A DNA stretch of 64,000 bases, taken from assembly GCF_900115585.1 (NCBI RefSeq), contig NZ_FOWZ01000003.1, forward strand, positions 248,001 through 312,000, in the 5' to 3' direction. Under the pieces are notes generated by a model. That model did not search any database. It had not been told where the DNA came from and saw nothing but the letters and a program-made list of their open reading frames with translations. The stretch comes from Qipengyuania nanhaisediminis. Its GTDB lineage: Bacteria > Pseudomonadota > Alphaproteobacteria > Sphingomonadales > Sphingomonadaceae. Below are positions 1 to 64,000 of the stretch, piece by piece (the first letter of the stretch is position 1; each line of letters opens with the position of its first letter). The position numbers and the translations under genes were made by a program.

Positions 1-364
1 GGTGCGCGGCGGCCTGCTGAACCGAGTGGATCACCTCTGCCGGGGGGCAGGGCTTGGACAGGGCGGTGGCTTTGGGAAAGCGTTCGGCAACCTGTGCCGG
101 CGTGATCTGTCCGGAATGGAAGATGACCTGCACGTCCTCTGCCATCATCTGTTCGGCAAGCGGATAGACGATGCCGTCACCCAGCTGCACATCGAGGATC
201 GCGATATCGGGCTTGTTTTTCTGATAGGCCAGCATGGCGGAAGAGAGGTCGTCGTAGGGACCCTCCACCAGATATCCTGCTTCCGAAACGGTGTCGCATA
301 GGTCGTAGCCGACGATCAGTTCATCCTCGGCAACTAGTATGCGCAGTGGTTGTTGCTGTCCCAT
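1..364 (-). CDS. Single-domain response regulator (partial, runs off the left edge)
   Basis: A CheY-like receiver domain that would accept a phosphoryl group from a histidine kinase. The reading frame opens at ATG 364 behind a strong GAGGAG ribosome site and stays open to base 1, giving 121 residues without a stop. The acidic pair is at Glu13-Asp14, the phospho-acceptor in ILDVQLGDG is Asp58, the Ser of FHSG stands at position 84 and the conserved Lys of LSKP is Lys104, so all catalytic positions are intact. With the domain essentially complete at residue 121, the protein is probably a stand-alone receiver; an output domain beyond the edge cannot be excluded. It lies 64 bases downstream of the HhH gene on the same strand. 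The partner kinase is not in the window. Confidence 0.9.
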   Translation of the reverse strand, partial: MGQQQPLRILVAEDELIVGYDLCDTVSEAGYLVEGPYDDLSSAMLAYQKNKPDIAILDVQLGDGIVYPLAEQMMAEDVQVIFHSGQITPAQVAERFPKATALSKPCPPAEVIHSVQQAAAH

Positions 365-428
365 CCTGCTCTCCTCACGCGCGCTGACCCAATGGACTCA
401 ACGCGCACGGAAGAAAAGGTTCCCGCGG

Positions 429-908
429 TCAGGCGGTGGAGCCGTACTTCTGCTTGAACGCCTCGGTATCGCCGCCTGCCAGTAGCGCTGCCTGGCCGAC
501 CCAGTCATCGCGGCGGATGCGGCCCTGGAAGCGTCCGAGCTGTGCATCGACACGCTCGATTTCGGTATCGTCCCACGCCGCGATCTGGTCGAACCGCGTA
601 ACGCCGAGTTCGCCAAGCGTGGCGGCAAGCTTGGGGCCCACGCCCTTGATACGGGTCAGGTCATCGCCGCCGGTGCCCTTGGCGACGGAAGGGGTGGTCG
701 GCACGGCGGGATCCTTCGCCGCGGCGGGTGCGCTGTCGATCAGCGCGGCATTGCGATGGGCCTTGTCTGCGCCCTCGTCGAGCACGTCGCTCTTCGCGCC
801 GGTCACGCGGGTGCGCCGGGTAGAGCGGAAGAGATAGAAGGCAACGACGATACCGATCAGCAGTGCGACCAGTATCAGCGGCCATTGTTCGGCGACCAAT
901 TCGCTCAT
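429..908 (-). CDS. Membrane-anchored helix-hairpin-helix protein
   Basis: Protein of 159 residues with one N-terminal membrane segment (about residues 9-27), a basic stop-transfer stretch (RSTRRTR), a low-complexity Ala/Pro linker (about 40-80) and a C-terminal helix-hairpin-helix motif, LTRIKGVGPKL at about 84-94, followed by DQIAAW and a short acidic helix. The HhH resembles the domain annotated as a predicted 5' DNA nuclease or flap-endonuclease fold in many proteobacterial proteins; no catalytic acidic cluster of a real nuclease is visible. Its start overlaps the stop of the upstream 43-residue membrane protein by four bases (ATGA), so the two are translationally coupled. Topology suggests the HhH faces the cytoplasm, where it could touch DNA at the membrane (inference). 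Substrate and role are unknown. Confidence 0.85.
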   Translation of the reverse strand: MSELVAEQWPLILVALLIGIVVAFYLFRSTRRTRVTGAKSDVLDEGADKAHRNAALIDSAPAAAKDPAVPTTPSVAKGTGGDDLTRIKGVGPKLAATLGELGVTRFDQIAAWDDTEIERVDAQLGRFQGRIRRDDWVGQAALLAGGDTEAFKQKYGSTA

Positions 909-1036
909 GACGTTTCCTCTTGGCTTTGTTCAGTGGGGGAGGGATCGGGCGCGCGGCCCCAGATCACCCATCCGATGGCAAGGCCAAGCCCGTAGGCGGC
1001 CAGCATCAGGGAAGTGGTTTCCAGCCAGATCGGCAT
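905..1036 (-). CDS. 43-residue single-span membrane protein between OmpA and HhH genes
   Basis: A small reading frame of 43 codons, too short for usual cut-offs. The protein starts MPIWLETTSLMLAAYGLG, has one hydrophobic segment (about residues 5-26, ending in a GWVIWGRAP turn) and a polar tail rich in Ser, Glu and Gln. Its ATG (1036-1034) overlaps the TGA of the OmpA-type gene (1038-1036), and its own stop overlaps the ATG of the HhH gene, so it is flanked by coupled overlaps on both sides. That arrangement is the main support for it being real. Nothing identifies a function; a membrane adaptor between the two neighbours is a guess. Confidence 0.7.
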   Translation of the reverse strand: MPIWLETTSLMLAAYGLGLAIGWVIWGRAPDPSPTEQSQEETS

Positions 1037-1776
1037 CAGCGTGGTCCCGGCGTATCGACAGGGGTGGGGGTCACCGGCTCGATGCGGATGACGGAAAATT
1101 CGATGCGGCGATTGGCGGGATCGTCCGCTTCCAGCCCTTCGACAGGTTCGGCGGATCCGACCCCGCGGGCGCGCAACCCGTCGCGCGGAATGCCCCGGCG
1201 CACAAGGGCTTCCCGCACTGCACGGGCGCGATCCTGGCTGAGCGCAAGGTTCGTTTCTTCGCTGCCGCTGCGGTCGGTATGGCCGATGATCGCGATGATC
1301 GAGCCAAGACACGGGCGCAGCGCATCGGCCACTTCGCCAATCAGGATATTGCTGGTGTCGAGCAATGCGGCGCTGCCTTCCTCGAACCGGATGGAACGCG
1401 TGCGCAGCAGGGTTTCGACATCGTCCTGGCAGTGGAGCGGCTCGAAATCGATCTCTCCCGCCGAGGCATTAGCCCAGCCGTCTTCCCAGCTGATACCGCC
1501 GACGCCCGGCAATCCCGCGACCAGCTTGGCGGCGCGATCCCGTGTTCCTTCGTCGAGATTCTCGCCGCCCGAAAGCATGGGGTGACGGATCGGAGCGCCT
1601 TGCTTCGTTTCGAAACGCGCGGTGACCGGTTCGTAGCCCGCTTCGGCAATCGCGGTCTTCGCCCGTTCGTCGAGGCGCTGCGCCAGCGCTTCTGCGCCAG
1701 GCTGGCTGCCGACATAGCCGAGCGCCACGACGAGGGCGGCACCAAGAGAGATGGCAAGGGCTGGGCGGGCGTTCAT
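1036..1776 (-). CDS. OmpA-family peptidoglycan-associated protein
   Basis: Protein of 246 residues with an N-terminal signal or anchor (about residues 5-24), a middle BON-like region (residues about 30-115) and a C-terminal OmpA-like domain (about 120-235). The OmpA signature is clear: IIAIIGHTDRSGSEETN, then LSQDRARAVREAL and NRRIEF, the segments that hold the Asp and Arg that bind diaminopimelate in peptidoglycan. It should tether the envelope to the cell wall in the periplasm. It is the first gene of a coupled trio with a 43-residue membrane protein and a HhH protein and starts 64 bases after the VWA lipoprotein gene, so all may be one transcript. The pairing of an OmpA domain with a cytoplasmic HhH protein is unexplained. 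Confidence 0.88.
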   Translation of the reverse strand: MNARPALAISLGAALVVALGYVGSQPGAEALAQRLDERAKTAIAEAGYEPVTARFETKQGAPIRHPMLSGGENLDEGTRDRAAKLVAGLPGVGGISWEDGWANASAGEIDFEPLHCQDDVETLLRTRSIRFEEGSAALLDTSNILIGEVADALRPCLGSIIAIIGHTDRSGSEETNLALSQDRARAVREALVRRGIPRDGLRARGVGSAEPVEGLEADDPANRRIEFSVIRIEPVTPTPVDTPGPR

Positions 1777-1840
1777 GACATCCGCCTTCTAGCCGCGCGC
1801 CGCAGGGGTGCAAGGCCCACGGCGCGCGCTATGCGCAGAC

Positions 1841-3487
1841 TTACGTCTGGGCTTCGGCCGTGCGGGCGAGTTCGACGAATTCCTGCCGCCAGAAATCACG
1901 CTGACGCCCGGCAAGGCGGACCACATCGTCCCAGGAATAGTCGGCGAGAAGCTCGTCGCCGCGCAGTTTCTGGCCATAGGCAGCCACGGCTGCGGCAAAA
2001 GCGAAATCTCCCTGCGGCAGGCGCTGTGTGGCCAGTCGCTTGGCAGGCAGGCGATACTGTAGCAGTTTCGATTTGGAGCCGCCCGGAAGCTTATAGCGCA
2101 ACTGGACGAAGGCGGCCTCGTTCGCATCGCCCGCCTTGGCTTTGCCGCGATTGCCTGCATAGCGGCGCTCCCCGATCCAGCCCTTCGCGCCCGTGGGGAT
2201 CACTTCGTAAAGCGCCGTCACCTGGTGACCGGCACCGATATCGCCTGCATCGACCCGATCGTTTGCGAAATCCTCTTCCCGGAGCGCTCGGTTCTCATAT
2301 CCGATCAGGCGGTACTGGCTGACGACCGCGGGATTGAATTCGACCTGAATCTTCACGTCCTTGGCGATGGTGAAAAGCGTCGAGCTCATTTCGTCGCGCA
2401 GCACCTTCTTCGCTTCTAGCGCGCTATCGATATAGGCGTAATTGCCGTTACCGTGATTGGCGATCTGCTCCATCATGGCTTCGTTGTAATTGCCGGTCCC
2501 GAAGCCGAGCGTGGTCAGCGTGATGCCGCTGTCGCGTTTCTTCTCGATCTTGTCGATCAGGGCATCGGTGTCCGACATGCCGACGTTGAAATCGCCGTCG
2601 GTGGCGAGGATCACGCGGTTGACGCCGCCCTCGATGAAGCCCTGCTCCGCCATGGAGTAGGCGAGGTCCAGTCCGGCCGCGCCAGCGGTGGAGCCGCCTG
2701 CGCCCAGCCGGGCAAGCGCCGCGCGCACCTTGGCAGGATTGCTGGTCGGCTCGAGCACTACGCCGGTGGAGCCGGCGTAAACGACGATGGAAACCTTGTC
2801 GTCGCGGCTCATTTCAGAGGCGAGGCCGGACAGCGCGCGCTTGACCAGAGGCAGCTTGTCGGGGCTGTCCATCGAACCCGATACATCGACAAGGAACACG
2901 AGGTTTGCCGCCGGGCGTTCGCTACGCGGCAGGTCGTATCCCCGCAGGCCCACGCGGACCAGCTTGGCCTCCTCGTTCCAGGGGCTGGCCGCCGTGCTCA
3001 GCGTCACCGAGAACGGCTTGCTGCGATCTGCGGGCGCAGCATAGTCATAGCGGAAGTAGTTGATCATCTCCTCGGTCCGCACGGCATCCTGCGGAGGCAG
3101 CTGGCCCATCGTCAGGAACCGGCGCGCATTGGCATAAGCACCGGTGTCCACGTCGACCGAGAAGGTCGAAACCGGCTCATTGGCGGTGACCCTGATCGGC
3201 GAGACTTCTTCTCCGGCGTAGCGTTCGCGGTCTTCGGGCGGGATCATCATGTCGTGATCGCCAATCCAGGGCGCGGCCACGGAAACCGGTGGGGGAGGGG
3301 CCATGGCCATCTCCGCGCTTTCGTAAGCCACGCCCATCTCGGCAGGTGCTTCGATGTCGACTGTCGTGACGCGCTCGTGCTTTTCGCTGCCATCCTTGAC
3401 GCCTTCACACCCGGCGAGGGCCATCATGAGGGCGGCAGTCGAAACGAAGGCAAGCGAGCCTCCGGCCATGCGGGTTGTGTTGTCCAT
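1841..3487 (-). CDS. VWA-domain lipoprotein, YfbK-like
   Basis: Protein of 548 residues: a lipoprotein signal peptide with lipobox LAGC (Cys27), a conserved VWA-associated N-terminal region (about 90-190), a von Willebrand factor A domain beginning about residue 194 with the metal-site motif DVSGS (Asp201, Ser203, Ser205) and later ATDGDFN, and a C-terminal domain like that of the YfbK/DUF3520 family (from about 370). VWA domains bind partners through a divalent metal; the partners here are unknown. The ATG at 3487 is preferred because GGAGAGG sits at proper spacing before it; an in-frame GTG at 3502 lies upstream of that site. A 19-base palindrome 29 bases upstream may regulate it. Anchored in the outer or inner membrane facing the periplasm. 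Confidence 0.9.
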   Translation of the reverse strand: MDNTTRMAGGSLAFVSTAALMMALAGCEGVKDGSEKHERVTTVDIEAPAEMGVAYESAEMAMAPPPPVSVAAPWIGDHDMMIPPEDRERYAGEEVSPIRVTANEPVSTFSVDVDTGAYANARRFLTMGQLPPQDAVRTEEMINYFRYDYAAPADRSKPFSVTLSTAASPWNEEAKLVRVGLRGYDLPRSERPAANLVFLVDVSGSMDSPDKLPLVKRALSGLASEMSRDDKVSIVVYAGSTGVVLEPTSNPAKVRAALARLGAGGSTAGAAGLDLAYSMAEQGFIEGGVNRVILATDGDFNVGMSDTDALIDKIEKKRDSGITLTTLGFGTGNYNEAMMEQIANHGNGNYAYIDSALEAKKVLRDEMSSTLFTIAKDVKIQVEFNPAVVSQYRLIGYENRALREEDFANDRVDAGDIGAGHQVTALYEVIPTGAKGWIGERRYAGNRGKAKAGDANEAAFVQLRYKLPGGSKSKLLQYRLPAKRLATQRLPQGDFAFAAAVAAYGQKLRGDELLADYSWDDVVRLAGRQRDFWRQEFVELARTAEAQT

Positions 3488-3515
3488 TTTATTCCTCTCC
3501 ACGATTCGCTCTCCC

Positions 3516-3534
3516 TATGTGATGTTATTACATA
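3516..3534. promoter_or_regulatory. Palindromic operator candidate upstream of the VWA lipoprotein
   Basis: TATGTGATGTTATTACATA is an inverted repeat of two 8-base arms (7 of 8 positions paired) around a GTT centre. It lies 29 bases upstream of the VWA start codon, within an AT-rich patch where the promoter should be. Such symmetry fits a dimeric repressor or activator. The regulator is not identifiable from the site alone. Confidence 0.4.
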
Positions 3535-3678
3535 AATTGAGGCATCAACAAGGCAAGAATGTGGCGAAAATGGGGCAAGAGTCAATCCAAGTGTGCGTTG
3601 AGGGCAGCGCGAAGCGCCCTTGACGAGTTCTAAATTGCTGATTTTATGGAAGTATTGAGAAATGAGGCAGAGTGGGCC

Positions 3679-5175
3679 CTATTCGGGCGTTTCTGCCTTA
3701 TTTCTCTTGAACAGGACCCGATCTTCGGGCCCGAAGCCGCGTTTCCAGATCACAAAACCATAAGTGAGCAGGATCGCCGGCACGCCAAAGGCGAGTTCTG
3801 CCCACTCGGGAAGCTGCGTCGCCAGCCAGCCGACGAGCACCGCCGGGGCGACCGCGTAGAGCAGTGCCCAGCGCCAATTGTTGATCGGGTGGCCGAGGAT
3901 GCGGGTCAGCAGCAGCGCCTTAACGAGGCTTGCGACACCGAGCGCGATCATCAGGGCGAGCGCAGCTGCGGCGGCCTTGAAGGGTTCGCCATAGCCGAGC
4001 CGTTCGACCAGCATGATCAGCGTAATGGTCAGCGCCGCCTGGAATGCGATGGTCCCGACCGAGATAGCGAGGTTGCGGCCGCGAGCGACGTAGATCAGCA
4101 CGGCTTCGGACACGACGGCGGTTGCCGCCACGACCTCTGCCGCAAGCAGGAACGCCAGCGCACCCGTACCGCCGACGAATTCGGGTCCGACCAGGCCCAT
4201 CACCGCTTCGCCAGGTACGCCCAGCGCCAGTGCGATTCCCGCCTGTGCCGCGATGATCCAGAACCCGACCTGGCAGACCTGCTTGGCAATGGCCGCATAG
4301 TTCTTAGTCTTCAGGTTCTTGGTGATCACCGGCCCCAGGATCGGCTCGAAACTGGTCTTGAGCTTTTGCGGCAGGCTCGCGACCTGCTGGGCAATGTAAT
4401 AGACGCCGACTGCCGCAGGCGCGGCAAACAGGCCGAGGATGAAGATATCGAGGCGGCGCGTTCCCCACTCGATGGCATCGGCCGTCGCCAGCGGCAGTGC
4501 CCGGGCCGTCACCTTGCGCATATATCCGAGTTCCGGACGCCAGTGTTTCGGCGGCCCGTAGCTGCGGAAGAAGGCGTAGAGGCCGGTGAAAAGGCCCGCG
4601 TAGATCGAAACCAGATAGGCGAGCGAGAGGCCGGAATCCGACAGGGCCGGCACGAAATAGAAGACACCGGCCATGATCGAGATCGTCCATGGCTCGACCA
4701 CGGCCCGTGCGCGGACGGTGGTGGCGATATCGTATTTGTACGCCTGTGCCGCCAGGACGATCTCCGTCAGGGCGTAGCCGGGGATGGCCAGCACGATCAG
4801 GCGGTCCAGTTCCGTGAATTCTCCGCTCGGGAAAAGAGGCGCGGGAACCAGCCAGAAGAACGCGGCTGCCAGCGCGGAAAAGACGATTGCCAGCAACATG
4901 CCGTCGTAGACGAGGTTTGCAGGATGCGTTCCCTCCTCGCCATCGGCCAGTCGCTGTGCGAGCCCGCGCTTTTCGCCCATCGAACACATCAGTGCGACGA
5001 GTTCGACCACGACGAGAGCCGATGCAAAGCGGCCTAGCGCCTCGGGGCCGTAGAGGCGACCGGCGATGAACAGGAACGGCAGGCGCGCCAGCAGGCGCAG
5101 CAGGAAGCCGATGAAATTCTGCCTTCCGCCCTTGGCGATGGCGGTCAGGTCTTCGTCATTTCCAGCGGCAGTCAT
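3679..5175 (-). CDS. Wzx/MATE-like polysaccharide flippase
   Basis: An integral membrane protein of 498 residues with about 12-14 predicted membrane spans and the layout of the oligosaccharide flippase (Wzx/MurJ/MATE-like) superfamily: an N-terminal FIGFLLRLLARLPFLFIAGR segment, an amphipathic loop with the basic stretch LPQKLKTSF in the middle, then a second six-helix half. It probably moves a lipid-linked sugar across the inner membrane. No glycosyltransferase lies near it, so the substrate is unknown. Its ATG overlaps the gpsA stop by four bases, making it the third gene of tsaD-gpsA-flippase. The C-terminal tail (KRGFGPEDRVLFKRNK) is basic and cytoplasmic. Confidence 0.82.
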   Translation of the reverse strand: MTAAGNDEDLTAIAKGGRQNFIGFLLRLLARLPFLFIAGRLYGPEALGRFASALVVVELVALMCSMGEKRGLAQRLADGEEGTHPANLVYDGMLLAIVFSALAAAFFWLVPAPLFPSGEFTELDRLIVLAIPGYALTEIVLAAQAYKYDIATTVRARAVVEPWTISIMAGVFYFVPALSDSGLSLAYLVSIYAGLFTGLYAFFRSYGPPKHWRPELGYMRKVTARALPLATADAIEWGTRRLDIFILGLFAAPAAVGVYYIAQQVASLPQKLKTSFEPILGPVITKNLKTKNYAAIAKQVCQVGFWIIAAQAGIALALGVPGEAVMGLVGPEFVGGTGALAFLLAAEVVAATAVVSEAVLIYVARGRNLAISVGTIAFQAALTITLIMLVERLGYGEPFKAAAAALALMIALGVASLVKALLLTRILGHPINNWRWALLYAVAPAVLVGWLATQLPEWAELAFGVPAILLTYGFVIWKRGFGPEDRVLFKRNKAETPE

Positions 5176-6164
5176 CCCGCGTCGCCCTGTTCGGCCTTGA
5201 GCGGCCGCGCGAGGATGCCTTCGACCACCGACTTTGGCTCGTCTCCCTTAAGGAGGTCGTAGACGGCCGTCACGATCGGCATGGCGACACCCTGGCGCGC
5301 GGCAAGTTCTACGAGCACGGGCGCGGTGTGCGCGCCTTCTGCCACGGTGCGCCGGTCGCTCATCAACGTGTCGGCGCTTTCCCCTTCGCCCAGCGCCTTG
5401 CCGAGCGAGAAATTGCGGCTGGAGGTGGAAGAGCAGGTGAGCACGAGATCGCCGAGCCCGCACAATCCGGCGAGCGTTTCGGCCCGCGCGCCAAGCGCCT
5501 CCCCGAAGCGCAGCATTTCGGCATAGCCGCGGGCAATCAAAGCCGCGCGCGCGTTCTGGCCAAGGCCGAGGCCGTCCACCACGCCGCAGGCGATCGCCAG
5601 CACGTTCTTCACCGCGCCGCCGATCTCGGCGCCAACGACATCGTCGGAATAATAGGGCCGGAAGGCAGGCCGTGCGATAAGCGGGGACAGGCGGTCCCAC
5701 TGCTCTGCACCGCCGCCGCACGCGAGCGTCACGGCGGTCGGCAATCCTGCGGCGACCTCATGCGCGAAGGTGGGGCCGGAAAGCACTGCAATCGCGCTGT
5801 CCGGGGCCGTCTCTTTCGCCACGTGGTTCATCAACCTGCCGCTGCCAGCCTCGATCCCCTTGGAACACAGCACCAGGTCGGACGGATGCGAGGGCATAGC
5901 CGCAAGGACCGACCCCATGTGCTGGGCCGGCGTCACCACGAGCAGCGCATCGAGAGCCGCCATTTCGGCAAGATCGCTGGTGGCGGTGATCCGCTCGTTC
6001 AGGCTGGCGCTCGGCAGGTAGAGCGAGTTGGTGTGCGCAGAATTGATCTCGTCGACCAGTTCTTCCTCGCGCGCCCAGATTTTCACCGCACGGCCATCGC
6101 TCGCCAGCATCTGTGCCAGTGCCGTGCCCCAGGCACCGGCTCCGAGAACCCCTACGCTGCTCAT
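5172..6164 (-). CDS. gpsA: Glycerol-3-phosphate dehydrogenase [NAD(P)+]
   Basis: Reduces dihydroxyacetone phosphate to sn-glycerol 3-phosphate, the backbone of phospholipids, in the cytosol. The 330-residue length is usual. The N-terminal Rossmann motif [13 protein letters not shown] (residues 5-17) binds NAD(P)H; LCSKGIE and [13 protein letters not shown] are family signatures, and the catalytic Lys is in [22 protein letters not shown] and [12 protein letters not shown] mark the substrate-binding helical domain. ATGA overlaps link it to tsaD upstream and to the flippase downstream, so lipid precursor supply shares a transcript with tRNA modification. Very secure. Confidence 0.98.
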
Positions 6165-7201
6165 GCTTTCACTCCTGCACCGCGCACTGGCTCTGCCTGC
6201 GGATCGAGCGGCCAGCGCGGGCGCGCGGCAATATCGAGCGGGTCGGGCTGGAAGTCATGCATGGCGAGCCTTTCGACACCGGCCCAGGCGATCATCGCGG
6301 CATTGTCGGTGCACAGCTTGGGCGGCGGAGCGGTGAAGCGCATCGAATGGCGCTCGGCCAGTTCCTCCAGCGCCGCGCGCACCGTCGCATTGGCAGCCAC
6401 GCCGCCAGCAACGACCAGCGTATCGGTACGGCCCATTGCCTCCAATGCGATGGATAGCCGGTCGATCACGCAGTCGACGGCCGCCTTCTGGAAGCTGGCG
6501 GCGATGTCGGCTGCGGCATATGTCCCGGACTGGTGGGCGCGCATGACCGCGCTCTTGAGCCCGGCAAAAGAGAAATGCGGCTCGCCGCTGCCGACCATGG
6601 GGCGGGGCAGGGGGACTGCGCTTTCATCGCCCTCTTTCGCGAGCCGTTCGACAGCCGGGCCGCCCGGAAATCCGAGGCCCAGGATCTTTGCAGTCTTGTC
6701 GAATGCCTCGCCCAGGGCATCGTCGATGGTGGTGGCAAACCGGCGATATTCGCCGACCCCGTCGACGCGCAGGATCTGGCAATGACCACCGGAAACGAGC
6801 AGCAGGGCGTAAGGAAATGCCAGCTCTGCGTCGGCAAGGCGCGCGCTCAGCGCGTGACCTTCCAAATGGTTGATCGCGATCAGCGGCGTATCGCTCGCCA
6901 TGGCAAGTGCCTTGGCACTCACGAGGCCGACCATGACGCCGCCGATCAGGCCGGGTCCCGCCGTGGCGGCAATCGCATCGCAATCGGCCAGCGTTACGCC
7001 TGCATCTGCAAGCACGCCCTCGATCATGGGGGCGAGCCGTTCGGCATGGGCGCGCGCGGCGATTTCCGGCACCACGCCGCCGAAGGGCGCGTGTTCCTCG
7101 TCCTGCGAGGCGATCCGCTGGGCGATAATGCGCCGCTCGCCATCGACCAGCGCGGCTGCGGTTTCGTCGCAGGAACTTTCGATGCCGAGAACGAGCGTCA
7201 T
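6161..7201 (-). CDS. tsaD: tRNA N6-adenosine threonylcarbamoyltransferase
   Basis: Transfers the threonylcarbamoyl group from TC-AMP to A37 of ANN-decoding tRNAs (t6A), together with TsaB and TsaE, which are not in this window. The protein has 346 residues. The ASKHA ATP-binding fold opens with [14 protein letters not shown], and the metal ligands of NHLEGH are His112 and His116. [17 protein letters not shown] and the C-terminal [12 protein letters not shown] complete the family signature. It starts 48 bases from the divergently transcribed hemC and leads a tight operon with gpsA and the flippase. Confidence 0.98.
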
Positions 7202-7249
7202 AACTTCGCTTTCCCTTAGCGGTCTCGCTCGCTAGGGCAAGCCGCCGAT

Positions 7250-8179
7250 ATGCCAGACACGTCCATCCTTCGCCTTGGAACCCGCCGTTCGCCGCTTGCC
7301 ATGGCGCAGGCAGAGGAGGCCCGCGCCCGGCTCTGCGCCGCCCATGGCTGGGATGTCGGCGCGGTCGAACTGGTCCCCGTGATCGCCAGCGGCGACAAGA
7401 TACAGGACCGCCCGCTCGCCGAAATCGGCGGCAAGGCGCTGTGGACGCGCGAACTCGACCTGTGGCTCGCCGAAGGGCGTATCGATGCCGCCGTGCACTC
7501 GATGAAGGATGTAGAGACCATCCGTCCCGACGAGATCGCCATCGGCGCGATCCTGCCGCGGGCGGACAAGGCCGATGTCTTGCTGGGCGCCGCGTCCCTC
7601 GCGGATATACCGGTGGGCGCGAAGGTCGGCACCAGTGCGCCGCGCCGCGCCGCCCAATTGCTTCACGCACGGCCCGACCTCCAGGTCGTGGGCATTCGCG
7701 GCAATGTGGCGACGCGCATGGCAAAGCTCGAGGCTGGCGAGGCGGATGCGACTTTTCTGGCTGCAGCGGGCCTTTCCCGTCTCGGCGAAGACAATGTCGG
7801 CACGAGGCTCGACCCCGAAGTCTGGCTTCCGGCACCGGCACAGGCGGCAATCGGTATCGAATGCAGGGCCAGCGACGAGCGCACGCGCGACGCCTTGGCG
7901 CAGGTAAACCACGCTGAAAGCCGTGACGAGGTGCTTGCCGAACGTGCTTTGCTCCAGGGCCTCGGCGGCACATGCCACAGCCCGATTGCCGTCCTCACCA
8001 CCCGCACCGGTGATCGCCTGACCATGCGCGCAGCGATCTTCAGCCCGGATGGCAGCCAGCGCGTGGAAGGCACTGCCAGTTTCGCTTGCGACGACCTTGC
8101 GGCACCGGGCGAGTTGGCGCGCACGCTGCTGGACGATGCACCGCCGGAAGTTGCGGCCAATTTCGGACATATGGAATGA
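7250..8179 (+). CDS. hemC: Hydroxymethylbilane synthase (porphobilinogen deaminase)
   Basis: Polymerises four porphobilinogens into linear hydroxymethylbilane in haem synthesis. The protein has 309 residues, the normal length. LRLGTRRSPLAMAQA begins the fold, HSMKDVE (about 83-89) holds the catalytic Asp, GTSAPRRAAQL and IRGNVATR carry the substrate-binding arginines, and Cys242 in LGGTCHSPI is the attachment point of the dipyrromethane cofactor. It overlaps hemD by the ATGA arrangement at 8176-8179, so the product is probably handed straight to HemD. Divergent from tsaD with a short shared promoter region. Confidence 0.98.
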   Translation: MPDTSILRLGTRRSPLAMAQAEEARARLCAAHGWDVGAVELVPVIASGDKIQDRPLAEIGGKALWTRELDLWLAEGRIDAAVHSMKDVETIRPDEIAIGAILPRADKADVLLGAASLADIPVGAKVGTSAPRRAAQLLHARPDLQVVGIRGNVATRMAKLEAGEADATFLAAAGLSRLGEDNVGTRLDPEVWLPAPAQAAIGIECRASDERTRDALAQVNHAESRDEVLAERALLQGLGGTCHSPIAVLTTRTGDRLTMRAAIFSPDGSQRVEGTASFACDDLAAPGELARTLLDDAPPEVAANFGHME

Positions 8180-8868
8180 CCTGCCGGGTCTTCGTCTTTC
8201 GTCCCGAGCCGGGCCTATCGGTTACGCTGGAAACGGCGAAGGCGCTTGGGCTGGACGTGAAGGGCTGCCCGCTCTTCAAAGTGAAGCCGGTGGAATGGGG
8301 CACGCCCAAGGCGGATGACTATGACGGGTTGCTCGTCGGCAGTTCGAATGTGTTCCGGCACGGCGGCACCCACCTCACGCGGCTGACTTCCCTGCCGGTC
8401 TACGCGGTCGGCGAAGCGACTGCCGAAGGCGCACGCGAAAAGGGCTACATGGTAGCGCGCACGGGCTCCGGCGGGCTGCAGGCCCTGCTCGACACAATGA
8501 AGCCGGGCGAGCGCCACATGCTGCGTCTTGCGGGCGAAGCGCATGTCGAGCTGCAGGGGCCCGAGGGAATGAAGCTGGATACGCGCATAGTCTATCGCAC
8601 ACAGCCGCTCGATGTCTCCGCCGAGATCGCCGACCTGATGCGGTTGGGCGGCGTGGTCCTGCTCCATTCGGGTGAAGCTGCCAAGCGGCTTTTCGAAGAG
8701 TGCCAACGCCTTGAAATCGACCGCTCGAACCTCGTTCTCGCCGTATTGGGACCAAGGATTGCAGAGCTTGCAGGCGACGGCTGGAAATCCATCCACATCG
8801 CAAACCAGCCACGCGATGCGGAGCTACTGGCCTTGGCCGAGCAATTGTGTCAGACCATGTCCAATTGA
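8176..8868 (+). CDS. hemD: Uroporphyrinogen-III synthase
   Basis: Closes and inverts ring D of hydroxymethylbilane to give uroporphyrinogen III. HemD proteins are poorly conserved, so the call rests on the two-lobed layout (VFVFRPEPG at the start, DGLLVGSSNVFRHGG, YAVGEATAEGARE, LRLAGE, VLLHSGEAAKRLF, ILGPRIAELA-type end) and on the position directly after hemC. The reading frame could extend upstream, but ATG 8176 overlaps the hemC stop and yields 230 residues, the family length. Next comes the Mic60-like gene after 47 bases. Confidence 0.93.
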   Translation: MTCRVFVFRPEPGLSVTLETAKALGLDVKGCPLFKVKPVEWGTPKADDYDGLLVGSSNVFRHGGTHLTRLTSLPVYAVGEATAEGAREKGYMVARTGSGGLQALLDTMKPGERHMLRLAGEAHVELQGPEGMKLDTRIVYRTQPLDVSAEIADLMRLGGVVLLHSGEAAKRLFEECQRLEIDRSNLVLAVLGPRIAELAGDGWKSIHIANQPRDAELLALAEQLCQTMSN

Positions 8869-8915
8869 TATGGCGCCCTTTATGAGAGGCGCCCGGGGTC
8901 GCGGATTGGAGTAAG

Positions 8916-9797
8916 ATGGACGAGTTTTCGAGCACTCGGCGTGCGCGTGGAGGAATGCGCCCGATGTTGCTTGCCGTTGGCGGCGCTTTCGCCCTTGGCG
9001 CAGGTGTTGCGGGCTACATCGCATGGCGCATGGATTCCGCGCCGGAAACCACCGAAGAACCAGCGCAAATCGCGGACAATACACCGGCCGATGGCGCCGA
9101 GCCTTCGCCCACGCCCAGCGCCAGCGAAAGCGCGGCTGCTGCAGAGGCAGTGGAACGGGTGGCGGAACAGCAGGGCGGTATCGACCAGCGCCTGGCGGCC
9201 GCCGAACAGCGCCTGTCGCGCCTCGACCTTCAGGCGCAGGCAGCCGCCGGTAACGTGGCGCGCGCGGAAGGGCTGCTGATTGCTTTCGCTACCCGCCGTG
9301 CGGTCGATAAGGGTGCCGAACTCGGCTATCTCGCCGACCAGCTCCGGCTGCGCTTCGGCGACGCGCTGCCCAATGCCGTGAACACCATCCTGACCTTTTC
9401 GCGCGAACCGGTGACGCTGGACCAGCTGATCTTCCGCCTCGAAGGCCTTGCGCCCAGCCTGCAATCGGGCGAGGGCAAGCCGAGCCTCGAGCGCTTCGCC
9501 GACGAACTGGGCTCGCTCTTCACCATCCGCCGTGAAAGTGCCCCGTCTCCGCAGCCCCAGCAAAGGCTGGAGCGTGCACGCCTGTTCCTGGAAAGCGGCC
9601 GTCCGGACTCGGCCGTTGCGGAAGTGCGCAATTTGCCTGGCGCAGTGAATGCCGAAGGCTGGCTGCGCGATGCGGAACGCTATGCCTCCGCCCAGCGCGC
9701 GCTCGATCTCATCGAAACGGCAGCGGTGCTGGAACCGCGCCGCCTGCGCGATGGTGCAGGCAACCGGATCGAACAGCCGAGCCCGGTCGAAGAGTAG
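8916..9797 (+). CDS. Mic60/mitofilin-like inner-membrane protein
   Basis: Protein of 293 residues: a short basic N-terminus, one membrane span (about residues 17-35), an acidic Pro/Ala/Ser-rich linker (about 40-80), a predicted coiled coil (about 82-125, EAVERVAEQQGG through LQAQAA) and a helical C-terminal region (about 130-280) with RLERARLFLESGRPDSA. This is the architecture of alphaproteobacterial Mic60 (mitofilin), which shapes intracytoplasmic membranes, and in that class the gene is known to sit beside hemC/hemD, exactly as here. Sphingomonad copies are diverged, so sequence alone is weak and the neighbourhood does much of the work. It could equally be filed as a HemX-like or COG4223 membrane protein. 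Ends one base before the convergent hydroxylase stop. Confidence 0.65.
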   Translation: MDEFSSTRRARGGMRPMLLAVGGAFALGAGVAGYIAWRMDSAPETTEEPAQIADNTPADGAEPSPTPSASESAAAAEAVERVAEQQGGIDQRLAAAEQRLSRLDLQAQAAAGNVARAEGLLIAFATRRAVDKGAELGYLADQLRLRFGDALPNAVNTILTFSREPVTLDQLIFRLEGLAPSLQSGEGKPSLERFADELGSLFTIRRESAPSPQPQQRLERARLFLESGRPDSAVAEVRNLPGAVNAEGWLRDAERYASAQRALDLIETAAVLEPRRLRDGAGNRIEQPSPVEE

Positions 9798-9798
9798 A

Positions 9799-11013
9799 TC
9801 AGGCCTTCATCAATTCGGGCACATCGCCCGACACGCCGCGCGCTTCGTCCATGAAGAACTTCTTCAGCATGCCGGAACGCTGGACCCCGGCCATGCCGAG
9901 ACGGCGAACCGCGCTGGCGGCCTTCCCCGGAACGCCGAACAGGCGCGTCAGGCTGTCGGTTGCGCCCATGACCATGATGGAATCGAGCGCGCGCCATTTC
10001 TCGTAGCGCTCGAGCACCTGCATATCGCCAAGATCGAGGCCGAAACGGCGGGCATCGCCCAGCACCTCGACCAATGCGCCGACATCGCGCAGGCCCAGAT
10101 TGAGGCCCTGTCCGGCAATCGGGTGCATGCCGTGTGCGCTGTCGCCGACCAGCGCCATGCGCTCGCCCACGATGCGAACGGTGTGCTGGAAGCTGAGCGG
10201 ATAGGACGTGCGCGCGCTGTTGAGAGAAAGCTCGCCAAGCAGATCGCCCATCCGTTTCTGGACTTCGGCCAGGAAAGCGCGTTCGCCCATCTTGAGGACG
10301 CCCGCCGCATCCTTCTCGTCGACCGTCCAGACGAGCGCGCTGCGATGCTGTCCTTCAGGCCCGTCAAGAAGTGGGAGCAGGGCAAAGGGACCAGCGGGAT
10401 AGAAAATCTCCCATGCCACGCCGCCATGGGGCTTGCTGTGGTCGAGGCCGACGATGATCGCGCGGTGGGAATAGTCCCAGCTGGCCATTTTCAGCTCCGC
10501 ATCCTCGCGCGTGGGCGAACTGCGGCCTTCCGCGCCCACCAGCAGGTCCGCGGTCAGGACCTGCCCGTCGGCGAGCGTAGCGGAGACACCGTAAGCATCG
10601 CGCTGGCGATCGACCACGTCGACCGGGGCATGCAGGGTGATGAGGCTTTCGTCCTTCACCGCTTCGAACAGGGCCGTGCGCAGGACGCGATTGGCGAACA
10701 TCCGGCCAAGCGATCCTTCGTGCTCTTCCGGCGTGAAATCGATGCGGCCCGGCTTCATCTGGTCGAGCACGGCGATGCTCTCGATCGGGCAGCCATAGGG
10801 CTCCAGCGTGTCGGCCAGGCCGATATTGCGGAACAGGCGCCAGCTAGCCGTGGAGATCGCCGACGCGCGCCCGTCGAAACCGTCTGCGGTCAGGTCGGCG
10901 GGATCGGCCCGGTCGACCAGGTGGCTGGAAAAACCTTGTTTCGCAGCTGCCAGCGCCAGTGTGGAGCCGACGAGACCGCCGCCGAGGATGAGCAAGTCGC
11001 GCTTGTCTGTCAT
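9799..11013 (-). CDS. UbiH/COQ6-family FAD-dependent hydroxylase
   Basis: A flavoprotein monooxygenase of 404 residues, probably hydroxylating the ubiquinone ring precursor. The dinucleotide-binding motif LLILGGGLVGSTLALA is at the N-terminus, a DG motif appears in LLVGAEGRSSPTRE, and the FAD ribityl motif is LVGDSAHGMHPIAGQGLNLG near residue 285. The start is the ATG at 11013 (MTDKRDLL), because the frame upstream is a non-family extension overlapping dsbD on the other strand. Which ring position it acts on (UbiH, UbiF or UbiI type) cannot be told. It is convergent with the Mic60-like gene and divergent from dsbD. Confidence 0.92.
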   Translation of the reverse strand: MTDKRDLLILGGGLVGSTLALAAAKQGFSSHLVDRADPADLTADGFDGRASAISTASWRLFRNIGLADTLEPYGCPIESIAVLDQMKPGRIDFTPEEHEGSLGRMFANRVLRTALFEAVKDESLITLHAPVDVVDRQRDAYGVSATLADGQVLTADLLVGAEGRSSPTREDAELKMASWDYSHRAIIVGLDHSKPHGGVAWEIFYPAGPFALLPLLDGPEGQHRSALVWTVDEKDAAGVLKMGERAFLAEVQKRMGDLLGELSLNSARTSYPLSFQHTVRIVGERMALVGDSAHGMHPIAGQGLNLGLRDVGALVEVLGDARRFGLDLGDMQVLERYEKWRALDSIMVMGATDSLTRLFGVPGKAASAVRRLGMAGVQRSGMLKKFFMDEARGVSGDVPELMKA

Positions 11014-11056
11014 GGTCACGGTCCCTAGAGCGGGCGGCGTGACACTGGCAAGGATT

Positions 11057-13132
11057 ATGGACGTCTCGCTGGCCCGGCTGGCCGCTTTCCTGCTTGCCCT
11101 CACGTGCCTTTTGCCCGCTGCCGCAATCGCGCAGGATCGCACCGCGCGCTTTGGCGACGAGAATATCTCGGTCGAACTTTTTGCCGATGGCGCACCCACG
11201 CCGGGCGAGGAGTGGCTGCTTGCGCTGCGCTTCACGCCGTCGAGCGAGGAGTGGCACGGCTACTGGTCCAATCCCGGCGATGCGGGGCAGGGCATGGACT
11301 TACAGCTCGATCTTCCGGACGGGTGGCAAGTCGGAAAGCCGCTTTATCCCGTGCCGCAGACGCTGCTTATCGGCGGGTTGATGAACCACATCTTCGAGGG
11401 CGAATACGTCGTTTTGGTGCCGGTCACTCCCGGCCCGGATGCGGCGGTCATGAACCTCGCCCCGGTCACGGGCTTCGTCGAATATCTCGCCTGTACCGAC
11501 CGGATATGCGTGCCGCAGGATGCGGGCTTGCGCGCCCGGAGCGGTGGCAATTTCGACGAGTGGCGCGGGCGGATCGCGCCTATGCTCGACAGCGAGGCGG
11601 GCTTCGAGATTTCCGGCGAGCGCCTGCGCATCGGCATCCCGCTGCCAGCCTCGATGGACCTTGGCGAGCTGCACCTCTTCCTGGAAAATTCCTCTCTGGG
11701 CAATGGCTTGCGGCCCGATTATGCGGCCGTGCAGACATGGATCCGCGATGGCAACCTGCTGGTTGCCGAACTGCCGCTGGAGCGGACCAAGGGCGATAGC
11801 GCGGACACGCCCGTTCGTATCGACGGGATACTCGCCTTGGGAGACAGGCAGGGCGTGCGCTTCATGGCGACGCCCGCAGATGTGCCGCTGGAAGGTGTGA
11901 AGGCATTCCGGGGACCTCGGGAAACGCCTCCCTTCGGCCTGCTGGTGATCGCGGCGCTCGTCGGCGGCCTGCTGCTCAACATCATGCCATGCGTGTTTCC
12001 GATCCTCAGCCTCAAGGCGCTGGCCCTGGCGAAGGCCGGGGGCGACGAAGGCGCAGCCCGCCGCGATGCGCTCGCCTATACTACGGGTGTCGTGCTGGCC
12101 TGCGCCGGACTTGGCGCGCTGATCCTGTTGCTTCGATCGGCCGGTCAGCAGGTCGGCTGGGCATTCCAATTGCAGGAGCCCGCCATCGTGGCGAGCCTGT
12201 TTGCGCTTGCCGCGCTGATCACCGCGAACCTCCTCGGCCTGTTCGCCATCCCCGGCCTCGCCATTTCCGGCGGCAAGCCGAGTTCGGGCGGATCCTTCGC
12301 AACAGGTCTGCTCGCTGCTTTCGTGGCGACGCCGTGCACAGGGCCCTTCATGGCGCTCGCATTGGGCGCTGCACTGGTGCTGCGACCCATCGAGGGCTTC
12401 GCGATCTTTACTGCGCTTGGCATCGGACTGGCGCTTCCGTTCCTGCTGGTCGGGTTCGTGCCTGCGTTCCGCAAGCGTTTGCCGAAACCCGGTGCCTGGA
12501 TGGAACGCTTCCGGCGCTGGATGGCACTGCCCATGGGATTGACCGTCCTTGCACTCGGCTGGCTGCTCTGGCGCATCGGCGGAGGGCTGTTCCTGCTTTC
12601 GGCGACCGGTATCGCGGCCGGCCTTGTCTATTTCGCGGGAATGATCTCGCCGGAAAGCCAGGCTTCCGGAAAATCGAGGACGCTGCCGGCGCTGATCGGC
12701 CTCGCAATGGCCGCAGTCTCGGCGATCGGCATGGTGCGGACATACGATCCACCCGTTGCCGATAGCACGCAGAGCATTCTCGACCCGCAGGAGTTTTCGG
12801 CCGCGAACCTCGCAGCGGCTCGCGCCAGCGGCCAGCCGGTGTTCGTCTGGTTTACCGCCGACTGGTGTATCACCTGCAAGGTCAACGAGAGCGTGGGGAT
12901 CGAGCGCGAAGAGACGCGCGCGGCGTTCGAGGAAGCGGGAGTCATCGCGATGCGCGGTGACTGGACGCGCCGCGACGACGACATCGCCGCTTTCCTGTCT
13001 CAGCAGGGTGCTGCCGGTGTGCCGCTCTACCTGTGGTATCCGGCGGGCGGGGATGCGCGGCAATTGCCGCAGGTGCTTACGCCTGATCTTCTTCCGGATC
13101 TTGCCCGTCAGGAATCGGCGCGCAGTCGGTAA
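11057..13132 (+). CDS. dsbD: Thiol:disulfide interchange protein DsbD
   Basis: Carries electrons from cytoplasmic thioredoxin across the inner membrane to periplasmic thiol proteins. Protein of 691 residues: signal peptide (about 1-25), an N-terminal periplasmic domain (about 26-280) containing a Cys pair spaced CTDRIC, a central eight-helix domain (about 295-570) with the redox cysteines in IMPCVFPILSLKAL and ATPCTGPFMALAL, and a C-terminal thioredoxin domain with WCITC (Cys604 and Cys607). All three redox modules are present. ATG 11057 is chosen because it begins a good signal peptide; a GTG at 11039 is an alternative. The last 56 bases are also coding on the other strand for a lipoprotein. 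Confidence 0.93.
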   Translation: MDVSLARLAAFLLALTCLLPAAAIAQDRTARFGDENISVELFADGAPTPGEEWLLALRFTPSSEEWHGYWSNPGDAGQGMDLQLDLPDGWQVGKPLYPVPQTLLIGGLMNHIFEGEYVVLVPVTPGPDAAVMNLAPVTGFVEYLACTDRICVPQDAGLRARSGGNFDEWRGRIAPMLDSEAGFEISGERLRIGIPLPASMDLGELHLFLENSSLGNGLRPDYAAVQTWIRDGNLLVAELPLERTKGDSADTPVRIDGILALGDRQGVRFMATPADVPLEGVKAFRGPRETPPFGLLVIAALVGGLLLNIMPCVFPILSLKALALAKAGGDEGAARRDALAYTTGVVLACAGLGALILLLRSAGQQVGWAFQLQEPAIVASLFALAALITANLLGLFAIPGLAISGGKPSSGGSFATGLLAAFVATPCTGPFMALALGAALVLRPIEGFAIFTALGIGLALPFLLVGFVPAFRKRLPKPGAWMERFRRWMALPMGLTVLALGWLLWRIGGGLFLLSATGIAAGLVYFAGMISPESQASGKSRTLPALIGLAMAAVSAIGMVRTYDPPVADSTQSILDPQEFSAANLAAARASGQPVFVWFTADWCITCKVNESVGIEREETRAAFEEAGVIAMRGDWTRRDDDIAAFLSQQGAAGVPLYLWYPAGGDARQLPQVLTPDLLPDLARQESARSR

Positions 13133-13616
13133 TGAATTGCGCGGGAAGGCGGCTGGGGTTGAGGATGATCGACCCGCCGCCGGGCACCGTGGCTTCCACC
13201 GTTCGCGGACCCGTCAGCACTTCAAGCCGCGGATCGTCCGCCGGGGTGCGCCCGCGCCAGATCCAGGCCTCGTCGTCCTGCTCCGCATCGATCCAGAAAC
13301 GTTCGACATGGCCGTTGCCGATCAACGCCAGCACCGCCTTGGCGTGGGCATCGGCCTGCACGAAACGGGTGTAGCGCAGTACTCCGTCCTCGCAAGCGAG
13401 GGCCATGAGCGGGGTCGCACCGGGCTTGCCGTAGAGCAGGCGCTCGCGATCTTGGCTGTACGCCCAGACGGCTCCCTCGGTATCGGGCGAATCTATCGGG
13501 GCGCGCGGTGCATCGCGTTCCGCAGCGATGCGTTCACGTGTTACATATTCGTCTGATGCAGGGGGCTTGCAGGCCGTGACCAGCAAGAGCGCGCCCAGCG
13601 CGATGGTGCGAAACAT
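13077..13616 (-). CDS. Hypothetical lipoprotein overlapping the dsbD tail
   Basis: Protein of 179 residues with a short lipoprotein signal (MFRTIALGALLLVTACKPP, Cys16). The body has a compact alpha/beta composition with recognisable features GAVWAYSQDRERLLYGKPG, LALIGNGHVERFWIDAEQDD and TVPGGGSIILNPS, but I recognise no family. The final 19 codons are convergent with and antisense to the last codons of dsbD (13077-13132), which is a longer tail overlap than the 1-4 bases usual in this window. The dense, well-formed lipobox and normal codon use argue for a real gene. Location: membrane-anchored, periplasmic side. Confidence 0.78.
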   Translation of the reverse strand: MFRTIALGALLLVTACKPPASDEYVTRERIAAERDAPRAPIDSPDTEGAVWAYSQDRERLLYGKPGATPLMALACEDGVLRYTRFVQADAHAKAVLALIGNGHVERFWIDAEQDDEAWIWRGRTPADDPRLEVLTGPRTVEATVPGGGSIILNPSRLPAQFITDCAPIPDGQDPEEDQA

Positions 13617-13711
13617 GGCGCGCAGCTATGCGAAAGGGAGGGCGAGCGTCAACGCGGGAGCGACGAAACCTCACAGCTTCGCCACACCGCGCCGACGCTT
13701 CGCAGCAAACC

Positions 13712-14500
13712 TTACTCGGCGGGTTTCACGAACTTCATAACGACGCGGTCCGTTTTGCCCCTGATCGAAGGATCGAAGACGCTGATTTCGCGGGTGTCGT
13801 CGGGATTGGCGAGCAGGTCGCTTTCCGCTTCGAGGACGAAGCCGGCCTTTGCGAAATCGTCACGAATGACCTGCGGATCGATGCGATGGTATTCCTCGAC
13901 TGTGGCGCGAGTATCGCCTGCGTTGCCGACATGGTCGATTACGCCCACGATCCCGCCGGGGCGCATCATCGAATAAAGCGCGTCGAGGTAATCGGCAGGC
14001 TCCGAGCGGGGAACCTCGTATTCCTCAGATTCCCAGTAGAGGTCGTGATAAACGAGGTTCATGATCGCAAAGTCGAACCGTTCCTCGCCCGGCTCGAACG
14101 CTTCGAAACGGTAGCGTTCAAGGGCGATCCCGGGCTCACGCTGGGCCAGCGCCGTCCACGCCTCTTCATTGTAAAACTGTTCGGGTTCGAGCGCAGTCAC
14201 GCTGCCATCCTCACCAACCGCACGCGCAAGGATTTCCGCCCAATAGCCTCCGCCAGAAATCAGGTCGGCAGCGTCATCGCCCTGTTCGAGACCGAAAAAT
14301 GCAAGGACTTCTGCCGGCTTGCGGCTCTCGTCGAGCGCGCGGGCGGCCTCGGGGCGGGCGTCGTTGGCGACGGCTGCACTGATTTCTTCAGTCGAGAGGG
14401 ACGGCGCCATGGCGACTTCCCCGGCATCGTCGGATGCCGTTTGCGAGCAGGCCGCGAGTGCCAGAGCCAAGGCTCCTGTCAGGACGATAGGCAATTTCAT
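13712..14500 (-). CDS. Predicted exported SAM-dependent methyltransferase (lipoprotein)
   Basis: Protein of 262 residues whose N-terminus is a textbook lipoprotein signal (MKLPIVLTGALALALAACSQ, Cys18) followed by a class I methyltransferase-like domain. The glycine-rich loop is DLISGGGYWAEILARAVG (about 80-97), the acidic end of strand two is in SVTALEPEQF, the post-II region is FDFAIMNLVYHDLYW and the end of the sheet is MRPGGIVGVIDH. It matches the group described as predicted methyltransferases (COG4798 type), which are often preceded by signal peptides. No SAM source is known outside the cytoplasm, so either the enzyme acts before export or the fold has another use there. The substrate is unknown. 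Confidence 0.8.
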   Translation of the reverse strand: MKLPIVLTGALALALAACSQTASDDAGEVAMAPSLSTEEISAAVANDARPEAARALDESRKPAEVLAFFGLEQGDDAADLISGGGYWAEILARAVGEDGSVTALEPEQFYNEEAWTALAQREPGIALERYRFEAFEPGEERFDFAIMNLVYHDLYWESEEYEVPRSEPADYLDALYSMMRPGGIVGVIDHVGNAGDTRATVEEYHRIDPQVIRDDFAKAGFVLEAESDLLANPDDTREISVFDPSIRGKTDRVVMKFVKPAE

Positions 14501-14625
14501 GGTTCTCTCCCCTTGTTCAATGGCGAGAGCATGAACCGCCGACCGGCAAGTGGGAAGGACGCCGCGGTACGCCGGTCGAGACGGGGGCGTAACTTGTCGA
14601 AGTCTGGCGGGATGCGCCCTCCGGC

Positions 14626-16821
14626 CTAGGGCTTGCCGCCCATCCGCTTGTAGCGCGTCTTGCCATAGCGCGTCTTGCGCGTCCCGGGCCTGCCTGCATC
14701 GCTGCGTCCGACGCGTGGCGCCTTCTTTTCTTCGTCGCCCAAGCCGAGTTCGTCGTTCTCGAGCCGGCGAATTTCGTCGCGAAGGCGGCCGGCCTCTTCG
14801 AATTCGAGATCGGCGGCGGCAGCACGCATCCGCTTTTCCAGATCCTCGATATAGGCGCGAAGGTTGTGGCCGACGAGATTGTTACGCTCGTCATCGCCGG
14901 TATCGACCGTGACGCCATCCTGCGAGGCAGTATCGGCGACGATATCGGCGATCTGCCGCTTGATCGTCTGCGGCGTGATGCCGTGTTCTTCGTTATAGGC
15001 GCGCTGCTTTTCGCGGCGGCGGTCGGTTTCCGCCATGGCGCGTTCCATGCTGCCGGTAATGCGGTCGGCATACAGGATGACGCGCCCGTCGACGTTGCGC
15101 GCGGCGCGGCCGATGGTCTGGATGAGTGAGGTTTCGCTGCGCAGGAAACCTTCCTTGTCGGCATCGAGGATACACACGAGGCCGCATTCGGGAATATCGA
15201 GGCCTTCGCGCAGGAGGTTGATGCCGACCAGCACGTCATAGACGCCGAGGCGCAGGTCGCGGATCAGCTCGATACGCTCCAGCGTCTCCACGTCGGAGTG
15301 CATGTAGCGCACCTTCACGCCCGCTTCGTGCATGAACTCGGTGAGGTCTTCCGCCATGCGCTTCGTCAGCGTGGTGACGAGCGTTCGATAGCCCATCTTG
15401 GCGGTCTTCTTGCATTCCTCGATGCAATCCTGGACCTGGTCTTCGACCGGCTTGATCTCGACCGGCGGGTCGATGAGGCCGGTGGGCCGGATGACCTGTT
15501 CGGCAAAGACGCCGCCGGTCTGTTCCATCTCCCACGAACCGGGCGTTGCCGAGACCGCGAAGGTCTGCGGACGCATCGCGTCCCATTCGTTGAAGCGCAG
15601 CGGGCGGTTGTCGATGCAGGACGGCAGGCGGAAGCCGTACTCTGCCAGCGTGATTTTGCGGCGGTGGTCCCCGCGCGCCATCGCGCCGATCTGCGGCACC
15701 GTCTGGTGGCTTTCATCGACGAACAGCAGCGCGTTTTCGGGAAGATATTCAAACAAGGTGGGCGGCGGTTCGCCCGGCAGGCGTCCGGTAAGGAAGCGGC
15801 TGTAATTCTCGATCCCCGCGCAAGAGCCTGTGGCGGCAATCATCTCGAGGTCGAAATTGGTGCGCTGCTCGAGCCGCTGCGCTTCCAGCAGCCGGCCTTC
15901 TTCCTGCAGCTCCTTGAGCCGCTCCTGGAGCTCGAACTTGATGGCCTCGGAGGCCTGCTTCATTGTCGGACCGGGGGTGACGTAGTGCGAGTTCGCGTAG
16001 ACGCGCACCTTGTCGAGGCTGGCACCCTTCTTGCCGGTGAGCGGGTCGAACTCGCTGATTTCCTCGATCTCGTCACCGAAGAAGCTGATCCGCCAGGCCA
16101 TGTCTTCATAGTGGCTCGGGAAGATTTCGAGGTTATCGCCGCGCACGCGGAAATTGCCGCGCGCGAAAGCGGCATCGTTGCGCTTGTATTGCAGGGCCAC
16201 CAGCTTGCGGATGAGCTCTCGCTGATCGACCGTCTGGTCCTTCTTGATATCGAAGATCATGGCCGAATAGGTTTCGACCGAACCAATACCGTAAAGGCAG
16301 GAAACCGAGGCTACGATGATGACGTCGTCACGCTCCAGCAGGGCGCGCGTGGCCGAGTGGCGCATCCGGTCGATCGCCTCGTTCACCGAGCTTTCCTTCT
16401 CGATGTAGGTGTCCGACCGCGGCACGTAGGCTTCGGGCTGGTAATAGTCGTAATAGCTGACGAAATACTCGACCGCGTTTTCCGGGAAGAAGCTTTTGAA
16501 CTCGCCATAAAGCTGCGCGGCGAGGATCTTGTTCGGCGCGAGGATCAGGGCAGGGCGCTGCAGCTCTTCGATGACCTTCGCCATGGTGAAGGTCTTGCCC
16601 GAACCAGTGACGCCCAGCAGCGTTTGCGTTTTCTCGCCATCGCGTGCGGACGCGACCAGTTCCTTGATCGCGGTCGGCTGGTCGCCAGCGGGCGTATAGT
16701 CACTGACCAGCTTGAACTTGCGGCCGCCCATCGATTTTTCGGGACGCGCGGGTTTGTGCGGTACGAACTCGCCTGTGGTGTCGGGTTCTTCGAGGCCGCG
16801 CCTGATAACGAGTTCTGACAT
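14626..16821 (-). CDS. uvrB: UvrABC system protein B
   Basis: The damage-verifying helicase subunit of nucleotide excision repair; it takes over lesions from UvrA and recruits UvrC. Protein of 731 residues starting at ATG 16821 (MSELVIRRG). Walker A is [14 protein letters not shown], the beta-hairpin region is [20 protein letters not shown], the DEAD-type box is [10 protein letters not shown], motif VI is QTIGRAARN, and a C-terminal UVR domain ([20 protein letters not shown]) binds UvrC. The C-terminus has a basic tail of about 40 residues. No SOS box was looked for successfully. It stands alone, in front of a divergent DUF3617 lipoprotein gene. Confidence 0.98.
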
Positions 16822-16919
16822 GTGCGCACATATGGGGAACGAATGGGGCAGGTGCAACGGCGGCTTGCGCAAGCGCGGCGTGCTGCTAGCCTCGCGCAAC
16901 CAATCACGCGGAGAATTCC

Positions 16920-17462
16920 ATGCGCAATACCTTGACCCTTGCCATTGCCACCATCGCGCTCGCCGCTTGCGGCAGCTCCAGCGATGCTGACACCGACGGC
17001 GATGGCACCGTGTCGGCAGACGAGGTGGAAGCGGCAGCGGCCAAGGTGAAGCCGCTGGAGGCGGGGGAATACAAGATGAACCTGGAGCTGGTCGAACTCG
17101 TCGATCCGTCCATGAGCGAAAGCGATGTCGCCAAAGCGAAGGAATTCATGGGTGCCATGGCAAATGCGGCCCCAGCGCGGTGCCTCACCGAAGAAGAAGC
17201 GAGCAAGGGCATGATCGGCATCGCCGAGCAGATGCAGAACGGCGATTGCACGATGGACAGCCTGACCTCGGATGCCGACGGGATGCAGGCCGCGATGACC
17301 TGCAAGGCAGGCGAGGGAGAGGCCAAGATCACCATCGACAGCCAGTCGACCGGGACGGCCAGCGAGATGACGATGACGGCTGTCGAACCGGTCGCAAGCA
17401 GCGAAGAGACGAAGCGCGTGACCATGAAGGTCGGTATGACCCGTACCGGCGACTGTACCTGA
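16920..17462 (+). CDS. DUF3617-type lipoprotein with an EF-hand loop
   Basis: Protein of 180 residues. A lipoprotein signal ends in LAACGSSS (Cys17). Directly after it comes [12 protein letters not shown], a complete 12-residue EF-hand calcium-binding loop pattern (acidic at 1, 3, 5, Gly at 6, hydrophobic at 8, Glu at 12). The rest follows the DUF3617 pattern: [14 protein letters not shown], a Cys in [27 protein letters not shown] and a final TGDC, four cysteines that could form two disulfides. The ribosome site GGAGA is 5 bases before the ATG. The role is unknown; calcium binding is inferred from one loop without a proven partner hand. Confidence 0.82.
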
Positions 17463-17514
17463 GGCGCGTGCACCTATTCAGGAAACCGCCATCGGCGTCG
17501 TGCATTCTTGCTGA

Positions 17515-18270
17515 ATGATGCAAACGCCTTCGTTCCAGGAAACTCGCGAGGAAATGAGCCGCAGGCTGGCGCTTGCCGCAGAGCCGAGCCCGGACGATGC
17601 GCGCGGGCCACGCGCGCTCCTGCTGGCCAAGGAATTCCTTTGGCCGCTGGACCCGGTGAAGCGCCGGTTCGAAGATTTCACCGTAACGCCTGCGACGCAT
17701 CCCAAGCGCGTGATGCTGCTTCCAGGCTTCGGTGCGCACCCGATCCGGATGCGCTGGATGGCCCGCACGCTCGAGGATGCAGGGCATACGGTGAAGCGCT
17801 GGGGCATGGGATATAATCTCGGCGCGACGGCCGATCGCTTTGCCAAGGTCGAAGAGCGTCTCATCGACCTCTATCATCGCCGCGGCGAGCCGATCGTGCT
17901 GGTCGGGTGGAGCCTTGGCGGGGTCATGGCGCGCGAACTGGCGAAGAAGCATCCGGACAAGATCGCCAAGGTGATTACGATGGGTTCGCCCTTTTCCGGA
18001 TCCCCGCGCGCGAACAATGGCTGGCGCGCTTACCAGGCGATTGCCGGCCACCGTGTGGACGAACCAGAGATCGATACCGTGGTCAGCGAAAAGCCGCCCG
18101 TCGAAACGGTTGCCTTCTGGTCGCCGCGCGATGGCATCGTCCACCCGAGATCGGCCTGCGGCAGGCCCGGCGAACGCGATCGGGCGGTGGCCTTGCGCTG
18201 CACCCACATGGGCTTCGTCCTGACTCATGAGGCCGTTTCCGCGCTATTGTCGGAACTGGATCGCTCCTGA
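17515..18270 (+). CDS. Alpha/beta-hydrolase (esterase or lipase-like)
   Basis: Protein of 251 residues. The nucleophile elbow is GWSLGG (GxSxG, Ser about 140), preceded by the strand RVMLLPGFGAHPIRM that would hold the oxyanion loop. The acid is probably the Asp of WSPRDGIVHP and the histidine that of CTHMGFV, both in the right order. It has no signal peptide, so it is cytosolic. The substrate is unknown. The gene stands 77 bases before the Anbu operon on the same strand and may be co-transcribed with it, but it is not a standard member of that cluster. Confidence 0.85.
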   Translation: MMQTPSFQETREEMSRRLALAAEPSPDDARGPRALLLAKEFLWPLDPVKRRFEDFTVTPATHPKRVMLLPGFGAHPIRMRWMARTLEDAGHTVKRWGMGYNLGATADRFAKVEERLIDLYHRRGEPIVLVGWSLGGVMARELAKKHPDKIAKVITMGSPFSGSPRANNGWRAYQAIAGHRVDEPEIDTVVSEKPPVETVAFWSPRDGIVHPRSACGRPGERDRAVALRCTHMGFVLTHEAVSALLSELDRS

Positions 18271-18347
18271 ACCTTTAGTTTCTGGAGCGGGGCATTGCGC
18301 CCCGCGAAGGGCCGCGTCCTGTGGTCCGTTGCAACTTCCGGGGGATC

Positions 18348-19775
18348 ATGAGCGGCACTGCCGACTTCTTCAATGAAATGCGCGAGCCGGATGGCTCGGT
18401 CCGCGATGCCTATTCGTCCTACTGTGACTGGTACGATGAACAGGATGCGAGGCTCCTGAAGCGCAAGCACCGCGAAGCGGAGACGAACTTCCGCAAGACC
18501 GGGATCACCTTCAACGTCTACGGCGAAGACGAGGCCGAAGAACGCTTGATACCGTTCGACATGGTGCCGCGAATCATCACCGCGAACGAGTGGCGCAAGC
18601 TGACCAAGGGGATCGAGCAACGCGTCAGTGCGCTCAATGCCTTCATGCACGACCTTTATCACCGCCAGGAGATCATCCGCGCGGGACGCCTGCCGCAACG
18701 CCTGCTGCGCGACAATGCGGCATGGTTGCCGAACATGGTCGGGTTCACCCCGCCGGGCGGCGTCTACACCCATATCGTCGGCATCGACCTTGTGCGCACC
18801 GGACCGGATGAGTTCTTCGTGCTCGAGGATAATGCGCGCACGCCGTCGGGCGTCAGCTATATGCTGGAAAACCGGGAAACCATGATGGCCATGTATCCCG
18901 AACTTTTCATGCGGGTGCCTGTCGAAAGCGTATCCGACTATCCGCGCCGCCTCGCGAAGAGCCTTGCCGCCTGCGCTCCCGCTGCTGCGGGCGACCGGCC
19001 GGTCGTGGCGGTCCTGACGCCGGGCATCTACAATTCGGCCTATTTCGAACACGCCTTCCTTGCCGACCAGATGGGTGCAGAGCTTGTCGAAGGAAGCGAC
19101 CTACGGGTCGTCGATGGCCGCGTGGCGATGCGCACGACCAGCGGGTACAAGGCGGTGGATGTGATCTACCGCCGGGTAGACGACGAATTCCTCGACCCGC
19201 TGACGTTCAATCCCGACAGCGTGCTCGGCGTCCCGGGCATCATGGACGTCTACCGTTCCGGCGGCGTCACTATCGCCAATGCGCCGGGCACAGGGGTGTG
19301 CGACGACAAGGCGATCTATTCCTTCATGCCCGACATCGTCGAGTTCTATACCGGCGAGAAACCGCTGCTGCCGAACGTCGAAACATGGCGCTGCGCGGAC
19401 GAGGACAGCCTGAAATACGTCCTCGACAACCTGGAAGAACTCGTGGTGAAGGAAGTCCACGGTTCGGGCGGATATGGCATGCTGGTTGGCCCTGCGTCGT
19501 CGAAGAAGGAAATCGAGAAATTCCGCGCGAAACTGGTCGAGAACCCGTCCAATTATATCGCGCAGCCGACCCTCTCGCTGTCGACCTGTCCGATCTACAC
19601 GAAGAAAGGCCTCGCCCCGCGTCACGTGGACTTGCGACCCTACGTCCTCGTTTCGCCTGACAAGATCGACATCACGCCAGGCGGCCTGACGCGTGTCGCG
19701 CTCGAAGAGGGATCGCTGGTCGTGAATTCGAGCCAGGGTGGCGGGACCAAGGATACCTGGGTGTTGAAAGACTGA
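18348..19775 (+). CDS. Circularly permuted ATP-grasp protein (first gene of Anbu operon)
   Basis: Protein of 475 residues in the circularly permuted type 2 ATP-grasp family (former DUF404/DUF407). ATP-grasp enzymes join a carboxylate to an amine or thiol through an acyl phosphate, and this family is proposed to build peptide-like conjugates. Visible signatures are LPRNACCATMR-like basic segment, VLEDNARTPSGVSYMLENRE (ATP/metal region), GVCDDKAIYSFMPDIV, LVVKEVHGSGGYGML and AQPTLSLSTCP, all typical. ATG 18348 has GGGGG just before it and is chosen over an upstream frame start at 18321. It overlaps the alpha-E gene by one base (TGATG). Substrate unknown. Confidence 0.92.
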   Translation: MSGTADFFNEMREPDGSVRDAYSSYCDWYDEQDARLLKRKHREAETNFRKTGITFNVYGEDEAEERLIPFDMVPRIITANEWRKLTKGIEQRVSALNAFMHDLYHRQEIIRAGRLPQRLLRDNAAWLPNMVGFTPPGGVYTHIVGIDLVRTGPDEFFVLEDNARTPSGVSYMLENRETMMAMYPELFMRVPVESVSDYPRRLAKSLAACAPAAAGDRPVVAVLTPGIYNSAYFEHAFLADQMGAELVEGSDLRVVDGRVAMRTTSGYKAVDVIYRRVDDEFLDPLTFNPDSVLGVPGIMDVYRSGGVTIANAPGTGVCDDKAIYSFMPDIVEFYTGEKPLLPNVETWRCADEDSLKYVLDNLEELVVKEVHGSGGYGMLVGPASSKKEIEKFRAKLVENPSNYIAQPTLSLSTCPIYTKKGLAPRHVDLRPYVLVSPDKIDITPGGLTRVALEEGSLVVNSSQGGGTKDTWVLKD

Positions 19776-20719
19776 TGCTGGGCAGAACCGCAAACGGATT
19801 GTTCTGGATGTTCCGCTATCTCGAGCGGGCGGAGAACACTGCGCGCCTGCTGGATGCCGGCATGCGCATGGCCCTGACCCGCGACCTGGTAACGGCAGAA
19901 GAGGAGTGGCGCTCGGTCATTTCGACCGCCGGACAGCGGACCGCTTACGAAGCCAAGCACGGCACGTATACCGGCAGCCAGGTGTGGAACTTCATGCTGC
20001 GCGACAAGGCGAACCCGTCGTCCATCCTCGCGATGTTCGGGCTGGTCCGTCAGAATGCGCGGCTGGCCCGCAACGCCATCAGCGGGGAGCTGTGGGAAGC
20101 CATCAACGAAAACTGGCTGGTCATCGACGAACAGCTGAAGAAACCGGTGGCCGAAAACCGCGTCCTCGACACAGTCGCCACCATCCGGCGGGCAGGGACC
20201 CTGGCACATGGAGCCTTGGCAGGTTCGATGCTGCGGGACGAGGGCTATCATTTCGCGCGCGCAGGGACATTTATCGAGCGTGCCGATAGCATCTCGCGCA
20301 TTCTCGACATCAAATATTACCTGCTGTTGCCGTCGCTATCCTATGTCGGCTCCAGCCTCGATACGGGCCAGTGGGACCAGGTGCTGCGCTCCGTTTCCGG
20401 CGACCGCGCCTATCGCTGGCTCAATGCCGGACAGATCGATGCGAAGGGCATTTGCGAGTTTCTCATTCTTGACGACCGTTTCCCGCGCAGCCTGGCGTTC
20501 TGCTATTGTGCGCTGCGTGACGATCTTGCCGCCCTGGCGAGGCTCCATGGCACCGAAGGGCAAAGCAACATGCTCATGCGCGATGCCGATACGCGCCTCA
20601 CCGATCTTACGATCGAGGAGATATTCGACCAGGGCCTGCACGAATTCCTCGTTGAGTTCACGCAGGACAATTCCGCCATCGCCGAAGCCATTTCCACCGA
20701 TTACAGGTTCCTTGCCTGA
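19775..20719 (+). CDS. Alpha-E (DUF403) protein of the Anbu operon
   Basis: Protein of 314 residues, almost entirely alpha-helical, beginning MLGRTANGLFWMFRYLERAENTARLLD, the recognisable start of the alpha-E (DUF403) family. Other conserved pieces are GTYTGSQVWNFMLRD, QNARLARNAIS, FIERADSISRILDIKYY and FPRSLAFCYCALRD. The family has no proven activity; it is always next to a circularly permuted ATP-grasp and usually to a transglutaminase, so it may act as a scaffold or second half of that ligase. Coupled by TGATG overlaps at both ends. Confidence 0.93.
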   Translation: MLGRTANGLFWMFRYLERAENTARLLDAGMRMALTRDLVTAEEEWRSVISTAGQRTAYEAKHGTYTGSQVWNFMLRDKANPSSILAMFGLVRQNARLARNAISGELWEAINENWLVIDEQLKKPVAENRVLDTVATIRRAGTLAHGALAGSMLRDEGYHFARAGTFIERADSISRILDIKYYLLLPSLSYVGSSLDTGQWDQVLRSVSGDRAYRWLNAGQIDAKGICEFLILDDRFPRSLAFCYCALRDDLAALARLHGTEGQSNMLMRDADTRLTDLTIEEIFDQGLHEFLVEFTQDNSAIAEAISTDYRFLA

Positions 20720-21534
20720 TGCGCCTTTCGATCCGCCACACTACACGATATCGTTTCGGCCAGCCCGTCGTCCATGCACTGCAGCGGTTGCGGCTGGTCC
20801 CCAAGCAGACGCAGGGGCAGGAGATCCTCGACTGGTCGATGGAATATGAAAACGCTCATGAAGAGCTGCAATTCGAAGACCAGCACCACAATACGACAAC
20901 CCTGATCGCGGTCGAACCGGGCACCAAGGAAGTGGTCGTCACTTGCAAGGGCACCGTCGACACACACGACCATGCGGGCGTGATCGGTCGCCATGCGGGC
21001 CACCTGCCGCTCTGGAGCTTCCTGTCGCAGACCTCGCTGACACGCCCGGGGCCCGGCATTCGCAAGTTCCTCAAGGATTTCGAAGATCGCGAGGACGAGA
21101 AGCTGGACCTGCTTCACGAAATCTCGCGCCGCATCCTGGAAGAGGTCGAATACAAGGTCGGCTCCACCATTGCGCAAACCACTGCCGAAGAAAGCTTCGC
21201 CGCAAAGGCCGGCGTCTGCCAGGATCACGCGCATATCCTTATCGGTATTGCGAGGGCACTCGATATCCCCGCCCGGTATGTCTCCGGCTACCTCATGATG
21301 AACGACCGGATCGAGCAGGAAGCGACCCATGCCTGGGCGGAAGCTTTCGTGGACGGATTGGGTTGGGTCGGATTCGACGTTTCCAACGGAATTAGCCCCG
21401 ATGCGCGCTATGTCAGGGTTGCCACGGGCCGCGACTACCGCGATGCAGCGCCGGTTACCGGGATAAGCTTCGGCAATGCGGAACAGGTGCTGGAGGTCGA
21501 CGTCTCGGTCGAACAGCAACAAGTGCAGCAATAA
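20719..21534 (+). CDS. Transglutaminase-like cysteine peptidase/amidase of the Anbu operon
   Basis: Protein of 271 residues with the bacterial transglutaminase-like N-terminal domain (MRLSIRHTTRYRF) and the papain-type core. The catalytic triad is intact: Cys167 in AKAGVCQDHAH, His204 in EATHAWAEAF and Asp220 in WVGFDVSNG. Such enzymes hydrolyse or transfer amide bonds; in this operon it may remove or transfer what the ATP-grasp ligase attaches (inference). No signal peptide, so it is cytosolic. The start overlaps the alpha-E stop by one base, and Anbu follows after 21 bases. Confidence 0.93.
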   Translation: MRLSIRHTTRYRFGQPVVHALQRLRLVPKQTQGQEILDWSMEYENAHEELQFEDQHHNTTTLIAVEPGTKEVVVTCKGTVDTHDHAGVIGRHAGHLPLWSFLSQTSLTRPGPGIRKFLKDFEDREDEKLDLLHEISRRILEEVEYKVGSTIAQTTAEESFAAKAGVCQDHAHILIGIARALDIPARYVSGYLMMNDRIEQEATHAWAEAFVDGLGWVGFDVSNGISPDARYVRVATGRDYRDAAPVTGISFGNAEQVLEVDVSVEQQQVQQ

Positions 21535-21555
21535 GCGGCAAGATTTGGGATCTAG

Positions 21556-22305
21556 ATGACATATTGTGTAGGAATGGTGCTCGAAAAGGGCCTCGTGCTG
21601 ATGAGCGACACTCGCACCAATTCGGGCGTCGACAACATCTCCGTCTTTCGCAAGATGTTTACCTGGCAGGTGCCCGGCGAACGTATCATCACCGTCATGA
21701 CGGCCGGCAACCTCGCGACGACACAGGCCGTGATCAGCCAGCTCGAAGAACGCAGCAAACAGCCCGACGACCGTGACAATGCGATCCTGAAATCGCCCAC
21801 GATGTTCCAGGTGGCGACCGAGATCGGCAAGCTATTGCGCGACATTATCGCAGATCGGCAAGGTGCAAATGGCGATCGCGGGCGAGGGCGCTTTACCGCC
21901 TCGATCATCGTCGCCGGCCAGATCGCAGGCATGGAGCCGCGCCTGTTCATGGTCTATCCCGAAGGCAATTTCATCGAGGCGAGCCTCGACACCCCTTTCT
22001 TCCAGATCGGCGAGACCAAGTACGGCCGCCCGATCATCATTCGCGGATACGACCGCACGATGAGCCTCGAAGACGGGGTGAAGCTGCTGATGGTCAGTTT
22101 CGATTCCACGCTAAAGGCGAACCTGTCCGTGGGTCTTCCGCTGGACCTCCAGGTCATCAAGCGCGACAGCTTCGAAGCGGGACACCAGCACCGTGTGACC
22201 CATGATGACCCCTATTTCCAGGCGATTTCGTCCAGCTGGGGCGATGCGCTGAAGAACGCGTTCCACTCGCTCCCCGATTACAGCTTCTACCACGGCGACG
22301 ACTGA
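21556..22305 (+). CDS. Anbu, proteasome-like N-terminal-nucleophile peptidase
   Basis: Protein of 249 residues in the Anbu (ancestral beta subunit, also bacterial proteasome homologue) branch of the proteasome/HslV family. After loss of Met1 the nucleophile would be Thr2 (MTYCVGMVLEKGLVLMSDTR); Asp18 and Lys33 (FRKMF) are at the positions of the family triad. The internal pattern TAGNLATTQAVI and GRFTASIIVAGQIAG matches Anbu rather than HslV. Members form open helical or ring assemblies in the cytosol. The operon partners (permuted ATP-grasp, alpha-E, transglutaminase) are the standard ones, suggesting a role in synthesis and turnover of a peptide-type conjugate. No cellular substrate can be inferred. 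Confidence 0.92.
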   Translation: MTYCVGMVLEKGLVLMSDTRTNSGVDNISVFRKMFTWQVPGERIITVMTAGNLATTQAVISQLEERSKQPDDRDNAILKSPTMFQVATEIGKLLRDIIADRQGANGDRGRGRFTASIIVAGQIAGMEPRLFMVYPEGNFIEASLDTPFFQIGETKYGRPIIIRGYDRTMSLEDGVKLLMVSFDSTLKANLSVGLPLDLQVIKRDSFEAGHQHRVTHDDPYFQAISSSWGDALKNAFHSLPDYSFYHGDD

Positions 22306-22441
22306 CGAGGGAAAGCATCCATTCCGGAGCAATTAACCGGGCGCTGATTTGCCGCCGGTTCCCAATATCATCAAAGGTTTGCATCCATATCCGTAGTCAT
22401 CCGGAATGCGCATTGTCCCGTATGGTGCCAGCATTACCGGC

Positions 22442-23068
22442 ATGGAACAGCGACAGACCCTTCACATCGTAGACGGCTCCACCAGGGCGCGTGCTCAGCA
22501 GGCTCACATCGGCTTCGACATGGGGCACCATTGCGAAGTCTATGCCGATGTCGGCGAACTGCTGGCGTCCTCCCCTTCCTGCGGCCTCGTCCTTGCGCGC
22601 GATGATGAGGGGCATGGAGCGGTAGCGGTCGTCCTGCGTCGCCTAGCGGCAGAAGGGATCTGGCTCCCGGTAGTCGGGACTTCGGCCGATCCCCGGCCCG
22701 GGCGGGTCGTCGCGGCAATCAAGGCGGGGGCGCTCGATTACCTTCGACTGCCTTTCGAATTCGCCCGGTTGAGCGAGGCTATCGCACGGATATCCCGCGA
22801 AGCGGAGGCTTACGGGGCAGCGCGGCGCAAGATGATCGAAGCGCGCAGCAGGATTGCGTCCCTTTCCCCGCGTGAGCGTGAAGTGCTCGACTGGCTGGCC
22901 GAAGGGCGCAGCAACAAGATGATTGCGCGCGAACTGGAGATCAGCCCGCGAACGGTCGAAATCCACCGGGCTAACATGATGAACAAGCTGGGCGCACATC
23001 ACGCTGCCGAGGCGGTGCGCCTGCGTATCGAAGCGCATCTCGACGGCGCACAGATTTCCGCGGCCTGA
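22442..23068 (+). CDS. FixJ/LuxR-type regulator with a degenerate receiver domain
   Basis: Protein of 208 residues from ATG 22442 (MEQRQTLHIVDG); an ATG at 22406 would add 12 residues without family support, and neither has a strong ribosome site. The C-terminal LuxR helix-turn-helix is canonical: LSPREREVLDWLAEGRSNKM, then ELEISPRTVEIHRANMMNKL. The N-terminal domain aligns with FixJ receivers (VVAAIKAGALDYLRLPFEF), but VDDD is VDG, the phospho-acceptor position in LVLARDDEG is Ala by my alignment, and the Lys of EKPF is Leu. It may therefore act without phosphorylation. It follows Anbu by 136 bases on the same strand, so it could regulate that operon (inference). Confidence 0.85.
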   Translation: MEQRQTLHIVDGSTRARAQQAHIGFDMGHHCEVYADVGELLASSPSCGLVLARDDEGHGAVAVVLRRLAAEGIWLPVVGTSADPRPGRVVAAIKAGALDYLRLPFEFARLSEAIARISREAEAYGAARRKMIEARSRIASLSPREREVLDWLAEGRSNKMIARELEISPRTVEIHRANMMNKLGAHHAAEAVRLRIEAHLDGAQISAA

Positions 23069-23109
23069 TCGGGTTGTTTACGAGCCTGCGGGTCGCACCG
23101 ACAGGCGGG

Positions 23110-23778
23110 TCAGCGGCAAAAGGAACCGCGGCCGAATTCCAGGTGCAGGTGATCGCGATGGGCGGCGTTGTAGTCGGGGCCCAGCACGGTCCCGAAGCGC
23201 TTGCACGCGCTGGAATGGACCGTGCGCAGGAACCTTCTCTCTTCGGGCGAAGCGTTCCAGCCGCTTTGGACCGTGATCCTGCGTCCATCCGTCAGGACGA
23301 AGCCCGAGACGTCGACCGCTTGGGCTTGCGAATGAGCGGACAATCGGTTGGTGCCCGCGACATTGCGGCAGGAATAGCTGCCCATGGTTTCGATCCGCTC
23401 CAATCCAGCTCCCAGGATCTGGCGCGCGGCACGATCGACGCCGAAGCGTGCCCAGGCGGCAAAATCCTTGGCGACGGGACAGGCTACGGCGGTCAGATTG
23501 GTAACGTCGAACGGCCCTGTATCTCCGTAAAGGGCGCTGAGGCGAACGGTGTTCCGCGTCGAGCAGCCGCCGGCCTGGAGCTTGTCGGGCAAGGGAGCGA
23601 ATTGTGCGCGCGTGCTACCGAGATCGGCGAGGCATTGCCGCGCCTCGCGGCTAGGTTCGGGCAGGGCCTGTGCCGATCCCGACGGGCGGGACGGTGCTTC
23701 GCCCGTGCGTTCCGGAACAGCGCCGCATCCAGCCAGCGCCGCAGCTCCAAGCAATGCTGTAAAGGCTGCGATCCTCAT
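23110..23778 (-). CDS. Extensin-like C-terminal domain lipoprotein
   Basis: Protein of 222 residues with lipobox LAGC (Cys18), a Pro/Ser/Gly-rich linker and an extensin-like C-terminal domain. The domain resembles LAS-type D,D-peptidases: SAHSQAQAVDVSGF gives the His and Asp ligands and DHLHLEF gives the C-terminal His pair, with several cysteines (GGCSTRN, VACPVAKDF, SYSCRN, SSACKRFG, SFCR) for disulfides in the periplasm. This suggests peptidoglycan-related zinc peptidase activity, not proven for the family. Located 46 bases downstream of the VOC gene on the same strand. Confidence 0.88.
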   Translation of the reverse strand: MRIAAFTALLGAAALAGCGAVPERTGEAPSRPSGSAQALPEPSREARQCLADLGSTRAQFAPLPDKLQAGGCSTRNTVRLSALYGDTGPFDVTNLTAVACPVAKDFAAWARFGVDRAARQILGAGLERIETMGSYSCRNVAGTNRLSAHSQAQAVDVSGFVLTDGRRITVQSGWNASPEERRFLRTVHSSACKRFGTVLGPDYNAAHRDHLHLEFGRGSFCR

Positions 23779-23824
23779 GGAGCGGCAAGCTACATCGACG
23801 TTTGGAACGCGGCAAGCGCGCCGA

Positions 23825-24196
23825 TTATTCGGGAGCGAGCACCTGTTCCCATAGCTCGATCTTCACGCCGTCGGGGTCGAGCAGCCAGGCGAACTTGCCG
23901 TAACCCTCGTCGACGCTTTCCAGCACGTCGACACCCTTGTCCTTGAGCTGCGCGACGAAGGTATCGAGATCATCGACGCGCAGGTTTATCATGAAGCTAC
24001 CGCGCCCCGGCTTGAGATACTGGTCGTCCTTGAAATGACTGATCAGGGAATAGGGTTTGTCACCCGTCTCCTCGCTCCAGTTTAGCTGCGGTCCGTAATC
24101 GCCGTCGATGCCCAGCGTTTCGCGATACCAGGCGCGGGTCGCTTCCGGGTCCTTCACCACGTAAAAGACGCCGCCCAATCCCGTGATCTTGGCCAT
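23825..24196 (-). CDS. VOC-family (glyoxalase/bleomycin-resistance fold) protein
   Basis: Protein of 123 residues with the paired beta-alpha-beta-beta-beta modules of the vicinal oxygen chelate fold: GVFYVVKDPEATRAWYRETLG in the first half and INLRVDDLDTFVAQLKDKGV followed by LLDPDGVKIELWEQ in the second. The Glu of IELWE is the usual C-terminal metal ligand. The exact reaction cannot be told; a lyase, isomerase or dioxygenase role are all possible. It begins 12 bases after the ggt stop on the same strand, so it is co-transcribed. Confidence 0.88.
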   Translation of the reverse strand: MAKITGLGGVFYVVKDPEATRAWYRETLGIDGDYGPQLNWSEETGDKPYSLISHFKDDQYLKPGRGSFMINLRVDDLDTFVAQLKDKGVDVLESVDEGYGKFAWLLDPDGVKIELWEQVLAPE

Positions 24197-24208
24197 GTGG
24201 GCCTCCTC

Positions 24209-25999
24209 TCAATAGCCGCTCGCCTGTCCGTCTTTGCGCATTTCGGTAGCCCCGGTCAGCACGCCTGTTTCGGGATCGCGTGCGATGGCCTGGTAACCGC
24301 CGAACATGATGCCGTTCGAGACGACTTCGACCTTGTGGCCCATCTCGCGCAATGCTTCGACGGTTGCGGCCGGAATGCCCGGTTCGACGTATAGCGTGCC
24401 GAGCGGGTCGGCAGAGGGGCCTTCCAGCGCTTCTGTCGGCTGCCTTCCGCCGTCATGGTTGAGCCGTGCGGCATCGCCTGCCTCCTGCAGGTTCATGCCG
24501 TAGTCCACGATGTTGACCAGCACCTGCACATGCCCTTGCGGCTGCATGCCGCCACCCATCAGGCCGAGCGTCATGTACGGCTTTCCGTCCTTCTTCACGA
24601 AAGCAGGGATGATGGTGTGGAAGGGGCGCTTGCCCGGCTCATAGGCGTTGGGATGGGCCGGATCGAGGCTGAACAGCTCGCCCCGGTCCTGGAACATAAA
24701 GCCGGTGCCGGGCGCTACGAGCCCGCCGCCCATGCCGCGATAGTTCGACTGGATCAGGCTGACCATCATGCCATTGCCATCGACCACGGTGAGATATGTG
24801 GTGTCGCCTTCGCCCTCCAGTTTCGGCTCGCCAGGACCGAATTCCGGCACGGCACGCGCCGGATCGATGAGGGCGAAACGTTCGCGTCCATATTCTTCGC
24901 TCAGCAATTCCGCGGGAAGGCGCGCGAAGTCGGGATCGGCATAGAAGCGGGCGACATCGGCATAGGCCAGCCGCTTGGCTTCGGTGATGTAATGCAGGAC
25001 TTCGGGGCTTCCGCGTTCCCATTGCGAGAGGTCGACGTTCTTGAGGATGTTGACCATCTGGAGCGCAGCGAAGCCCTGGCTGTTGGGCGGCAATTCGCAC
25101 AGCTCGTACCCGTCCTTGTAGAGCGCACAGGCGGGGTCCACCCACTCGCTTTCGTGGCTGGCGAAATCCTCGCGCGTGAACGCGCTGCCCTGCGCTTGGA
25201 GGTAGGCGACCATCACATCTGTCAGCTCGCCGTCGTAGAAGGCATCGCGGCCATCGCGCCCGATGGTCTCCAGCGTATTGGCAAGGTCAGGATTGCGGAA
25301 CATCTCGCCGGCCTCGGGTGCCGTCCTGTCGGAGAACCAGACCTTGCGGGCGTTGTCGAATTCGAAGGGATAGGCCTCTTGCCGGGCACTATAGGCGCGC
25401 AGCGAGCGGTCGAGATACATGGCGATGACCGGCGCGATCGGGTGACCTTCGCGGGCATAGGAAACGGTCGGGGCCAGCACGTCGCTCATGGGCAGCTTGC
25501 CGAATTTGCCGTGCATGGCGAACCATGCATCGACCGTGCCGGGAATGGTGATGGGCAGCGGGCCGACCGGCGGCAGGCTGTCCGCGCCATCGAGCTTTTC
25601 GAGCAGCTGGTCGAGCGTCTGCCCCTTGGGCGAGCGGCCCGAGCCATTGATGCCGTGCAGCTTCCCGCTCGCCGGATCGTAGACGATGGCGAACAGGTCG
25701 CCCCCGATGCCGTTTCCGGTAGGCTCCATCAGGCCGAGCGCGGCATTGGCCGCAATCGCGGCGTCGACTGCGCTGCCGCCGGCCTTGAGGATGTCGAGCG
25801 CGATCTGCGTTGCCAGCGGATGCGCCGTCGCGGCCATGCCGTTCTGCGCAATCACGGGGCTGCGCGACCAGTTGGCGCCGACCGGCCTGCCGCCGGCGCC
25901 GACCTGCTGTTCCACGGCGCGTTCTTCGGTCTGTTCCTGGGCGGTCGACGGGACCGCGATCAACGCCAGTGCCGCGGCTCCTGCCAGTATCGCTCGCAT
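24209..25999 (-). CDS. ggt: Gamma-glutamyltransferase
   Basis: Hydrolyses or transpeptidates gamma-glutamyl bonds of glutathione in the periplasm. Protein of 596 residues with a signal peptide (MRAILAGAAALALIAVPSTAQ). It matures by self-cleavage before Thr400 in GDTTYLTVVD, the nucleophile of the small subunit. Other signatures are AAATAHPLATQIALDILKAGGSAVDAA, NGIGGDLFAIVYD, NSQGFAALQMVNIL, MGGGMQPQGHVQV and LNHDGGRQP. ATG 25999 is used because it starts the signal peptide; the frame continues upstream into putP. The putP-ggt-VOC order on one strand suggests glutathione or gamma-glutamyl peptide use together with uptake of an amino acid product. Confidence 0.95.
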   Translation of the reverse strand: MRAILAGAAALALIAVPSTAQEQTEERAVEQQVGAGGRPVGANWSRSPVIAQNGMAATAHPLATQIALDILKAGGSAVDAAIAANAALGLMEPTGNGIGGDLFAIVYDPASGKLHGINGSGRSPKGQTLDQLLEKLDGADSLPPVGPLPITIPGTVDAWFAMHGKFGKLPMSDVLAPTVSYAREGHPIAPVIAMYLDRSLRAYSARQEAYPFEFDNARKVWFSDRTAPEAGEMFRNPDLANTLETIGRDGRDAFYDGELTDVMVAYLQAQGSAFTREDFASHESEWVDPACALYKDGYELCELPPNSQGFAALQMVNILKNVDLSQWERGSPEVLHYITEAKRLAYADVARFYADPDFARLPAELLSEEYGRERFALIDPARAVPEFGPGEPKLEGEGDTTYLTVVDGNGMMVSLIQSNYRGMGGGLVAPGTGFMFQDRGELFSLDPAHPNAYEPGKRPFHTIIPAFVKKDGKPYMTLGLMGGGMQPQGHVQVLVNIVDYGMNLQEAGDAARLNHDGGRQPTEALEGPSADPLGTLYVEPGIPAATVEALREMGHKVEVVSNGIMFGGYQAIARDPETGVLTGATEMRKDGQASGY

Positions 26000-26042
26000 T
26001 TCACTCTCCTGTTTCTTTGGAGAGCGGTGTGGAGCGCCTTTG

Positions 26043-27521
26043 TCAGGCTTGCAAGGGGCCTGCCGACTTTGCGGTCGCCTTGCTGACCAGCCAGATCGCA
26101 ATCCACGCGGCGATGAAGCCCGGTACGATCTCGTACAGGCCACCGTCGAAGCCGGGCAGGGCGGAATTCCAGCCCAGCGCGATCCACGCCATCACGACAG
26201 CGGCACCCGTCACCAGTCCGGCTACCGCACCCGCTCCGGTCATGCGGTCCCAGGTCAGCGACAGGATAATCAGCGGGCCGAAGGCCGCGCCGAATCCGGC
26301 CCATGCGTTGGACACGAGGCCCAGCACCTGGCTGTCGGGATCGCTGGCGATCCAGATGGCGGCCAGCGCGACCAATGCGACGCAGATACGGCCGACATTG
26401 ACGCTCTCGCGCTCGCTCGCCTGCTTGCGGAAGAACAGCTTGTAGAAGTCTTCCGTCAGCGAGGACGAAGCCACCAGCAATTGCGAGCTGATCGTCGACA
26501 TGATCGCGGCCAAGAGGGCCGCCAGCAGGAAGCCGGTAATCAGCGGATGGAACAGCAGGTTCGCAAGGACGATGAAGATCGTCTCGGGGTCGTCCACCAC
26601 GATGCCGTTACGTTCTGCAAAGGCACGTCCGGCGATGCCGATACCGATGGAGCCGAGCAGGGCCACGCCCATCCACGTCATCCCGATATTGCGCGCGGTC
26701 TTCACCTTGGCGACGGTGTCGATGGCCATGAAACGCACGATGATATGCGGCTGGCCGAAATAGCCGAGGCCCCAAGTCACCGCGCTGATGAAGCCGAGCG
26801 CCGTAAGGCCCTGCGTCAGGCTGAGGAAGCCGGGGACATCCACCTCCGTAAGCGATCCGCCCGCGCTGCCACCTTCGCCGAACATCACGACCAGCGGCAT
26901 GATAACGAGGGCAGTGACCATGATGAGCCCCTGCACGAAGTCGGTCAGGCTGACCGCGAGGAAACCGCCGACCATCGTGTAGGCCAGCACGACCAGCGCC
27001 GTGATCCAGATGCCGAGCATGTAGTCGCTCATGCCTGCGTCAGGCAGCAATCCGGCAAAGCTCGTCTCGAACAGCTTACCGCCGCCGACCAGGCCCGCAG
27101 CGGTATAGACCGCGAAGAACACCACGACGATCAGGGCGGAGACGACCCTGAGGGCGACCGCCTTGTCGGGAAAGCGGTTGGCGAGAAATTCGGGGATCGT
27201 CAGCGCATTGCCCAGCTCTTCGGTCTGCTTGCGCAGGCGCGGGGCAACCACGATCCAGTTGAACAGCGCACCTACGAAGAGACCGATGCCGATCCACGCC
27301 TCCACAAGACCCGCCTCATAGAGCGCGCCGGGAAGGCCGAGCAGCAGCCAGCCGCTCATGTCGCTAGCCCCTGCGGAGAGCGCAGCGACCGAGGGGGGAA
27401 GGTTGCGACCGGCGAGGAGATAGCCCTCGCTGGTATCGGTAGAGCGGCGCCAGGCCCACAGGCCGATGCCGATCATGAGGACGAAATAGAGCGTAAGGGA
27501 GATGAGTGTTCCGGTTTGCAT
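26043..27521 (-). CDS. putP: Sodium/proline symporter
   Basis: A sodium:solute symporter (SSS family) of 492 residues and about 13 membrane spans. PutP-type signatures are EGYLLAGRNLPPSVAALSAGASDMSGWLLLGLPGALY-like first third (sodium/proline site around ALSAGASDMSGWL), GYFGQPHIIVRFMA, AAIMSTISSQLLVASSSL, and FGAAFGPLIILSLTWDRM. It should import proline with sodium. The start at ATG 27521 (MQTGTLISL) is the beginning of the first span. It is followed after 43 bases by ggt. An AT-rich region of about 170 bases separates it from the divergent outer-membrane barrel gene. Confidence 0.95.
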   Translation of the reverse strand: MQTGTLISLTLYFVLMIGIGLWAWRRSTDTSEGYLLAGRNLPPSVAALSAGASDMSGWLLLGLPGALYEAGLVEAWIGIGLFVGALFNWIVVAPRLRKQTEELGNALTIPEFLANRFPDKAVALRVVSALIVVVFFAVYTAAGLVGGGKLFETSFAGLLPDAGMSDYMLGIWITALVVLAYTMVGGFLAVSLTDFVQGLIMVTALVIMPLVVMFGEGGSAGGSLTEVDVPGFLSLTQGLTALGFISAVTWGLGYFGQPHIIVRFMAIDTVAKVKTARNIGMTWMGVALLGSIGIGIAGRAFAERNGIVVDDPETIFIVLANLLFHPLITGFLLAALLAAIMSTISSQLLVASSSLTEDFYKLFFRKQASERESVNVGRICVALVALAAIWIASDPDSQVLGLVSNAWAGFGAAFGPLIILSLTWDRMTGAGAVAGLVTGAAVVMAWIALGWNSALPGFDGGLYEIVPGFIAAWIAIWLVSKATAKSAGPLQA

Positions 27522-27695
27522 GCGCGCGCTGGTAACAAATGCAACCTGCTTTGGCCAATCCTGCATTTTCGGCACTGTCAGACTGCAGGGAGAGTATGCT
27601 GTCCAGTGTATTTAATGGGACCAAATAATATATATTTCGGGAACGTAGGTGGCGACCGGCGGTTCGACTGTTGGAACTACTCAAGGGTCGAATTT

Positions 27696-28538
27696 ATGAA
27701 ACATTTTATTAGCTTAGCAGCCGCTTCGGCGGCCTTTATGGCTGCGCCTGCAGCAGCTCAGGAAGTGACAACGGACACGTACGACGGGTTCTATATCGGT
27801 GCCACGCTTGGCGGCGATTTCATCGACGGCGCGCGCGATGATCGGTTGGTTTTCGATACCGACGGGAACGGCGGTTTCGGAGACTCTGTCCGCACGGTTA
27901 CGGGCGCGGATGCTTTCTCTCCCGGCTTCTGCTCGGGAATTGCAAACGGCAGCCGAAGTGCCACGGGCTGCGGCGATGACGATGGCGCTCTGGGATATTC
28001 GGTGCGTCTGGGCTTCGATAAACGCGTCGGTAACTCGTCGCTCGTCGCTGGTTTCCTGGTCGAGGGCGAAATGTCGAATGCGACCGACTACACGACCGGT
28101 TTCAGCACAACTCCGGCCAGCTACACCTTCGCCAGGGAACTGGACAAATCGATCGCGCTACGTGGGCGCATCGGGGCTTCGCCGGGTGACGGACGCGGTC
28201 TTATCTACGCCACGGGCGGCTTCGCCTATGGCCAGATCGACGACGAATTCATCACGACCAATGGCGTGAACAGCTTCGATGTCGTAAACGGTGACAAGTG
28301 GCAGTTCGGCGCGCAATTCGGTGGCGGCGCCGAGGTTATGGTTGCCGGAGGCGTCACTTTCGGTGTCGAGTACCTTTATTCCAGCTACGACGATGACGAT
28401 GCTTTCGTGGCAGTTGGCCAGGGAACCGCCCCGGCTACCAACCCATTCGTCCTGCGCAATGGGGGCACCGACCTGAAAACCAATGCGGGTGACTTCGACA
28501 AACACTCGGTGAGGGCAACGATCGGCTACCGCTTCTAA
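27696..28538 (+). CDS. Outer-membrane beta-barrel protein (Omp25/OmpA-like porin family)
   Basis: Protein of 280 residues with a signal peptide (MKHFISLAAASAAFMAAPAAAQ) and alternating beta-strand pattern ending in the outer-membrane signature SVRATIGYRF (terminal Phe). GFYIGATLGGDF, GALGYSVRLGFDKRVG, LRGRIGASPGDGRGLIYATGGFAYG and FGGGAEVMVAGGVTFGVEYLYSSYD are typical of eight-stranded surface barrels of the alphaproteobacterial Omp25/RopB type. A paired Cys motif (GFCSGIANGSRSATGCGDDD) may close a surface loop. AAGGG lies about 10 bases before the ATG and a strong terminator follows, so it is monocistronic. Function beyond barrel formation is unknown. Confidence 0.88.
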   Translation: MKHFISLAAASAAFMAAPAAAQEVTTDTYDGFYIGATLGGDFIDGARDDRLVFDTDGNGGFGDSVRTVTGADAFSPGFCSGIANGSRSATGCGDDDGALGYSVRLGFDKRVGNSSLVAGFLVEGEMSNATDYTTGFSTTPASYTFARELDKSIALRGRIGASPGDGRGLIYATGGFAYGQIDDEFITTNGVNSFDVVNGDKWQFGAQFGGGAEVMVAGGVTFGVEYLYSSYDDDDAFVAVGQGTAPATNPFVLRNGGTDLKTNAGDFDKHSVRATIGYRF

Positions 28539-28561
28539 AGTTGGAGCCCACGGAATCAGAC

Positions 28562-28596
28562 AGGGCCGCTTCGATGGAAGCGGCCCTTTCTTTTTA
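28562..28596 (+). terminator. Rho-independent terminator after the outer-membrane barrel gene
   Basis: Perfect 11-base-pair stem (28562-28572 with 28577-28587) around a GATG loop, followed by TTCTTTTT. It lies 24 bases after the barrel gene stop. The same hairpin sits just beyond the typA stop on the other strand and may also stop typA transcription, though the T-run on that side is poor. Confidence 0.9.
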
Positions 28597-30417
<1,821 letters not shown>

Positions 30418-30673
30418 GATTTTGCTTTCGTAAGGGTATCGGAGCGGCTGGCGCGGATTCGGCTCGGCCAATTCGTGCGCGCCCCTAGCTTAGATGCTGC
30501 AATGCGGCAAGCATTTGAGAGTGTGACTCAAACAGCACACCCGTTCTCACGCACGCGAACCGGAGCGCTAAATGCTTGTATGGAAACGACTGGCACAATA
30601 ATTCGGCAACCAGCCTGCGTGACTGTGGGGACTACGCAGCCGACCAAATTGTGGTTTTGAGAGAGGATTATTC

Positions 30674-33373
30674 ATGAATTTCAATCGTTTCGGCCGGAAA
30701 ACGGCCGTTCGTACCGCCCTGCTGGCCGGTGCCGCAGCCATTACGCTGCCGAGCGCTGCCATCGCGCAGGACCAGGATGCCGCCGATTCCGACGAGGAAA
30801 TGGCAATCGAATTCGATGACCAGCCGATGGGCAATGTCATCGTCGTTACCGCGACCAAGCGCGAACAGACCCTGCAGGAAGTCCCCGTTGCAGTCAGCGT
30901 CACCAGCGCTGAAACGATCGAGCGCGCGCAGATCCGCGATATCTCGGACCTCGCGACCGTCGTTCCCTCGCTTCGCGTGAGCCAGCTGCAGAGCGCTTTC
31001 GCCACCAGCTACTCCATCCGTGGCTTCGGTACGGACGGTAACAACATCGGCCTCGAACCGTCGGTCGCGATGTTCGTCGACGGCGTTTATCGCAGCCGTG
31101 CGGTCTCGCAGATTTCCGACCTTCCCGACATCCAGCGCGTCGAAGTTCTGCGCGGCCCGCAGTCGACCCTGTTCGGCAAGAACGCCAGCGCCGGTGTGAT
31201 CTCGATCGTGACGAAGGAACCCGAATTCGAGTTCAGCGGCATGGTCGAAGCCAGCTACGGCAATTACGACGCCAAGGTCGTGAAGGGCTATGTAACCGGA
31301 CCGATCAGCGACTCGATCGCTTTCAGCGCGGGTGCAGGCTGGAACAACCGTGACGGCTTCCTGACGAACGGTTTCAATGGCGAAGACATCAACGACCGCA
31401 ACCGCTGGTTCACCCGCGGTCAGCTGTTGTTCGACAATGGCGGTGCCTTCAAGGCTCGCATCATCGGTGACTACGACAAGATCGAAGAGCGTTGCTGCGG
31501 CGTCGTAAACGTTCGTCCCTCGGCCGAAATCGGCGCGATCCAGCTGATCGGCGGACAGGTCAACGATTTCCGTAACAATCCCGATGGCGATGTGGTCTTC
31601 ACCGATGTCGACCCGATCAACGAAATCGAAAACTACGGCATCTCGGGCCATCTCGATTACGAGATCGGCGCGCTGACGCTGACTTCGATCACCTCGTACC
31701 GCGAAACCTCGCTGATGGCCGACCAGGACGTCGACTTCACGAGCCTCGACGCGGTGACGGGCGCCAACATCGGCGATGCGGCGATCGATACCTTCACGCA
31801 GGAACTGCGGATTTCGTCCGACTTCGACGGACCGCTGAACTTCCTGCTCGGCGGTTACTATTTCGACGAAACCGTCGACACGTCGGACCAGCTCGTCTTC
31901 GGTGACGGCTTCCGCCCCTATGCCAACCTGCTGCTGCAGGGCGCGACCGGCGGGACCCAGAACGTAAACACGCTGGAAGCCACGCTCTCCGCTCTGAACG
32001 GTACGGATTACACCGGACAATTCTTCGCGGAAGGACAGGGCTTCTTCAACAACATCGTCCAGGACAACGAAGCTTACTCGATCTTCGGTAACGTCGACTT
32101 CGAAATCATCGACAGCCTCGTCCTGACGCTGGGTGCGAACTATACCAAGGACAAGAAGCAGATCGTCACCAACTCGACGAGCACGGACGTGTTCTCGAAC
32201 ATCGATCTGGTCGGTTCGGGCAACCGCGCCATCTTCGCGCAGGGCCTTGCCACCCAGGTTGGCACGATCCTCGGCCTCGGCCGTCCGGCTACGCAGGCAG
32301 AAATCGGCGCATTCGCCGGCGGTAACCCGGCTGCATTCCAGCAGGTTTCGGCAGGCGTTCAGGCCTTCGCCGATGCGAACGACACCAACCCGGCCGTCAA
32401 TCCGTTGCTGGCGCTGACCCCGTTCCAGTTCCTGCCGCCGCTGCAGAACTGCCCGAACCCGGTTGAAACCTGCAGCACCAACGACGACGACTGGAGCTGG
32501 AACGTTCGCCTGGCGTACGAAATCTCGCCGACGCTGAACGTCTATGCAAGCTGGGCAACCGGCTACAAGGCACCCAGCTTCAACCTGTCGCGTGACAGCC
32601 GTCCGCTCCCGGGCGACTTCGCACAGCTCCAGGCCCAGGGTATTGCAGTCACGAACCTGCGTCCCGGGACCCGTTTCGCAGAAGCCGAGAATTCGGAAGT
32701 CTTCGAAATCGGTATCAAGGGCAACTGGGCCTATGCTGGCGCGAACCTGACCGTGTTCCAGCAGACGATCGACGATTTCCAGGCGAATACGTTCACCGGA
32801 ACGTCGTTCATCCTGTCGAACGCAGGCAAACAGGAAACGTTCGGTATCGAGTTCGACGGTTACGTCCGTCCGGCTGACTCGCTGACGCTGAACGTCGCGA
32901 TGACCTATCTCGACCCGATCTACGACAGCTTCGAGAATTCGCCGGTTGGCGATCTTTCGGGTGTCCAGGTTGCCGGCGTGCCCGAACTCTCGGCAGTGTT
33001 CGGCGCGACCTGGGACAAGGAAATCAACGACGCAGGCGATCGTATCATCCTGCGCGGCGATTTCTCCTACCAGTCGCAGGTCCAGGTGCTTAACGGCCTG
33101 ACCAACTACATCGTGGTCGACCCGGCAACGGGCGAACGCGATTTCGGCCCGGCTCGCGATGCAGCACTGCCGTTCACCCGCGAAGTGAACAGCCTCAACG
33201 CCTCGCTCACCTACGCCTTCGACATGGGTCTGGAGCTCACGGTGTGGGGTCGCAACCTGCTCGACGATCGTTACATCTCGACGATCTTCCCGTCGGTTGC
33301 GCAGGGCCAGGCCATCTCGGGCTACCCGAACCAGCCGCGCACCTATGGTGTGGCAGCGAAGTTCAAGTTCTGA
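30674..33373 (+). CDS. TonB-dependent outer-membrane receptor
   Basis: Protein of 899 residues. A signal peptide ends in SAAIAQ; a plug domain follows (about 55-190) with VVTATKREQTLQEVPVAVSV as TonB-box-like start, TLFGKNASAGVISI and the barrel runs to the terminal Phe (YGVAAKFKF). This is the sphingomonad type of active transporter for siderophores, sugars or other large substrates, powered by TonB-ExbBD. There is no regulator, ABC transporter or catabolic gene beside it, so the substrate is not indicated. Cysteine pairs (ERCCGVV, PNCPNPVETC) could form loop disulfides. Ribosome site GAGAGG about 8 bases before the ATG; terminator directly after the gene. Confidence 0.93.
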   Translation: MNFNRFGRKTAVRTALLAGAAAITLPSAAIAQDQDAADSDEEMAIEFDDQPMGNVIVVTATKREQTLQEVPVAVSVTSAETIERAQIRDISDLATVVPSLRVSQLQSAFATSYSIRGFGTDGNNIGLEPSVAMFVDGVYRSRAVSQISDLPDIQRVEVLRGPQSTLFGKNASAGVISIVTKEPEFEFSGMVEASYGNYDAKVVKGYVTGPISDSIAFSAGAGWNNRDGFLTNGFNGEDINDRNRWFTRGQLLFDNGGAFKARIIGDYDKIEERCCGVVNVRPSAEIGAIQLIGGQVNDFRNNPDGDVVFTDVDPINEIENYGISGHLDYEIGALTLTSITSYRETSLMADQDVDFTSLDAVTGANIGDAAIDTFTQELRISSDFDGPLNFLLGGYYFDETVDTSDQLVFGDGFRPYANLLLQGATGGTQNVNTLEATLSALNGTDYTGQFFAEGQGFFNNIVQDNEAYSIFGNVDFEIIDSLVLTLGANYTKDKKQIVTNSTSTDVFSNIDLVGSGNRAIFAQGLATQVGTILGLGRPATQAEIGAFAGGNPAAFQQVSAGVQAFADANDTNPAVNPLLALTPFQFLPPLQNCPNPVETCSTNDDDWSWNVRLAYEISPTLNVYASWATGYKAPSFNLSRDSRPLPGDFAQLQAQGIAVTNLRPGTRFAEAENSEVFEIGIKGNWAYAGANLTVFQQTIDDFQANTFTGTSFILSNAGKQETFGIEFDGYVRPADSLTLNVAMTYLDPIYDSFENSPVGDLSGVQVAGVPELSAVFGATWDKEINDAGDRIILRGDFSYQSQVQVLNGLTNYIVVDPATGERDFGPARDAALPFTREVNSLNASLTYAFDMGLELTVWGRNLLDDRYISTIFPSVAQGQAISGYPNQPRTYGVAAKFKF

Positions 33374-33403
33374 TCGCAAGTTCGACAGAACCGGCACAAG
33401 GAG

Positions 33404-33428
33404 AAGGGGGCTTTCGGGCCCCCTTTTT
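33404..33428 (+). terminator. Rho-independent terminator after the TonB receptor
   Basis: Stem AAGGGGGC (33404-33411) pairs with GCCCCCTT (33418-33425) around a six-base TTTCGG loop, followed by three more T. It lies 30 bases beyond the receptor stop codon. Confidence 0.88.
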
Positions 33429-33514
33429 CGTGCCGTTCATAGATCGGGCGCTGGCGGTCCCATTGCGGGACGCGACGATCGATGTCGCAGAAATGAAACC
33501 GAAGACGGGTTATA

Positions 33515-33593
33515 GGGGCTCTTGCGACCCGAGGGTTCGTCCCCTGACTGACCCAGCCTTGATCCCCCGCCTCAGAGCGGGGGATTTTCTTTT
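33515..33593 (+). ncRNA. Candidate small RNA between two terminators
   Basis: A second plus-strand terminator (33562-33593) sits 137 bases beyond the receptor's own terminator, with no reading frame of note between them. A -10-like TATAGG at about 33511 and a GGGGCTC...GAG...CCCC structured segment (33515-33544) precede the terminator stem, so an RNA of roughly 75 nucleotides is possible. No convincing -35 box is present and I match it to no known family. It lies tail-to-tail with the ABC permease gene on the other strand. Confidence 0.3.
33562..33593 (+). terminator. Second rho-independent terminator (plus strand)
   Basis: A nine-base-pair stem ATCCCCCGC (33562-33570) / GCGGGGGAT (33577-33585) with a CTCAGA loop and the tail TTTCTTTT. 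The U-run is on the plus strand, so it is not the terminator of the minus-strand permease gene whose stop begins at 33592. Confidence 0.85.
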
Positions 33594-36095
33594 ACAGCGC
33601 CCTCAGGGCCTGTGCAGGCTTGGCCCTCAGCAGGGGTAACGAGCCACCCACGGCAAAGACCAGGACGGTCGCCAGACCAAGCCCCAGCACCAAGAGGACT
33701 TCGGTCCAGTCGGGTAGCCAGTCGAATTCGAACAGCTGCGTCACGACGAGCCATGCAGTAAGGCTGCCAAGCCCAAGCGCTACGATAGCGAGCGCACCTG
33801 CGAGCAGGGCATATTCGATCAGCTGCATGACCAGCACCTGACGCCTGTCTGCGCCAAGCACGCGTAGGACGACCGTGTCATAGGTCCGCGAGGCACGCGC
33901 CGCTGCGATTGCACCTAGCAATACGGCGAGACCGGCAAGTACCGCCACGCTAGCTGCAGCCAGCGTCGCCAGCCCGACCTGTTCGAGGATCGTGCGTGCC
34001 TGCTGCAGGACGCCGCCAACCTCGATCACCGAGGTGGAAGGCAATTCGCGCACCAGCGCCTGGAGCAGCGGGCCGGTCGGCGTGCCTTCGGCAAGCTCGA
34101 CGGTTGCCGCCAGATTGTGCGGCGTGTTCTCCAAGGCATTGGGGCTGAGCACGAAGACGTAATTGAAGCCCATGCTCTCCCAATCGATCCGGCGCAGGCT
34201 CGCGATCTCGGTTTCCACCTCGACGCCCAGTACGCCGAAGGTCAGCCGGTCGCCGATGCCCAGGCCGGCCGCCTCTGCGAACTCTTCGTCGATCGAGACC
34301 AGTGGGGGGCCATCGTAAGCCGGACCCCACCACTGTCCCTCGGTCAGGCTGTTTCCGGGAGGGACATCGTCCGCGTACGTCAGGCCGCGTTCGCCGCGCA
34401 GGGCCCATGCGCCATCGGGGATCTCCTCCAGTTCCGAGGTGCGCGTCATCGCGCCATCCGGCCCGAAGGCGAGCACCGAACCGCGCAGCGCGGGGACCGT
34501 GCGTATCGCAGCGTCAGCATCGGTCTGGAGGATCAGTTCGCGAAACCGGTCTTCCTGTTCGCGCGGCACGTCGAGCACGAAATAGTCCGGTGCCTGTGCA
34601 GGCACGCGCTTCTCGATATTCCCGTCGATCGAGCTTTGGACTGCAGCCAGGAGAACGAAGGATGCGAGACCGAAGCCCAGCGCAGTGACCAGTGCTCCGG
34701 TGCTCGACCCGGGGCGATGGATATTAGCCAGGGCCGTGCGGGCGATCGGGCTGGCTGGTCGCGGAAGTGCAGCGGCGATTTTGCGGATTGCCCAGCCGAG
34801 CAGGGCGAGAAGGGCGAGGACGACCGCCGCGCCCAGCAGGAACCCGCCGGAAAGCAGCGGCTGGCTGGCGGTTATCAGCGCCAGGCCGTTGATGGCGGCA
34901 AGGCCTGCAATCACTACGAACAATGCTGAACGATCGCGAGCCAGCGGTGCGATGTTGGAGCGCATCAGTGCCATGGCAGGGAAATGCCGCGCCCTCATGA
35001 GCGGTGGGGCTGCAAAAACCAGCGCAACGAGTAGCCCGTAAGCAGTTGCGAGGAGCAAAGCTCCGGGATCGATAACGAAGCCCGTATCGACCGGCAGAAG
35101 TCCCTCCAGCGCTGCCGCCAGGAGCGGCACGACGGCTACGCCGACGGCAAGCCCGGCAAGACTGCCCACAGCGGCAGCTGCGAAGATCTGCAGGGCGTAG
35201 ATGCGCGCTATATCCCGGCTGGTCGCGCCCAGAATCTTCAGGGTAGCGACGGATTGCCGGCGGGCATCGAGATAGGACGAAACGCCACCACCGATGCCGA
35301 TCCCCGCGATGACGAGCGCGGCAAGGCCGACGAGAATAAGGAATTCGCTCATCCGGCTGACGAACCTGTCGGTGCCGGGCGCCGCGCGTTCCGCCGTGTC
35401 GATATCGAACCCGGCCTCTGGGAAACGCTCTTCGAGATCCTCTTCCGCCGCCTCCAGGTCGCGTGGCGTGTCGAAGGCGACTCGCGTCTTGCTCTGGTAC
35501 ATGGCGCCCGGGGCCAGCAGTCCGGCCCGCTGAGGAACGTCTTCGGCCACGATGATGGTCGGGCCGAGTTGGAAGCCTTCGCCCAGCCTGTCCGGCTCAT
35601 CTTCGATGATTCCGGCAACCTGCAGGGTCTTGGTGCCGATCAGGAAGCTGTCGCCCGTCTCAAGGCCCAGCCGGTCGGCAGCACCGGGGGCAATATAGGC
35701 ATCGTTGCCCGAAGGCGCGGTAACTTTGCGTCCGCCTTCCAAAACCAGTTCGCCATATAAGGGGTAAAGCTCGTCGACGGCCTTGAGCTCTATCGGCGCG
35801 GCAGTGTCGTCCTTGCGCGCCATGGCTTGCAGGCGTGTCCCCGCCGACACCGTGCCGAGCTCTTCGAGAGCCGCGCGCTCCTCTTCGCTGAGTGAGCGCT
35901 GCCACAGTTCGACCTGCAGATCGCCGCCGAGGAATTGTTGTCCGTTCGCAGCCAGCTCGCGCTCGATCGCGGCGGTCAGTGTGCCGATCGCGGCGAGGGC
36001 TGCCGTGCCGAGGAAAATACACACCAGCAGCAGGCGCAGGCCCTTGAAGCGGGCATTGAGATCGCGCCGTGCGATCCGCCAGGCGGTCGACCAGC

Positions 36096-36099
<4 letters not shown>
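33592..36099 (-). CDS. ABC transporter permease (YbbP/FtsX-type)
   Basis: An inner-membrane protein of 835 residues with about ten membrane spans and two FtsX-like repeats, the YbbP arrangement: an N-terminal span (about 20-42), a large periplasmic domain (about 45-245), a cluster of spans (about 255-450), a second periplasmic domain (about 480-690) and a last cluster ending in LPLLRAKPAQALRAL. It works with the ATPase gene upstream, whose stop overlaps its start (36096-36099). Transporters of this family extract lipophilic molecules or lipoproteins from the membrane. The divergent TesA-like esterase next to them repeats the E. coli tesA-ybbA-ybbP arrangement. Confidence 0.9.
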
Positions 36100-36785
<686 letters not shown>

Positions 36786-36832
36786 GTGGCTGCGATGGCA
36801 GATGGCACAGCAACTCTCAAGGAAGTCCGCCG

Positions 36833-37534
36833 ATGGTTCTGCGTAGTTTGTCGATGCTTGCCGCCGCCCTGTCCCTTGCCGCCTGTGGCAGTGATACGGA
36901 GACGCTCGATCGGACAGAAGATACGAGCGCTGCCGCTCCGAATGCCGAGACGATCGAGGTGGCGGGGCCGGAACGTCACATCCTTGCCTTCGGGGATAGC
37001 CTGTTCGCAGGCTATGGCGTGGGCCTGGAGAACAGCTACCCGACAGACCTCGAAAGGGCGCTGCGCGAACGCGGCATCAACGCGCAGATGGTCAACGCTG
37101 CGGTATCGGGCGAAACGAGCGGTGCGGGCGCGAAACGCCTCGCATTCGCGCTCGATGCGCAGGAAGTGAAGCCGGACCTCGTCCTCCTCGAACTGGGCGG
37201 CAACGACATGCTGCGCGGGCTATCTCCCGACCAGACCCGTGCCAATTTCGAAAGCATGCTGGGCGAATTGCGCGATCGGGATATTCCCGTCGTCCTCATG
37301 GGGATGCGTGCTCCGCCCAATTACGGTCCGGAATACCAGCAGGACTTCGACAACCTCTATCCCGAGCTGGCAGAGGAATATGGCGCAACGCTGGTCCCGT
37401 TCTGGCTTGAGAGCATTTACCAAGACCCCTCGCTGTTCCAGGATGATCATATTCATCCCACCACCGAAGGTATCGACCGTCTGGTAGAGGCGACTGTGGA
37501 CCGTATCGAGGCCGCCATACCTGCGGCAGACTAG
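36833..37534 (+). CDS. TesA-like SGNH arylesterase (lipoprotein)
   Basis: Protein of 233 residues with a lipoprotein signal (AALSLAACGSD, Cys18) and the SGNH hydrolase blocks: AFGDSLFAGYG (block I Ser, residue about 55), AAVSGETSG (Gly), LELGGNDMLRGL (Asn) and DDHIHPTTEG (Asp-x-x-His). It should hydrolyse thioesters or aryl esters in the periplasm, as TesA does. The gene faces away from the YbbA/YbbP transporter, an association known from E. coli, and may process lipids extracted by it (inference). Its TAG stop shares bases with the recF TAG on the other strand (palindromic CTAG). Confidence 0.93.
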   Translation: MVLRSLSMLAAALSLAACGSDTETLDRTEDTSAAAPNAETIEVAGPERHILAFGDSLFAGYGVGLENSYPTDLERALRERGINAQMVNAAVSGETSGAGAKRLAFALDAQEVKPDLVLLELGGNDMLRGLSPDQTRANFESMLGELRDRDIPVVLMGMRAPPNYGPEYQQDFDNLYPELAEEYGATLVPFWLESIYQDPSLFQDDHIHPTTEGIDRLVEATVDRIEAAIPAAD

Positions 37535-38607
37535 ATCCGTGTGACCTCACCGCCTGCAACCCGCCATGTTGCGGCTTGCGGTGCGATCGTCTCGAAGGGG
37601 GCGAGTTCGGTGCCGGTCATCCAGACCTGCGCCCCGCTGGCGGCGAGTTGGTCGAACAGGGCTGCGCGCCGGATCGGATCGAGATGGGCGGCGACTTCGT
37701 CCAGCAAAAGGATGCCGCTGCGCCCCTTGGCGGCCAGCCCTGCGTGGGCGAGCGTAATGGCGACCAGCATGGCCTTCTGTTCGCCGGTCGAACTTTGGGC
37801 GGCAGGTACGCGTTTGGCCGCGTGGATAACCTCCAGCTCGTCGCGATGCGGGCCGGTCAGCGTGCGCTGGGCTGCGCGGTCGCGCGCGCGGTTCTCGAAC
37901 AGGGATTGCGACAAGGCGTCTGGATTATCGGCTCCGCCGGGTGAGTAGGTGAGGGCAGGGCGGGCGAACGGTTCGGCCGGCATATGCGCGATGCTGGCCA
38001 TCAGCGTGTCGACCAGCGCTGCGCGGCCCGCGATAAGCCTGCCGCCATGTTCGACCATCTGCGCTTCAATCGCATCGAGCCACGAACTGTCCGGCGCGCG
38101 GTCGTCTGCCAGCAGCCGGTTGCGCTCTCGTAGCGCCGCTTCATAGCGCGAGGCATAGCTGGCGTGCGCAGGATCGAGGGCAAGGGCCATGCGGTCCATG
38201 AACCGCCTGCGGTCGGCGGCGGGGCCTGTAAACAGGCCGTCCATCGCAGGTGTCAGCCAGGTCAGGGCCAGCCACTCCCCCAAAGCCGACGCGGTGGCCT
38301 CGGCCCCGTTGATCCTGACCTTGCGGCGACCGGGATTGTCGCTTTCCGTATACGTGCCGAGCCGGACCCGCTCATCGTCCTGCGCGAGATCGGCACCGAT
38401 AGCGAAGCCGGTCGGCGAGCCGTGGGCCACCATGTCGACCAGCGCCGCACGCCTCAGGCCGCGTCCGGGGGCAAGCAGGGAGAGCGCTTCCAGAACATTG
38501 GTTTTTCCCGCGCCATTCTCGCCCACGAGCAGGTTGAACCGCGCCGTTTCCTCAAGGTCGGTAGAGGCGTGATTGCGGAACTGGGTGAGGGAAATGCGCT
38601 CGAGCAT
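37531..38607 (-). CDS. recF: DNA replication and repair protein RecF
   Basis: An SMC-like ATPase of 358 residues that loads RecA at single-stranded gaps with RecO and RecR. Walker A is LLVGENGAGKTNVLEAL (about 27-43), the RecF signature LSTG/SSTGEQKAML lies near residue 285 and Walker B is GILLLDEVAAHLD. ATG 38607 (MLERISLTQFRNH) is chosen; the frame runs upstream into an unrelated extension. It is not beside dnaN or gyrB here. Its 5' end faces the sigma54-type microprotein/pspC operon across 230 bases. Confidence 0.97.
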   Translation of the reverse strand: MLERISLTQFRNHASTDLEETARFNLLVGENGAGKTNVLEALSLLAPGRGLRRAALVDMVAHGSPTGFAIGADLAQDDERVRLGTYTESDNPGRRKVRINGAEATASALGEWLALTWLTPAMDGLFTGPAADRRRFMDRMALALDPAHASYASRYEAALRERNRLLADDRAPDSSWLDAIEAQMVEHGGRLIAGRAALVDTLMASIAHMPAEPFARPALTYSPGGADNPDALSQSLFENRARDRAAQRTLTGPHRDELEVIHAAKRVPAAQSSTGEQKAMLVAITLAHAGLAAKGRSGILLLDEVAAHLDPIRRAALFDQLAASGAQVWMTGTELAPFETIAPQAATWRVAGGEVTRI

Positions 38608-38668
38608 GGGCCCGAAAGCGTTAGCGCGGGCACTCTCTCGCCGCCAGCAAATTACCCAAATCCAATAG

Positions 38669-38685
38669 TTGGTGAAATTTCCCAA
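38669..38685. promoter_or_regulatory. Upstream palindrome, candidate enhancer-binding-protein site
   Basis: TTGGTGAAATTTCCCAA is a 17-base inverted repeat with one mismatched pair, flanked by a weaker outer repeat AATCC (38659) / GGATT (38692). Its centre lies about 110 bases upstream of the expected start site of the sigma54-type promoter, the distance at which PspF-like activators bind. A second, perfect 12-base palindrome GCAGAATTCTGC is at 38735-38746. Confidence 0.45.
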
Positions 38686-38758
38686 CCTTTCGGATTGATG
38701 AACGAAACCTGTCTGCCAGATTAAGCGGGCATCCGCAGAATTCTGCCGTTTTTCGAGT

Positions 38759-38775
38759 TTGGCACGCCTGTTGCA
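38759..38775 (+). promoter_or_regulatory. Sigma54-type (-24/-12) promoter of the microprotein-pspC operon
   Basis: TTGGCACGCCTGTTGCA matches the consensus TTGGCACG-N4-TTGCA at every fixed position, with GG and GC separated by exactly ten bases. Transcription would start near 38786, leaving a leader of about 50 bases to the first microprotein ATG at 38838. Phage-shock operons with pspC are classically sigma54-dependent, which fits the downstream genes. Confidence 0.75.
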
Positions 38776-38837
38776 ATCATTCTGGTGTCCCCCGGGTGGT
38801 CCGGCGGGAAGCAGAAATTACAAAGGGAGTATCACTC

Positions 38838-38957
38838 ATGTCCGCTTTCGCACTCGACACCAACAAGGCTTTCGCAGCTGTCTTCGCACTTGGCCTTTCG
38901 GCACTCAGCATGGCTTTCGCAATCATCCCCGCTACGCCCGCCGGCCTCGTCGCCTGA
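38838..38957 (+). CDS. 39-residue membrane microprotein A of the pspC operon
   Basis: Too short for normal gene callers. Ribosome site AAAGGGAG lies 9 bases before the ATG. The protein begins MSAFALDTNKAFAAVFALG, has one hydrophobic segment (about residues 11-31) and ends IIPATPAGLVA. It shares length, single span and the ATPxGxxA end with the next gene, so the two look like tandem paralogues. It is not PspB (which is longer and has a coiled coil) and I know no family. Position behind a sigma54-type promoter and before pspC suggests an envelope-stress role (inference). Confidence 0.7.
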   Translation: MSAFALDTNKAFAAVFALGLSALSMAFAIIPATPAGLVA

Positions 38958-38990
38958 TCACCAGCCAACCCAATCAAAGGAAACCATCTT

Positions 38991-39110
38991 ATGTTCGACA
39001 ATGAAAACATCGGTAGCCGCGTCATGGCCGCTGCCGTATCGGTAATGATCTCGGCCGGCTTCTTCGCCACCGCCATTGCCTATGCCACCCCGACCGGAAT
39101 GATCGCATGA
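38991..39110 (+). CDS. 39-residue membrane microprotein B of the pspC operon
   Basis: Ribosome site AAAGGAAA precedes the ATG by about 9 bases. The protein begins MFDNENIGSRVMAAAVSVM, has one hydrophobic segment (about residues 12-31) and ends YATPTGMIA. Same size and C-terminal pattern as microprotein A, 33 bases upstream; the N-terminal halves differ. Its TGA overlaps the pspC ATG by four bases (39107-39110), so it is translationally coupled to pspC, a strong reason to accept it as a gene. Confidence 0.72.
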   Translation: MFDNENIGSRVMAAAVSVMISAGFFATAIAYATPTGMIA

Positions 39111-39325
39111 GCGACCTGAAATTCCGCGACGACAATGCAGTGCGCCCCAGCCGCAGTTTCAAGCTGGACCGCACGAATGCAAAGATGATGGGTGTATGCG
39201 CCGGTATGGGCCGCTACTTCGGGATCGACACCACGCTGGTTCGCGTCGGCTTCGTCCTGGGAACGCTGCTCGGCTTCGGAAGCTTCATCCTGATCTACCT
39301 GGCGATCGGACTGATCGCAGACTGA
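39107..39325 (+). CDS. pspC: PspC-domain membrane protein
   Basis: Protein of 72 residues, almost entirely one PspC domain: FKLDRTNAKMMGVCAGMGRYFGID followed by TTLVRVGFVLGTLLG and a membrane segment ending YLAIGLIAD. PspC helps sense membrane damage and relay it to PspA in the phage-shock response. It is shorter than enterobacterial PspC, lacking the C-terminal leucine zipper. pspA and pspF are not in the window. The two microproteins and a sigma54-type promoter precede it. A hairpin follows directly. Confidence 0.9.
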   Translation: MSDLKFRDDNAVRPSRSFKLDRTNAKMMGVCAGMGRYFGIDTTLVRVGFVLGTLLGFGSFILIYLAIGLIAD

Positions 39326-39326
39326 C

Positions 39327-39357
39327 AGAGGACGCGGGGGCAATACCGCGTCCTCTT
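39327..39357 (+). terminator. Terminator-like hairpin after pspC
   Basis: AGAGGACGCGG (39327-39337) pairs perfectly with CCGCGTCCTCT (39346-39356) around an eight-base loop. Only a short T-run follows (CTTAT), so termination may be incomplete. It also lies just beyond the SDR gene stop on the other strand and could serve both. Confidence 0.65.
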
Positions 39358-39362
39358 ATCCG

Positions 39363-40145
39363 TCACATGGCCGAGATACCGCCGTCGAGCTTGAGCTCCG
39401 CACCGGTCATGAAACGGCTCTCGTCACTGGCGAGATAAACCACCGCGTTGGCGATATCGTTCGGCTCGCCGACAAACCTGAGCGGAATCTGCCGGGCCAG
39501 CTTGTCCATCAGGACGTCCTTATCCAGCCCCGAATGCCGTGCCGTTCCGTCGAGGATCGGCGTATCGACGAAGGTCGGGTGGATGGAATTACAGCGGATC
39601 TGCATCTGCTTCTTCGCGCAATGCAGCGCGATCGACTTCGACAGCATCCACACCGCAGCCTTCGACGAGTTGTACGCAGGCATCGTGTCGCTGGCGATGA
39701 GCCCGGCGATCGAGGAAATGTTGATGATCGAGCCGGGCGCATGCTCGCGCATTAGCGGCAGGGCCTTCTGGCAGCCGTGGAAGATCGAATCGACATTGAC
39801 GGAGAAGCACCGTTTCCAGTCGTCGAAATCGCAGGTCTCGATATTTCCGGCGACGCCGATACCCGCATTGTTCACCAGCACGTTCAGACCGCCGAGTTCG
39901 GCATCGGACGTCTCGACCACGCGTTCCCAGTCTTCGGGATTGGTCACGTCGTGCTGGACGCCATAGGCATGGCCTGCACCCATTTCCTCGACGATTTCTG
40001 CGGCGGTCGCTTCGGCGCCTTCACCGTTGATGTCGGTGCACAGTACCCGTGCGCCTTCTTCGGCAAGCCTTCTTGCATGGGCACGCCCAAGTCCTTGCGC
40101 CGCGCCGGTCACCAGCGCCAGCTTGCCTGCACACCGTTTCGCCAT
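39363..40145 (-). CDS. Short-chain dehydrogenase/reductase
   Basis: An NAD(P)-dependent oxidoreductase of 260 residues of the classical SDR type. The cofactor loop is VTGAAQGLGRAH (TGxxxGxG), NNAG is present in LVNNAGIGVAG, and the catalytic residues are Ser in INISSIAG and Tyr/Lys in YNSSKAA. Asp in LCTDINGEG suggests NAD rather than NADP. The end EPNDIANAVVYLASDESRFMTGAEL is typical. The substrate is unknown. It is the last gene of a five-gene run (LemA, TPM, TPM, NUDIX, SDR), starting 2 bases after the NUDIX stop. Confidence 0.93.
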   Translation of the reverse strand: MAKRCAGKLALVTGAAQGLGRAHARRLAEEGARVLCTDINGEGAEATAAEIVEEMGAGHAYGVQHDVTNPEDWERVVETSDAELGGLNVLVNNAGIGVAGNIETCDFDDWKRCFSVNVDSIFHGCQKALPLMREHAPGSIINISSIAGLIASDTMPAYNSSKAAVWMLSKSIALHCAKKQMQIRCNSIHPTFVDTPILDGTARHSGLDKDVLMDKLARQIPLRFVGEPNDIANAVVYLASDESRFMTGAELKLDGGISAM

Positions 40146-40147
40146 TC

Positions 40148-40720
40148 CTACTCTCCCGATATCATTGCATGCGATGCCATCAGCATCGCGATCCGTACAT
40201 CCACACCGTGACCCATCGCGCGCCAGCGGGCAACGAATTCCGCCAATTGCGTGCGCGGGACGCGGTGGACGACAATGTCCTCGCTCTCCGTGCCGCCGCC
40301 GTCGCCGACCTTTTCGAGGCCATGGGCGCGCATGAGCGTGAAACTTTCACTGACCATTCCGGGCGAGGAATAGAATTCGCCGAGGTTTTCCATGCGAGCG
40401 GCGCGGTAGCCGGTTTCTTCCTCCAGCTCGCGCGCTGCGGCGTCTTCGGCGCTTTCGCCCGATTTGCCTTCATCGTCGCCGATGAGACCGGCTGGTATTT
40501 CCAGGCAAATCCGCCCCAACGGCACGCGGTATTGCGAGACGAGGATGACATGATCTTCCTCGTCTATGGCGATGATGGCAGCGGCCCTTATCCCGCGCGA
40601 ACGGCTGGCATATTCCCAGCGGCCGCGGCGCTTGGCAGTGACGAAGCGTCCCTGCCACATGGTCTCTTCAGGCTTGTTGGCATCCGCATCGCGGCCCGGC
40701 ACTTCGATAGGTTCGGCCAT
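40148..40720 (-). CDS. NUDIX hydrolase (ADP-ribose pyrophosphatase-like)
   Basis: Protein of 190 residues. The Nudix box is [17 protein letters not shown], preceded by [14 protein letters not shown], the arrangement of ADP-sugar pyrophosphatases. It would split a nucleoside diphosphate linked to another moiety. The N-terminal [19 protein letters not shown] strand is also typical of the NudF/ADPRase group. It lies 9 bases behind the TPM membrane protein and 2 bases before the SDR gene, so all are one transcript. Confidence 0.93.
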
Positions 40721-40729
40721 GCGGCCTCC

Positions 40730-41407
40730 CTAGACTTCGATGAGGCGGTCGGGCAACTCGTTAACATCGTCATCTGCGCGCGGGAAGTGCTGGGAAAGGA
40801 CGGCGCCGACATCGCGCACGCCGGCTGCGAGGCCTTCGGCAATCCGGCCCTCTTTGATTTCTGCGAGCATGTCGGCCATCGCCTCGCCCCAGACTTCCGC
40901 GTCCACTTTCGCGGCAATCGGTTCGTCGGCGACGATCTCTGCGCGATGCTCGCGCATCGAGAGATACAGGAGCACGCCGGTGCGACCATGGGTGCGACGC
41001 TCGGCGCCGACCTTGAAGTGCTTGACCGCTTGCGCGTGGACCCTTGCAAATTTCACCGGTCCGGGGATCAAAGCAAAGCGGAGCGCATCCCATAGCTGGA
41101 TGGCCCATGCGACGACGAAGGTGACGAGGCCCAGCGCGATAGTCAGGCTGGCAATCTCGCCGGTGGTCCATTCGTGCCGCCACCCACCGAACAGCGAATC
41201 CCACAAGTCCTGGAAGGGCACGGGGAAGAGGGCGAAAAGGCTCATCGCCGTAAAGGCCAGCGCAATTGCCCAGACCAGCGAGACGTCGGTATAGCCGTCG
41301 CTCCGGTCTGCGAGGACGGTCACGATCTCGCCCGCAGTGGTCTTTTCTGCCGAAGCGACCGCATCCGATACGATCTTGTGCTGCTCTGCGTTCAGATAGC
41401 TCGCCAT
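40730..41407 (-). CDS. TPM-domain membrane protein
   Basis: Protein of 225 residues with a split TPM (TLP18.3/Psb32/MOLO-1) domain: AEQHKIVSDAVASAEKTTAGEIVTVLADRS at the N-terminus, two membrane spans (about 48-70 and 85-108) inserted in the middle, and GVLLYLSMREHRAEIVADEPI later. ATG 41407 overlaps the TAA of the upstream TPM gene (TAATG) and is preferred to a TTG two codons earlier. The family is linked to membrane protein quality control and phosphatase-like activity in other organisms. Its partner here is the secreted TPM protein and LemA. Confidence 0.88.
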   Translation of the reverse strand: MASYLNAEQHKIVSDAVASAEKTTAGEIVTVLADRSDGYTDVSLVWAIALAFTAMSLFALFPVPFQDLWDSLFGGWRHEWTTGEIASLTIALGLVTFVVAWAIQLWDALRFALIPGPVKFARVHAQAVKHFKVGAERRTHGRTGVLLYLSMREHRAEIVADEPIAAKVDAEVWGEAMADMLAEIKEGRIAEGLAAGVRDVGAVLSQHFPRADDDVNELPDRLIEV

Positions 41408-42234
41408 TACCAACCCCCCGAAGCGCCGCCGCCGCCGAAGCTGCCGCCGCCGCCGGAAAATCCGCCGCCGCCGAAGCCTCCGCCGAACCCGCCGCCAGAG
41501 CCGCCGCCCCAGTCATCGCCGCCCGACAGCGCGCCGCGCGCGATGGCCGAGCCGACTTCCCACAGGATGATGTCGCGTGCGGTGTTACCCCACGGACCGC
41601 GCTTGTAGCGGCGCCTGCGCCCGCGACCGGTCAGCATGGGCAGGATGAAAAAGAAGAAGATGAAGCCGAACCAGATCAGGCCGCCGATGGGGAAGCCGCT
41701 ATCGGCCTCGCGCGTCTGGCTCGCCTCTGCAGCGATCCGGCGCGCTTCGTCCTCGGGCAGGACCAGCTGGCTGATGATCGCATCGGCACCGGCATTGATA
41801 CCGGCGGGATAATTGTCGTTCCGGAACTCGGGGAGAATGGCGTTCTGGATGATCACCGAGGACAGGGCATCCGTCAGTATTCCTTCAAGGCCATAGCCGA
41901 CTTCGATGCGCACCTTGCGCTCGTTCGGAGCGACCAGAAGCAACGCGCCATCATTGCGTTCTGCATCGCCAATGCCCCATTCGCGGCCGAGCTGGTAGCC
42001 ATAGTCGGCAATGTCGTAGCCTTGCAGATCGGGGATGGTCGCCACGACGAGCTGGCGCTGCGACTGGTCCTCCAGCGCGGCCAGCTTCTGCGCCAGTTCT
42101 TCCTCTTGTGCCGGAGTGAGAAGATCCGCCTGATCGACGACCTGTCCGGTCAACTCGGGAAACTGCTGCGCCAGGGCCGGGGACGCAAGCAGCGCCCCCG
42201 CCAAGGCGAGCAAGGCAAGCAGGTGGCGCATCAA
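41407..42234 (-). CDS. Secreted TPM-domain protein (YgcG-like) with Gly-rich tail
   Basis: Protein of 275 residues: a signal peptide (about 1-22), a TPM domain (about 23-150) with LTGQVVDQADLLTPAQEEEL and ALLLVAPNERKVRIEVGYGLEG, a membrane span (about 180-198), a basic patch (GRGRRRRYKRG) and a tail of GG and GGF repeats ending GGASGGW. The architecture is that of YgcG/YgcG-type proteins always found beside LemA. The DNA of the tail looks like a GCC repeat but is coding. Five bases separate it from lemA upstream. Confidence 0.93.
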   Translation of the reverse strand: MMRHLLALLALAGALLASPALAQQFPELTGQVVDQADLLTPAQEEELAQKLAALEDQSQRQLVVATIPDLQGYDIADYGYQLGREWGIGDAERNDGALLLVAPNERKVRIEVGYGLEGILTDALSSVIIQNAILPEFRNDNYPAGINAGADAIISQLVLPEDEARRIAAEASQTREADSGFPIGGLIWFGFIFFFFILPMLTGRGRRRRYKRGPWGNTARDIILWEVGSAIARGALSGGDDWGGGSGGGFGGGFGGGGFSGGGGSFGGGGASGGW

Positions 42235-42239
42235 CGCGC

Positions 42240-42842
42240 TCAGTTCGACGTCATGTCGATGGTCGGAGCGACTTCAGCCCCTTCCGTCGCAGCCTCGTAA
42301 GGAACCAGCGGTTCTGCGCCGTGGATGATGTTTGCGCCGATCGTGTCGGGGAAGGTGCGGATCGTCGTATTATATTCGCGCACGGCTTCGTTGTAGTCGC
42401 GAATGGCGACGGCGATGCGGTTTTCCGTGCCTTCCAGCTGGCTCTGCAGCGCGAGGAAGTTCTGGTTCGACTGGATCTGCGGATAGGCTTCGAAGCTTGC
42501 GAGCAGGCGACCGAGGCCCTGACCCAGCTGGCTCTGAGCGGCCTGGAACTCGGCCATCTTTTCGGCATCGCCGAGATCGGCCGCGTCGATATTCACGCTG
42601 GTGGCGCGGGCGCGCGCATCGGTGACCTCGGTGAGGATCGTGCGCTCGTTCTCGGCAGCGCCCTGCGCCACTTCGACGAGGTTCGGGATCAGGTTTGCAC
42701 GACGCTGGAACTGCGCCTCCACATCGGCCCACTTGGCCTTGGCGTTTTCCTCCGCTGCCGGAACCGAATTGATGCCGCAGGCCGAGAGAGCCATGGCGGC
42801 CGCGGCAGCGAAAGCGACGCGGAAGCTGGCGAAACGTGTCAT
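42240..42842 (-). CDS. LemA-family lipoprotein
   Basis: Protein of 200 residues with a lipobox LSAC (Cys22) and the helical LemA domain: WADVEAQFQRRANLIPNLVEVAQGAAENERTIL through LLASFEAYPQIQSNQNFLALQSQLEGTENRIAVAIRDYNEAVREYNT and a FPDTIGANI-type end. LemA proteins form an outer or inner membrane-bound helical scaffold that associates with TPM proteins. It is first in a five-gene operon and divergent from mscL. Its exact work is not known. Confidence 0.94.
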   Translation of the reverse strand: MTRFASFRVAFAAAAAMALSACGINSVPAAEENAKAKWADVEAQFQRRANLIPNLVEVAQGAAENERTILTEVTDARARATSVNIDAADLGDAEKMAEFQAAQSQLGQGLGRLLASFEAYPQIQSNQNFLALQSQLEGTENRIAVAIRDYNEAVREYNTTIRTFPDTIGANIIHGAEPLVPYEAATEGAEVAPTIDMTSN

Positions 42843-42978
42843 CGAGAAACCCCTTTTTCGAATACTGTTTTATATAGATAGCACGCTTGTAGCTGCGTTC
42901 AAGGATTGCAGCGCTTGTGGACCTGCATCAATTTTGGCAGGAATCATCCATCCGGGTCGCAGTGGAGGGACAAAGTTC

Positions 42979-43443
42979 ATGCTCAAGGATTTCAAGGAAT
43001 TCATTGCCAAAGGCAATGTGATGGAACTCGCCGTCGCGGTGATCATAGGCGGGGCATTCGCCACCATCGTGAAGTCGCTGACCGACGAGATCATCATGCC
43101 GATCGTTGGCGCCATCTTCGGCGGCGCCGATTTCAGCCGGTATTTCTTTCTGCTCGACGTGCCCGAAGGCTATGACGGTCCGATGGACGATTACGCAGCC
43201 CTGCAGGAAGCGGGCGCCGCGATGATCGGATATGGCAGCTTCATCACGGCCATCATCAATTTCCTCATCTTGGCCTTCATCATCTTCCTGCTCGTTCGCT
43301 ACGCCAAGAAGGTGATGGCCGAATTCGAGGAGAAGGAAGAAGAGGCGCCCGCAGGTCCGAGCGAGATCGACCTGCTCAAGGAAATCCGTGATGCGCTGAA
43401 AGGCGGCGCTCCCGGTGCCCCCAAAAACGGCCCGATGGGATAA
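42979..43443 (+). CDS. mscL: Large-conductance mechanosensitive channel
   Basis: Protein of 154 residues that opens under membrane tension to release solutes during osmotic downshock. The N-terminal FKEFIAKGNVMELAVAVIIGGAF contains the first span and gate; a periplasmic loop (about 55-95) and a second span (ITAIINFLILAFIIFLLV) follow, then a C-terminal helix bundle (SEIDLLKEIRDALK). ATG 42979 carries GGAGGGAC about 9 bases upstream. The loop is somewhat longer than in E. coli. Divergent from lemA. Confidence 0.97.
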   Translation: MLKDFKEFIAKGNVMELAVAVIIGGAFATIVKSLTDEIIMPIVGAIFGGADFSRYFFLLDVPEGYDGPMDDYAALQEAGAAMIGYGSFITAIINFLILAFIIFLLVRYAKKVMAEFEEKEEEAPAGPSEIDLLKEIRDALKGGAPGAPKNGPMG

Positions 43444-43495
43444 GCGATTGCGGTGCATGAAGCTGGCGCTTTGTGCACCGCATTTGCCCGCTCAC

Positions 43496-43523
43496 TTCAC
43501 ATTAAGGCTTTGATCGCTATATG
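43496..43523 (+). promoter_or_regulatory. Promoter of ssrA
   Basis: TTCACA (43496-43501) and TATATG (43518-43523) are separated by 16 bases, one and two mismatches from housekeeping boxes. A start near 43530 falls just before the acceptor piece of tmRNA. Confidence 0.5.
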
Positions 43524-43529
43524 AGGCCT

Positions 43530-43873
43530 GTCGGTTTCGGCCGGCTATGGCGATAAACTGCGCTGTGCAATAGGTACAACGGACCCGGGGGCAGTACCCG
43601 GCGGCTCCACCATAACCCGCGGTAAATGCGCGGTTTTTGACGGGGCCGAACTAGGATCGACGTGTGCTGAAAGACAGTGTTTTCGCCCGGGCTGAGTAAC
43701 CCGTAAAACTGTTCACAACACACAAGTGCCAACGATAACGAAGCACTCGCTCTCGCAGCGTAACCTGACGGCCTAACGGCCTGATCTTACAAAGCTAAAG
43801 CGCGGTTGGACCCACCGGGCAACAGAAGCGGATTCCGGGGCTCCGGGGGTAGCTAGCAACAGAAACCCCCACC
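43530..43873 (+). ncRNA. ssrA: Transfer-messenger RNA, circularly permuted two-piece form
   Basis: Rescues stalled ribosomes and tags the unfinished protein. The order is permuted: the 3' acceptor piece comes first, ending CGGCTCCACCA at 43612 after a T-arm-like stem CCGGG/CCCGG; a short hairpin spacer follows; the coding piece then starts GGGGCCGAACTAGGATCGACG at 43642. GGGGCCG pairs with CGGCTCC (one G-U) to form the acceptor stem. The tag frame is 43728-43763, encoding ANDNEALALAA and a TAA. A pseudoknot-like GGGGGT/AACCCCC block closes the coding piece near 43870. This permuted form is the alphaproteobacterial one. The exact 5' end and processing points are estimates. Confidence 0.93.
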
Positions 43874-43892
43874 TTCATCGTAGAGTTGGAAA

Positions 43893-44147
43893 CTAGTCCG
43901 AGGCTGGACCTTCAGCCTCTTCGGCCTTGCGCGCTTCGGTCTCGTAGCGGATCGCGTCGAGGATCTTCGCACCGCCCAAGAACACAGCGCCCGCGGTGGC
44001 TGCCATCAGCAGCCAGCCGCCGACGCCGGGGTATTCGACCGTGTAATGCGCGCCGCGCGTCATGGCGCCAAGTGCAAGGGCATAGATGATCAGGAACGCT
44101 TCGAAGCGTGTCTTGATCACGAAAAGCCGCTTGATCTTGGTCCACAT
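43893..44147 (-). CDS. Small two-span membrane protein
   Basis: Protein of 84 residues: a basic N-terminus (MWTKIKRLFVIKTRFE), two hydrophobic segments (about 16-32 and 43-60) and an acidic C-terminal helix (ETEARKAEEAEG). The pattern is that of the sphingomonad small conserved membrane proteins of unknown function. It converges with ssrA, 19 bases from the end of the RNA. Function unknown. Confidence 0.75.
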   Translation of the reverse strand: MWTKIKRLFVIKTRFEAFLIIYALALGAMTRGAHYTVEYPGVGGWLLMAATAGAVFLGGAKILDAIRYETEARKAEEAEGPASD

Positions 44148-44296
44148 AAGTGTGTGCGCTTCCTCGATTTGTTAACTTCCGGCTGCGTGATCAGGCGGGT
44201 TTCGTCGCCAGCCTGCGGCTTCCGGTGGTTAATGCAACGAAGAGTGTAGGCGCGGCGCGGAAGCCGAGTCCAGCGCGTTAACCGTGTTGGGCCGGT

Positions 44297-45547
44297 TTAA
44301 GCGAGAGTGTCCAAGGACAGGACAGATAGCAGCGCCTCGCGCGCTTCGATCACCGTCTTTGCCAGGGCATCGCTGCCGATATCGGCCGGATCGATCTGTT
44401 CCGGCCAGTTTTCCGCAACGACTGCCTCCACGCGTTCCAGCTTGGCTTCATCCAGCATGAAGCGCGGATCGACAGTTGCCGGATCGGCCACCACGCGCAG
44501 GCGCAGGCAGGCGGGGCCGCCGCCATTGGCCATCGATTGCTTCACATCCACCGGGATGACCTTGCGGATCGGTCCGTTGGTGGCGAGCATATGTTCGCAC
44601 CATGACCAGACCGCGGCGCTTTCTTGGCATTCGGTCGGCACGACGAGAGCCATCTCGCCGGTCGGCAGGGTGAGAAGCTGCGCGTTGAACAGGTAGGTAC
44701 GGATCGCCTCTTCGAGGCTGACGGCGCTTTCGGGCACTTCGACCACCTGCAGGGCGGGGAATGCCGCCGCGATCGCATCGTACGCGCCCTGCTTGTCGGC
44801 AAAGGCGCGTTCGTGGGTGAACAAGACGCGCTCGTTGGCAACGGAGACCACATCATTGTGGAACGCGCCTGCTGCAATCGCTTCCGGGTTCTGTTCGATG
44901 AGGACGCATTTGTCCGGGGCGAGGCCGTGGAGGCGTGCGACCGCGCGGCTGGCCTGTTCGTGCTGGCGAGCGGGGAACTTGCCGCCCTGCGTGCCATAGA
45001 CGAAAACTTCCACACCACTGGCGCCGTGCCCTTCGCAAAAGCGCATGTGATTGGCCGCACCTTCATCGCCGAAGGTGGGCAGGATTGCGTCATGGACGGC
45101 GAAATGCTGGCTGTCGCCGAACGCTATGTCGAGCTGCGCCTTGGTATCGCGCCATTCTTGCGCGCGGTGGGCCATGGTCACGAGATTGGCTGGTGTCAGG
45201 TGGCACCGCCCGTCCGCAGTATCGGGAGCGGGGCTGACGGTCGCGGCATTGGCGGTCCACATCGAACTGGCGGACCATGCCGCCGCAATCAGCTGTCGCG
45301 GCGCATCGGCGCCAAGCGCAAGATCGCGGATCAGGACACGGTTGGGACGCGGCAAGGGCAGGAGGAATCCCTGCGCCAGGCCGAGTTCCATGTTGGAGCG
45401 CATCTTGCCAAGGCCCTGCAGCGCCGCCGCGCGCGGATAGCTGGTATCCCCGCCGTGGCTGGAACTTGCGATATTGCCGAGGCTGAGGCCGGCGTAATTG
45501 TGGCTCGGCCCGACGATACCGTCGAAATTGATCTCTACGAGGCTCAT
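44297..45547 (-). CDS. astB: N-succinylarginine dihydrolase
   Basis: Second enzyme of the arginine succinyltransferase pathway: converts N2-succinylarginine to N2-succinylornithine, CO2 and two ammonia. Protein of 416 residues starting MSLVEINFDGIVGPSHNYAGLS, the family signature; ATG 45547 overlaps the astA stop. Other conserved segments are HDAILPTFGDEGAANH, NDVVSVANERVLFTHE and NGGGPACLRLRVV, containing the pentein-fold His, Asp and Cys (the Cys of GGGPACL). Third gene of M20-astA-astB. The remaining pathway genes astC, astD and astE are not in the window. Confidence 0.95.
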   Translation of the reverse strand: MSLVEINFDGIVGPSHNYAGLSLGNIASSSHGGDTSYPRAAALQGLGKMRSNMELGLAQGFLLPLPRPNRVLIRDLALGADAPRQLIAAAWSASSMWTANAATVSPAPDTADGRCHLTPANLVTMAHRAQEWRDTKAQLDIAFGDSQHFAVHDAILPTFGDEGAANHMRFCEGHGASGVEVFVYGTQGGKFPARQHEQASRAVARLHGLAPDKCVLIEQNPEAIAAGAFHNDVVSVANERVLFTHERAFADKQGAYDAIAAAFPALQVVEVPESAVSLEEAIRTYLFNAQLLTLPTGEMALVVPTECQESAAVWSWCEHMLATNGPIRKVIPVDVKQSMANGGGPACLRLRVVADPATVDPRFMLDEAKLERVEAVVAENWPEQIDPADIGSDALAKTVIEAREALLSVLSLDTLA

Positions 45548-46560
45548 CGCGCGACGCTCCATACTTCGTCGCCCTTGCTCACGCCGAGCGTCTCTGCGGC
45601 AGTCGTATCGATTGCTATACAGCCATCGTCACCGAATGCCCGCACGCCGTAGCAGCTGCGGAAATCGTCGAACTTGCCGGTGGCGAGAAGGGCGCGTTCG
45701 CCTTCCTCCAGATCGGTCGCCGAAACGGCAGCTGGCTTCGCATTCGCAATGCTCTTCACCGTGTCGGTGCGGGCCGTCATCGTGGGGCCACCGTCGAAGA
45801 TATCGACATAGCCTTCGGCCGCAAATCCTTCGTTCTCGAGCATGCGCATGGCCGCACGCCCGCTGGGGTGCGGCACGCCGATGACCTTCTTTGCCTCTTC
45901 GTCTAGCATGGCGATATAGACCGGGTGCTTGGGCATGAGATCGGCAATGAACTGGTTGCCATTGATGGCGTTGAAATAGTCCGCTTCCTGGAAGGTCATG
46001 CCGAAAAAGCGACCTGCGACACCGTCCCAGAAGGGCGATCCGCCGCGATCGTCGATCACGCCGCGCAGCTCGGCGAGGATACGGTCGGCAAAACGCGCGC
46101 GGTGCATAGCAACGAAGAGGTAGCGGCTGCGGGCCAGCAGGAGGCCGAGACCGCCAGCCCGTTCGCCCGGGTGCAGGAACAGGCCGCCGACTTCGCTAGA
46201 ACCTTCGAGATCGGTCACGAGGCTGAGCATTTCTGCGCGCACCGTCCGGTCCAGTTCCTGGCTATGCTGCGTCAGCGTGGTCATCCGATAGCTGTAGAAC
46301 GGCCATTGCTGGCCGACCTGTGTGAACAGCTGGCAGGTGCCGCGCACCTGGCCGGTTTCGGTGTTTTCCAGCACTAGGGTGAACTGGTCATCGCCTAGCT
46401 CGTCGTCGGTGCGCGAAAACGCGGCCTCGGCGCGCTCCAGCTTGCGGGTCAGCGCCGCCCTGTCTGCCGGCAAATTGGTAAAGCCGCCGCCCGTCAGCTT
46501 GGCCATCTCGTAAAGGTGTTCAAGGTCGCTGATATGGGCAGCGCGCAGGCGGAAAGTCAC
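45544..46560 (-). CDS. astA: Arginine N-succinyltransferase (GTG start)
   Basis: Transfers succinyl from succinyl-CoA to arginine, the first step of the AST pathway. Protein of 338 residues starting at GTG 46560 (VTFRLRAAHISDLEHLYEMAK), which overlaps the TGA of the M20 gene (GTGA); an ATG farther upstream would lie inside that gene. GGFTNLPADRAAL, GLLLARSRYLF, WDGVAGRFFGMTF and EADYFNAINGNQFIADLMP are family signatures, with a GNAT-like fold. Coupled at both ends: GTGA with M20 and ATGA with astB. Confidence 0.95.
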   Translation of the reverse strand: MTFRLRAAHISDLEHLYEMAKLTGGGFTNLPADRAALTRKLERAEAAFSRTDDELGDDQFTLVLENTETGQVRGTCQLFTQVGQQWPFYSYRMTTLTQHSQELDRTVRAEMLSLVTDLEGSSEVGGLFLHPGERAGGLGLLLARSRYLFVAMHRARFADRILAELRGVIDDRGGSPFWDGVAGRFFGMTFQEADYFNAINGNQFIADLMPKHPVYIAMLDEEAKKVIGVPHPSGRAAMRMLENEGFAAEGYVDIFDGGPTMTARTDTVKSIANAKPAAVSATDLEEGERALLATGKFDDFRSCYGVRAFGDDGCIAIDTTAAETLGVSKGDEVWSVAR

Positions 46561-47765
46561 AAATGGTCTCCGGTGGAAAGCTTGGTCAGGACCAGCGCCG
46601 ACAGCGCCGCGCGTTCCCGCAAGGATGGGACGATCATGAATTCGTCCGGTGAATGGATTGCCCCGCCGCGCACGCCCATGGTGTCGACCACGGGGACGCC
46701 GGTAGCGGCGATATTGTTGCCGTCGCAAACGCCCCCGGTGCTCTTCCAGCCGATCTCCTGGCCGAGTTCGGCGCCGCAGGATTTGACGAGGTCGAACAGG
46801 CGCTGGGCCTTTTCGTCGACCGGCTTGGGCGGGCGGGTCACGCCACCGTGCCGGTGGATGCCGACTTCGTGGTCGGTCTCGATCATGCGCAGGATCGCGT
46901 CGAGTTCGCCATTGAACCGGTTCATCGCATCGGTCGAGTTGGGACGGATGTTGAAGCGCAGGATGGCAAGGTCCGGCACGACATTATTGGCCGCACCGCC
47001 TTCGATCTTCGCCGGGTTGATGGTGATGTCGTCAGCCTCGAGCGCCTTGATGCGCAGTACCAGGTCGCTGGCAGCGACGATGGCATTGCGGCCATCGTGC
47101 GGATTGCGTCCGGCATGGGCGGACTTGCCGGTGATCGTGATCGAGTAATTGCCCGTCCCGCCGCGCGCATGGGCCAGCGTTCCATCGGGCAGGGCGCTCG
47201 GCTCGTAGGTCAGCGCGGCATACTTTCCGCGGGCCAGCTCCTCGATGAGGCCGCGGCTCGCGAGGCTGCCGGTTTCCTCGTCCGAATTGATCATCACGTC
47301 ATAGCCGACGCGCTCGGAGCCTTCGATGGTCTCGAACAGCTTGAGCGTGTGGAGGATGATATTTAGCCCGCCTTTCATATCGGCGGTGCCGGGGCCGTTG
47401 ATCGTGTTGTCGTCCAGCCAAACCGTCTCCTGGAAAGGATGGTCGACGGGGAAGACGGTGTCCATATGGCCCGTCATGACGAAACGCCGCCCGGCCTCGG
47501 GGCGAACCCGCAGGACCATGTGCCTGCCATGCGGTTTTTCGTATTCGCGCCCGTCCGCACTGATGGCGGTGACGGTTGCGGGTTCGACCAGCTCGACTTC
47601 ACCGGGAAGGGCGCTGAAGGCATCGGCCAGCACGCCGGCCATTTTATCGAGACCGTCGATATTGGCCGTGCCCGTGTTGATGGCAGCCCAGTCCTGGACT
47701 TCACGCAGCATGGAATCTGCATCGATTGCGTCGAGAAGGGCTTGCGGGGCACTGTCCGGTTTCAT
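46557..47765 (-). CDS. M20-family metallopeptidase linked to ast genes
   Basis: Protein of 402 residues in the M20 (carboxypeptidase G2/ArgE/DapE) family. Metal ligands are visible: His in MTGHMDTVFP, Asp in GPGTADMKGG, the Glu-Glu pair in NSDEETGS, and the C-terminal His in GAIHSPDEF. The lid domain contains GKSAHAGRNPHDGRNAI. It starts at ATG 47765. Being first in the operon with astA and astB, it probably acts on a succinylated or N-acyl amino acid, possibly in place of AstE (inference from position). Divergent from glcB across 129 bases. Confidence 0.88.
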   Translation of the reverse strand: MKPDSAPQALLDAIDADSMLREVQDWAAINTGTANIDGLDKMAGVLADAFSALPGEVELVEPATVTAISADGREYEKPHGRHMVLRVRPEAGRRFVMTGHMDTVFPVDHPFQETVWLDDNTINGPGTADMKGGLNIILHTLKLFETIEGSERVGYDVMINSDEETGSLASRGLIEELARGKYAALTYEPSALPDGTLAHARGGTGNYSITITGKSAHAGRNPHDGRNAIVAASDLVLRIKALEADDITINPAKIEGGAANNVVPDLAILRFNIRPNSTDAMNRFNGELDAILRMIETDHEVGIHRHGGVTRPPKPVDEKAQRLFDLVKSCGAELGQEIGWKSTGGVCDGNNIAATGVPVVDTMGVRGGAIHSPDEFMIVPSLRERAALSALVLTKLSTGDHL

Positions 47766-47894
47766 TGGCAACTTCCTTAGTCGGGATGCGCCAAGTGTCC
47801 ACCCCGCCGCTTGCAATCGTCAACCGCTGGCGGCATAGGTCGGATCGCTCCTCCCCGGGTACACATCGCCATTCGAATACCCCAAGGGAGTTCC

Positions 47895-50000
47895 ATGACA
47901 GATTACGTGACGCGCGCAGGGATCGAAGTCGATCCGGCTCTGGCTGCCTTTATCGAAACCGAAGTCATCGCGCCGCTTGGCCGCGATACGGGTGAATTCT
48001 GGACAGGTTTCGCAGACCTGCTCGGCAAGTTTGCGCCCCGCAACCGCGCCCTCCTGCAAAAGCGCGAGGATCTTCAGGCGAAGATCGATGCGTGGCATAC
48101 CGAGCGAGCAGGCCAGCCGCATGATGCGAGCGCCTATCGCGCCTTCCTCGAAGAGATCGGCTATCTCGTACCCGAGCCGGGCGGTTTCACCATCGGGACC
48201 GAGAATGTCGATCCCGAGATCGCGACGATGGCAGGGCCGCAGCTGGTGGTGCCGATCCTCAACGCGCGCTTCCTGCTCAATGCGGCCAATGCGCGCTGGG
48301 GCAGTCTCTACGATGCGTTCTACGGCACCGATGCGCTCGACGCCCCTGCGGCGCGGCCCGGTGGATATGACGAGGATCGCGGCGCGGCGGTGATCGCCGA
48401 GGCGAAAGCCTTCATGGACGAGGCCGTGCCACTGGCTGATGGCAAGAAGTGGTCCGAACTGTCCGACGTCAAAGATAACGGCATCCCGCTTGCCGACCCG
48501 TCGCAGTGCGTGGGCTGGAACGACAAGGCCTGCCTGTTCAAGCACAATGGCCTGCATATCGAGGTCGTGTTCGATGCCGACCATCCGATCGGTCGCACTG
48601 ATCCTGCCAATATCGCCGACATCAATCTCGAAGCGGCACTCACCACGATCGCCGATTGCGAGGATTCGGTGGCGGCCGTCGATGCGGAAGACAAGCTGCT
48701 TGCCTATCGCAACTGGCTCGGCGTGATCCGCGGCGATCTGTCCGAAAGTTTCGAGAAGGGCGGAAAGACGGTCACGCGCGCACTGGAAGGCGACCGCACC
48801 TACACCGCGCAGGACGGCAGCGAGTTTGCCCTGCCTGGCCGCAGCCTGATGTTCGTGCGCAATGTCGGCCACCTGATGACCAATCCCGCCATGCGCTGGG
48901 ACGGCGGAGAGATTCCCGAAGGCATAATGGATGCGGTCGTCACCTCGGCCGTCGGCGCGCACGACGTCGCCGGCCTCGGTAAAAACGGCAATTCGCGCAA
49001 GGGCAGCATCTACATCGTGAAGCCCAAGATGCACGGGCCCGAAGAGTGCGCCTTCACCAACGACCTGTTCGATGCGGTGGAAGACCTGCTCGGCCTGCCG
49101 CGCCACACGGTCAAAGTCGGGGTGATGGATGAGGAGCGCCGTACCTCGGCGAATCTTGCAGCCTGCATCCACGCGGTGCGGGACCGGATCGTCTTCATCA
49201 ACACCGGCTTCCTCGACCGCACGGGCGACGAAATCCACACGTCGATGCGTGCAGGACCTATGATGCGCAAGGGCGAGATGAAGTCGTCCTCCTGGCTCAA
49301 GGCCTACGAGGCACGCAATGTCGGCATCGGTCTTGCGCATGGGCTTTCCGGCCGCGCGCAGATCGGCAAGGGCATGTGGGCGGCCCCCGACCTCATGGGC
49401 CAGATGATGATCGAAAAGATCGGTCACTTGCGCGCAGGTGCCAACACGGCCTGGGTCCCGAGCCCTACGGCGGCAACGCTCCACGCGATCCATTACCACC
49501 GCGAGGACGTGTTCGAAATCCAGAAGGGTCTCGGCGATGCGGCCAAGCTGGAAGAACTCCTGACCATCCCGCTTGCAGACGGCACGAACTGGTCCGAAGA
49601 GGAAATCCGCGAGGAACTGGACAACAATTGCCAGGGCCTCCTCGGCTATGTGGTGCGCTGGATCGATGCGGGCGTGGGCTGTTCCAAGGTGCCGGACATC
49701 AACGATGTCGGCCTGATGGAAGACCGTGCGACGCTGCGCATTTCCAGCCAGCATATCGCTAACTGGCTGCTTCACGGTGTCATTTCCGAAGACCAGGTGA
49801 TGGACAGCCTGCACCGCATGGCCGCCAAGGTCGACGAGCAGAATGCTGGCGACCCGTTCTATGAACCGCTTCTAGAAAACCAGGACGGCGCGGCTTTCAG
49901 CGCCGCCAAGGACCTGATCTTCAAGGGCGTCGAACAGCCGAGCGGCTATACCGAACCGCTGCTCCATGCCTGGCGCTTGAGGAAAAAGGCGGGCGCTTGA
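47895..50000 (+). CDS. glcB: Malate synthase G
   Basis: Condenses glyoxylate with acetyl-CoA to malate (glyoxylate cycle). Protein of 701 residues starting [16 protein letters not shown] with an AGGGAG ribosome site. Signature regions are [66 protein letters not shown] (catalytic Arg/Glu region) and [25 protein letters not shown], of the large monomeric G isoform. Isocitrate lyase is not in the window. Monocistronic; the next gene starts 60 bases on. Confidence 0.97.
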
Positions 50001-50023
50001 TGCCCGGCTGAAGCTGTAGCAAA

Positions 50024-50056
50024 CTGCCTCCTACCGGACTGGTCGAGAGGAGGCGG
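50024..50056 (+). promoter_or_regulatory. Hairpin sequestering the ribosome site of the DUF2189 gene
   Basis: CTGCCTCCT (50024-50032) can pair with AGGAGGCGG (50048-50056), covering the whole AGGAGG ribosome site, whose spacing to the ATG at 50061 is 7 bases. The loop contains an inner ACC/GGT stem. This nine-pair stem (one U-G) would block translation until melted or displaced, a possible thermometer or ligand/protein-controlled switch. Confidence 0.45.
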
Positions 50057-50060
50057 TACG

Positions 50061-50840
50061 ATGGACGCGGCAGGCGAAGTACAAATCGCGCCGGTGAGAG
50101 TGGCGAGCAATTTGTCACTGACCGATCTTGGCAAAGCCTTGAAAGCGGGCCTCGCCGATTTCCTCGCCTGCCCGATCTACGGCCTGTTCTTCGCCGCGAT
50201 CTATGTCGCGGCAGGGCTGTTCCTCTATGTCGCGGCGGTCGAATGGGGCGAGGCGATGTGGTTCGTCCCCGCCGTGGCGGGTTTCCCGCTCGTCGCACCA
50301 TTTACCGCCGTGGGCCTTTATGAAGTCAGCCGAAGGCGGGAGGCTGGGCTGCCGGTCAAATGGGGCGCAGTGCTCGGGGCGGTGAGGGGCAAGGGAGACG
50401 AACAGCTCATCATGATGGGCGGTATCGTCTTCGTCGCCTTCAGCTTCTGGATGATAATCGCCCACGGCATTTTTGCGATCTTCATGGCAGAATCCGGCGT
50501 CGGCGCTGAATCGGTCGAGGCGTTCCTGACCCCTGCGGGGCTGGCGATGCTGGCCGTGGGGACTGCGGTCGGCGCGATCATGGCGCTCGCCTTTTACGCG
50601 GTGACCGTCGTCAGCCTGCCGATGCTCGTCGATCGCGAGGTGGATTTCCTGACGGCGATCATCACCAGCCTGGCCGCATTCCGGTCCAACAAACTCATGC
50701 TGACCCTATGGGCGGCAATTATCGCCTTGTCGTTACTGGTCGCCCTGGTCCCGGCATTCCTGGGGCTGTTGGTAGCATTGCCGATCTTCGGGCACGCGAC
50801 CTGGCACATCTATCGCAGGATCGTGCGCGACGCGGCTTAG
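50061..50840 (+). CDS. DUF2189-type polytopic membrane protein
   Basis: Protein of 259 residues with a cytosolic N-terminus (about 1-30) and about six membrane spans. The layout [27 protein letters not shown] and [28 protein letters not shown] matches the DUF2189 family; [20 protein letters not shown] is the next conserved segment. Function unknown in the family. Its TAG stop overlaps the rsmA TAA stop on the other strand (TTAG). The strong ribosome site is inside a hairpin. Confidence 0.85.
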
Positions 50841-51661
50841 GCCGAAAGTACCCGGGCAAGGGCCACGAAATCGCCGACAGATAGTGTCTCCGCGCGTCGC
50901 TGCGGGTCGATGCCGACCTGTTCCAGCGCCTCCACCGCACCAGGCACACCTTTCAGGCTCTGGCGCAGCATCTTGCGGCGTTGGCCGAAGGCGGCTTCGG
51001 TGAGGCGTTCCAGCACCCGGGCGCTGACGCCATCGGGCATGTCGCGCGGTTCGACGTGGACGATAGCGCTCATGACCTTGGGCGGCGGTGTGAATGCGCT
51101 GCGATGAACCTTCATCGCCATCTTCGCCTCGCTACGCCATTGGGCGAGTACGGCGAGGCGGCCATAAGCGGAATTGTCAGGAGTGGCTGCGATCCGCTGG
51201 GCGACCTCTTGCTGGAACATCAGCGTGAGGCTGGTCCACAGCGGCGGCCAGTTTTCCCCGCCCAGCCAACGCACGAACAGCGCGGTCCCGACATTATAGG
51301 GCAGGTTCGAAAGGACAGCGAAGGGCTCGCCGCCCATGATCTCGGCATGATCGAGTTTCAGCGCATCGCCCTGGATGACCTTGAGCTTGCCGGGAAAGGC
51401 CTCGCCAAGTTCGGCCAGTGCAGGCAGGCAGCGACTGTCCATTTCTATCGCGGTGACTTCGGCACCGGCGCGCAGCAAGGCGCGGGTGAGGCCGCCCGGG
51501 CCCGGTCCGACTTCGAGCACTTTCCTGCCCGCCAGATCTCCGGGGATGGCGGCGATCCGGTCGAGCAATTGTTCGTCGAACAGGAAGTTCTGGCCCAGCG
51601 CCTTGCTCGCGCTGAGGCCGTGACGGGCAATCACCTCTCGTAGTGGTGGCAAGTCAGCCAT
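50837..51661 (-). CDS. rsmA: 16S rRNA (adenine1518/1519-N6) dimethyltransferase
   Basis: Dimethylates two adjacent adenines near the 3' end of 16S rRNA. Protein of 274 residues starting [27 protein letters not shown] at ATG 51661. Motif I is [16 protein letters not shown], the acidic loop is [14 protein letters not shown] and the N6-adenine motif IV is [13 protein letters not shown]. The C-terminus contains [12 protein letters not shown]. Start overlaps the pdxA stop by 8 bases; it is the last gene of lptD-surA-pdxA-rsmA, as in E. coli. Confidence 0.97.
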
Positions 51662-52667
51662 GGCGCGCGCGCCGCTGCGCCATTTCACCTGCCATGCGCA
51701 GCGCGGCGATCATCGCCCCGGGATCGGCGATGGCCTTGCCCGCAATATCGAAGGCCGTTCCGTGATCGGGGCTAGTTCGTACGATCGGCAAGCCCAGCGT
51801 TACATTGACGCCCTCGTCGAAATCGAGGGCCTTCAAAGGGATCAGGGCCTGGTCGTGATACATCGCCAGCGCGGCATCGAAGGTCGTGCGTGCGCGCGGC
51901 GTAAACAGGGCGTCCCCGGGGTGAGGGCCGCTTATATCATAGCCTTCGTCGCGCAATGCCTCGATCGCGGGCGCGATGATGCGCTGTTCCTCATCGCCGA
52001 AGCGGCCATCTTCGCCGGCATGGGGGTTCAGGCCGCAAACTGCGAGGCGCGGGCGTTCGAGGCCGAAATCGCGTTGCAGCGCCTGTGCGACGATACGCGC
52101 ACGGTGGCAGATCAATTCGACACTCAACCTGCCGGGTACTTCGGCAAGGGCGCAATGAACGGTCAAGGGTACGGCGCGAAGGCTCGGGCCGGCCAGCATC
52201 ATCACGGCATCGCGCTGGTCGAGCGAGCAGGCGGAAGCAAGGAACTCGGTCTGGCCGGGATGATCGAAGCCGACCTTTGCGAGTTCGGACTTCGCGATCG
52301 GGGCGGTGACGAGCGCTCCAGCCTCCCCCTCGAGCGCGAGTTGGGTCGCGCGTTCCAGGGAGTGCAGGGAAAGCCTGGCGCCATTTTCGGTCGGTTCACC
52401 CGGCCTGAACGGTTCGTCTTCCAGCCCGAGCACCGGAAGCGCTCGCCCGAATACCTGCGCTGCGTGCGAGGGATTGGTAATGCGCTCGACCGGAAGCGAG
52501 GTTCCGAGCGATTGTGCCGCCGACGCAACTATGCCTGCGCCGCCCACGACGAAGAAGGGGGCGAGCGCTTCAGCGTCGCGGCGCGCCCAGGCGGCGGCGA
52601 TGATTTCCGGCCCGATCCCCGCAGGGTCGCCCAAGGATACGGCGAGGGGGAGCGGGGCGGGCGTCAA
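51654..52667 (-). CDS. pdxA: 4-hydroxythreonine-4-phosphate dehydrogenase
   Basis: Oxidises 4-phosphohydroxy-threonine toward pyridoxal 5'-phosphate. Protein of 337 residues. [16 protein letters not shown] opens the chain, [25 protein letters not shown] contains a metal ligand His, [21 protein letters not shown] the second and [36 protein letters not shown] the C-terminal His. The start overlaps the surA stop by four bases (ATGA at 52664-52667). Confidence 0.97.
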
Positions 52668-54016
52668 TTATATTCGATATAGGCGTCGTTACGCAGGTCG
52701 CGCAGGTAGCGCTGTGCTGCGCGGTTGATCCGCTCGTCTTCGATCTGCTGCATGAGCTGGTCGAAGTTCGGGCCCGACTGGACTTCCGGATCGTCGCGGC
52801 CGCACAGCATCAGGACACGCACGCCATCTTGCAGGTCGCCAAACGGAGGCGTGGCTTCGCCGATGCCGAGGCCCAGCACGATCTGCTGAAGCTGTTCCGG
52901 CAGTGCGCGAGCGCGCAGTTGGTCGTTATCGACAACCGAGGCGCCGATGGAATCGGCGATCTGGTTCGCACTTCCGCAGCCGCGCATCGACTGGACGCCG
53001 GCGAGGAATTCCTGGAGGCGCGCTTCGTTGGCAGCCTGCGTGGCGTTCTGGTCGAAGGAGATCTGGATCTGCTTCAGGCTCAGGATTGCATCGCGCGGGT
53101 CGGCAGTAAGCACCTGGCGCTTTTCGATCAGGTACAGGATCGAGAAGCCGCCCGGAATTTCGATCGGGCCGACCAGCTGACCGGGCTGCATTTCCTGCGC
53201 AACCGCTTCGAGTTGTGCGTTCTTGAGCTGCGGCAGGCGGATCCAGCCGAGATCGCCGCCCACTGCTGCGGTCGATGCTTCGGAGAACTGGCGCGCATAG
53301 GCGACGAAGCTGCCACCCTGGCGGAGCTGTTCGACGATCTTGAGCGCGTTGGCTTCCACTGCGGCCGCGTTTTCGGGCGTCGCGGACAGGTAGATTTCGC
53401 CGAGGCGATACTCTTCGGTGCCCTTCGATGCCTCGAGCCGCTCCATCAGCTCGTTTACTTCTTCCGCGGACACATTCACGAAGAATGCCACCTTCTGGCG
53501 GAGCAGGCGCTGCCAGGCGAGTTCGCCGTGGATCTGGCGCTTGAGCGAAGCAGGCGAGGACCCGATCGACAACAGGTAGGTCTGCATGTCTTCAAGGCGG
53601 CGGTTGTTCTGCGCGGCGATCCGGGCATAGGTCTGGTCGACCTCTGCATTGGAAATCTGGATATCTTCGGCTTCGGCAGCCTGGATCTGCAGGGTCTCGT
53701 CGATCAGGTTGCGCAGCACCTGTTCACGAACGCGGCGCATTTCGTCCGACGCGAGGTCCGAATTGTTGGCTTCGACCAGCAGTGCGACACGTTGGTCGAG
53801 GTCGGTTCCGGTGATCACATGGCCGTTTACGACAGCGGTCGCACGGCGCACGTTCGGGTCCGGATTTGTGAGCATGGTGAGATTTTCGGGCAGGTCGAGG
53901 TTGTTCGCGGTCACCGAAGCCTGAGCACCGACGCTTGCCGGGGTGACGGCAAGGGCGAGTGTAGCGACGACAGCAGCGGCAGAACCGCACAGTTTGGAAA
54001 GCTTGGTTGCGTTCAC
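52664..54016 (-). CDS. surA: SurA-type periplasmic chaperone/peptidyl-prolyl isomerase
   Basis: Chaperone for outer-membrane proteins. Protein of 450 residues: signal peptide (about 1-31), an N-terminal SurA chaperone region (about 60-190; ATAVVNGHVITGTDLDQRV is the conserved start), one parvulin domain (about 205-305; RLGEIYLSA, ASTAAVGGDLGWIRLPQL and GPIEIPGGFSILYLIEKR) and a C-terminal strand region. Only one clear parvulin repeat appears, unlike E. coli with two. Follows lptD by 143 bases with an intercistronic hairpin; overlaps pdxA. Confidence 0.93.
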   Translation of the reverse strand: MNATKLSKLCGSAAAVVATLALAVTPASVGAQASVTANNLDLPENLTMLTNPDPNVRRATAVVNGHVITGTDLDQRVALLVEANNSDLASDEMRRVREQVLRNLIDETLQIQAAEAEDIQISNAEVDQTYARIAAQNNRRLEDMQTYLLSIGSSPASLKRQIHGELAWQRLLRQKVAFFVNVSAEEVNELMERLEASKGTEEYRLGEIYLSATPENAAAVEANALKIVEQLRQGGSFVAYARQFSEASTAAVGGDLGWIRLPQLKNAQLEAVAQEMQPGQLVGPIEIPGGFSILYLIEKRQVLTADPRDAILSLKQIQISFDQNATQAANEARLQEFLAGVQSMRGCGSANQIADSIGASVVDNDQLRARALPEQLQQIVLGLGIGEATPPFGDLQDGVRVLMLCGRDDPEVQSGPNFDQLMQQIEDERINRAAQRYLRDLRNDAYIEYN

Positions 54017-54125
54017 GCGTAAAATTCCATTTGCGGCGCACTCTACGCGCCCGGATAGGTAACGGCTTTGCCAAAGCCCGGCTTAACCGTTGCTGATTGC
54101 GAGCGCGGATAGCGCGTTTATTTCG

Positions 54126-54147
54126 CCCTGCCAACCACATGGCAGGG
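54126..54147. promoter_or_regulatory. Intercistronic hairpin between lptD and surA
   Basis: CCCTGCCA (54126-54133) and TGGCAGGG (54140-54147) form a perfect eight-pair stem with a six-base loop, 12 bases downstream of the lptD stop on the transcribed (minus) strand. There is no T-run after it on either strand, so an mRNA-stability or attenuation element fits better than a terminator. Confidence 0.4.
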
Positions 54148-54159
54148 GCTGTTCAACGC

Positions 54160-56505
54160 CTATCTGAAGCCGAGGTTCTTGAGGCTGAAATAGAGCTGGA
54201 AGGTATCGCCGCGTTCCGCATCGCCTGCCGACACGTAATCGCGCCGCCAGGTGAGGCCGAGTTCGAGGCAATCGTCCTGGTAAGCAACGCCAAGGCGGGT
54301 CCTGATCGGCTGGAAGCCGTCGCTCGACAAGCTCAGGTCTTCATCGCGATTTGTGAGGTTGAAGACGCCCGAACCGAAAACGGACCAGTAATTGGCGAAG
54401 GACAGGCGGGCAGCGGCGCGCAATTCCTCGCGATCCTGCAAATCCTCGACCGAGGTAATATTGCGATCGAGCCGCAGGTAGCCGACCTCCACATAGGTGG
54501 CGCTGGTCCCCACCGTGGCGTCGAATTCGTTACGGCGGACGGCCAGATTGTCCTTGTCGAGCCGGAAACGGTGCGTGAGCTTGACGAAGTCGCGGAACCG
54601 CAATTGGGTCCTGCCCACGATATCGCTGACCTTTTCGGACAGGCCGGTACCGTCGGGGAAGATGTCCCGGTCGGCATCGAGCCTGTAGGACTGGCCGAGC
54701 GTGGTTTTCACTTCCCACCCCGGTCGGCGGAGTTCCCAGTCGAAGCCGTAGGTAATGCGCGCCCCGTCTTCGATCCGGTCGTAACCGGGGAAACGGTTGA
54801 GTGCGAAAAGGTTGGAGTCCTCAAGATCGATTGCCCGCGCATCCTCGTTCGGGATGGCAAGGTTTCTGATCGGAGGGGTCACCACCAATTGCACACGCGG
54901 CGTGAATACCTGCGTGCCGCCTAGCAACTCGCCGACGAAGGGCCATTCGACATCGAGCGCGCCCAGCGCGACCCCGCGTGCCTGCCAGCCATTTTCCCCG
55001 CGGTACGACACGGTTTGGGTCAGGAGGTTGTTGTTGGAATGGTAGACATCCCCGCGAAGAAGGCCGGTCAGGGTCACCACCTGGCCAAGGCCGAGAATTT
55101 TCCGCAGGTCCCATTTCGCGCGGGCAAAGGCGCGCTGGGTATCCTGTCCTTCGTCGCGCATGATCGCGAGGGTGTTGGCCTGCAATTCGACCTTCCCTCC
55201 AAGCACGGGTTCGTCGAGGCGCAGGCGGTAATCCATGGCCGGCAGGGCAATCGGCACCTGGCCCTGGTCCTGGTTTAGCCGGAGGGTCTGGGTCGCCCAC
55301 CCTGCCAGCGAGAAGTAGGAATTGCGGTCGATCCGCTCCAGGTCGACCATCGAGCGCAGGCGATCGTCGCGGCTGATGTCATAGCGGCGCAGGAACGTGC
55401 GGTCGCTTGCCAGCCTGACCGAGCTGGTAAGGCTCCATTCCGGGGTGAACTGGAACTTGCCGTTGGCGAACAGGTAGCCGCGCGGCTCGCTTTCGAAGGT
55501 ATCGGTCCGGGTGGCGTCGGTGAAGCGGCGGCTATTCGTGGCGTAGCCGGTGATCTGGTAGGCGCCCTTGTCGGTCAGGTGGCGCCACTGCGCGGAAACC
55601 ATCGGCGGCGCTTCGGTGAAGGCGTAAGCCGATACCGTCAGGTCCTTGTTGTCGGCGAGGCGGATGTAATAGCTTCCCGAAACCTCGACCCCGTTGCTTT
55701 CGGAAAAGCGCAGGTCCGGCACGAGGAATCCGCTGACTGCGCCGCCATCGGTCCGGATCGCGAGGCCGGGCAGGGGCAGTATGCGCGCTCCAAACAATTC
55801 CAGATATGCGCCCTGGAAGCGTACCCGCGAATCTTGCGGATCGTAGATCACGCGGTCGGCGGTGATCCGCCAGCTGGGGTCCTTGTCGCAGCCTTCGGGT
55901 GTGACCACTGCGCAGGCGCTATAGGCGGCCTCTTGCAGCGCGATGGTCCCGTCGGTTTCGCGCAAGCCCCGCCGCGCGGCAAGACGGCCGCCCTGGCGCA
56001 GCGCAAGTAAGAGGTTCTCCAGCGCGCCCGCCTCGAATTCGTCGGTCAGCTCGACTTGGTCCGAAAACAGCTGGTTGCCGTTTTCATCGACGAACCGGAC
56101 GTTGCCGCTGGCAAGAATAACACCCGTCCGCCTGCTCCAGCTAACGCTGTCGGCCCGGACCGAGCGTTCGCCCGAGCGCAAGACGACATTGCCCTCGGCG
56201 GTGACGATATCGGCATCGGAATCGTAGCTGAGGATGTCGGAGGCGAAGGCGATCTGGCGTTCGCCAGCTTCGTTGAATTCCGCGGTCGGCGGCGGGTCGA
56301 GGTCGCTTTGCGCGACGATAACCGCGTCCGGCGGAGTAGGCAGGTCGGTCGGGCTTTCACCTTCGGGTTCTTCCACCGTCCCGGCGCCTGTAGCCGCCCC
56401 GTCCTGCGCGGCCAGCGGCGCAGCGGCAGCCAGGGCAAGCGCACCCGCTCCGGCCCCGAGGGCGTGCAAAAAGCTATTGCGCGAAGGCTGGGGCCACAAG
56501 AGCAT
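54160..56505 (-). CDS. lptD: LPS-assembly protein LptD
   Basis: The outer-membrane barrel that inserts lipopolysaccharide in the outer leaflet, with LptE. Protein of 781 residues starting at ATG 56505; a signal peptide (HALGAGAGALALAAAAPLAAQ) ends near residue 33, a Pro/Glu-rich stretch follows, then the OstA-like periplasmic domain (about 72-190; IAFASDILSYDSDADIVTAEGNVVL) and the barrel ending in YFSLKNLGFR. The frame upstream of ATG 56505 is not family-like. First gene of the lptD-surA-pdxA-rsmA cluster and divergent from pepA. The lptE gene is elsewhere. Confidence 0.95.
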   Translation of the reverse strand: MLLWPQPSRNSFLHALGAGAGALALAAAAPLAAQDGAATGAGTVEEPEGESPTDLPTPPDAVIVAQSDLDPPPTAEFNEAGERQIAFASDILSYDSDADIVTAEGNVVLRSGERSVRADSVSWSRRTGVILASGNVRFVDENGNQLFSDQVELTDEFEAGALENLLLALRQGGRLAARRGLRETDGTIALQEAAYSACAVVTPEGCDKDPSWRITADRVIYDPQDSRVRFQGAYLELFGARILPLPGLAIRTDGGAVSGFLVPDLRFSESNGVEVSGSYYIRLADNKDLTVSAYAFTEAPPMVSAQWRHLTDKGAYQITGYATNSRRFTDATRTDTFESEPRGYLFANGKFQFTPEWSLTSSVRLASDRTFLRRYDISRDDRLRSMVDLERIDRNSYFSLAGWATQTLRLNQDQGQVPIALPAMDYRLRLDEPVLGGKVELQANTLAIMRDEGQDTQRAFARAKWDLRKILGLGQVVTLTGLLRGDVYHSNNNLLTQTVSYRGENGWQARGVALGALDVEWPFVGELLGGTQVFTPRVQLVVTPPIRNLAIPNEDARAIDLEDSNLFALNRFPGYDRIEDGARITYGFDWELRRPGWEVKTTLGQSYRLDADRDIFPDGTGLSEKVSDIVGRTQLRFRDFVKLTHRFRLDKDNLAVRRNEFDATVGTSATYVEVGYLRLDRNITSVEDLQDREELRAAARLSFANYWSVFGSGVFNLTNRDEDLSLSSDGFQPIRTRLGVAYQDDCLELGLTWRRDYVSAGDAERGDTFQLYFSLKNLGFR

Positions 56506-56605
56506 GGCTTGCCTATCGCATCGCCCACGCCTAATCGCAATCGCCATCCTCGGCGGCCCCGCATCCAGCGTTCGGGCTGCGTCAGACAGTTTTCCGGGAG
56601 TTTCC

Positions 56606-58066
56606 ATGCACATCCAATTCAGCAAGACCCAACCGCAGGCGGCGCGCCTCATTGCGCATGTCGCCGACAAGGGCAAGCTTCCTCAATCCTTCGATGCCGC
56701 CATGAAGGCAGGCGCAGAGGCAGCACGCTTCAAGGGCGGTGTCGGCCAGACCTTCGAAGGCTTCGTTGCAAGCGGCGATGGCGCTGCGCGCGTTGCCGTG
56801 GCGGGGGCGGGCGATGCATCCGACGATGCGCGCCTCGCGAACCTCGAAAAGGCGGGTGCTGCGCTGGCTGCAAAATACCAGTCCACCGGCAACGAGGAAC
56901 TCGTCCTCGACGTGACCGAAAACCGCCTGTCCGCCGAAGAAGTGGGCCACGTCCTGCTCGGCATGCGCCTGCGCAACTGGCGCTACGACATCTACCGCAC
57001 GAAGATGAAGGACGAGCAGAAGATCACGCTCAAGAAGGTCACCGTGGTCGGCGCGCCCGACGATGCCGACACCGCGTGGAACGAGCTGACGGCACTGGCC
57101 GAGGGCGTCGAGTTCACGCGTGAACTGGTCACCGAACCGGCCAACATCATTTACCCCGAGACGTTCGTCGAACGCTGCCAGAAGCGCTTCGAGGGCACAG
57201 GCGCGGAACTGATCGTCCTCGACGAAGCCGAGATGGAAAAGCTCGGCATGGGATCGCTACTCGGCGTCGGCCAGGGTTCGTCTCGCGACTCGCGCATCCT
57301 TGCGATCCGGTGGAACGGCGGAGAGGAAGGCGAACGCCCGATCGCCTTCGTCGGCAAGGGCGTGACCTTCGACACCGGCGGTATCTCGATCAAGCCGGGT
57401 CCGGGCATGGAAGACATGAAATGGGACATGGGCGGCGCAGGCGCGGTTGCGGGCGGCATGCTGGCGCTGGTGAAGCGCAAGGCCCCGGCCAACGTCGTGG
57501 GCGTCATGGGCCTCGTCGAGAATATGCCTGACGGTAATGCCCAGCGCCCGGGCGACGTGGTCACTTCCATGAGTGGACAGACCATCGAAATTCTCAACAC
57601 CGATGCGGAAGGCCGCCTGGTCCTCGCCGATGCCCTTCACTGGACGCAGCAGGAGTTCGAGCCGACCCGTGTGATCGACTTTGCAACTCTTACCGGTGCG
57701 ATCATCATTGCGCTTGGCAACGAGCACGCCGGCATGTTCGCGAATGACGACCAGCTGGCAAAGGACATCGATGCCGCCGGTGAAGCCACGGGCGATACGG
57801 TGTGGCGCATGCCGCTGGGCAAGGCTTATGACAAGCTGATCGACAGCCCGATCGCCGACATGAAGAATATCGGCGGGAAGGGCGCGGGCTCGATCACGGC
57901 GGCCCAGTTCCTCCAGCGCTTCATCGCGGACGATGTCGCCTGGGCGCATATCGACATCGCGGGCAAGGCCTGGTCGGACAAGCCCGGCCGGACCTGGGGC
58001 AAGGGCGCGACCGGTTACGGCGTTCGCCTGATCGACCGCATCGTGTCCGACACGGCCGAAGGGTAA
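56606..58066 (+). CDS. pepA: Leucyl aminopeptidase (cytosol aminopeptidase A)
   Basis: M17 dinuclear metal aminopeptidase of 486 residues. ATG 56606 (MHIQFSKTQPQ) begins the N-terminal domain. The catalytic domain contains GKGVTFDTGGISIKPGPGMEDMKWDMGG (Lys and metal Asp), then NTDAEGRLVLADAL (the M17 signature with Asp/Glu and Arg) and GSITAAQFLQRF. Hexameric in the family; it processes peptides and in some bacteria also binds DNA. Leads an operon with DUF2256 (24 bases on) and holC. Confidence 0.96.
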   Translation: MHIQFSKTQPQAARLIAHVADKGKLPQSFDAAMKAGAEAARFKGGVGQTFEGFVASGDGAARVAVAGAGDASDDARLANLEKAGAALAAKYQSTGNEELVLDVTENRLSAEEVGHVLLGMRLRNWRYDIYRTKMKDEQKITLKKVTVVGAPDDADTAWNELTALAEGVEFTRELVTEPANIIYPETFVERCQKRFEGTGAELIVLDEAEMEKLGMGSLLGVGQGSSRDSRILAIRWNGGEEGERPIAFVGKGVTFDTGGISIKPGPGMEDMKWDMGGAGAVAGGMLALVKRKAPANVVGVMGLVENMPDGNAQRPGDVVTSMSGQTIEILNTDAEGRLVLADALHWTQQEFEPTRVIDFATLTGAIIIALGNEHAGMFANDDQLAKDIDAAGEATGDTVWRMPLGKAYDKLIDSPIADMKNIGGKGAGSITAAQFLQRFIADDVAWAHIDIAGKAWSDKPGRTWGKGATGYGVRLIDRIVSDTAEG

Positions 58067-58090
58067 GCGGGAGCTTTCGCCATTCCCAAG

Positions 58091-58237
58091 ATGCGCAGGA
58101 AAGGGGATTTGCCCAGCAAGGTCTGCGAGACCTGCGGGCTGCCTTTTTCCTGGCGCAAGAAATGGGAACGCGACTGGGATAACGTGCGCTACTGTTCCGA
58201 GAAGTGCAGGCGCAACAAGGGTGGCGGGACCGCATGA
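58091..58237 (+). CDS. DUF2256 zinc-ribbon-like small protein
   Basis: A 48-residue protein below usual length cut-offs. It starts [10 protein letters not shown] and contains [19 protein letters not shown] and [14 protein letters not shown]: the CxxC...CxxxC pattern of the DUF2256 family, a small zinc-binding domain. Many members are found as stand-alone proteins of this size. Its TGA overlaps the holC ATG by four bases (58234-58237), so it is coupled to the polymerase subunit gene, and it follows pepA after 24 bases. Function unknown. Confidence 0.85.
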
Positions 58238-58671
58238 CGCGCGTTGATTTCTACCAGCTGAGCCGCGACCCGGTCGATGTGACCGTTGTCAAGCTGGCGG
58301 GCAAGGCGATGCAGGCCGGGATGCGGCTGGCGGTCGTTGCTGCCGATGAAGGACTTCGCGAACGCCTCGGCGAAGCGTTGTGGGCAGCTGGCGGATTTCT
58401 TGCCAACGGCGCTGCCGACGGTCCCCATGCGGCGCGCCAGCCGATCACCGTCTCCAATACCTGCAAGCCGGTGAACGAAGCGCAGATCCTGATCCTCGCC
58501 GATGGCACATGGCGCGAGGAAGCGACCGCACTGGAGCGGGTCATGCTGCTGTTCGGAGAAGAGGCGACCGACGCCGCGCGCAATCTGTGGCGCGAACTGG
58601 CGCCGCGGGAAGACATCGACAACCGCATCTTCAAGCAGACCCCTGAAGGCGGCTGGCGCGAAGGGCGCTAG
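58234..58671 (+). CDS. holC: DNA polymerase III chi subunit
   Basis: The chi subunit joins the clamp-loader complex to single-strand binding protein. Protein of 145 residues starting [29 protein letters not shown], the alphaproteobacterial HolC pattern; [10 protein letters not shown] and [22 protein letters not shown] follow. Short helices and a C-terminal tail [30 protein letters not shown] complete the length. ATG 58234 overlaps the DUF2256 stop. pepA-holC neighbourhood is conserved in alphaproteobacteria. Confidence 0.92.
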
Positions 58672-58711
58672 ACCGGCTGGAACCCTTCGCCGTTTCGCCC
58701 GTCGGTTGGGC

Positions 58712-59227
58712 ATGGGGCGCACATTTCCACTCATGGCTTCTTGCCTGGCCCTGGCCGGGTGCGGCGATACGCAGGAACCTTCCGAAGCGGAGGTGGCGGC
58801 AGAGGATACCAAGCCGATCGGCAGCTATACCGTCGATCCCGAAACGGGCGAAGTGCGCGCGATGCACACCGATGGCGACGGCACCCGCACGACACTGGCG
58901 GCAGGCCGAACGGTCGACCCGGTGCTTCCGGCACCCTTCGTCCTGCCTCCCGGTGCGACAATCGAAAGCGTGACCCGCGTCGAACAGGGCGAGGGGCGGC
59001 TGGTGACGATCGTCTTCGCAAGCGAGCTCGACCGGGAAGCGCTCGCCGACTTCTACCGTGAACTCGCGGGCGAAACGGGCTTTTCCGTCACCTCCGACAT
59101 ACCGGGCGAAAGCGCCCTCGTGCTTGCGGGCGAAGATGTGGATGACGGCACTACCTTTGCGGCCACCATCCGCGCGTCAGATGGCGGCAGCGAAGCGGAA
59201 CTGACCGTAAGCGCGGGAATCGGCTAA
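58712..59227 (+). CDS. Hypothetical lipoprotein
   Basis: Protein of 171 residues with a short lipoprotein signal ([20 protein letters not shown], lipobox Cys17). The body is acidic with a DUF-like repeat of [19 protein letters not shown] and a C-terminal [31 protein letters not shown] recognise no family. Internal Met8 would also begin a good signal. It stands alone 40 bases after holC and 85 bases before ndk. Confidence 0.75.
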
Positions 59228-59312
59228 AGCTTGCTCGCGGGCGCGCGCGGCGCTAGGGGCGCGCGCGAGAACATTCTCCCCCACAAAAGACACTTCGCAA
59301 GGAACACATATC

Positions 59313-59735
59313 ATGGCGGTTACCCGCACCTTTTCGATCATCAAGCCCGATGCCACGCGTCGCAACCTGACCGGCGCCGTCACCAAGGTGCTTGAAGAAG
59401 CCGGCCTTCGCGTCGTCGCTTCGAAGCGCATCCACATGACCCGCGAACAGGCCGAAGGCTTCTACGACGTCCACCGCGAACGTCCCTTCTTCGGCGAACT
59501 GGTCGAATTCATGATCTCCGGCCCGGTTGTGGTGCAGGTGCTCGAAGGCGAAGACGCCGTTAAGCGCAACCGCGACGTGATGGGCGCAACCAACCCGGCC
59601 GATGCTGACGAAGGCACCATCCGCAAGACCTATGCGGAATCGATCGAAGCCAACTCGGTCCACGGTTCTGACAGCGACGAAAACGCTGCCAAGGAGATCG
59701 CGTTCTTCTTCAACGACGACGAAATCGTTGGCTAA
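59313..59735 (+). CDS. ndk: Nucleoside diphosphate kinase
   Basis: Balances nucleoside triphosphates by a phospho-histidine relay. Protein of 140 residues: the start [33 protein letters not shown] is canonical, the nucleotide-binding region is [29 protein letters not shown] and the active-site His is in [10 protein letters not shown] (about residue 117). A terminator follows after 60 bases, so it is monocistronic. Confidence 0.98.
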
Positions 59736-59795
59736 GCGACATATCATTTATTATAGAATATCGGGAAAAAGCCTGATTTTGTAACAGATTAGGTG

Positions 59796-59834
59796 ACGGG
59801 CGCGATCTCTGTTAGGATCGCGCCCGTTATGTTT
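59796..59834 (+). terminator. Rho-independent terminator after ndk
   Basis: A perfect 12-base-pair stem ACGGGCGCGATC (59796-59807) / GATCGCGCCCGT (59816-59827) with an eight-base loop; then TATGTTTT. The ATG of the next gene (59829) lies within this tail, one base after the stem, which leaves no room for a ribosome site. Confidence 0.85.
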
Positions 59835-60251
59835 TCGGCGATTCTCCCTTCCACGCGAGAACGCCGCCGCCACATGCGTGCGGTGACAGCGATCGGCGAC
59901 GCCATCAACCGGCGCGACTGGAATGCTGCGAAAGGCATGCTTTCACCGGACTTCTCCATGGCCGACCAGAGCGGAAACGAGGTCATCGGGCCGGATGAGT
60001 TCCTGAATTCCGTCCGGGAATTCTACGATGTTCTCGGCGATCCGAAGCTCGTCTTCGATTCGATCGATCCGAACCGCGAGGAAGTGCTCGTTCGTGGGCA
60101 TCTGGAAGATACCACGTCGAATGTTCGCTCGGCTACGATGTGGAGGTTTCTGTTCGACGGTCCACTGATCAGTCGCATCGAGGTAACGCGGGCCAATAAC
60201 GAAATGACCCTGCCGCGGTTTGCCGCAGCGCGCCGTGCAACGGCAGACTAG
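59829..60251 (+). CDS. SnoaL/NTF2-like fold protein
   Basis: Protein of 140 residues. From about residue 17 it follows the SnoaL-like nuclear transport factor 2 fold: VTAIGDAINRRDWNAAKGMLSPDF, GNEVIGPDEFLNSVREFYDVL and a strand MWRFLFDGPLISRIEV. Such domains bind small molecules or form enzymes; no specific role is clear. Start choice is uncertain: ATG 59829 directly follows the ndk terminator without a ribosome site, and ATG 59874 (MRAVTAIGD) is equally possible for the domain. Its stop overlaps convergently with the next gene (CTAG). Confidence 0.7.
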   Translation: MFSAILPSTRERRRHMRAVTAIGDAINRRDWNAAKGMLSPDFSMADQSGNEVIGPDEFLNSVREFYDVLGDPKLVFDSIDPNREEVLVRGHLEDTTSNVRSATMWRFLFDGPLISRIEVTRANNEMTLPRFAAARRATAD

Positions 60252-60448
60252 TCTTTACCGTCAGTCTTGCGGAACAGCCGCGCTGCCAGATGGCGCAACG
60301 CGTGTGCTGCCAGGAATACCCCTGCAACCACTATCACTGCCGTCAGCGGATCGACCTCTTCGTCAAAACCCGCATCGCCCCGGATTGCTATCCAGACGAG
60401 CCCTGCGACAGCGAGCGTGAAGAACAGATATGGCGTCAGGCGCTGCAT
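60248..60448 (-). CDS. Small two-span membrane protein downstream of purN
   Basis: Protein of 66 residues ([19 protein letters not shown] start) with two hydrophobic segments (about 6-22 and 35-53) and a C-terminal basic tail (RHLAARLFRKTDGKD). Its ATG overlaps the purN stop by four bases (ATGA at 60448-60450), and its TAG overlaps the TAG of the convergent NTF2-like gene. Function unknown; it is coupled to purN, which is the best evidence for its reality. Confidence 0.75.
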   Translation of the reverse strand: MQRLTPYLFFTLAVAGLVWIAIRGDAGFDEEVDPLTAVIVVAGVFLAAHALRHLAARLFRKTDGKD

Positions 60449-61413
60449 CAGAACTTGTCCGCTGCATCCATCAGTTTCGTGGCCGATTTCGGCGCCACGG
60501 CCCGCCAGCTCCGCTCGAGCCATTCGGCGACGTGGTCCCAATCGCAATCGGGACGGTTCAGGATCAGCCCGACCCAGCCGCTCGCCCCGTAATAGGCCGG
60601 TTTGAAATAGGTGTCGGGCTGCGTTTCAACGAGGTTGAGCAATTCGTCCAGGCTGCCGGTCTTCACCAGCAGCGCGATATGTTCGGAACCGTGGTGCTGG
60701 TCGTTGAAATAGGCGAAATATTTGCCCGACTTCTCGCTCCCTGCGCGCCAGCCCGGTGAGCCGTGGCTTTCGCGCTCGTGGCTCTGGGGCAGGGCCAGCG
60801 CAAGGTCCCTGACCCGTTCCAGCAGGAAATCAGGGTCGCTTTCGCGCGCGACATAGCGTGCCAGGACCTGCGGATAGAGCTGGTGTTCGGCAAAGCGCAC
60901 GCGTTCTGCAAGCGTGTCGGGAGTCTCGCCGTCACGGATCGCGACTGCAACTTGGCCCAGCACCTCACCTGCATCGAGCTCTTCGGTCACGAGATGGACG
61001 GACACGCCGCCATGACTGTCCCCCGCCTCTATCGCGCGGGCGTGGGTATCGAGACCGGTGTATTTCGGGAGCAGCGAAGGGTGGATATTCAGCATCCTGC
61101 CCCGCCACCGTCCGACGAACCCTTCGGTCAGGATGCGCATGTACCCGGCCAGCACGATATATTGTGCGCCCGCATCCCGGGCGGCTTTCTCCATGGCCGC
61201 GTCATGATCTGCGCGTGGCATGCCCTTGTGGGACAGGGCGTAGGTCGGAACACCTTCAGCCGCAGCGATGGAAAGCCCCTCCGCTTCCGGATCGTTCGCC
61301 GCGACGAGACACACCTCGTAAGGGCAATCGTCGATCAGGCTGGCGTAGAGCAACGCGGCCATATTGCTGCCGCGCCCGGATATGAAGATCGCGACCTTCG
61401 CCTTCTCAGCCAA
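60448..61413 (-). CDS. purN: PurN (GAR transformylase) fused to an MmcQ/YjbR-like domain
   Basis: Transfers formyl from 10-formyltetrahydrofolate to GAR in purine synthesis. Protein of 321 residues: the PurN domain (about 1-200) has [17 protein letters not shown], the catalytic Asn109-His111 in [18 protein letters not shown] and Asp147 in VTEELDAG. From about residue 202 a second domain, [21 protein letters not shown]-like and [19 protein letters not shown], matches the MmcQ/YjbR (DUF419) fold. Start is a TTG at 61413, six bases behind GAGGCGG, overlapping the purM stop by 8 bases. PurN alone is about 200 residues, so this is a fusion. Confidence 0.93.
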
Positions 61414-62503
61414 GGTGGGCCGCCTCCCAGTCTGCCTTGGCGGACCATGTCCCGGCCGAACCGCGAACCGTGCAGCCCTTCTCGCCTTCCACGATACGGC
61501 CGACGGCGAGCACGGTTTCGCCCGCATCTTCGAGGCGTGTGCGCACGATCTCCGCATTGGCCGGATCGACTGCGAGGACCATGCCTATGCCGCAATTGAA
61601 GGTGCGCGCCATTTCGCCCGGCTCGATATTGCCCTGCGCCTGCAGGAAGGCCATCAGCCCCGGCTGGTCCCAGCCGTCGGCTTCGACCTCCGCATGGGCA
61701 CCTTGCGGCAGGACGCGCGGGATATTTTCGAGCAATCCGCCCCCGGTGATGTGGGCCAGTGCATCGACCAGTCCATCGCGAACGACCGGCAGGAGGGATT
61801 TGACGTAAATCCGCGTCGGCTCGAGCAAGGTCTCGATCAGCAGCCGGTCCTGGTCGAACAGGGCGGGGCGGTCGAGCTTCCAGCCCTTGTCCTCCGCCAG
61901 CCGCCGGACAAGTGAGAAACCGTTGGAGTGGACGCCCGAACTGGCGAGGCCGAGCAGGATGTGCCCCGGAGCTACCCGTTTCCCGGTCAGCTGTTCGTCG
62001 CGTTCGACCGCGCCGACACAGAACCCTGCGAGGTCATAATCACCGCTCGCATACATGCCGGGCATCTCGGCGGTCTCACCCCCTATGAGGGCGCAACCTG
62101 CCTGTTTGCAGCCGTTGGCGATGCCGGCGATGACTCGCTCGGCAACGCCATTCTCCAGCTTGCCGGTGGCAAAATAGTCGAGGAAGAACAGTGGCTCCGC
62201 GCCCTGGACGATCAGATCGTTCACGCACATCGCGACAAGATCGATCCCGACAGTGTCATGCCGGTCGGTATCGATTGCCAGCTTGAGCTTGGTTCCGACG
62301 CCGTCATTGCCTGCGACTAGCAGGGGATCCTTGTACCCCGCCGCCTTGGGATCGAAAAATCCGCCGAAGCCGCCGATCTCGCCGTCGGCACCGGGGCGCA
62401 TGGTGGCTTTCACCAGGGGGCCGATCGCCTTGACGAGGGCATTGCCCGCATCGATCGAAACACCCGCCTGTTCGTAGGTGTAGGACTGGTTGTCGCTGCT
62501 CAT
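61406..62503 (-). CDS. purM: Phosphoribosylformylglycinamidine cyclo-ligase
   Basis: Makes AIR from FGAM and ATP, the step after FGAM synthase in purine synthesis. Protein of 365 residues starting at ATG 62503 ([14 protein letters not shown]), with GAGGGG 7 bases before it. [23 protein letters not shown] (ATP grip), [38 protein letters not shown] and NFC-type [11 protein letters not shown] are the signatures. Divergent from the DUF2066 gene across about 70 bases; overlaps purN. Confidence 0.97.
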
Positions 62504-62572
62504 ATATTGCCCCTCGCGCATTCCCGCTTGGATTTCCAGAAGCGATTGGGCAAAAGGCCCGCTGTTTTCCCC

Positions 62573-63844
62573 ATGCGGCATCATTTTTCCCTTCCCCGCT
62601 CGAAGCGCCTCGCGATCATCGCAGCCGGCATAGCCATGACCGGCGGCGCCGGATGGCTCGCCTATGCGCAGGTGGGTGGGGAGCGCGGGATCGCGCCGAT
62701 CGCCTCGTCCACCGACATCGAAGTGTCCGGCATCGAAGTCGACGTCAAAGCCGATTCCGGCCTCGAAGCGCGCGAAGAGGCATGGCGCGAGGCTCAGGTG
62801 AAAGCGTGGGAAAAGATCGACGGGCCCAGCCTGCCCGATTCGCAGATCGAGAGCATGGTTTCCGCCATCGTGATCGAGCGTGAGCGTTTAGGGCCGAAAC
62901 GATATGTCGCGACGCTTGGCGTGGTGTTCGACCGGGCCCGTGCGGCCAGGTATCTCGGCGCTGAGGGTCGTTCACGCCGCAGCGCGCCGATGCTGTTGCT
63001 TCCCGTAACGATGTCGGGCGGCACCGCCCTGGTCTACGAACAGCGCAATCCCTGGCAGCGCGCCTGGGCGAGCTACCAGGCCGGGGCCAGCCAGATCAAT
63101 TACGTCAGGCCCAGCGGAGCAGGCGGCGATTCGCTGCTGCTAACCTTTGGGCAGACCGGCAGGCGCAGCCGCGTATGGTGGCGCGATATCCTTGATGATT
63201 TCGGGGCGGCGGATGTCCTGATCCCGGTTGCGGAACTGCACTACACCTTCCCTGGCGGGCCGGTGGAAGGGCGCTTCACTGCGCGCCACGGACCCGACAG
63301 CCAGTTCCTCGAGTCATTCACGCTGACGGCGGAAAATCCCGAGCAATTGCCCGCTATGCTGGGACAGGCAGTTCAGCGTTTCGACGCAATCTTTACCGAG
63401 GCACTGGCTGACGGGACGCTTCGCCCGGATCCGACCCTCAATGTTCGCATGGGCGATCTCGATCCGGCGATCGCGCGCCTTGTCGAACTTGGCCGCAGGC
63501 TCAAGGCACAGGATGCCGCTGCAGCGGAACGAGCGGCAACGCCGACTGCCGAGAGCGATGGTACGATTACTGCCGCGCCGATCGATCGGCCTCCACCCGA
63601 AGGTTCGGTGGCACTCTACACGGTCCAGGTCGCCACGCCGGACGCGCCCTCGTTCGATGAAGCGATGGCCGGTATACGCGGCGGGCAGGGTGTGCGCGCT
63701 ATCGGTGTGCGCAGCACTGCCATCGGCGGCACCACCGTACTCACGGTGAGCTATGCCGGATCGATCAATCAGCTTGCGGACGCACTACGCCAGCGCGGTT
63801 TCAATGTTCGCCGGGGAGACAACGCGCTGCTTATCAGCCGTTGA
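62573..63844 (+). CDS. DUF2066-domain membrane-anchored protein
   Basis: Protein of 423 residues with a signal-anchor span (about 14-32) and a DUF2066 region: [27 protein letters not shown]-like repeat of alternating strands (about 45-130) and [22 protein letters not shown]-terminal segment (about 330-420; [21 protein letters not shown] and [16 protein letters not shown]) resembles an SPOR or similar ferredoxin-like fold. Found in front of the hda-type gene, as in other sphingomonads. Start at ATG 62573 ([13 protein letters not shown]). Function unknown. Confidence 0.82.
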
Positions 63845-63859
63845 GCACCGGATTCGGCC

Positions 63860-64000
63860 ATGTCGCAATCCCAGATCGCCCTTCCTCTGACGCAAGCCGC
63901 ATCGGGCGAGCCGGAACGCATTGTCATCGGTTCGGGCAACCGGTCGGTTGCCGATGCCCTAGCTGCTTCGGATAGCTGGCCCTTCCGCACCGCTATTCTT
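63860..64000 (+). CDS. hda: Hda-like DnaA paralogue (partial, runs off the right edge)
   Basis: Only the first 47 residues are in the window. They begin MSQSQIALPLTQAAS: QIALPL at residues 5-10 is the beta-clamp-binding motif of Hda (QL[SD]LPL type), followed by RIVIGSGNRSVADALAASDSWPFRTAIL, the start of the AAA+ domain before the P-loop. Hda bound to the clamp stimulates ATP hydrolysis by DnaA to prevent re-initiation. No strong ribosome site is seen; it starts 15 bases after the DUF2066 stop and is probably co-transcribed. Confidence 0.82.
   Translation, partial: MSQSQIALPLTQAASGEPERIVIGSGNRSVADALAASDSWPFRTAIL

Follow-up and report, generated by a model that had tools for sequence, protein, structure and literature searches.

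Tandem single-span microproteins encoded with a mini-PspC in a very probable second PspF/sigma-54 operon of Qipengyuania nanhaisediminis

A short pspC gene in the genome of Qipengyuania nanhaisediminis is directly preceded by two very small reading frames, and the question that this locus raises is whether these frames encode proteins and what such proteins would do beside PspC. The window analyzed here is the whole stretch of 64,000 nucleotides (64 kb) in which the locus lies, and its features are collected in Table 1. The first-pass annotation described two genes of 39 codons each with AAAGG-type Shine-Dalgarno sites, a C-terminal ATPxGxxA in both products, and an ATGA overlap between the stop codon of microprotein 2 and the start codon of pspC (position 39107), all of which is found in the window. 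The length of exactly 39 residues holds for this pair but not throughout its relatives; of the 57 loci scored as pairs, 21 have 39 residues in both proteins, and the range over all 57 is 35 to 39 residues for ORF 1 and 37 to 39 for ORF 2. There are 126 ATG-started frames of 34 to 44 amino acids in the window (both strands, nested starts counted), and three of them combine a hydrophobic 17-mer (Kyte-Doolittle mean of at least 1.8) with a Shine-Dalgarno-like core; two of these three are the neighboring microproteins 1 and 2. A second match to microprotein 1 in the same genome (E-value = 0.098) contains three in-frame TAG codons and was dismissed.

Table 1. Features of the microprotein-pspC locus in the window, with the extended pspA locus of the same genome
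Feature	Position	Strand	Description
Putative PspF enhancer (UAS) dyad	38669-38685	+	TTGGTGAAATTTCCCAA, centre 82.5 bp upstream of the -24 TGG
Second short palindrome	38735-38746	.	GCAGAATTCTGC, between the dyad and the -24 element
Sigma-54 -24/-12 promoter (predicted)	38759-38775	+	TTGGCACGCCTGTTGCA, perfect 11/11
Shine-Dalgarno of microprotein 1	38822-38829	+	AAAGGGAG
Microprotein 1 (ORF 1)	38838-38957	+	39 aa, single hydrophobic span, MSAFALDTNKAFAAVFALGLSALSMAFAIIPATPAGLVA
Shine-Dalgarno of microprotein 2	38976-38982	+	AAAGGAA
Microprotein 2 (ORF 2)	38991-39110	+	39 aa, paralog of microprotein 1, MFDNENIGSRVMAAAVSVMISAGFFATAIAYATPTGMIA
Mini-PspC	39107-39325	+	72 aa, Pfam PF04024 58.4 bits (cut-off 25)
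Hairpin directly 3' of pspC	39327-39356	+	no long T run
Own-genome extended pspA locus (L152)	C6 near 61363-62328		

The third gene of the operon encodes a PspC domain, as in other PspC domain proteins (PF04024); unlike the usual PspC, however, its product is only 72 residues long and scores 52.1 bits against the PspC equivalog TIGR02978, which is under the cut-off of 104. The closest named PspC among the matches listed is that of Q. aquimaris (99%). The hairpin behind the gene is likely the end of the transcript; the fold of positions 39322 to 39366 has a minimum free energy of -25.4 kcal/mol (z = -5.16), and 0 of 200 shuffled sequences were as good. A terminator scan requiring a T run returned none on the strand of the operon, and a sigma-70 promoter scan found no promoter for it. 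The operon is flanked on the opposite strand by genes that we take, from their translations and with no profile search behind the names, to be recF (upstream) and an SDR-type gene (downstream).

When PspC was used as the query against 118 relatives (own genome included), matches were obtained in 80, and the best locus was read in 70 of these 80. One to three microproteins were found in 65 of the 70 loci (one per genome, own genome included). The other five have none; a PspB-like ORF lies upstream instead in L081, L084, and L087, and nothing recognizable was seen upstream of pspC in L085 and L086. Scoring of the 65 loci by filter gave 57 pairs, 7 single copies, and 1 triple, although L040 and L074, scored as single, hold a second copy, and L071 is truncated where its contig stops. 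The microproteins are present in one to three tandem copies in Qipengyuania/Erythrobacter relatives and in divergent forms in Novosphingobium. The Novosphingobium-type proteins are, on the evidence of profile alignment, related to microprotein 2 (hhalign probability = 93.2, E-value = 2.8e-7, 29 columns). Plasmid records gave no match to the PspC protein, and therefore offer no annotated plasmid copy for comparison.

The families of microproteins 1 and 2 align with each other in hhalign over their whole length (probability = 99.2, E-value = 2.9e-19, 39 columns), and they are therefore paralogs, which agrees with the earlier description of duplicated, diverged membrane microproteins. Ala13, Ala26, Ala28, Ile29, Ala32, and Pro34 are kept at 90% or more in both MAFFT alignments, from which conservation was taken; motif-anchored column counts require A26, A/T28, I/V29, and A/G32. 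No frameshift or stop codon that would speak against the two genes was seen in close relatives: all 57 loci have an open frame 0 for both ORFs, whereas the other two frames are open in 26 and 50 of 57 for ORF 1 and in 18 and 29 of 57 for ORF 2. This result is supportive but not independent because the 57 loci were chosen for having the ORFs. The substitution ratios proposed with the first-pass annotation as a check were calculated, and the median dN/dS across 50 loci of the genus is 0.42 for microprotein 1 and 0.32 for microprotein 2 (pspC, 0.24 in 49 loci); the corresponding medians in eight close relatives are 0.115 and 0.31 (pspC, 0.24). Estimates from 39 codons are noisy, and the sequences are much diverged across the genus; at the level of these ratios, both microproteins are under purifying selection.

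Neither window microprotein has a match in Pfam at an E-value of 10 or less. In NCBIfam, microprotein 1 has one weak match, to the PtrA N-terminal domain (13.7 bits versus a cut-off of 31), and the members of alignments A1 and A2, selected subsets with 26 and 27 sequences, respectively, gave scattered weak matches at E-values of 1 or less, the best being 0.03 or worse (e.g., PhrC_PhrF, PraA, and cytochrome b559 beta). By these scans, the microproteins are a family above no Pfam or NCBIfam cut-off. No profile match to PspB, PspD, or PspG (PF09583) was obtained for the window proteins or, at E-values of 1 or less, for the sequences in A1 (26) and A2 (27), in line with the annotation, which had reported none to PspB or PspD. 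The AlphaFold2 model of microprotein 2 is one helix spanning residues 4 to 32 (mean pLDDT = 78) and thus differs from the two membrane helices predicted for PspG. The tail contains proline in both families, and the last 14 residues are uncharged in 46/46 and 46/46 distinct sequences. The N-terminal 13 residues carry no net charge in 39/46 and 29/46 distinct sequences; because the N-terminal net charge is about 0, the topology of the microproteins is not determined by charge. A helical packing face is weakly supported, with p = 0.02 (microprotein 2) and p = 0.17 (microprotein 1) for the conservation moment and p = 0.52 and 0.84 for the small-residue moment. A small-xxx-small helix face was set aside, with one of four periodicity tests at p = 0.02. 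The terminal residue is alanine in 43/46 and 41/46 distinct sequences, which as a protease or PDZ signal is a lead only, because the ATGA overlap already favors Ala in microprotein 2.

The promoter upstream of the microproteins, which the first-pass annotation overlooked, was located with the sigma-54 -24/-12 consensus. The site is the only match in the window (0.05 expected), and the 16-base consensus has three matches in the 2.9-Mb genome, versus one for the reversed control: the microprotein-pspC locus, a site before the pspA operon, and a site inside a gene that, from its translation, is presumably leuA. The last was dismissed; the reversed control likewise had one match. The site is conserved at 10/11 or better in 64 of 65 microprotein loci, with 11/11 in 44. 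The dyad farther upstream reads TTGG-n9-CCAA, an exact pattern that occurs once in the window (0.65 expected by chance); at least 7/8 half-site matches are found in 60 of 64 loci, compared with 8.4% of shuffles, and the spacing is exactly 82.5 bp in 57 of 64. The pattern CCAA-N50-80-sigma54 was found in 57 of 60 genomes of the genus, and the reversed control gave three hits in all. Some members of the genus have extra sigma-54 sites that are preceded by CCAA...GGCAA and possibly serve another activator (e.g., G046:C3:528856, G020:C1:954958, G005:C1:673460, and G036:C2:854349). The second palindrome has the majority consensus GGC.GAATTC.GCC across the 64 pspC loci, and its 14-bp self-complementarity is at least 12 in 18 of these 64, versus 1 of 28 pspA loci; it is a possible site for another regulator at pspC-type promoters.

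The activator encoded divergently from pspA is PspF (TIGR02974, 475.3 bits versus a cut-off of 443.55). The pspA loci were placed in 28 of 29 cases; L176 was not located by the motif. With a matrix built from the pspC dyads, 24 of the 28 pspA promoters scored higher than the 99th percentile of shuffles, and the best matches of the 28 lie 82 to 84 bp upstream in 18, 63 to 64 bp in 9, and 48 bp in 1. Among the 27 pspA promoters with at least 7/8 half-site bases, 22 have the strict TTGG-n9-CCAA pattern centred at 62.5 bp instead of 82.5 bp, and the site at 82 to 84 bp is an imperfect dyad with a TAGG left half (TAGGGAATTTTCCCAA in the own genome). This speaks against the two promoters being simply identical: the dyad motif is present at both, seemingly twice at pspA. 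The microprotein locus is very probably the second PspF/sigma-54 operon of the genome, because the sole other intergenic sigma-54 consensus site, together with the imperfect dyad, would drive pspA beside the PspF gene.

The family also extends to operons without pspC, another feature that the annotation overlooked. Within the order, 50 of 246 genomes, all of them from the family of the window, were matched by a microprotein profile that misses more divergent forms, and 33 loci were then fetched. The dyad, the promoter, and one to three microproteins occur without pspC (judged over roughly 1 to 1.6 kb read downstream) at L118, L119, L121, L123, and L124, in genomes that each also have a microprotein-pspC operon. 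At L139, the recF/SDR setting and two microproteins are kept with no recognizable pspC. Three copies precede pspC at L120, L125, L126, L129, and L150, and three occur without pspC at L123. Because of these additional operons and L139, the microproteins are not merely leaders of pspC, and a partnership with PspC is not obligatory. A stricter dyad-promoter pattern alone gave 74 matches in 69 of the 246 genomes and none in the control columns. Of the 30 matches that were read, some of which overlap earlier loci, 29 are followed by a hydrophobic ORF of 35 to 53 amino acids that has a Shine-Dalgarno site and starts 53 to 76 nt downstream, L311 being the sole match without one; this proportion applies to 30 of the 74 matches, and the other 44 may differ. 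Among the 80 of 456 named relatives that were listed, some of them shared with earlier sets, the profile detects one or two microproteins in 67 and none in 13, 77 have a sigma-54-like site of at least 9/11, and 69 have a dyad centred 81 to 83 bp upstream. The genera of these listed matches include Qipengyuania, Erythrobacter, Altererythrobacter, and Novosphingobium.

In known systems, PspA keeps PspF inactive until the membrane is stressed, and PspF then activates pspABCDE and pspG via sigma-54 (excerpts of PMC9239133 and PMC2763126). As the best explanation for the genes, their conservation and paralogy, the promoter, the dyad, the PspF gene, and the occurrence without pspC, all read from sequence, we propose with a probability of about 0.6 that the locus is an operon of the PspF/sigma-54 regulon, whose products would be stress-induced inner-membrane effectors or partners of PspC. 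We infer PspF binding, inducibility, and the membrane insertion, partners, and effect of the microproteins as follows. Stress on the inner membrane would free PspF from PspA, and PspF, once on the dyad, would activate the RNA polymerase that carries sigma-54, so that transcription would run from the promoter through microprotein 1, microprotein 2, and mini-PspC to the hairpin, and the two paralogous single-span proteins would be made together with PspC. By analogy, the operon would be induced together with pspA. In the inner membrane, the microproteins would most likely serve as small effectors or would assemble with one another and, where it is present, with PspC, and they would help to stabilize the stressed membrane. 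The interpretation in the first-pass annotation is supported as far as it went but was incomplete without the PspF promoter, the operons without pspC, and a similar arrangement at pspA.

Several other explanations were weighed against this regulon reading. That the frames arose by chance, for which their very short length could be cited, can practically be dismissed: two of the three window ORFs of this kind adjoin here, the frames recur across many genera, and their conservation refutes it. If the frames were leader ORFs that only set the translation of pspC by coupling, with functionless peptides, the ATGA coupling of the last microprotein would be accounted for (62 of 65 ends, as scored, read ATGA). 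Such a role is nevertheless very improbable because operons without pspC exist; the residue-level conservation (six positions at 90% or more) and purifying selection, the one to three copies, and the lack of an overlap between the last microprotein and pspC in several loci of other genera (e.g., L122, L142, and L145) also argue against it. It is quite improbable that the microproteins are membrane-active in the manner of YohP or TisB and lower the membrane potential to push the stressed cell into a quiet state. Size and hydrophobicity would fit, but the microproteins apparently stand downstream of PspF, the known effectors of the PspF response preserve the proton motive force, and the family searches gave no sequence match.

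An exported product is likewise unlikely. Cleavage after Ala28 would release a C-terminal peptide of about 11 residues to the periplasm under stress, and the A-x-A motif and hydrophobic core of a Sec signal peptide are indeed present; Ala26 and Ala28 are kept at 90% or more in both alignments around a variable middle residue, and Novosphingobium-type relatives have a signal-peptide-like c-region (e.g., MPSTAQA) followed by a short YVGEIA-like tail. On the other hand, Ile at the would-be +1 position is kept at 90% or more, which we judge unusual for a cleavage site, the N-region is mostly net neutral in both families, and the helix modeled for microprotein 2 runs uninterrupted through the site. 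The available text of a top-down study of the Novosphingobium periplasm (PMC3608174) mentions no such peptide.

The regulon reading places the microproteins beside several known small proteins. PspB and PspD are membrane-located Psp proteins. Like them, the microproteins are small proteins encoded with PspC (E. coli and Yersinia; excerpts of PMC9239133), but they have no profile match to either, and the true PspB of the genome sits in the pspA operon (TIGR02976, 91.5 bits). PspG (PF09583) is a membrane effector of the Psp response with two predicted membrane helices, and in E. coli it is a small inner-membrane protein from a separate PspF/sigma-54 operon (excerpts of PMC2763126), which is also predicted for the microproteins; unlike PspG, they are about 39 residues long and single-span, occur in one to three copies, usually with mini-PspC, and do not match its family. 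The microproteins most likely resemble PspG and PspB in role, by analogy, and not by homology. YohP is likewise shorter than 50 residues, with one span and a link to stress (excerpts of PMC12719787), both of which are predictions for the microproteins, but its control is different, and no sequence relation appeared in the family searches. According to a 2022 survey, PspF had until then been reported as a Psp regulator from Enterobacteriaceae alone (PMC9239133); a 2024 survey reports PspFABC operons from genome comparison, some of them in Alphaproteobacteria, and its accessible parts make no mention of such microproteins (PMC11237479). No description of them was found in the open-licence PMC literature, which does not prove their absence from print. 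Within the Psp response, a textbook system for coping with membrane stress, many alphaproteobacterial genera are predicted to have a distal PspF operon, the most regular content of which is a microprotein family that no curated profile covers. The Psp regulon thus appears to have an unrecognized, widespread microprotein arm, a small and testable set of candidate effectors whose promoter motif can find members that gene-length cut-offs may miss.

The arrangement at pspA resembles that at the microprotein locus. In each of the 28 pspA loci, the promoter is followed by a hydrophobic microprotein of about 50 residues (MYxRxFF...; the script set some starts farther upstream), and the N terminus of PspA is extended in frame by 61 to 89 codons (L151 to L179 without L176). 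The extension start overlaps the microprotein stop as ATGA in 14 loci and as GTGA in 14, and most extensions contain the motif PLGPER... RL.RI..EVERLRRSPTPT.... A "microprotein-first" Psp design in Erythrobacteraceae and relatives, with microproteins as docking partners of PspA and PspC, is a tentative possibility that we hold with less than even confidence. PspF-controlled operons would open with a single-span microprotein, often ATGA- or GTGA-coupled to the next Psp protein (mini-PspC or extended PspA), and the microproteins would be delivered co-translationally as membrane docking partners for PspA and PspC, which they would recruit or gate. Descent of the pspC-type family and the pspA-leader microprotein found in the window's genus from one ancestor was not supported by hhalign (probability = 3.7 and 0.7). 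At L143 (G239, another genus), a 48-residue ORF before pspA matches the pspC-type profile (E-values = 3e-6 and 1.1e-4), pspA and pspF there being presumed from their reading frames. This match hints at a common origin of both operon leaders, and the two microprotein types may therefore be one old module.

The pspA operon of the own genome (L001, 70-1979, - strand) contains a second, longer PspC-domain frame, and several PspB-like genes lie in a row on either side of pspC, one of them scoring only 24 bits against TIGR02976; excerpts of PMC11237479 mention duplicated PspB in operons of this kind. The 99%-complete genome G001 (L039) has no pspA match at an E-value of 1e-20 or less, although it retains an intact microprotein-pspC operon with both dyad and promoter.
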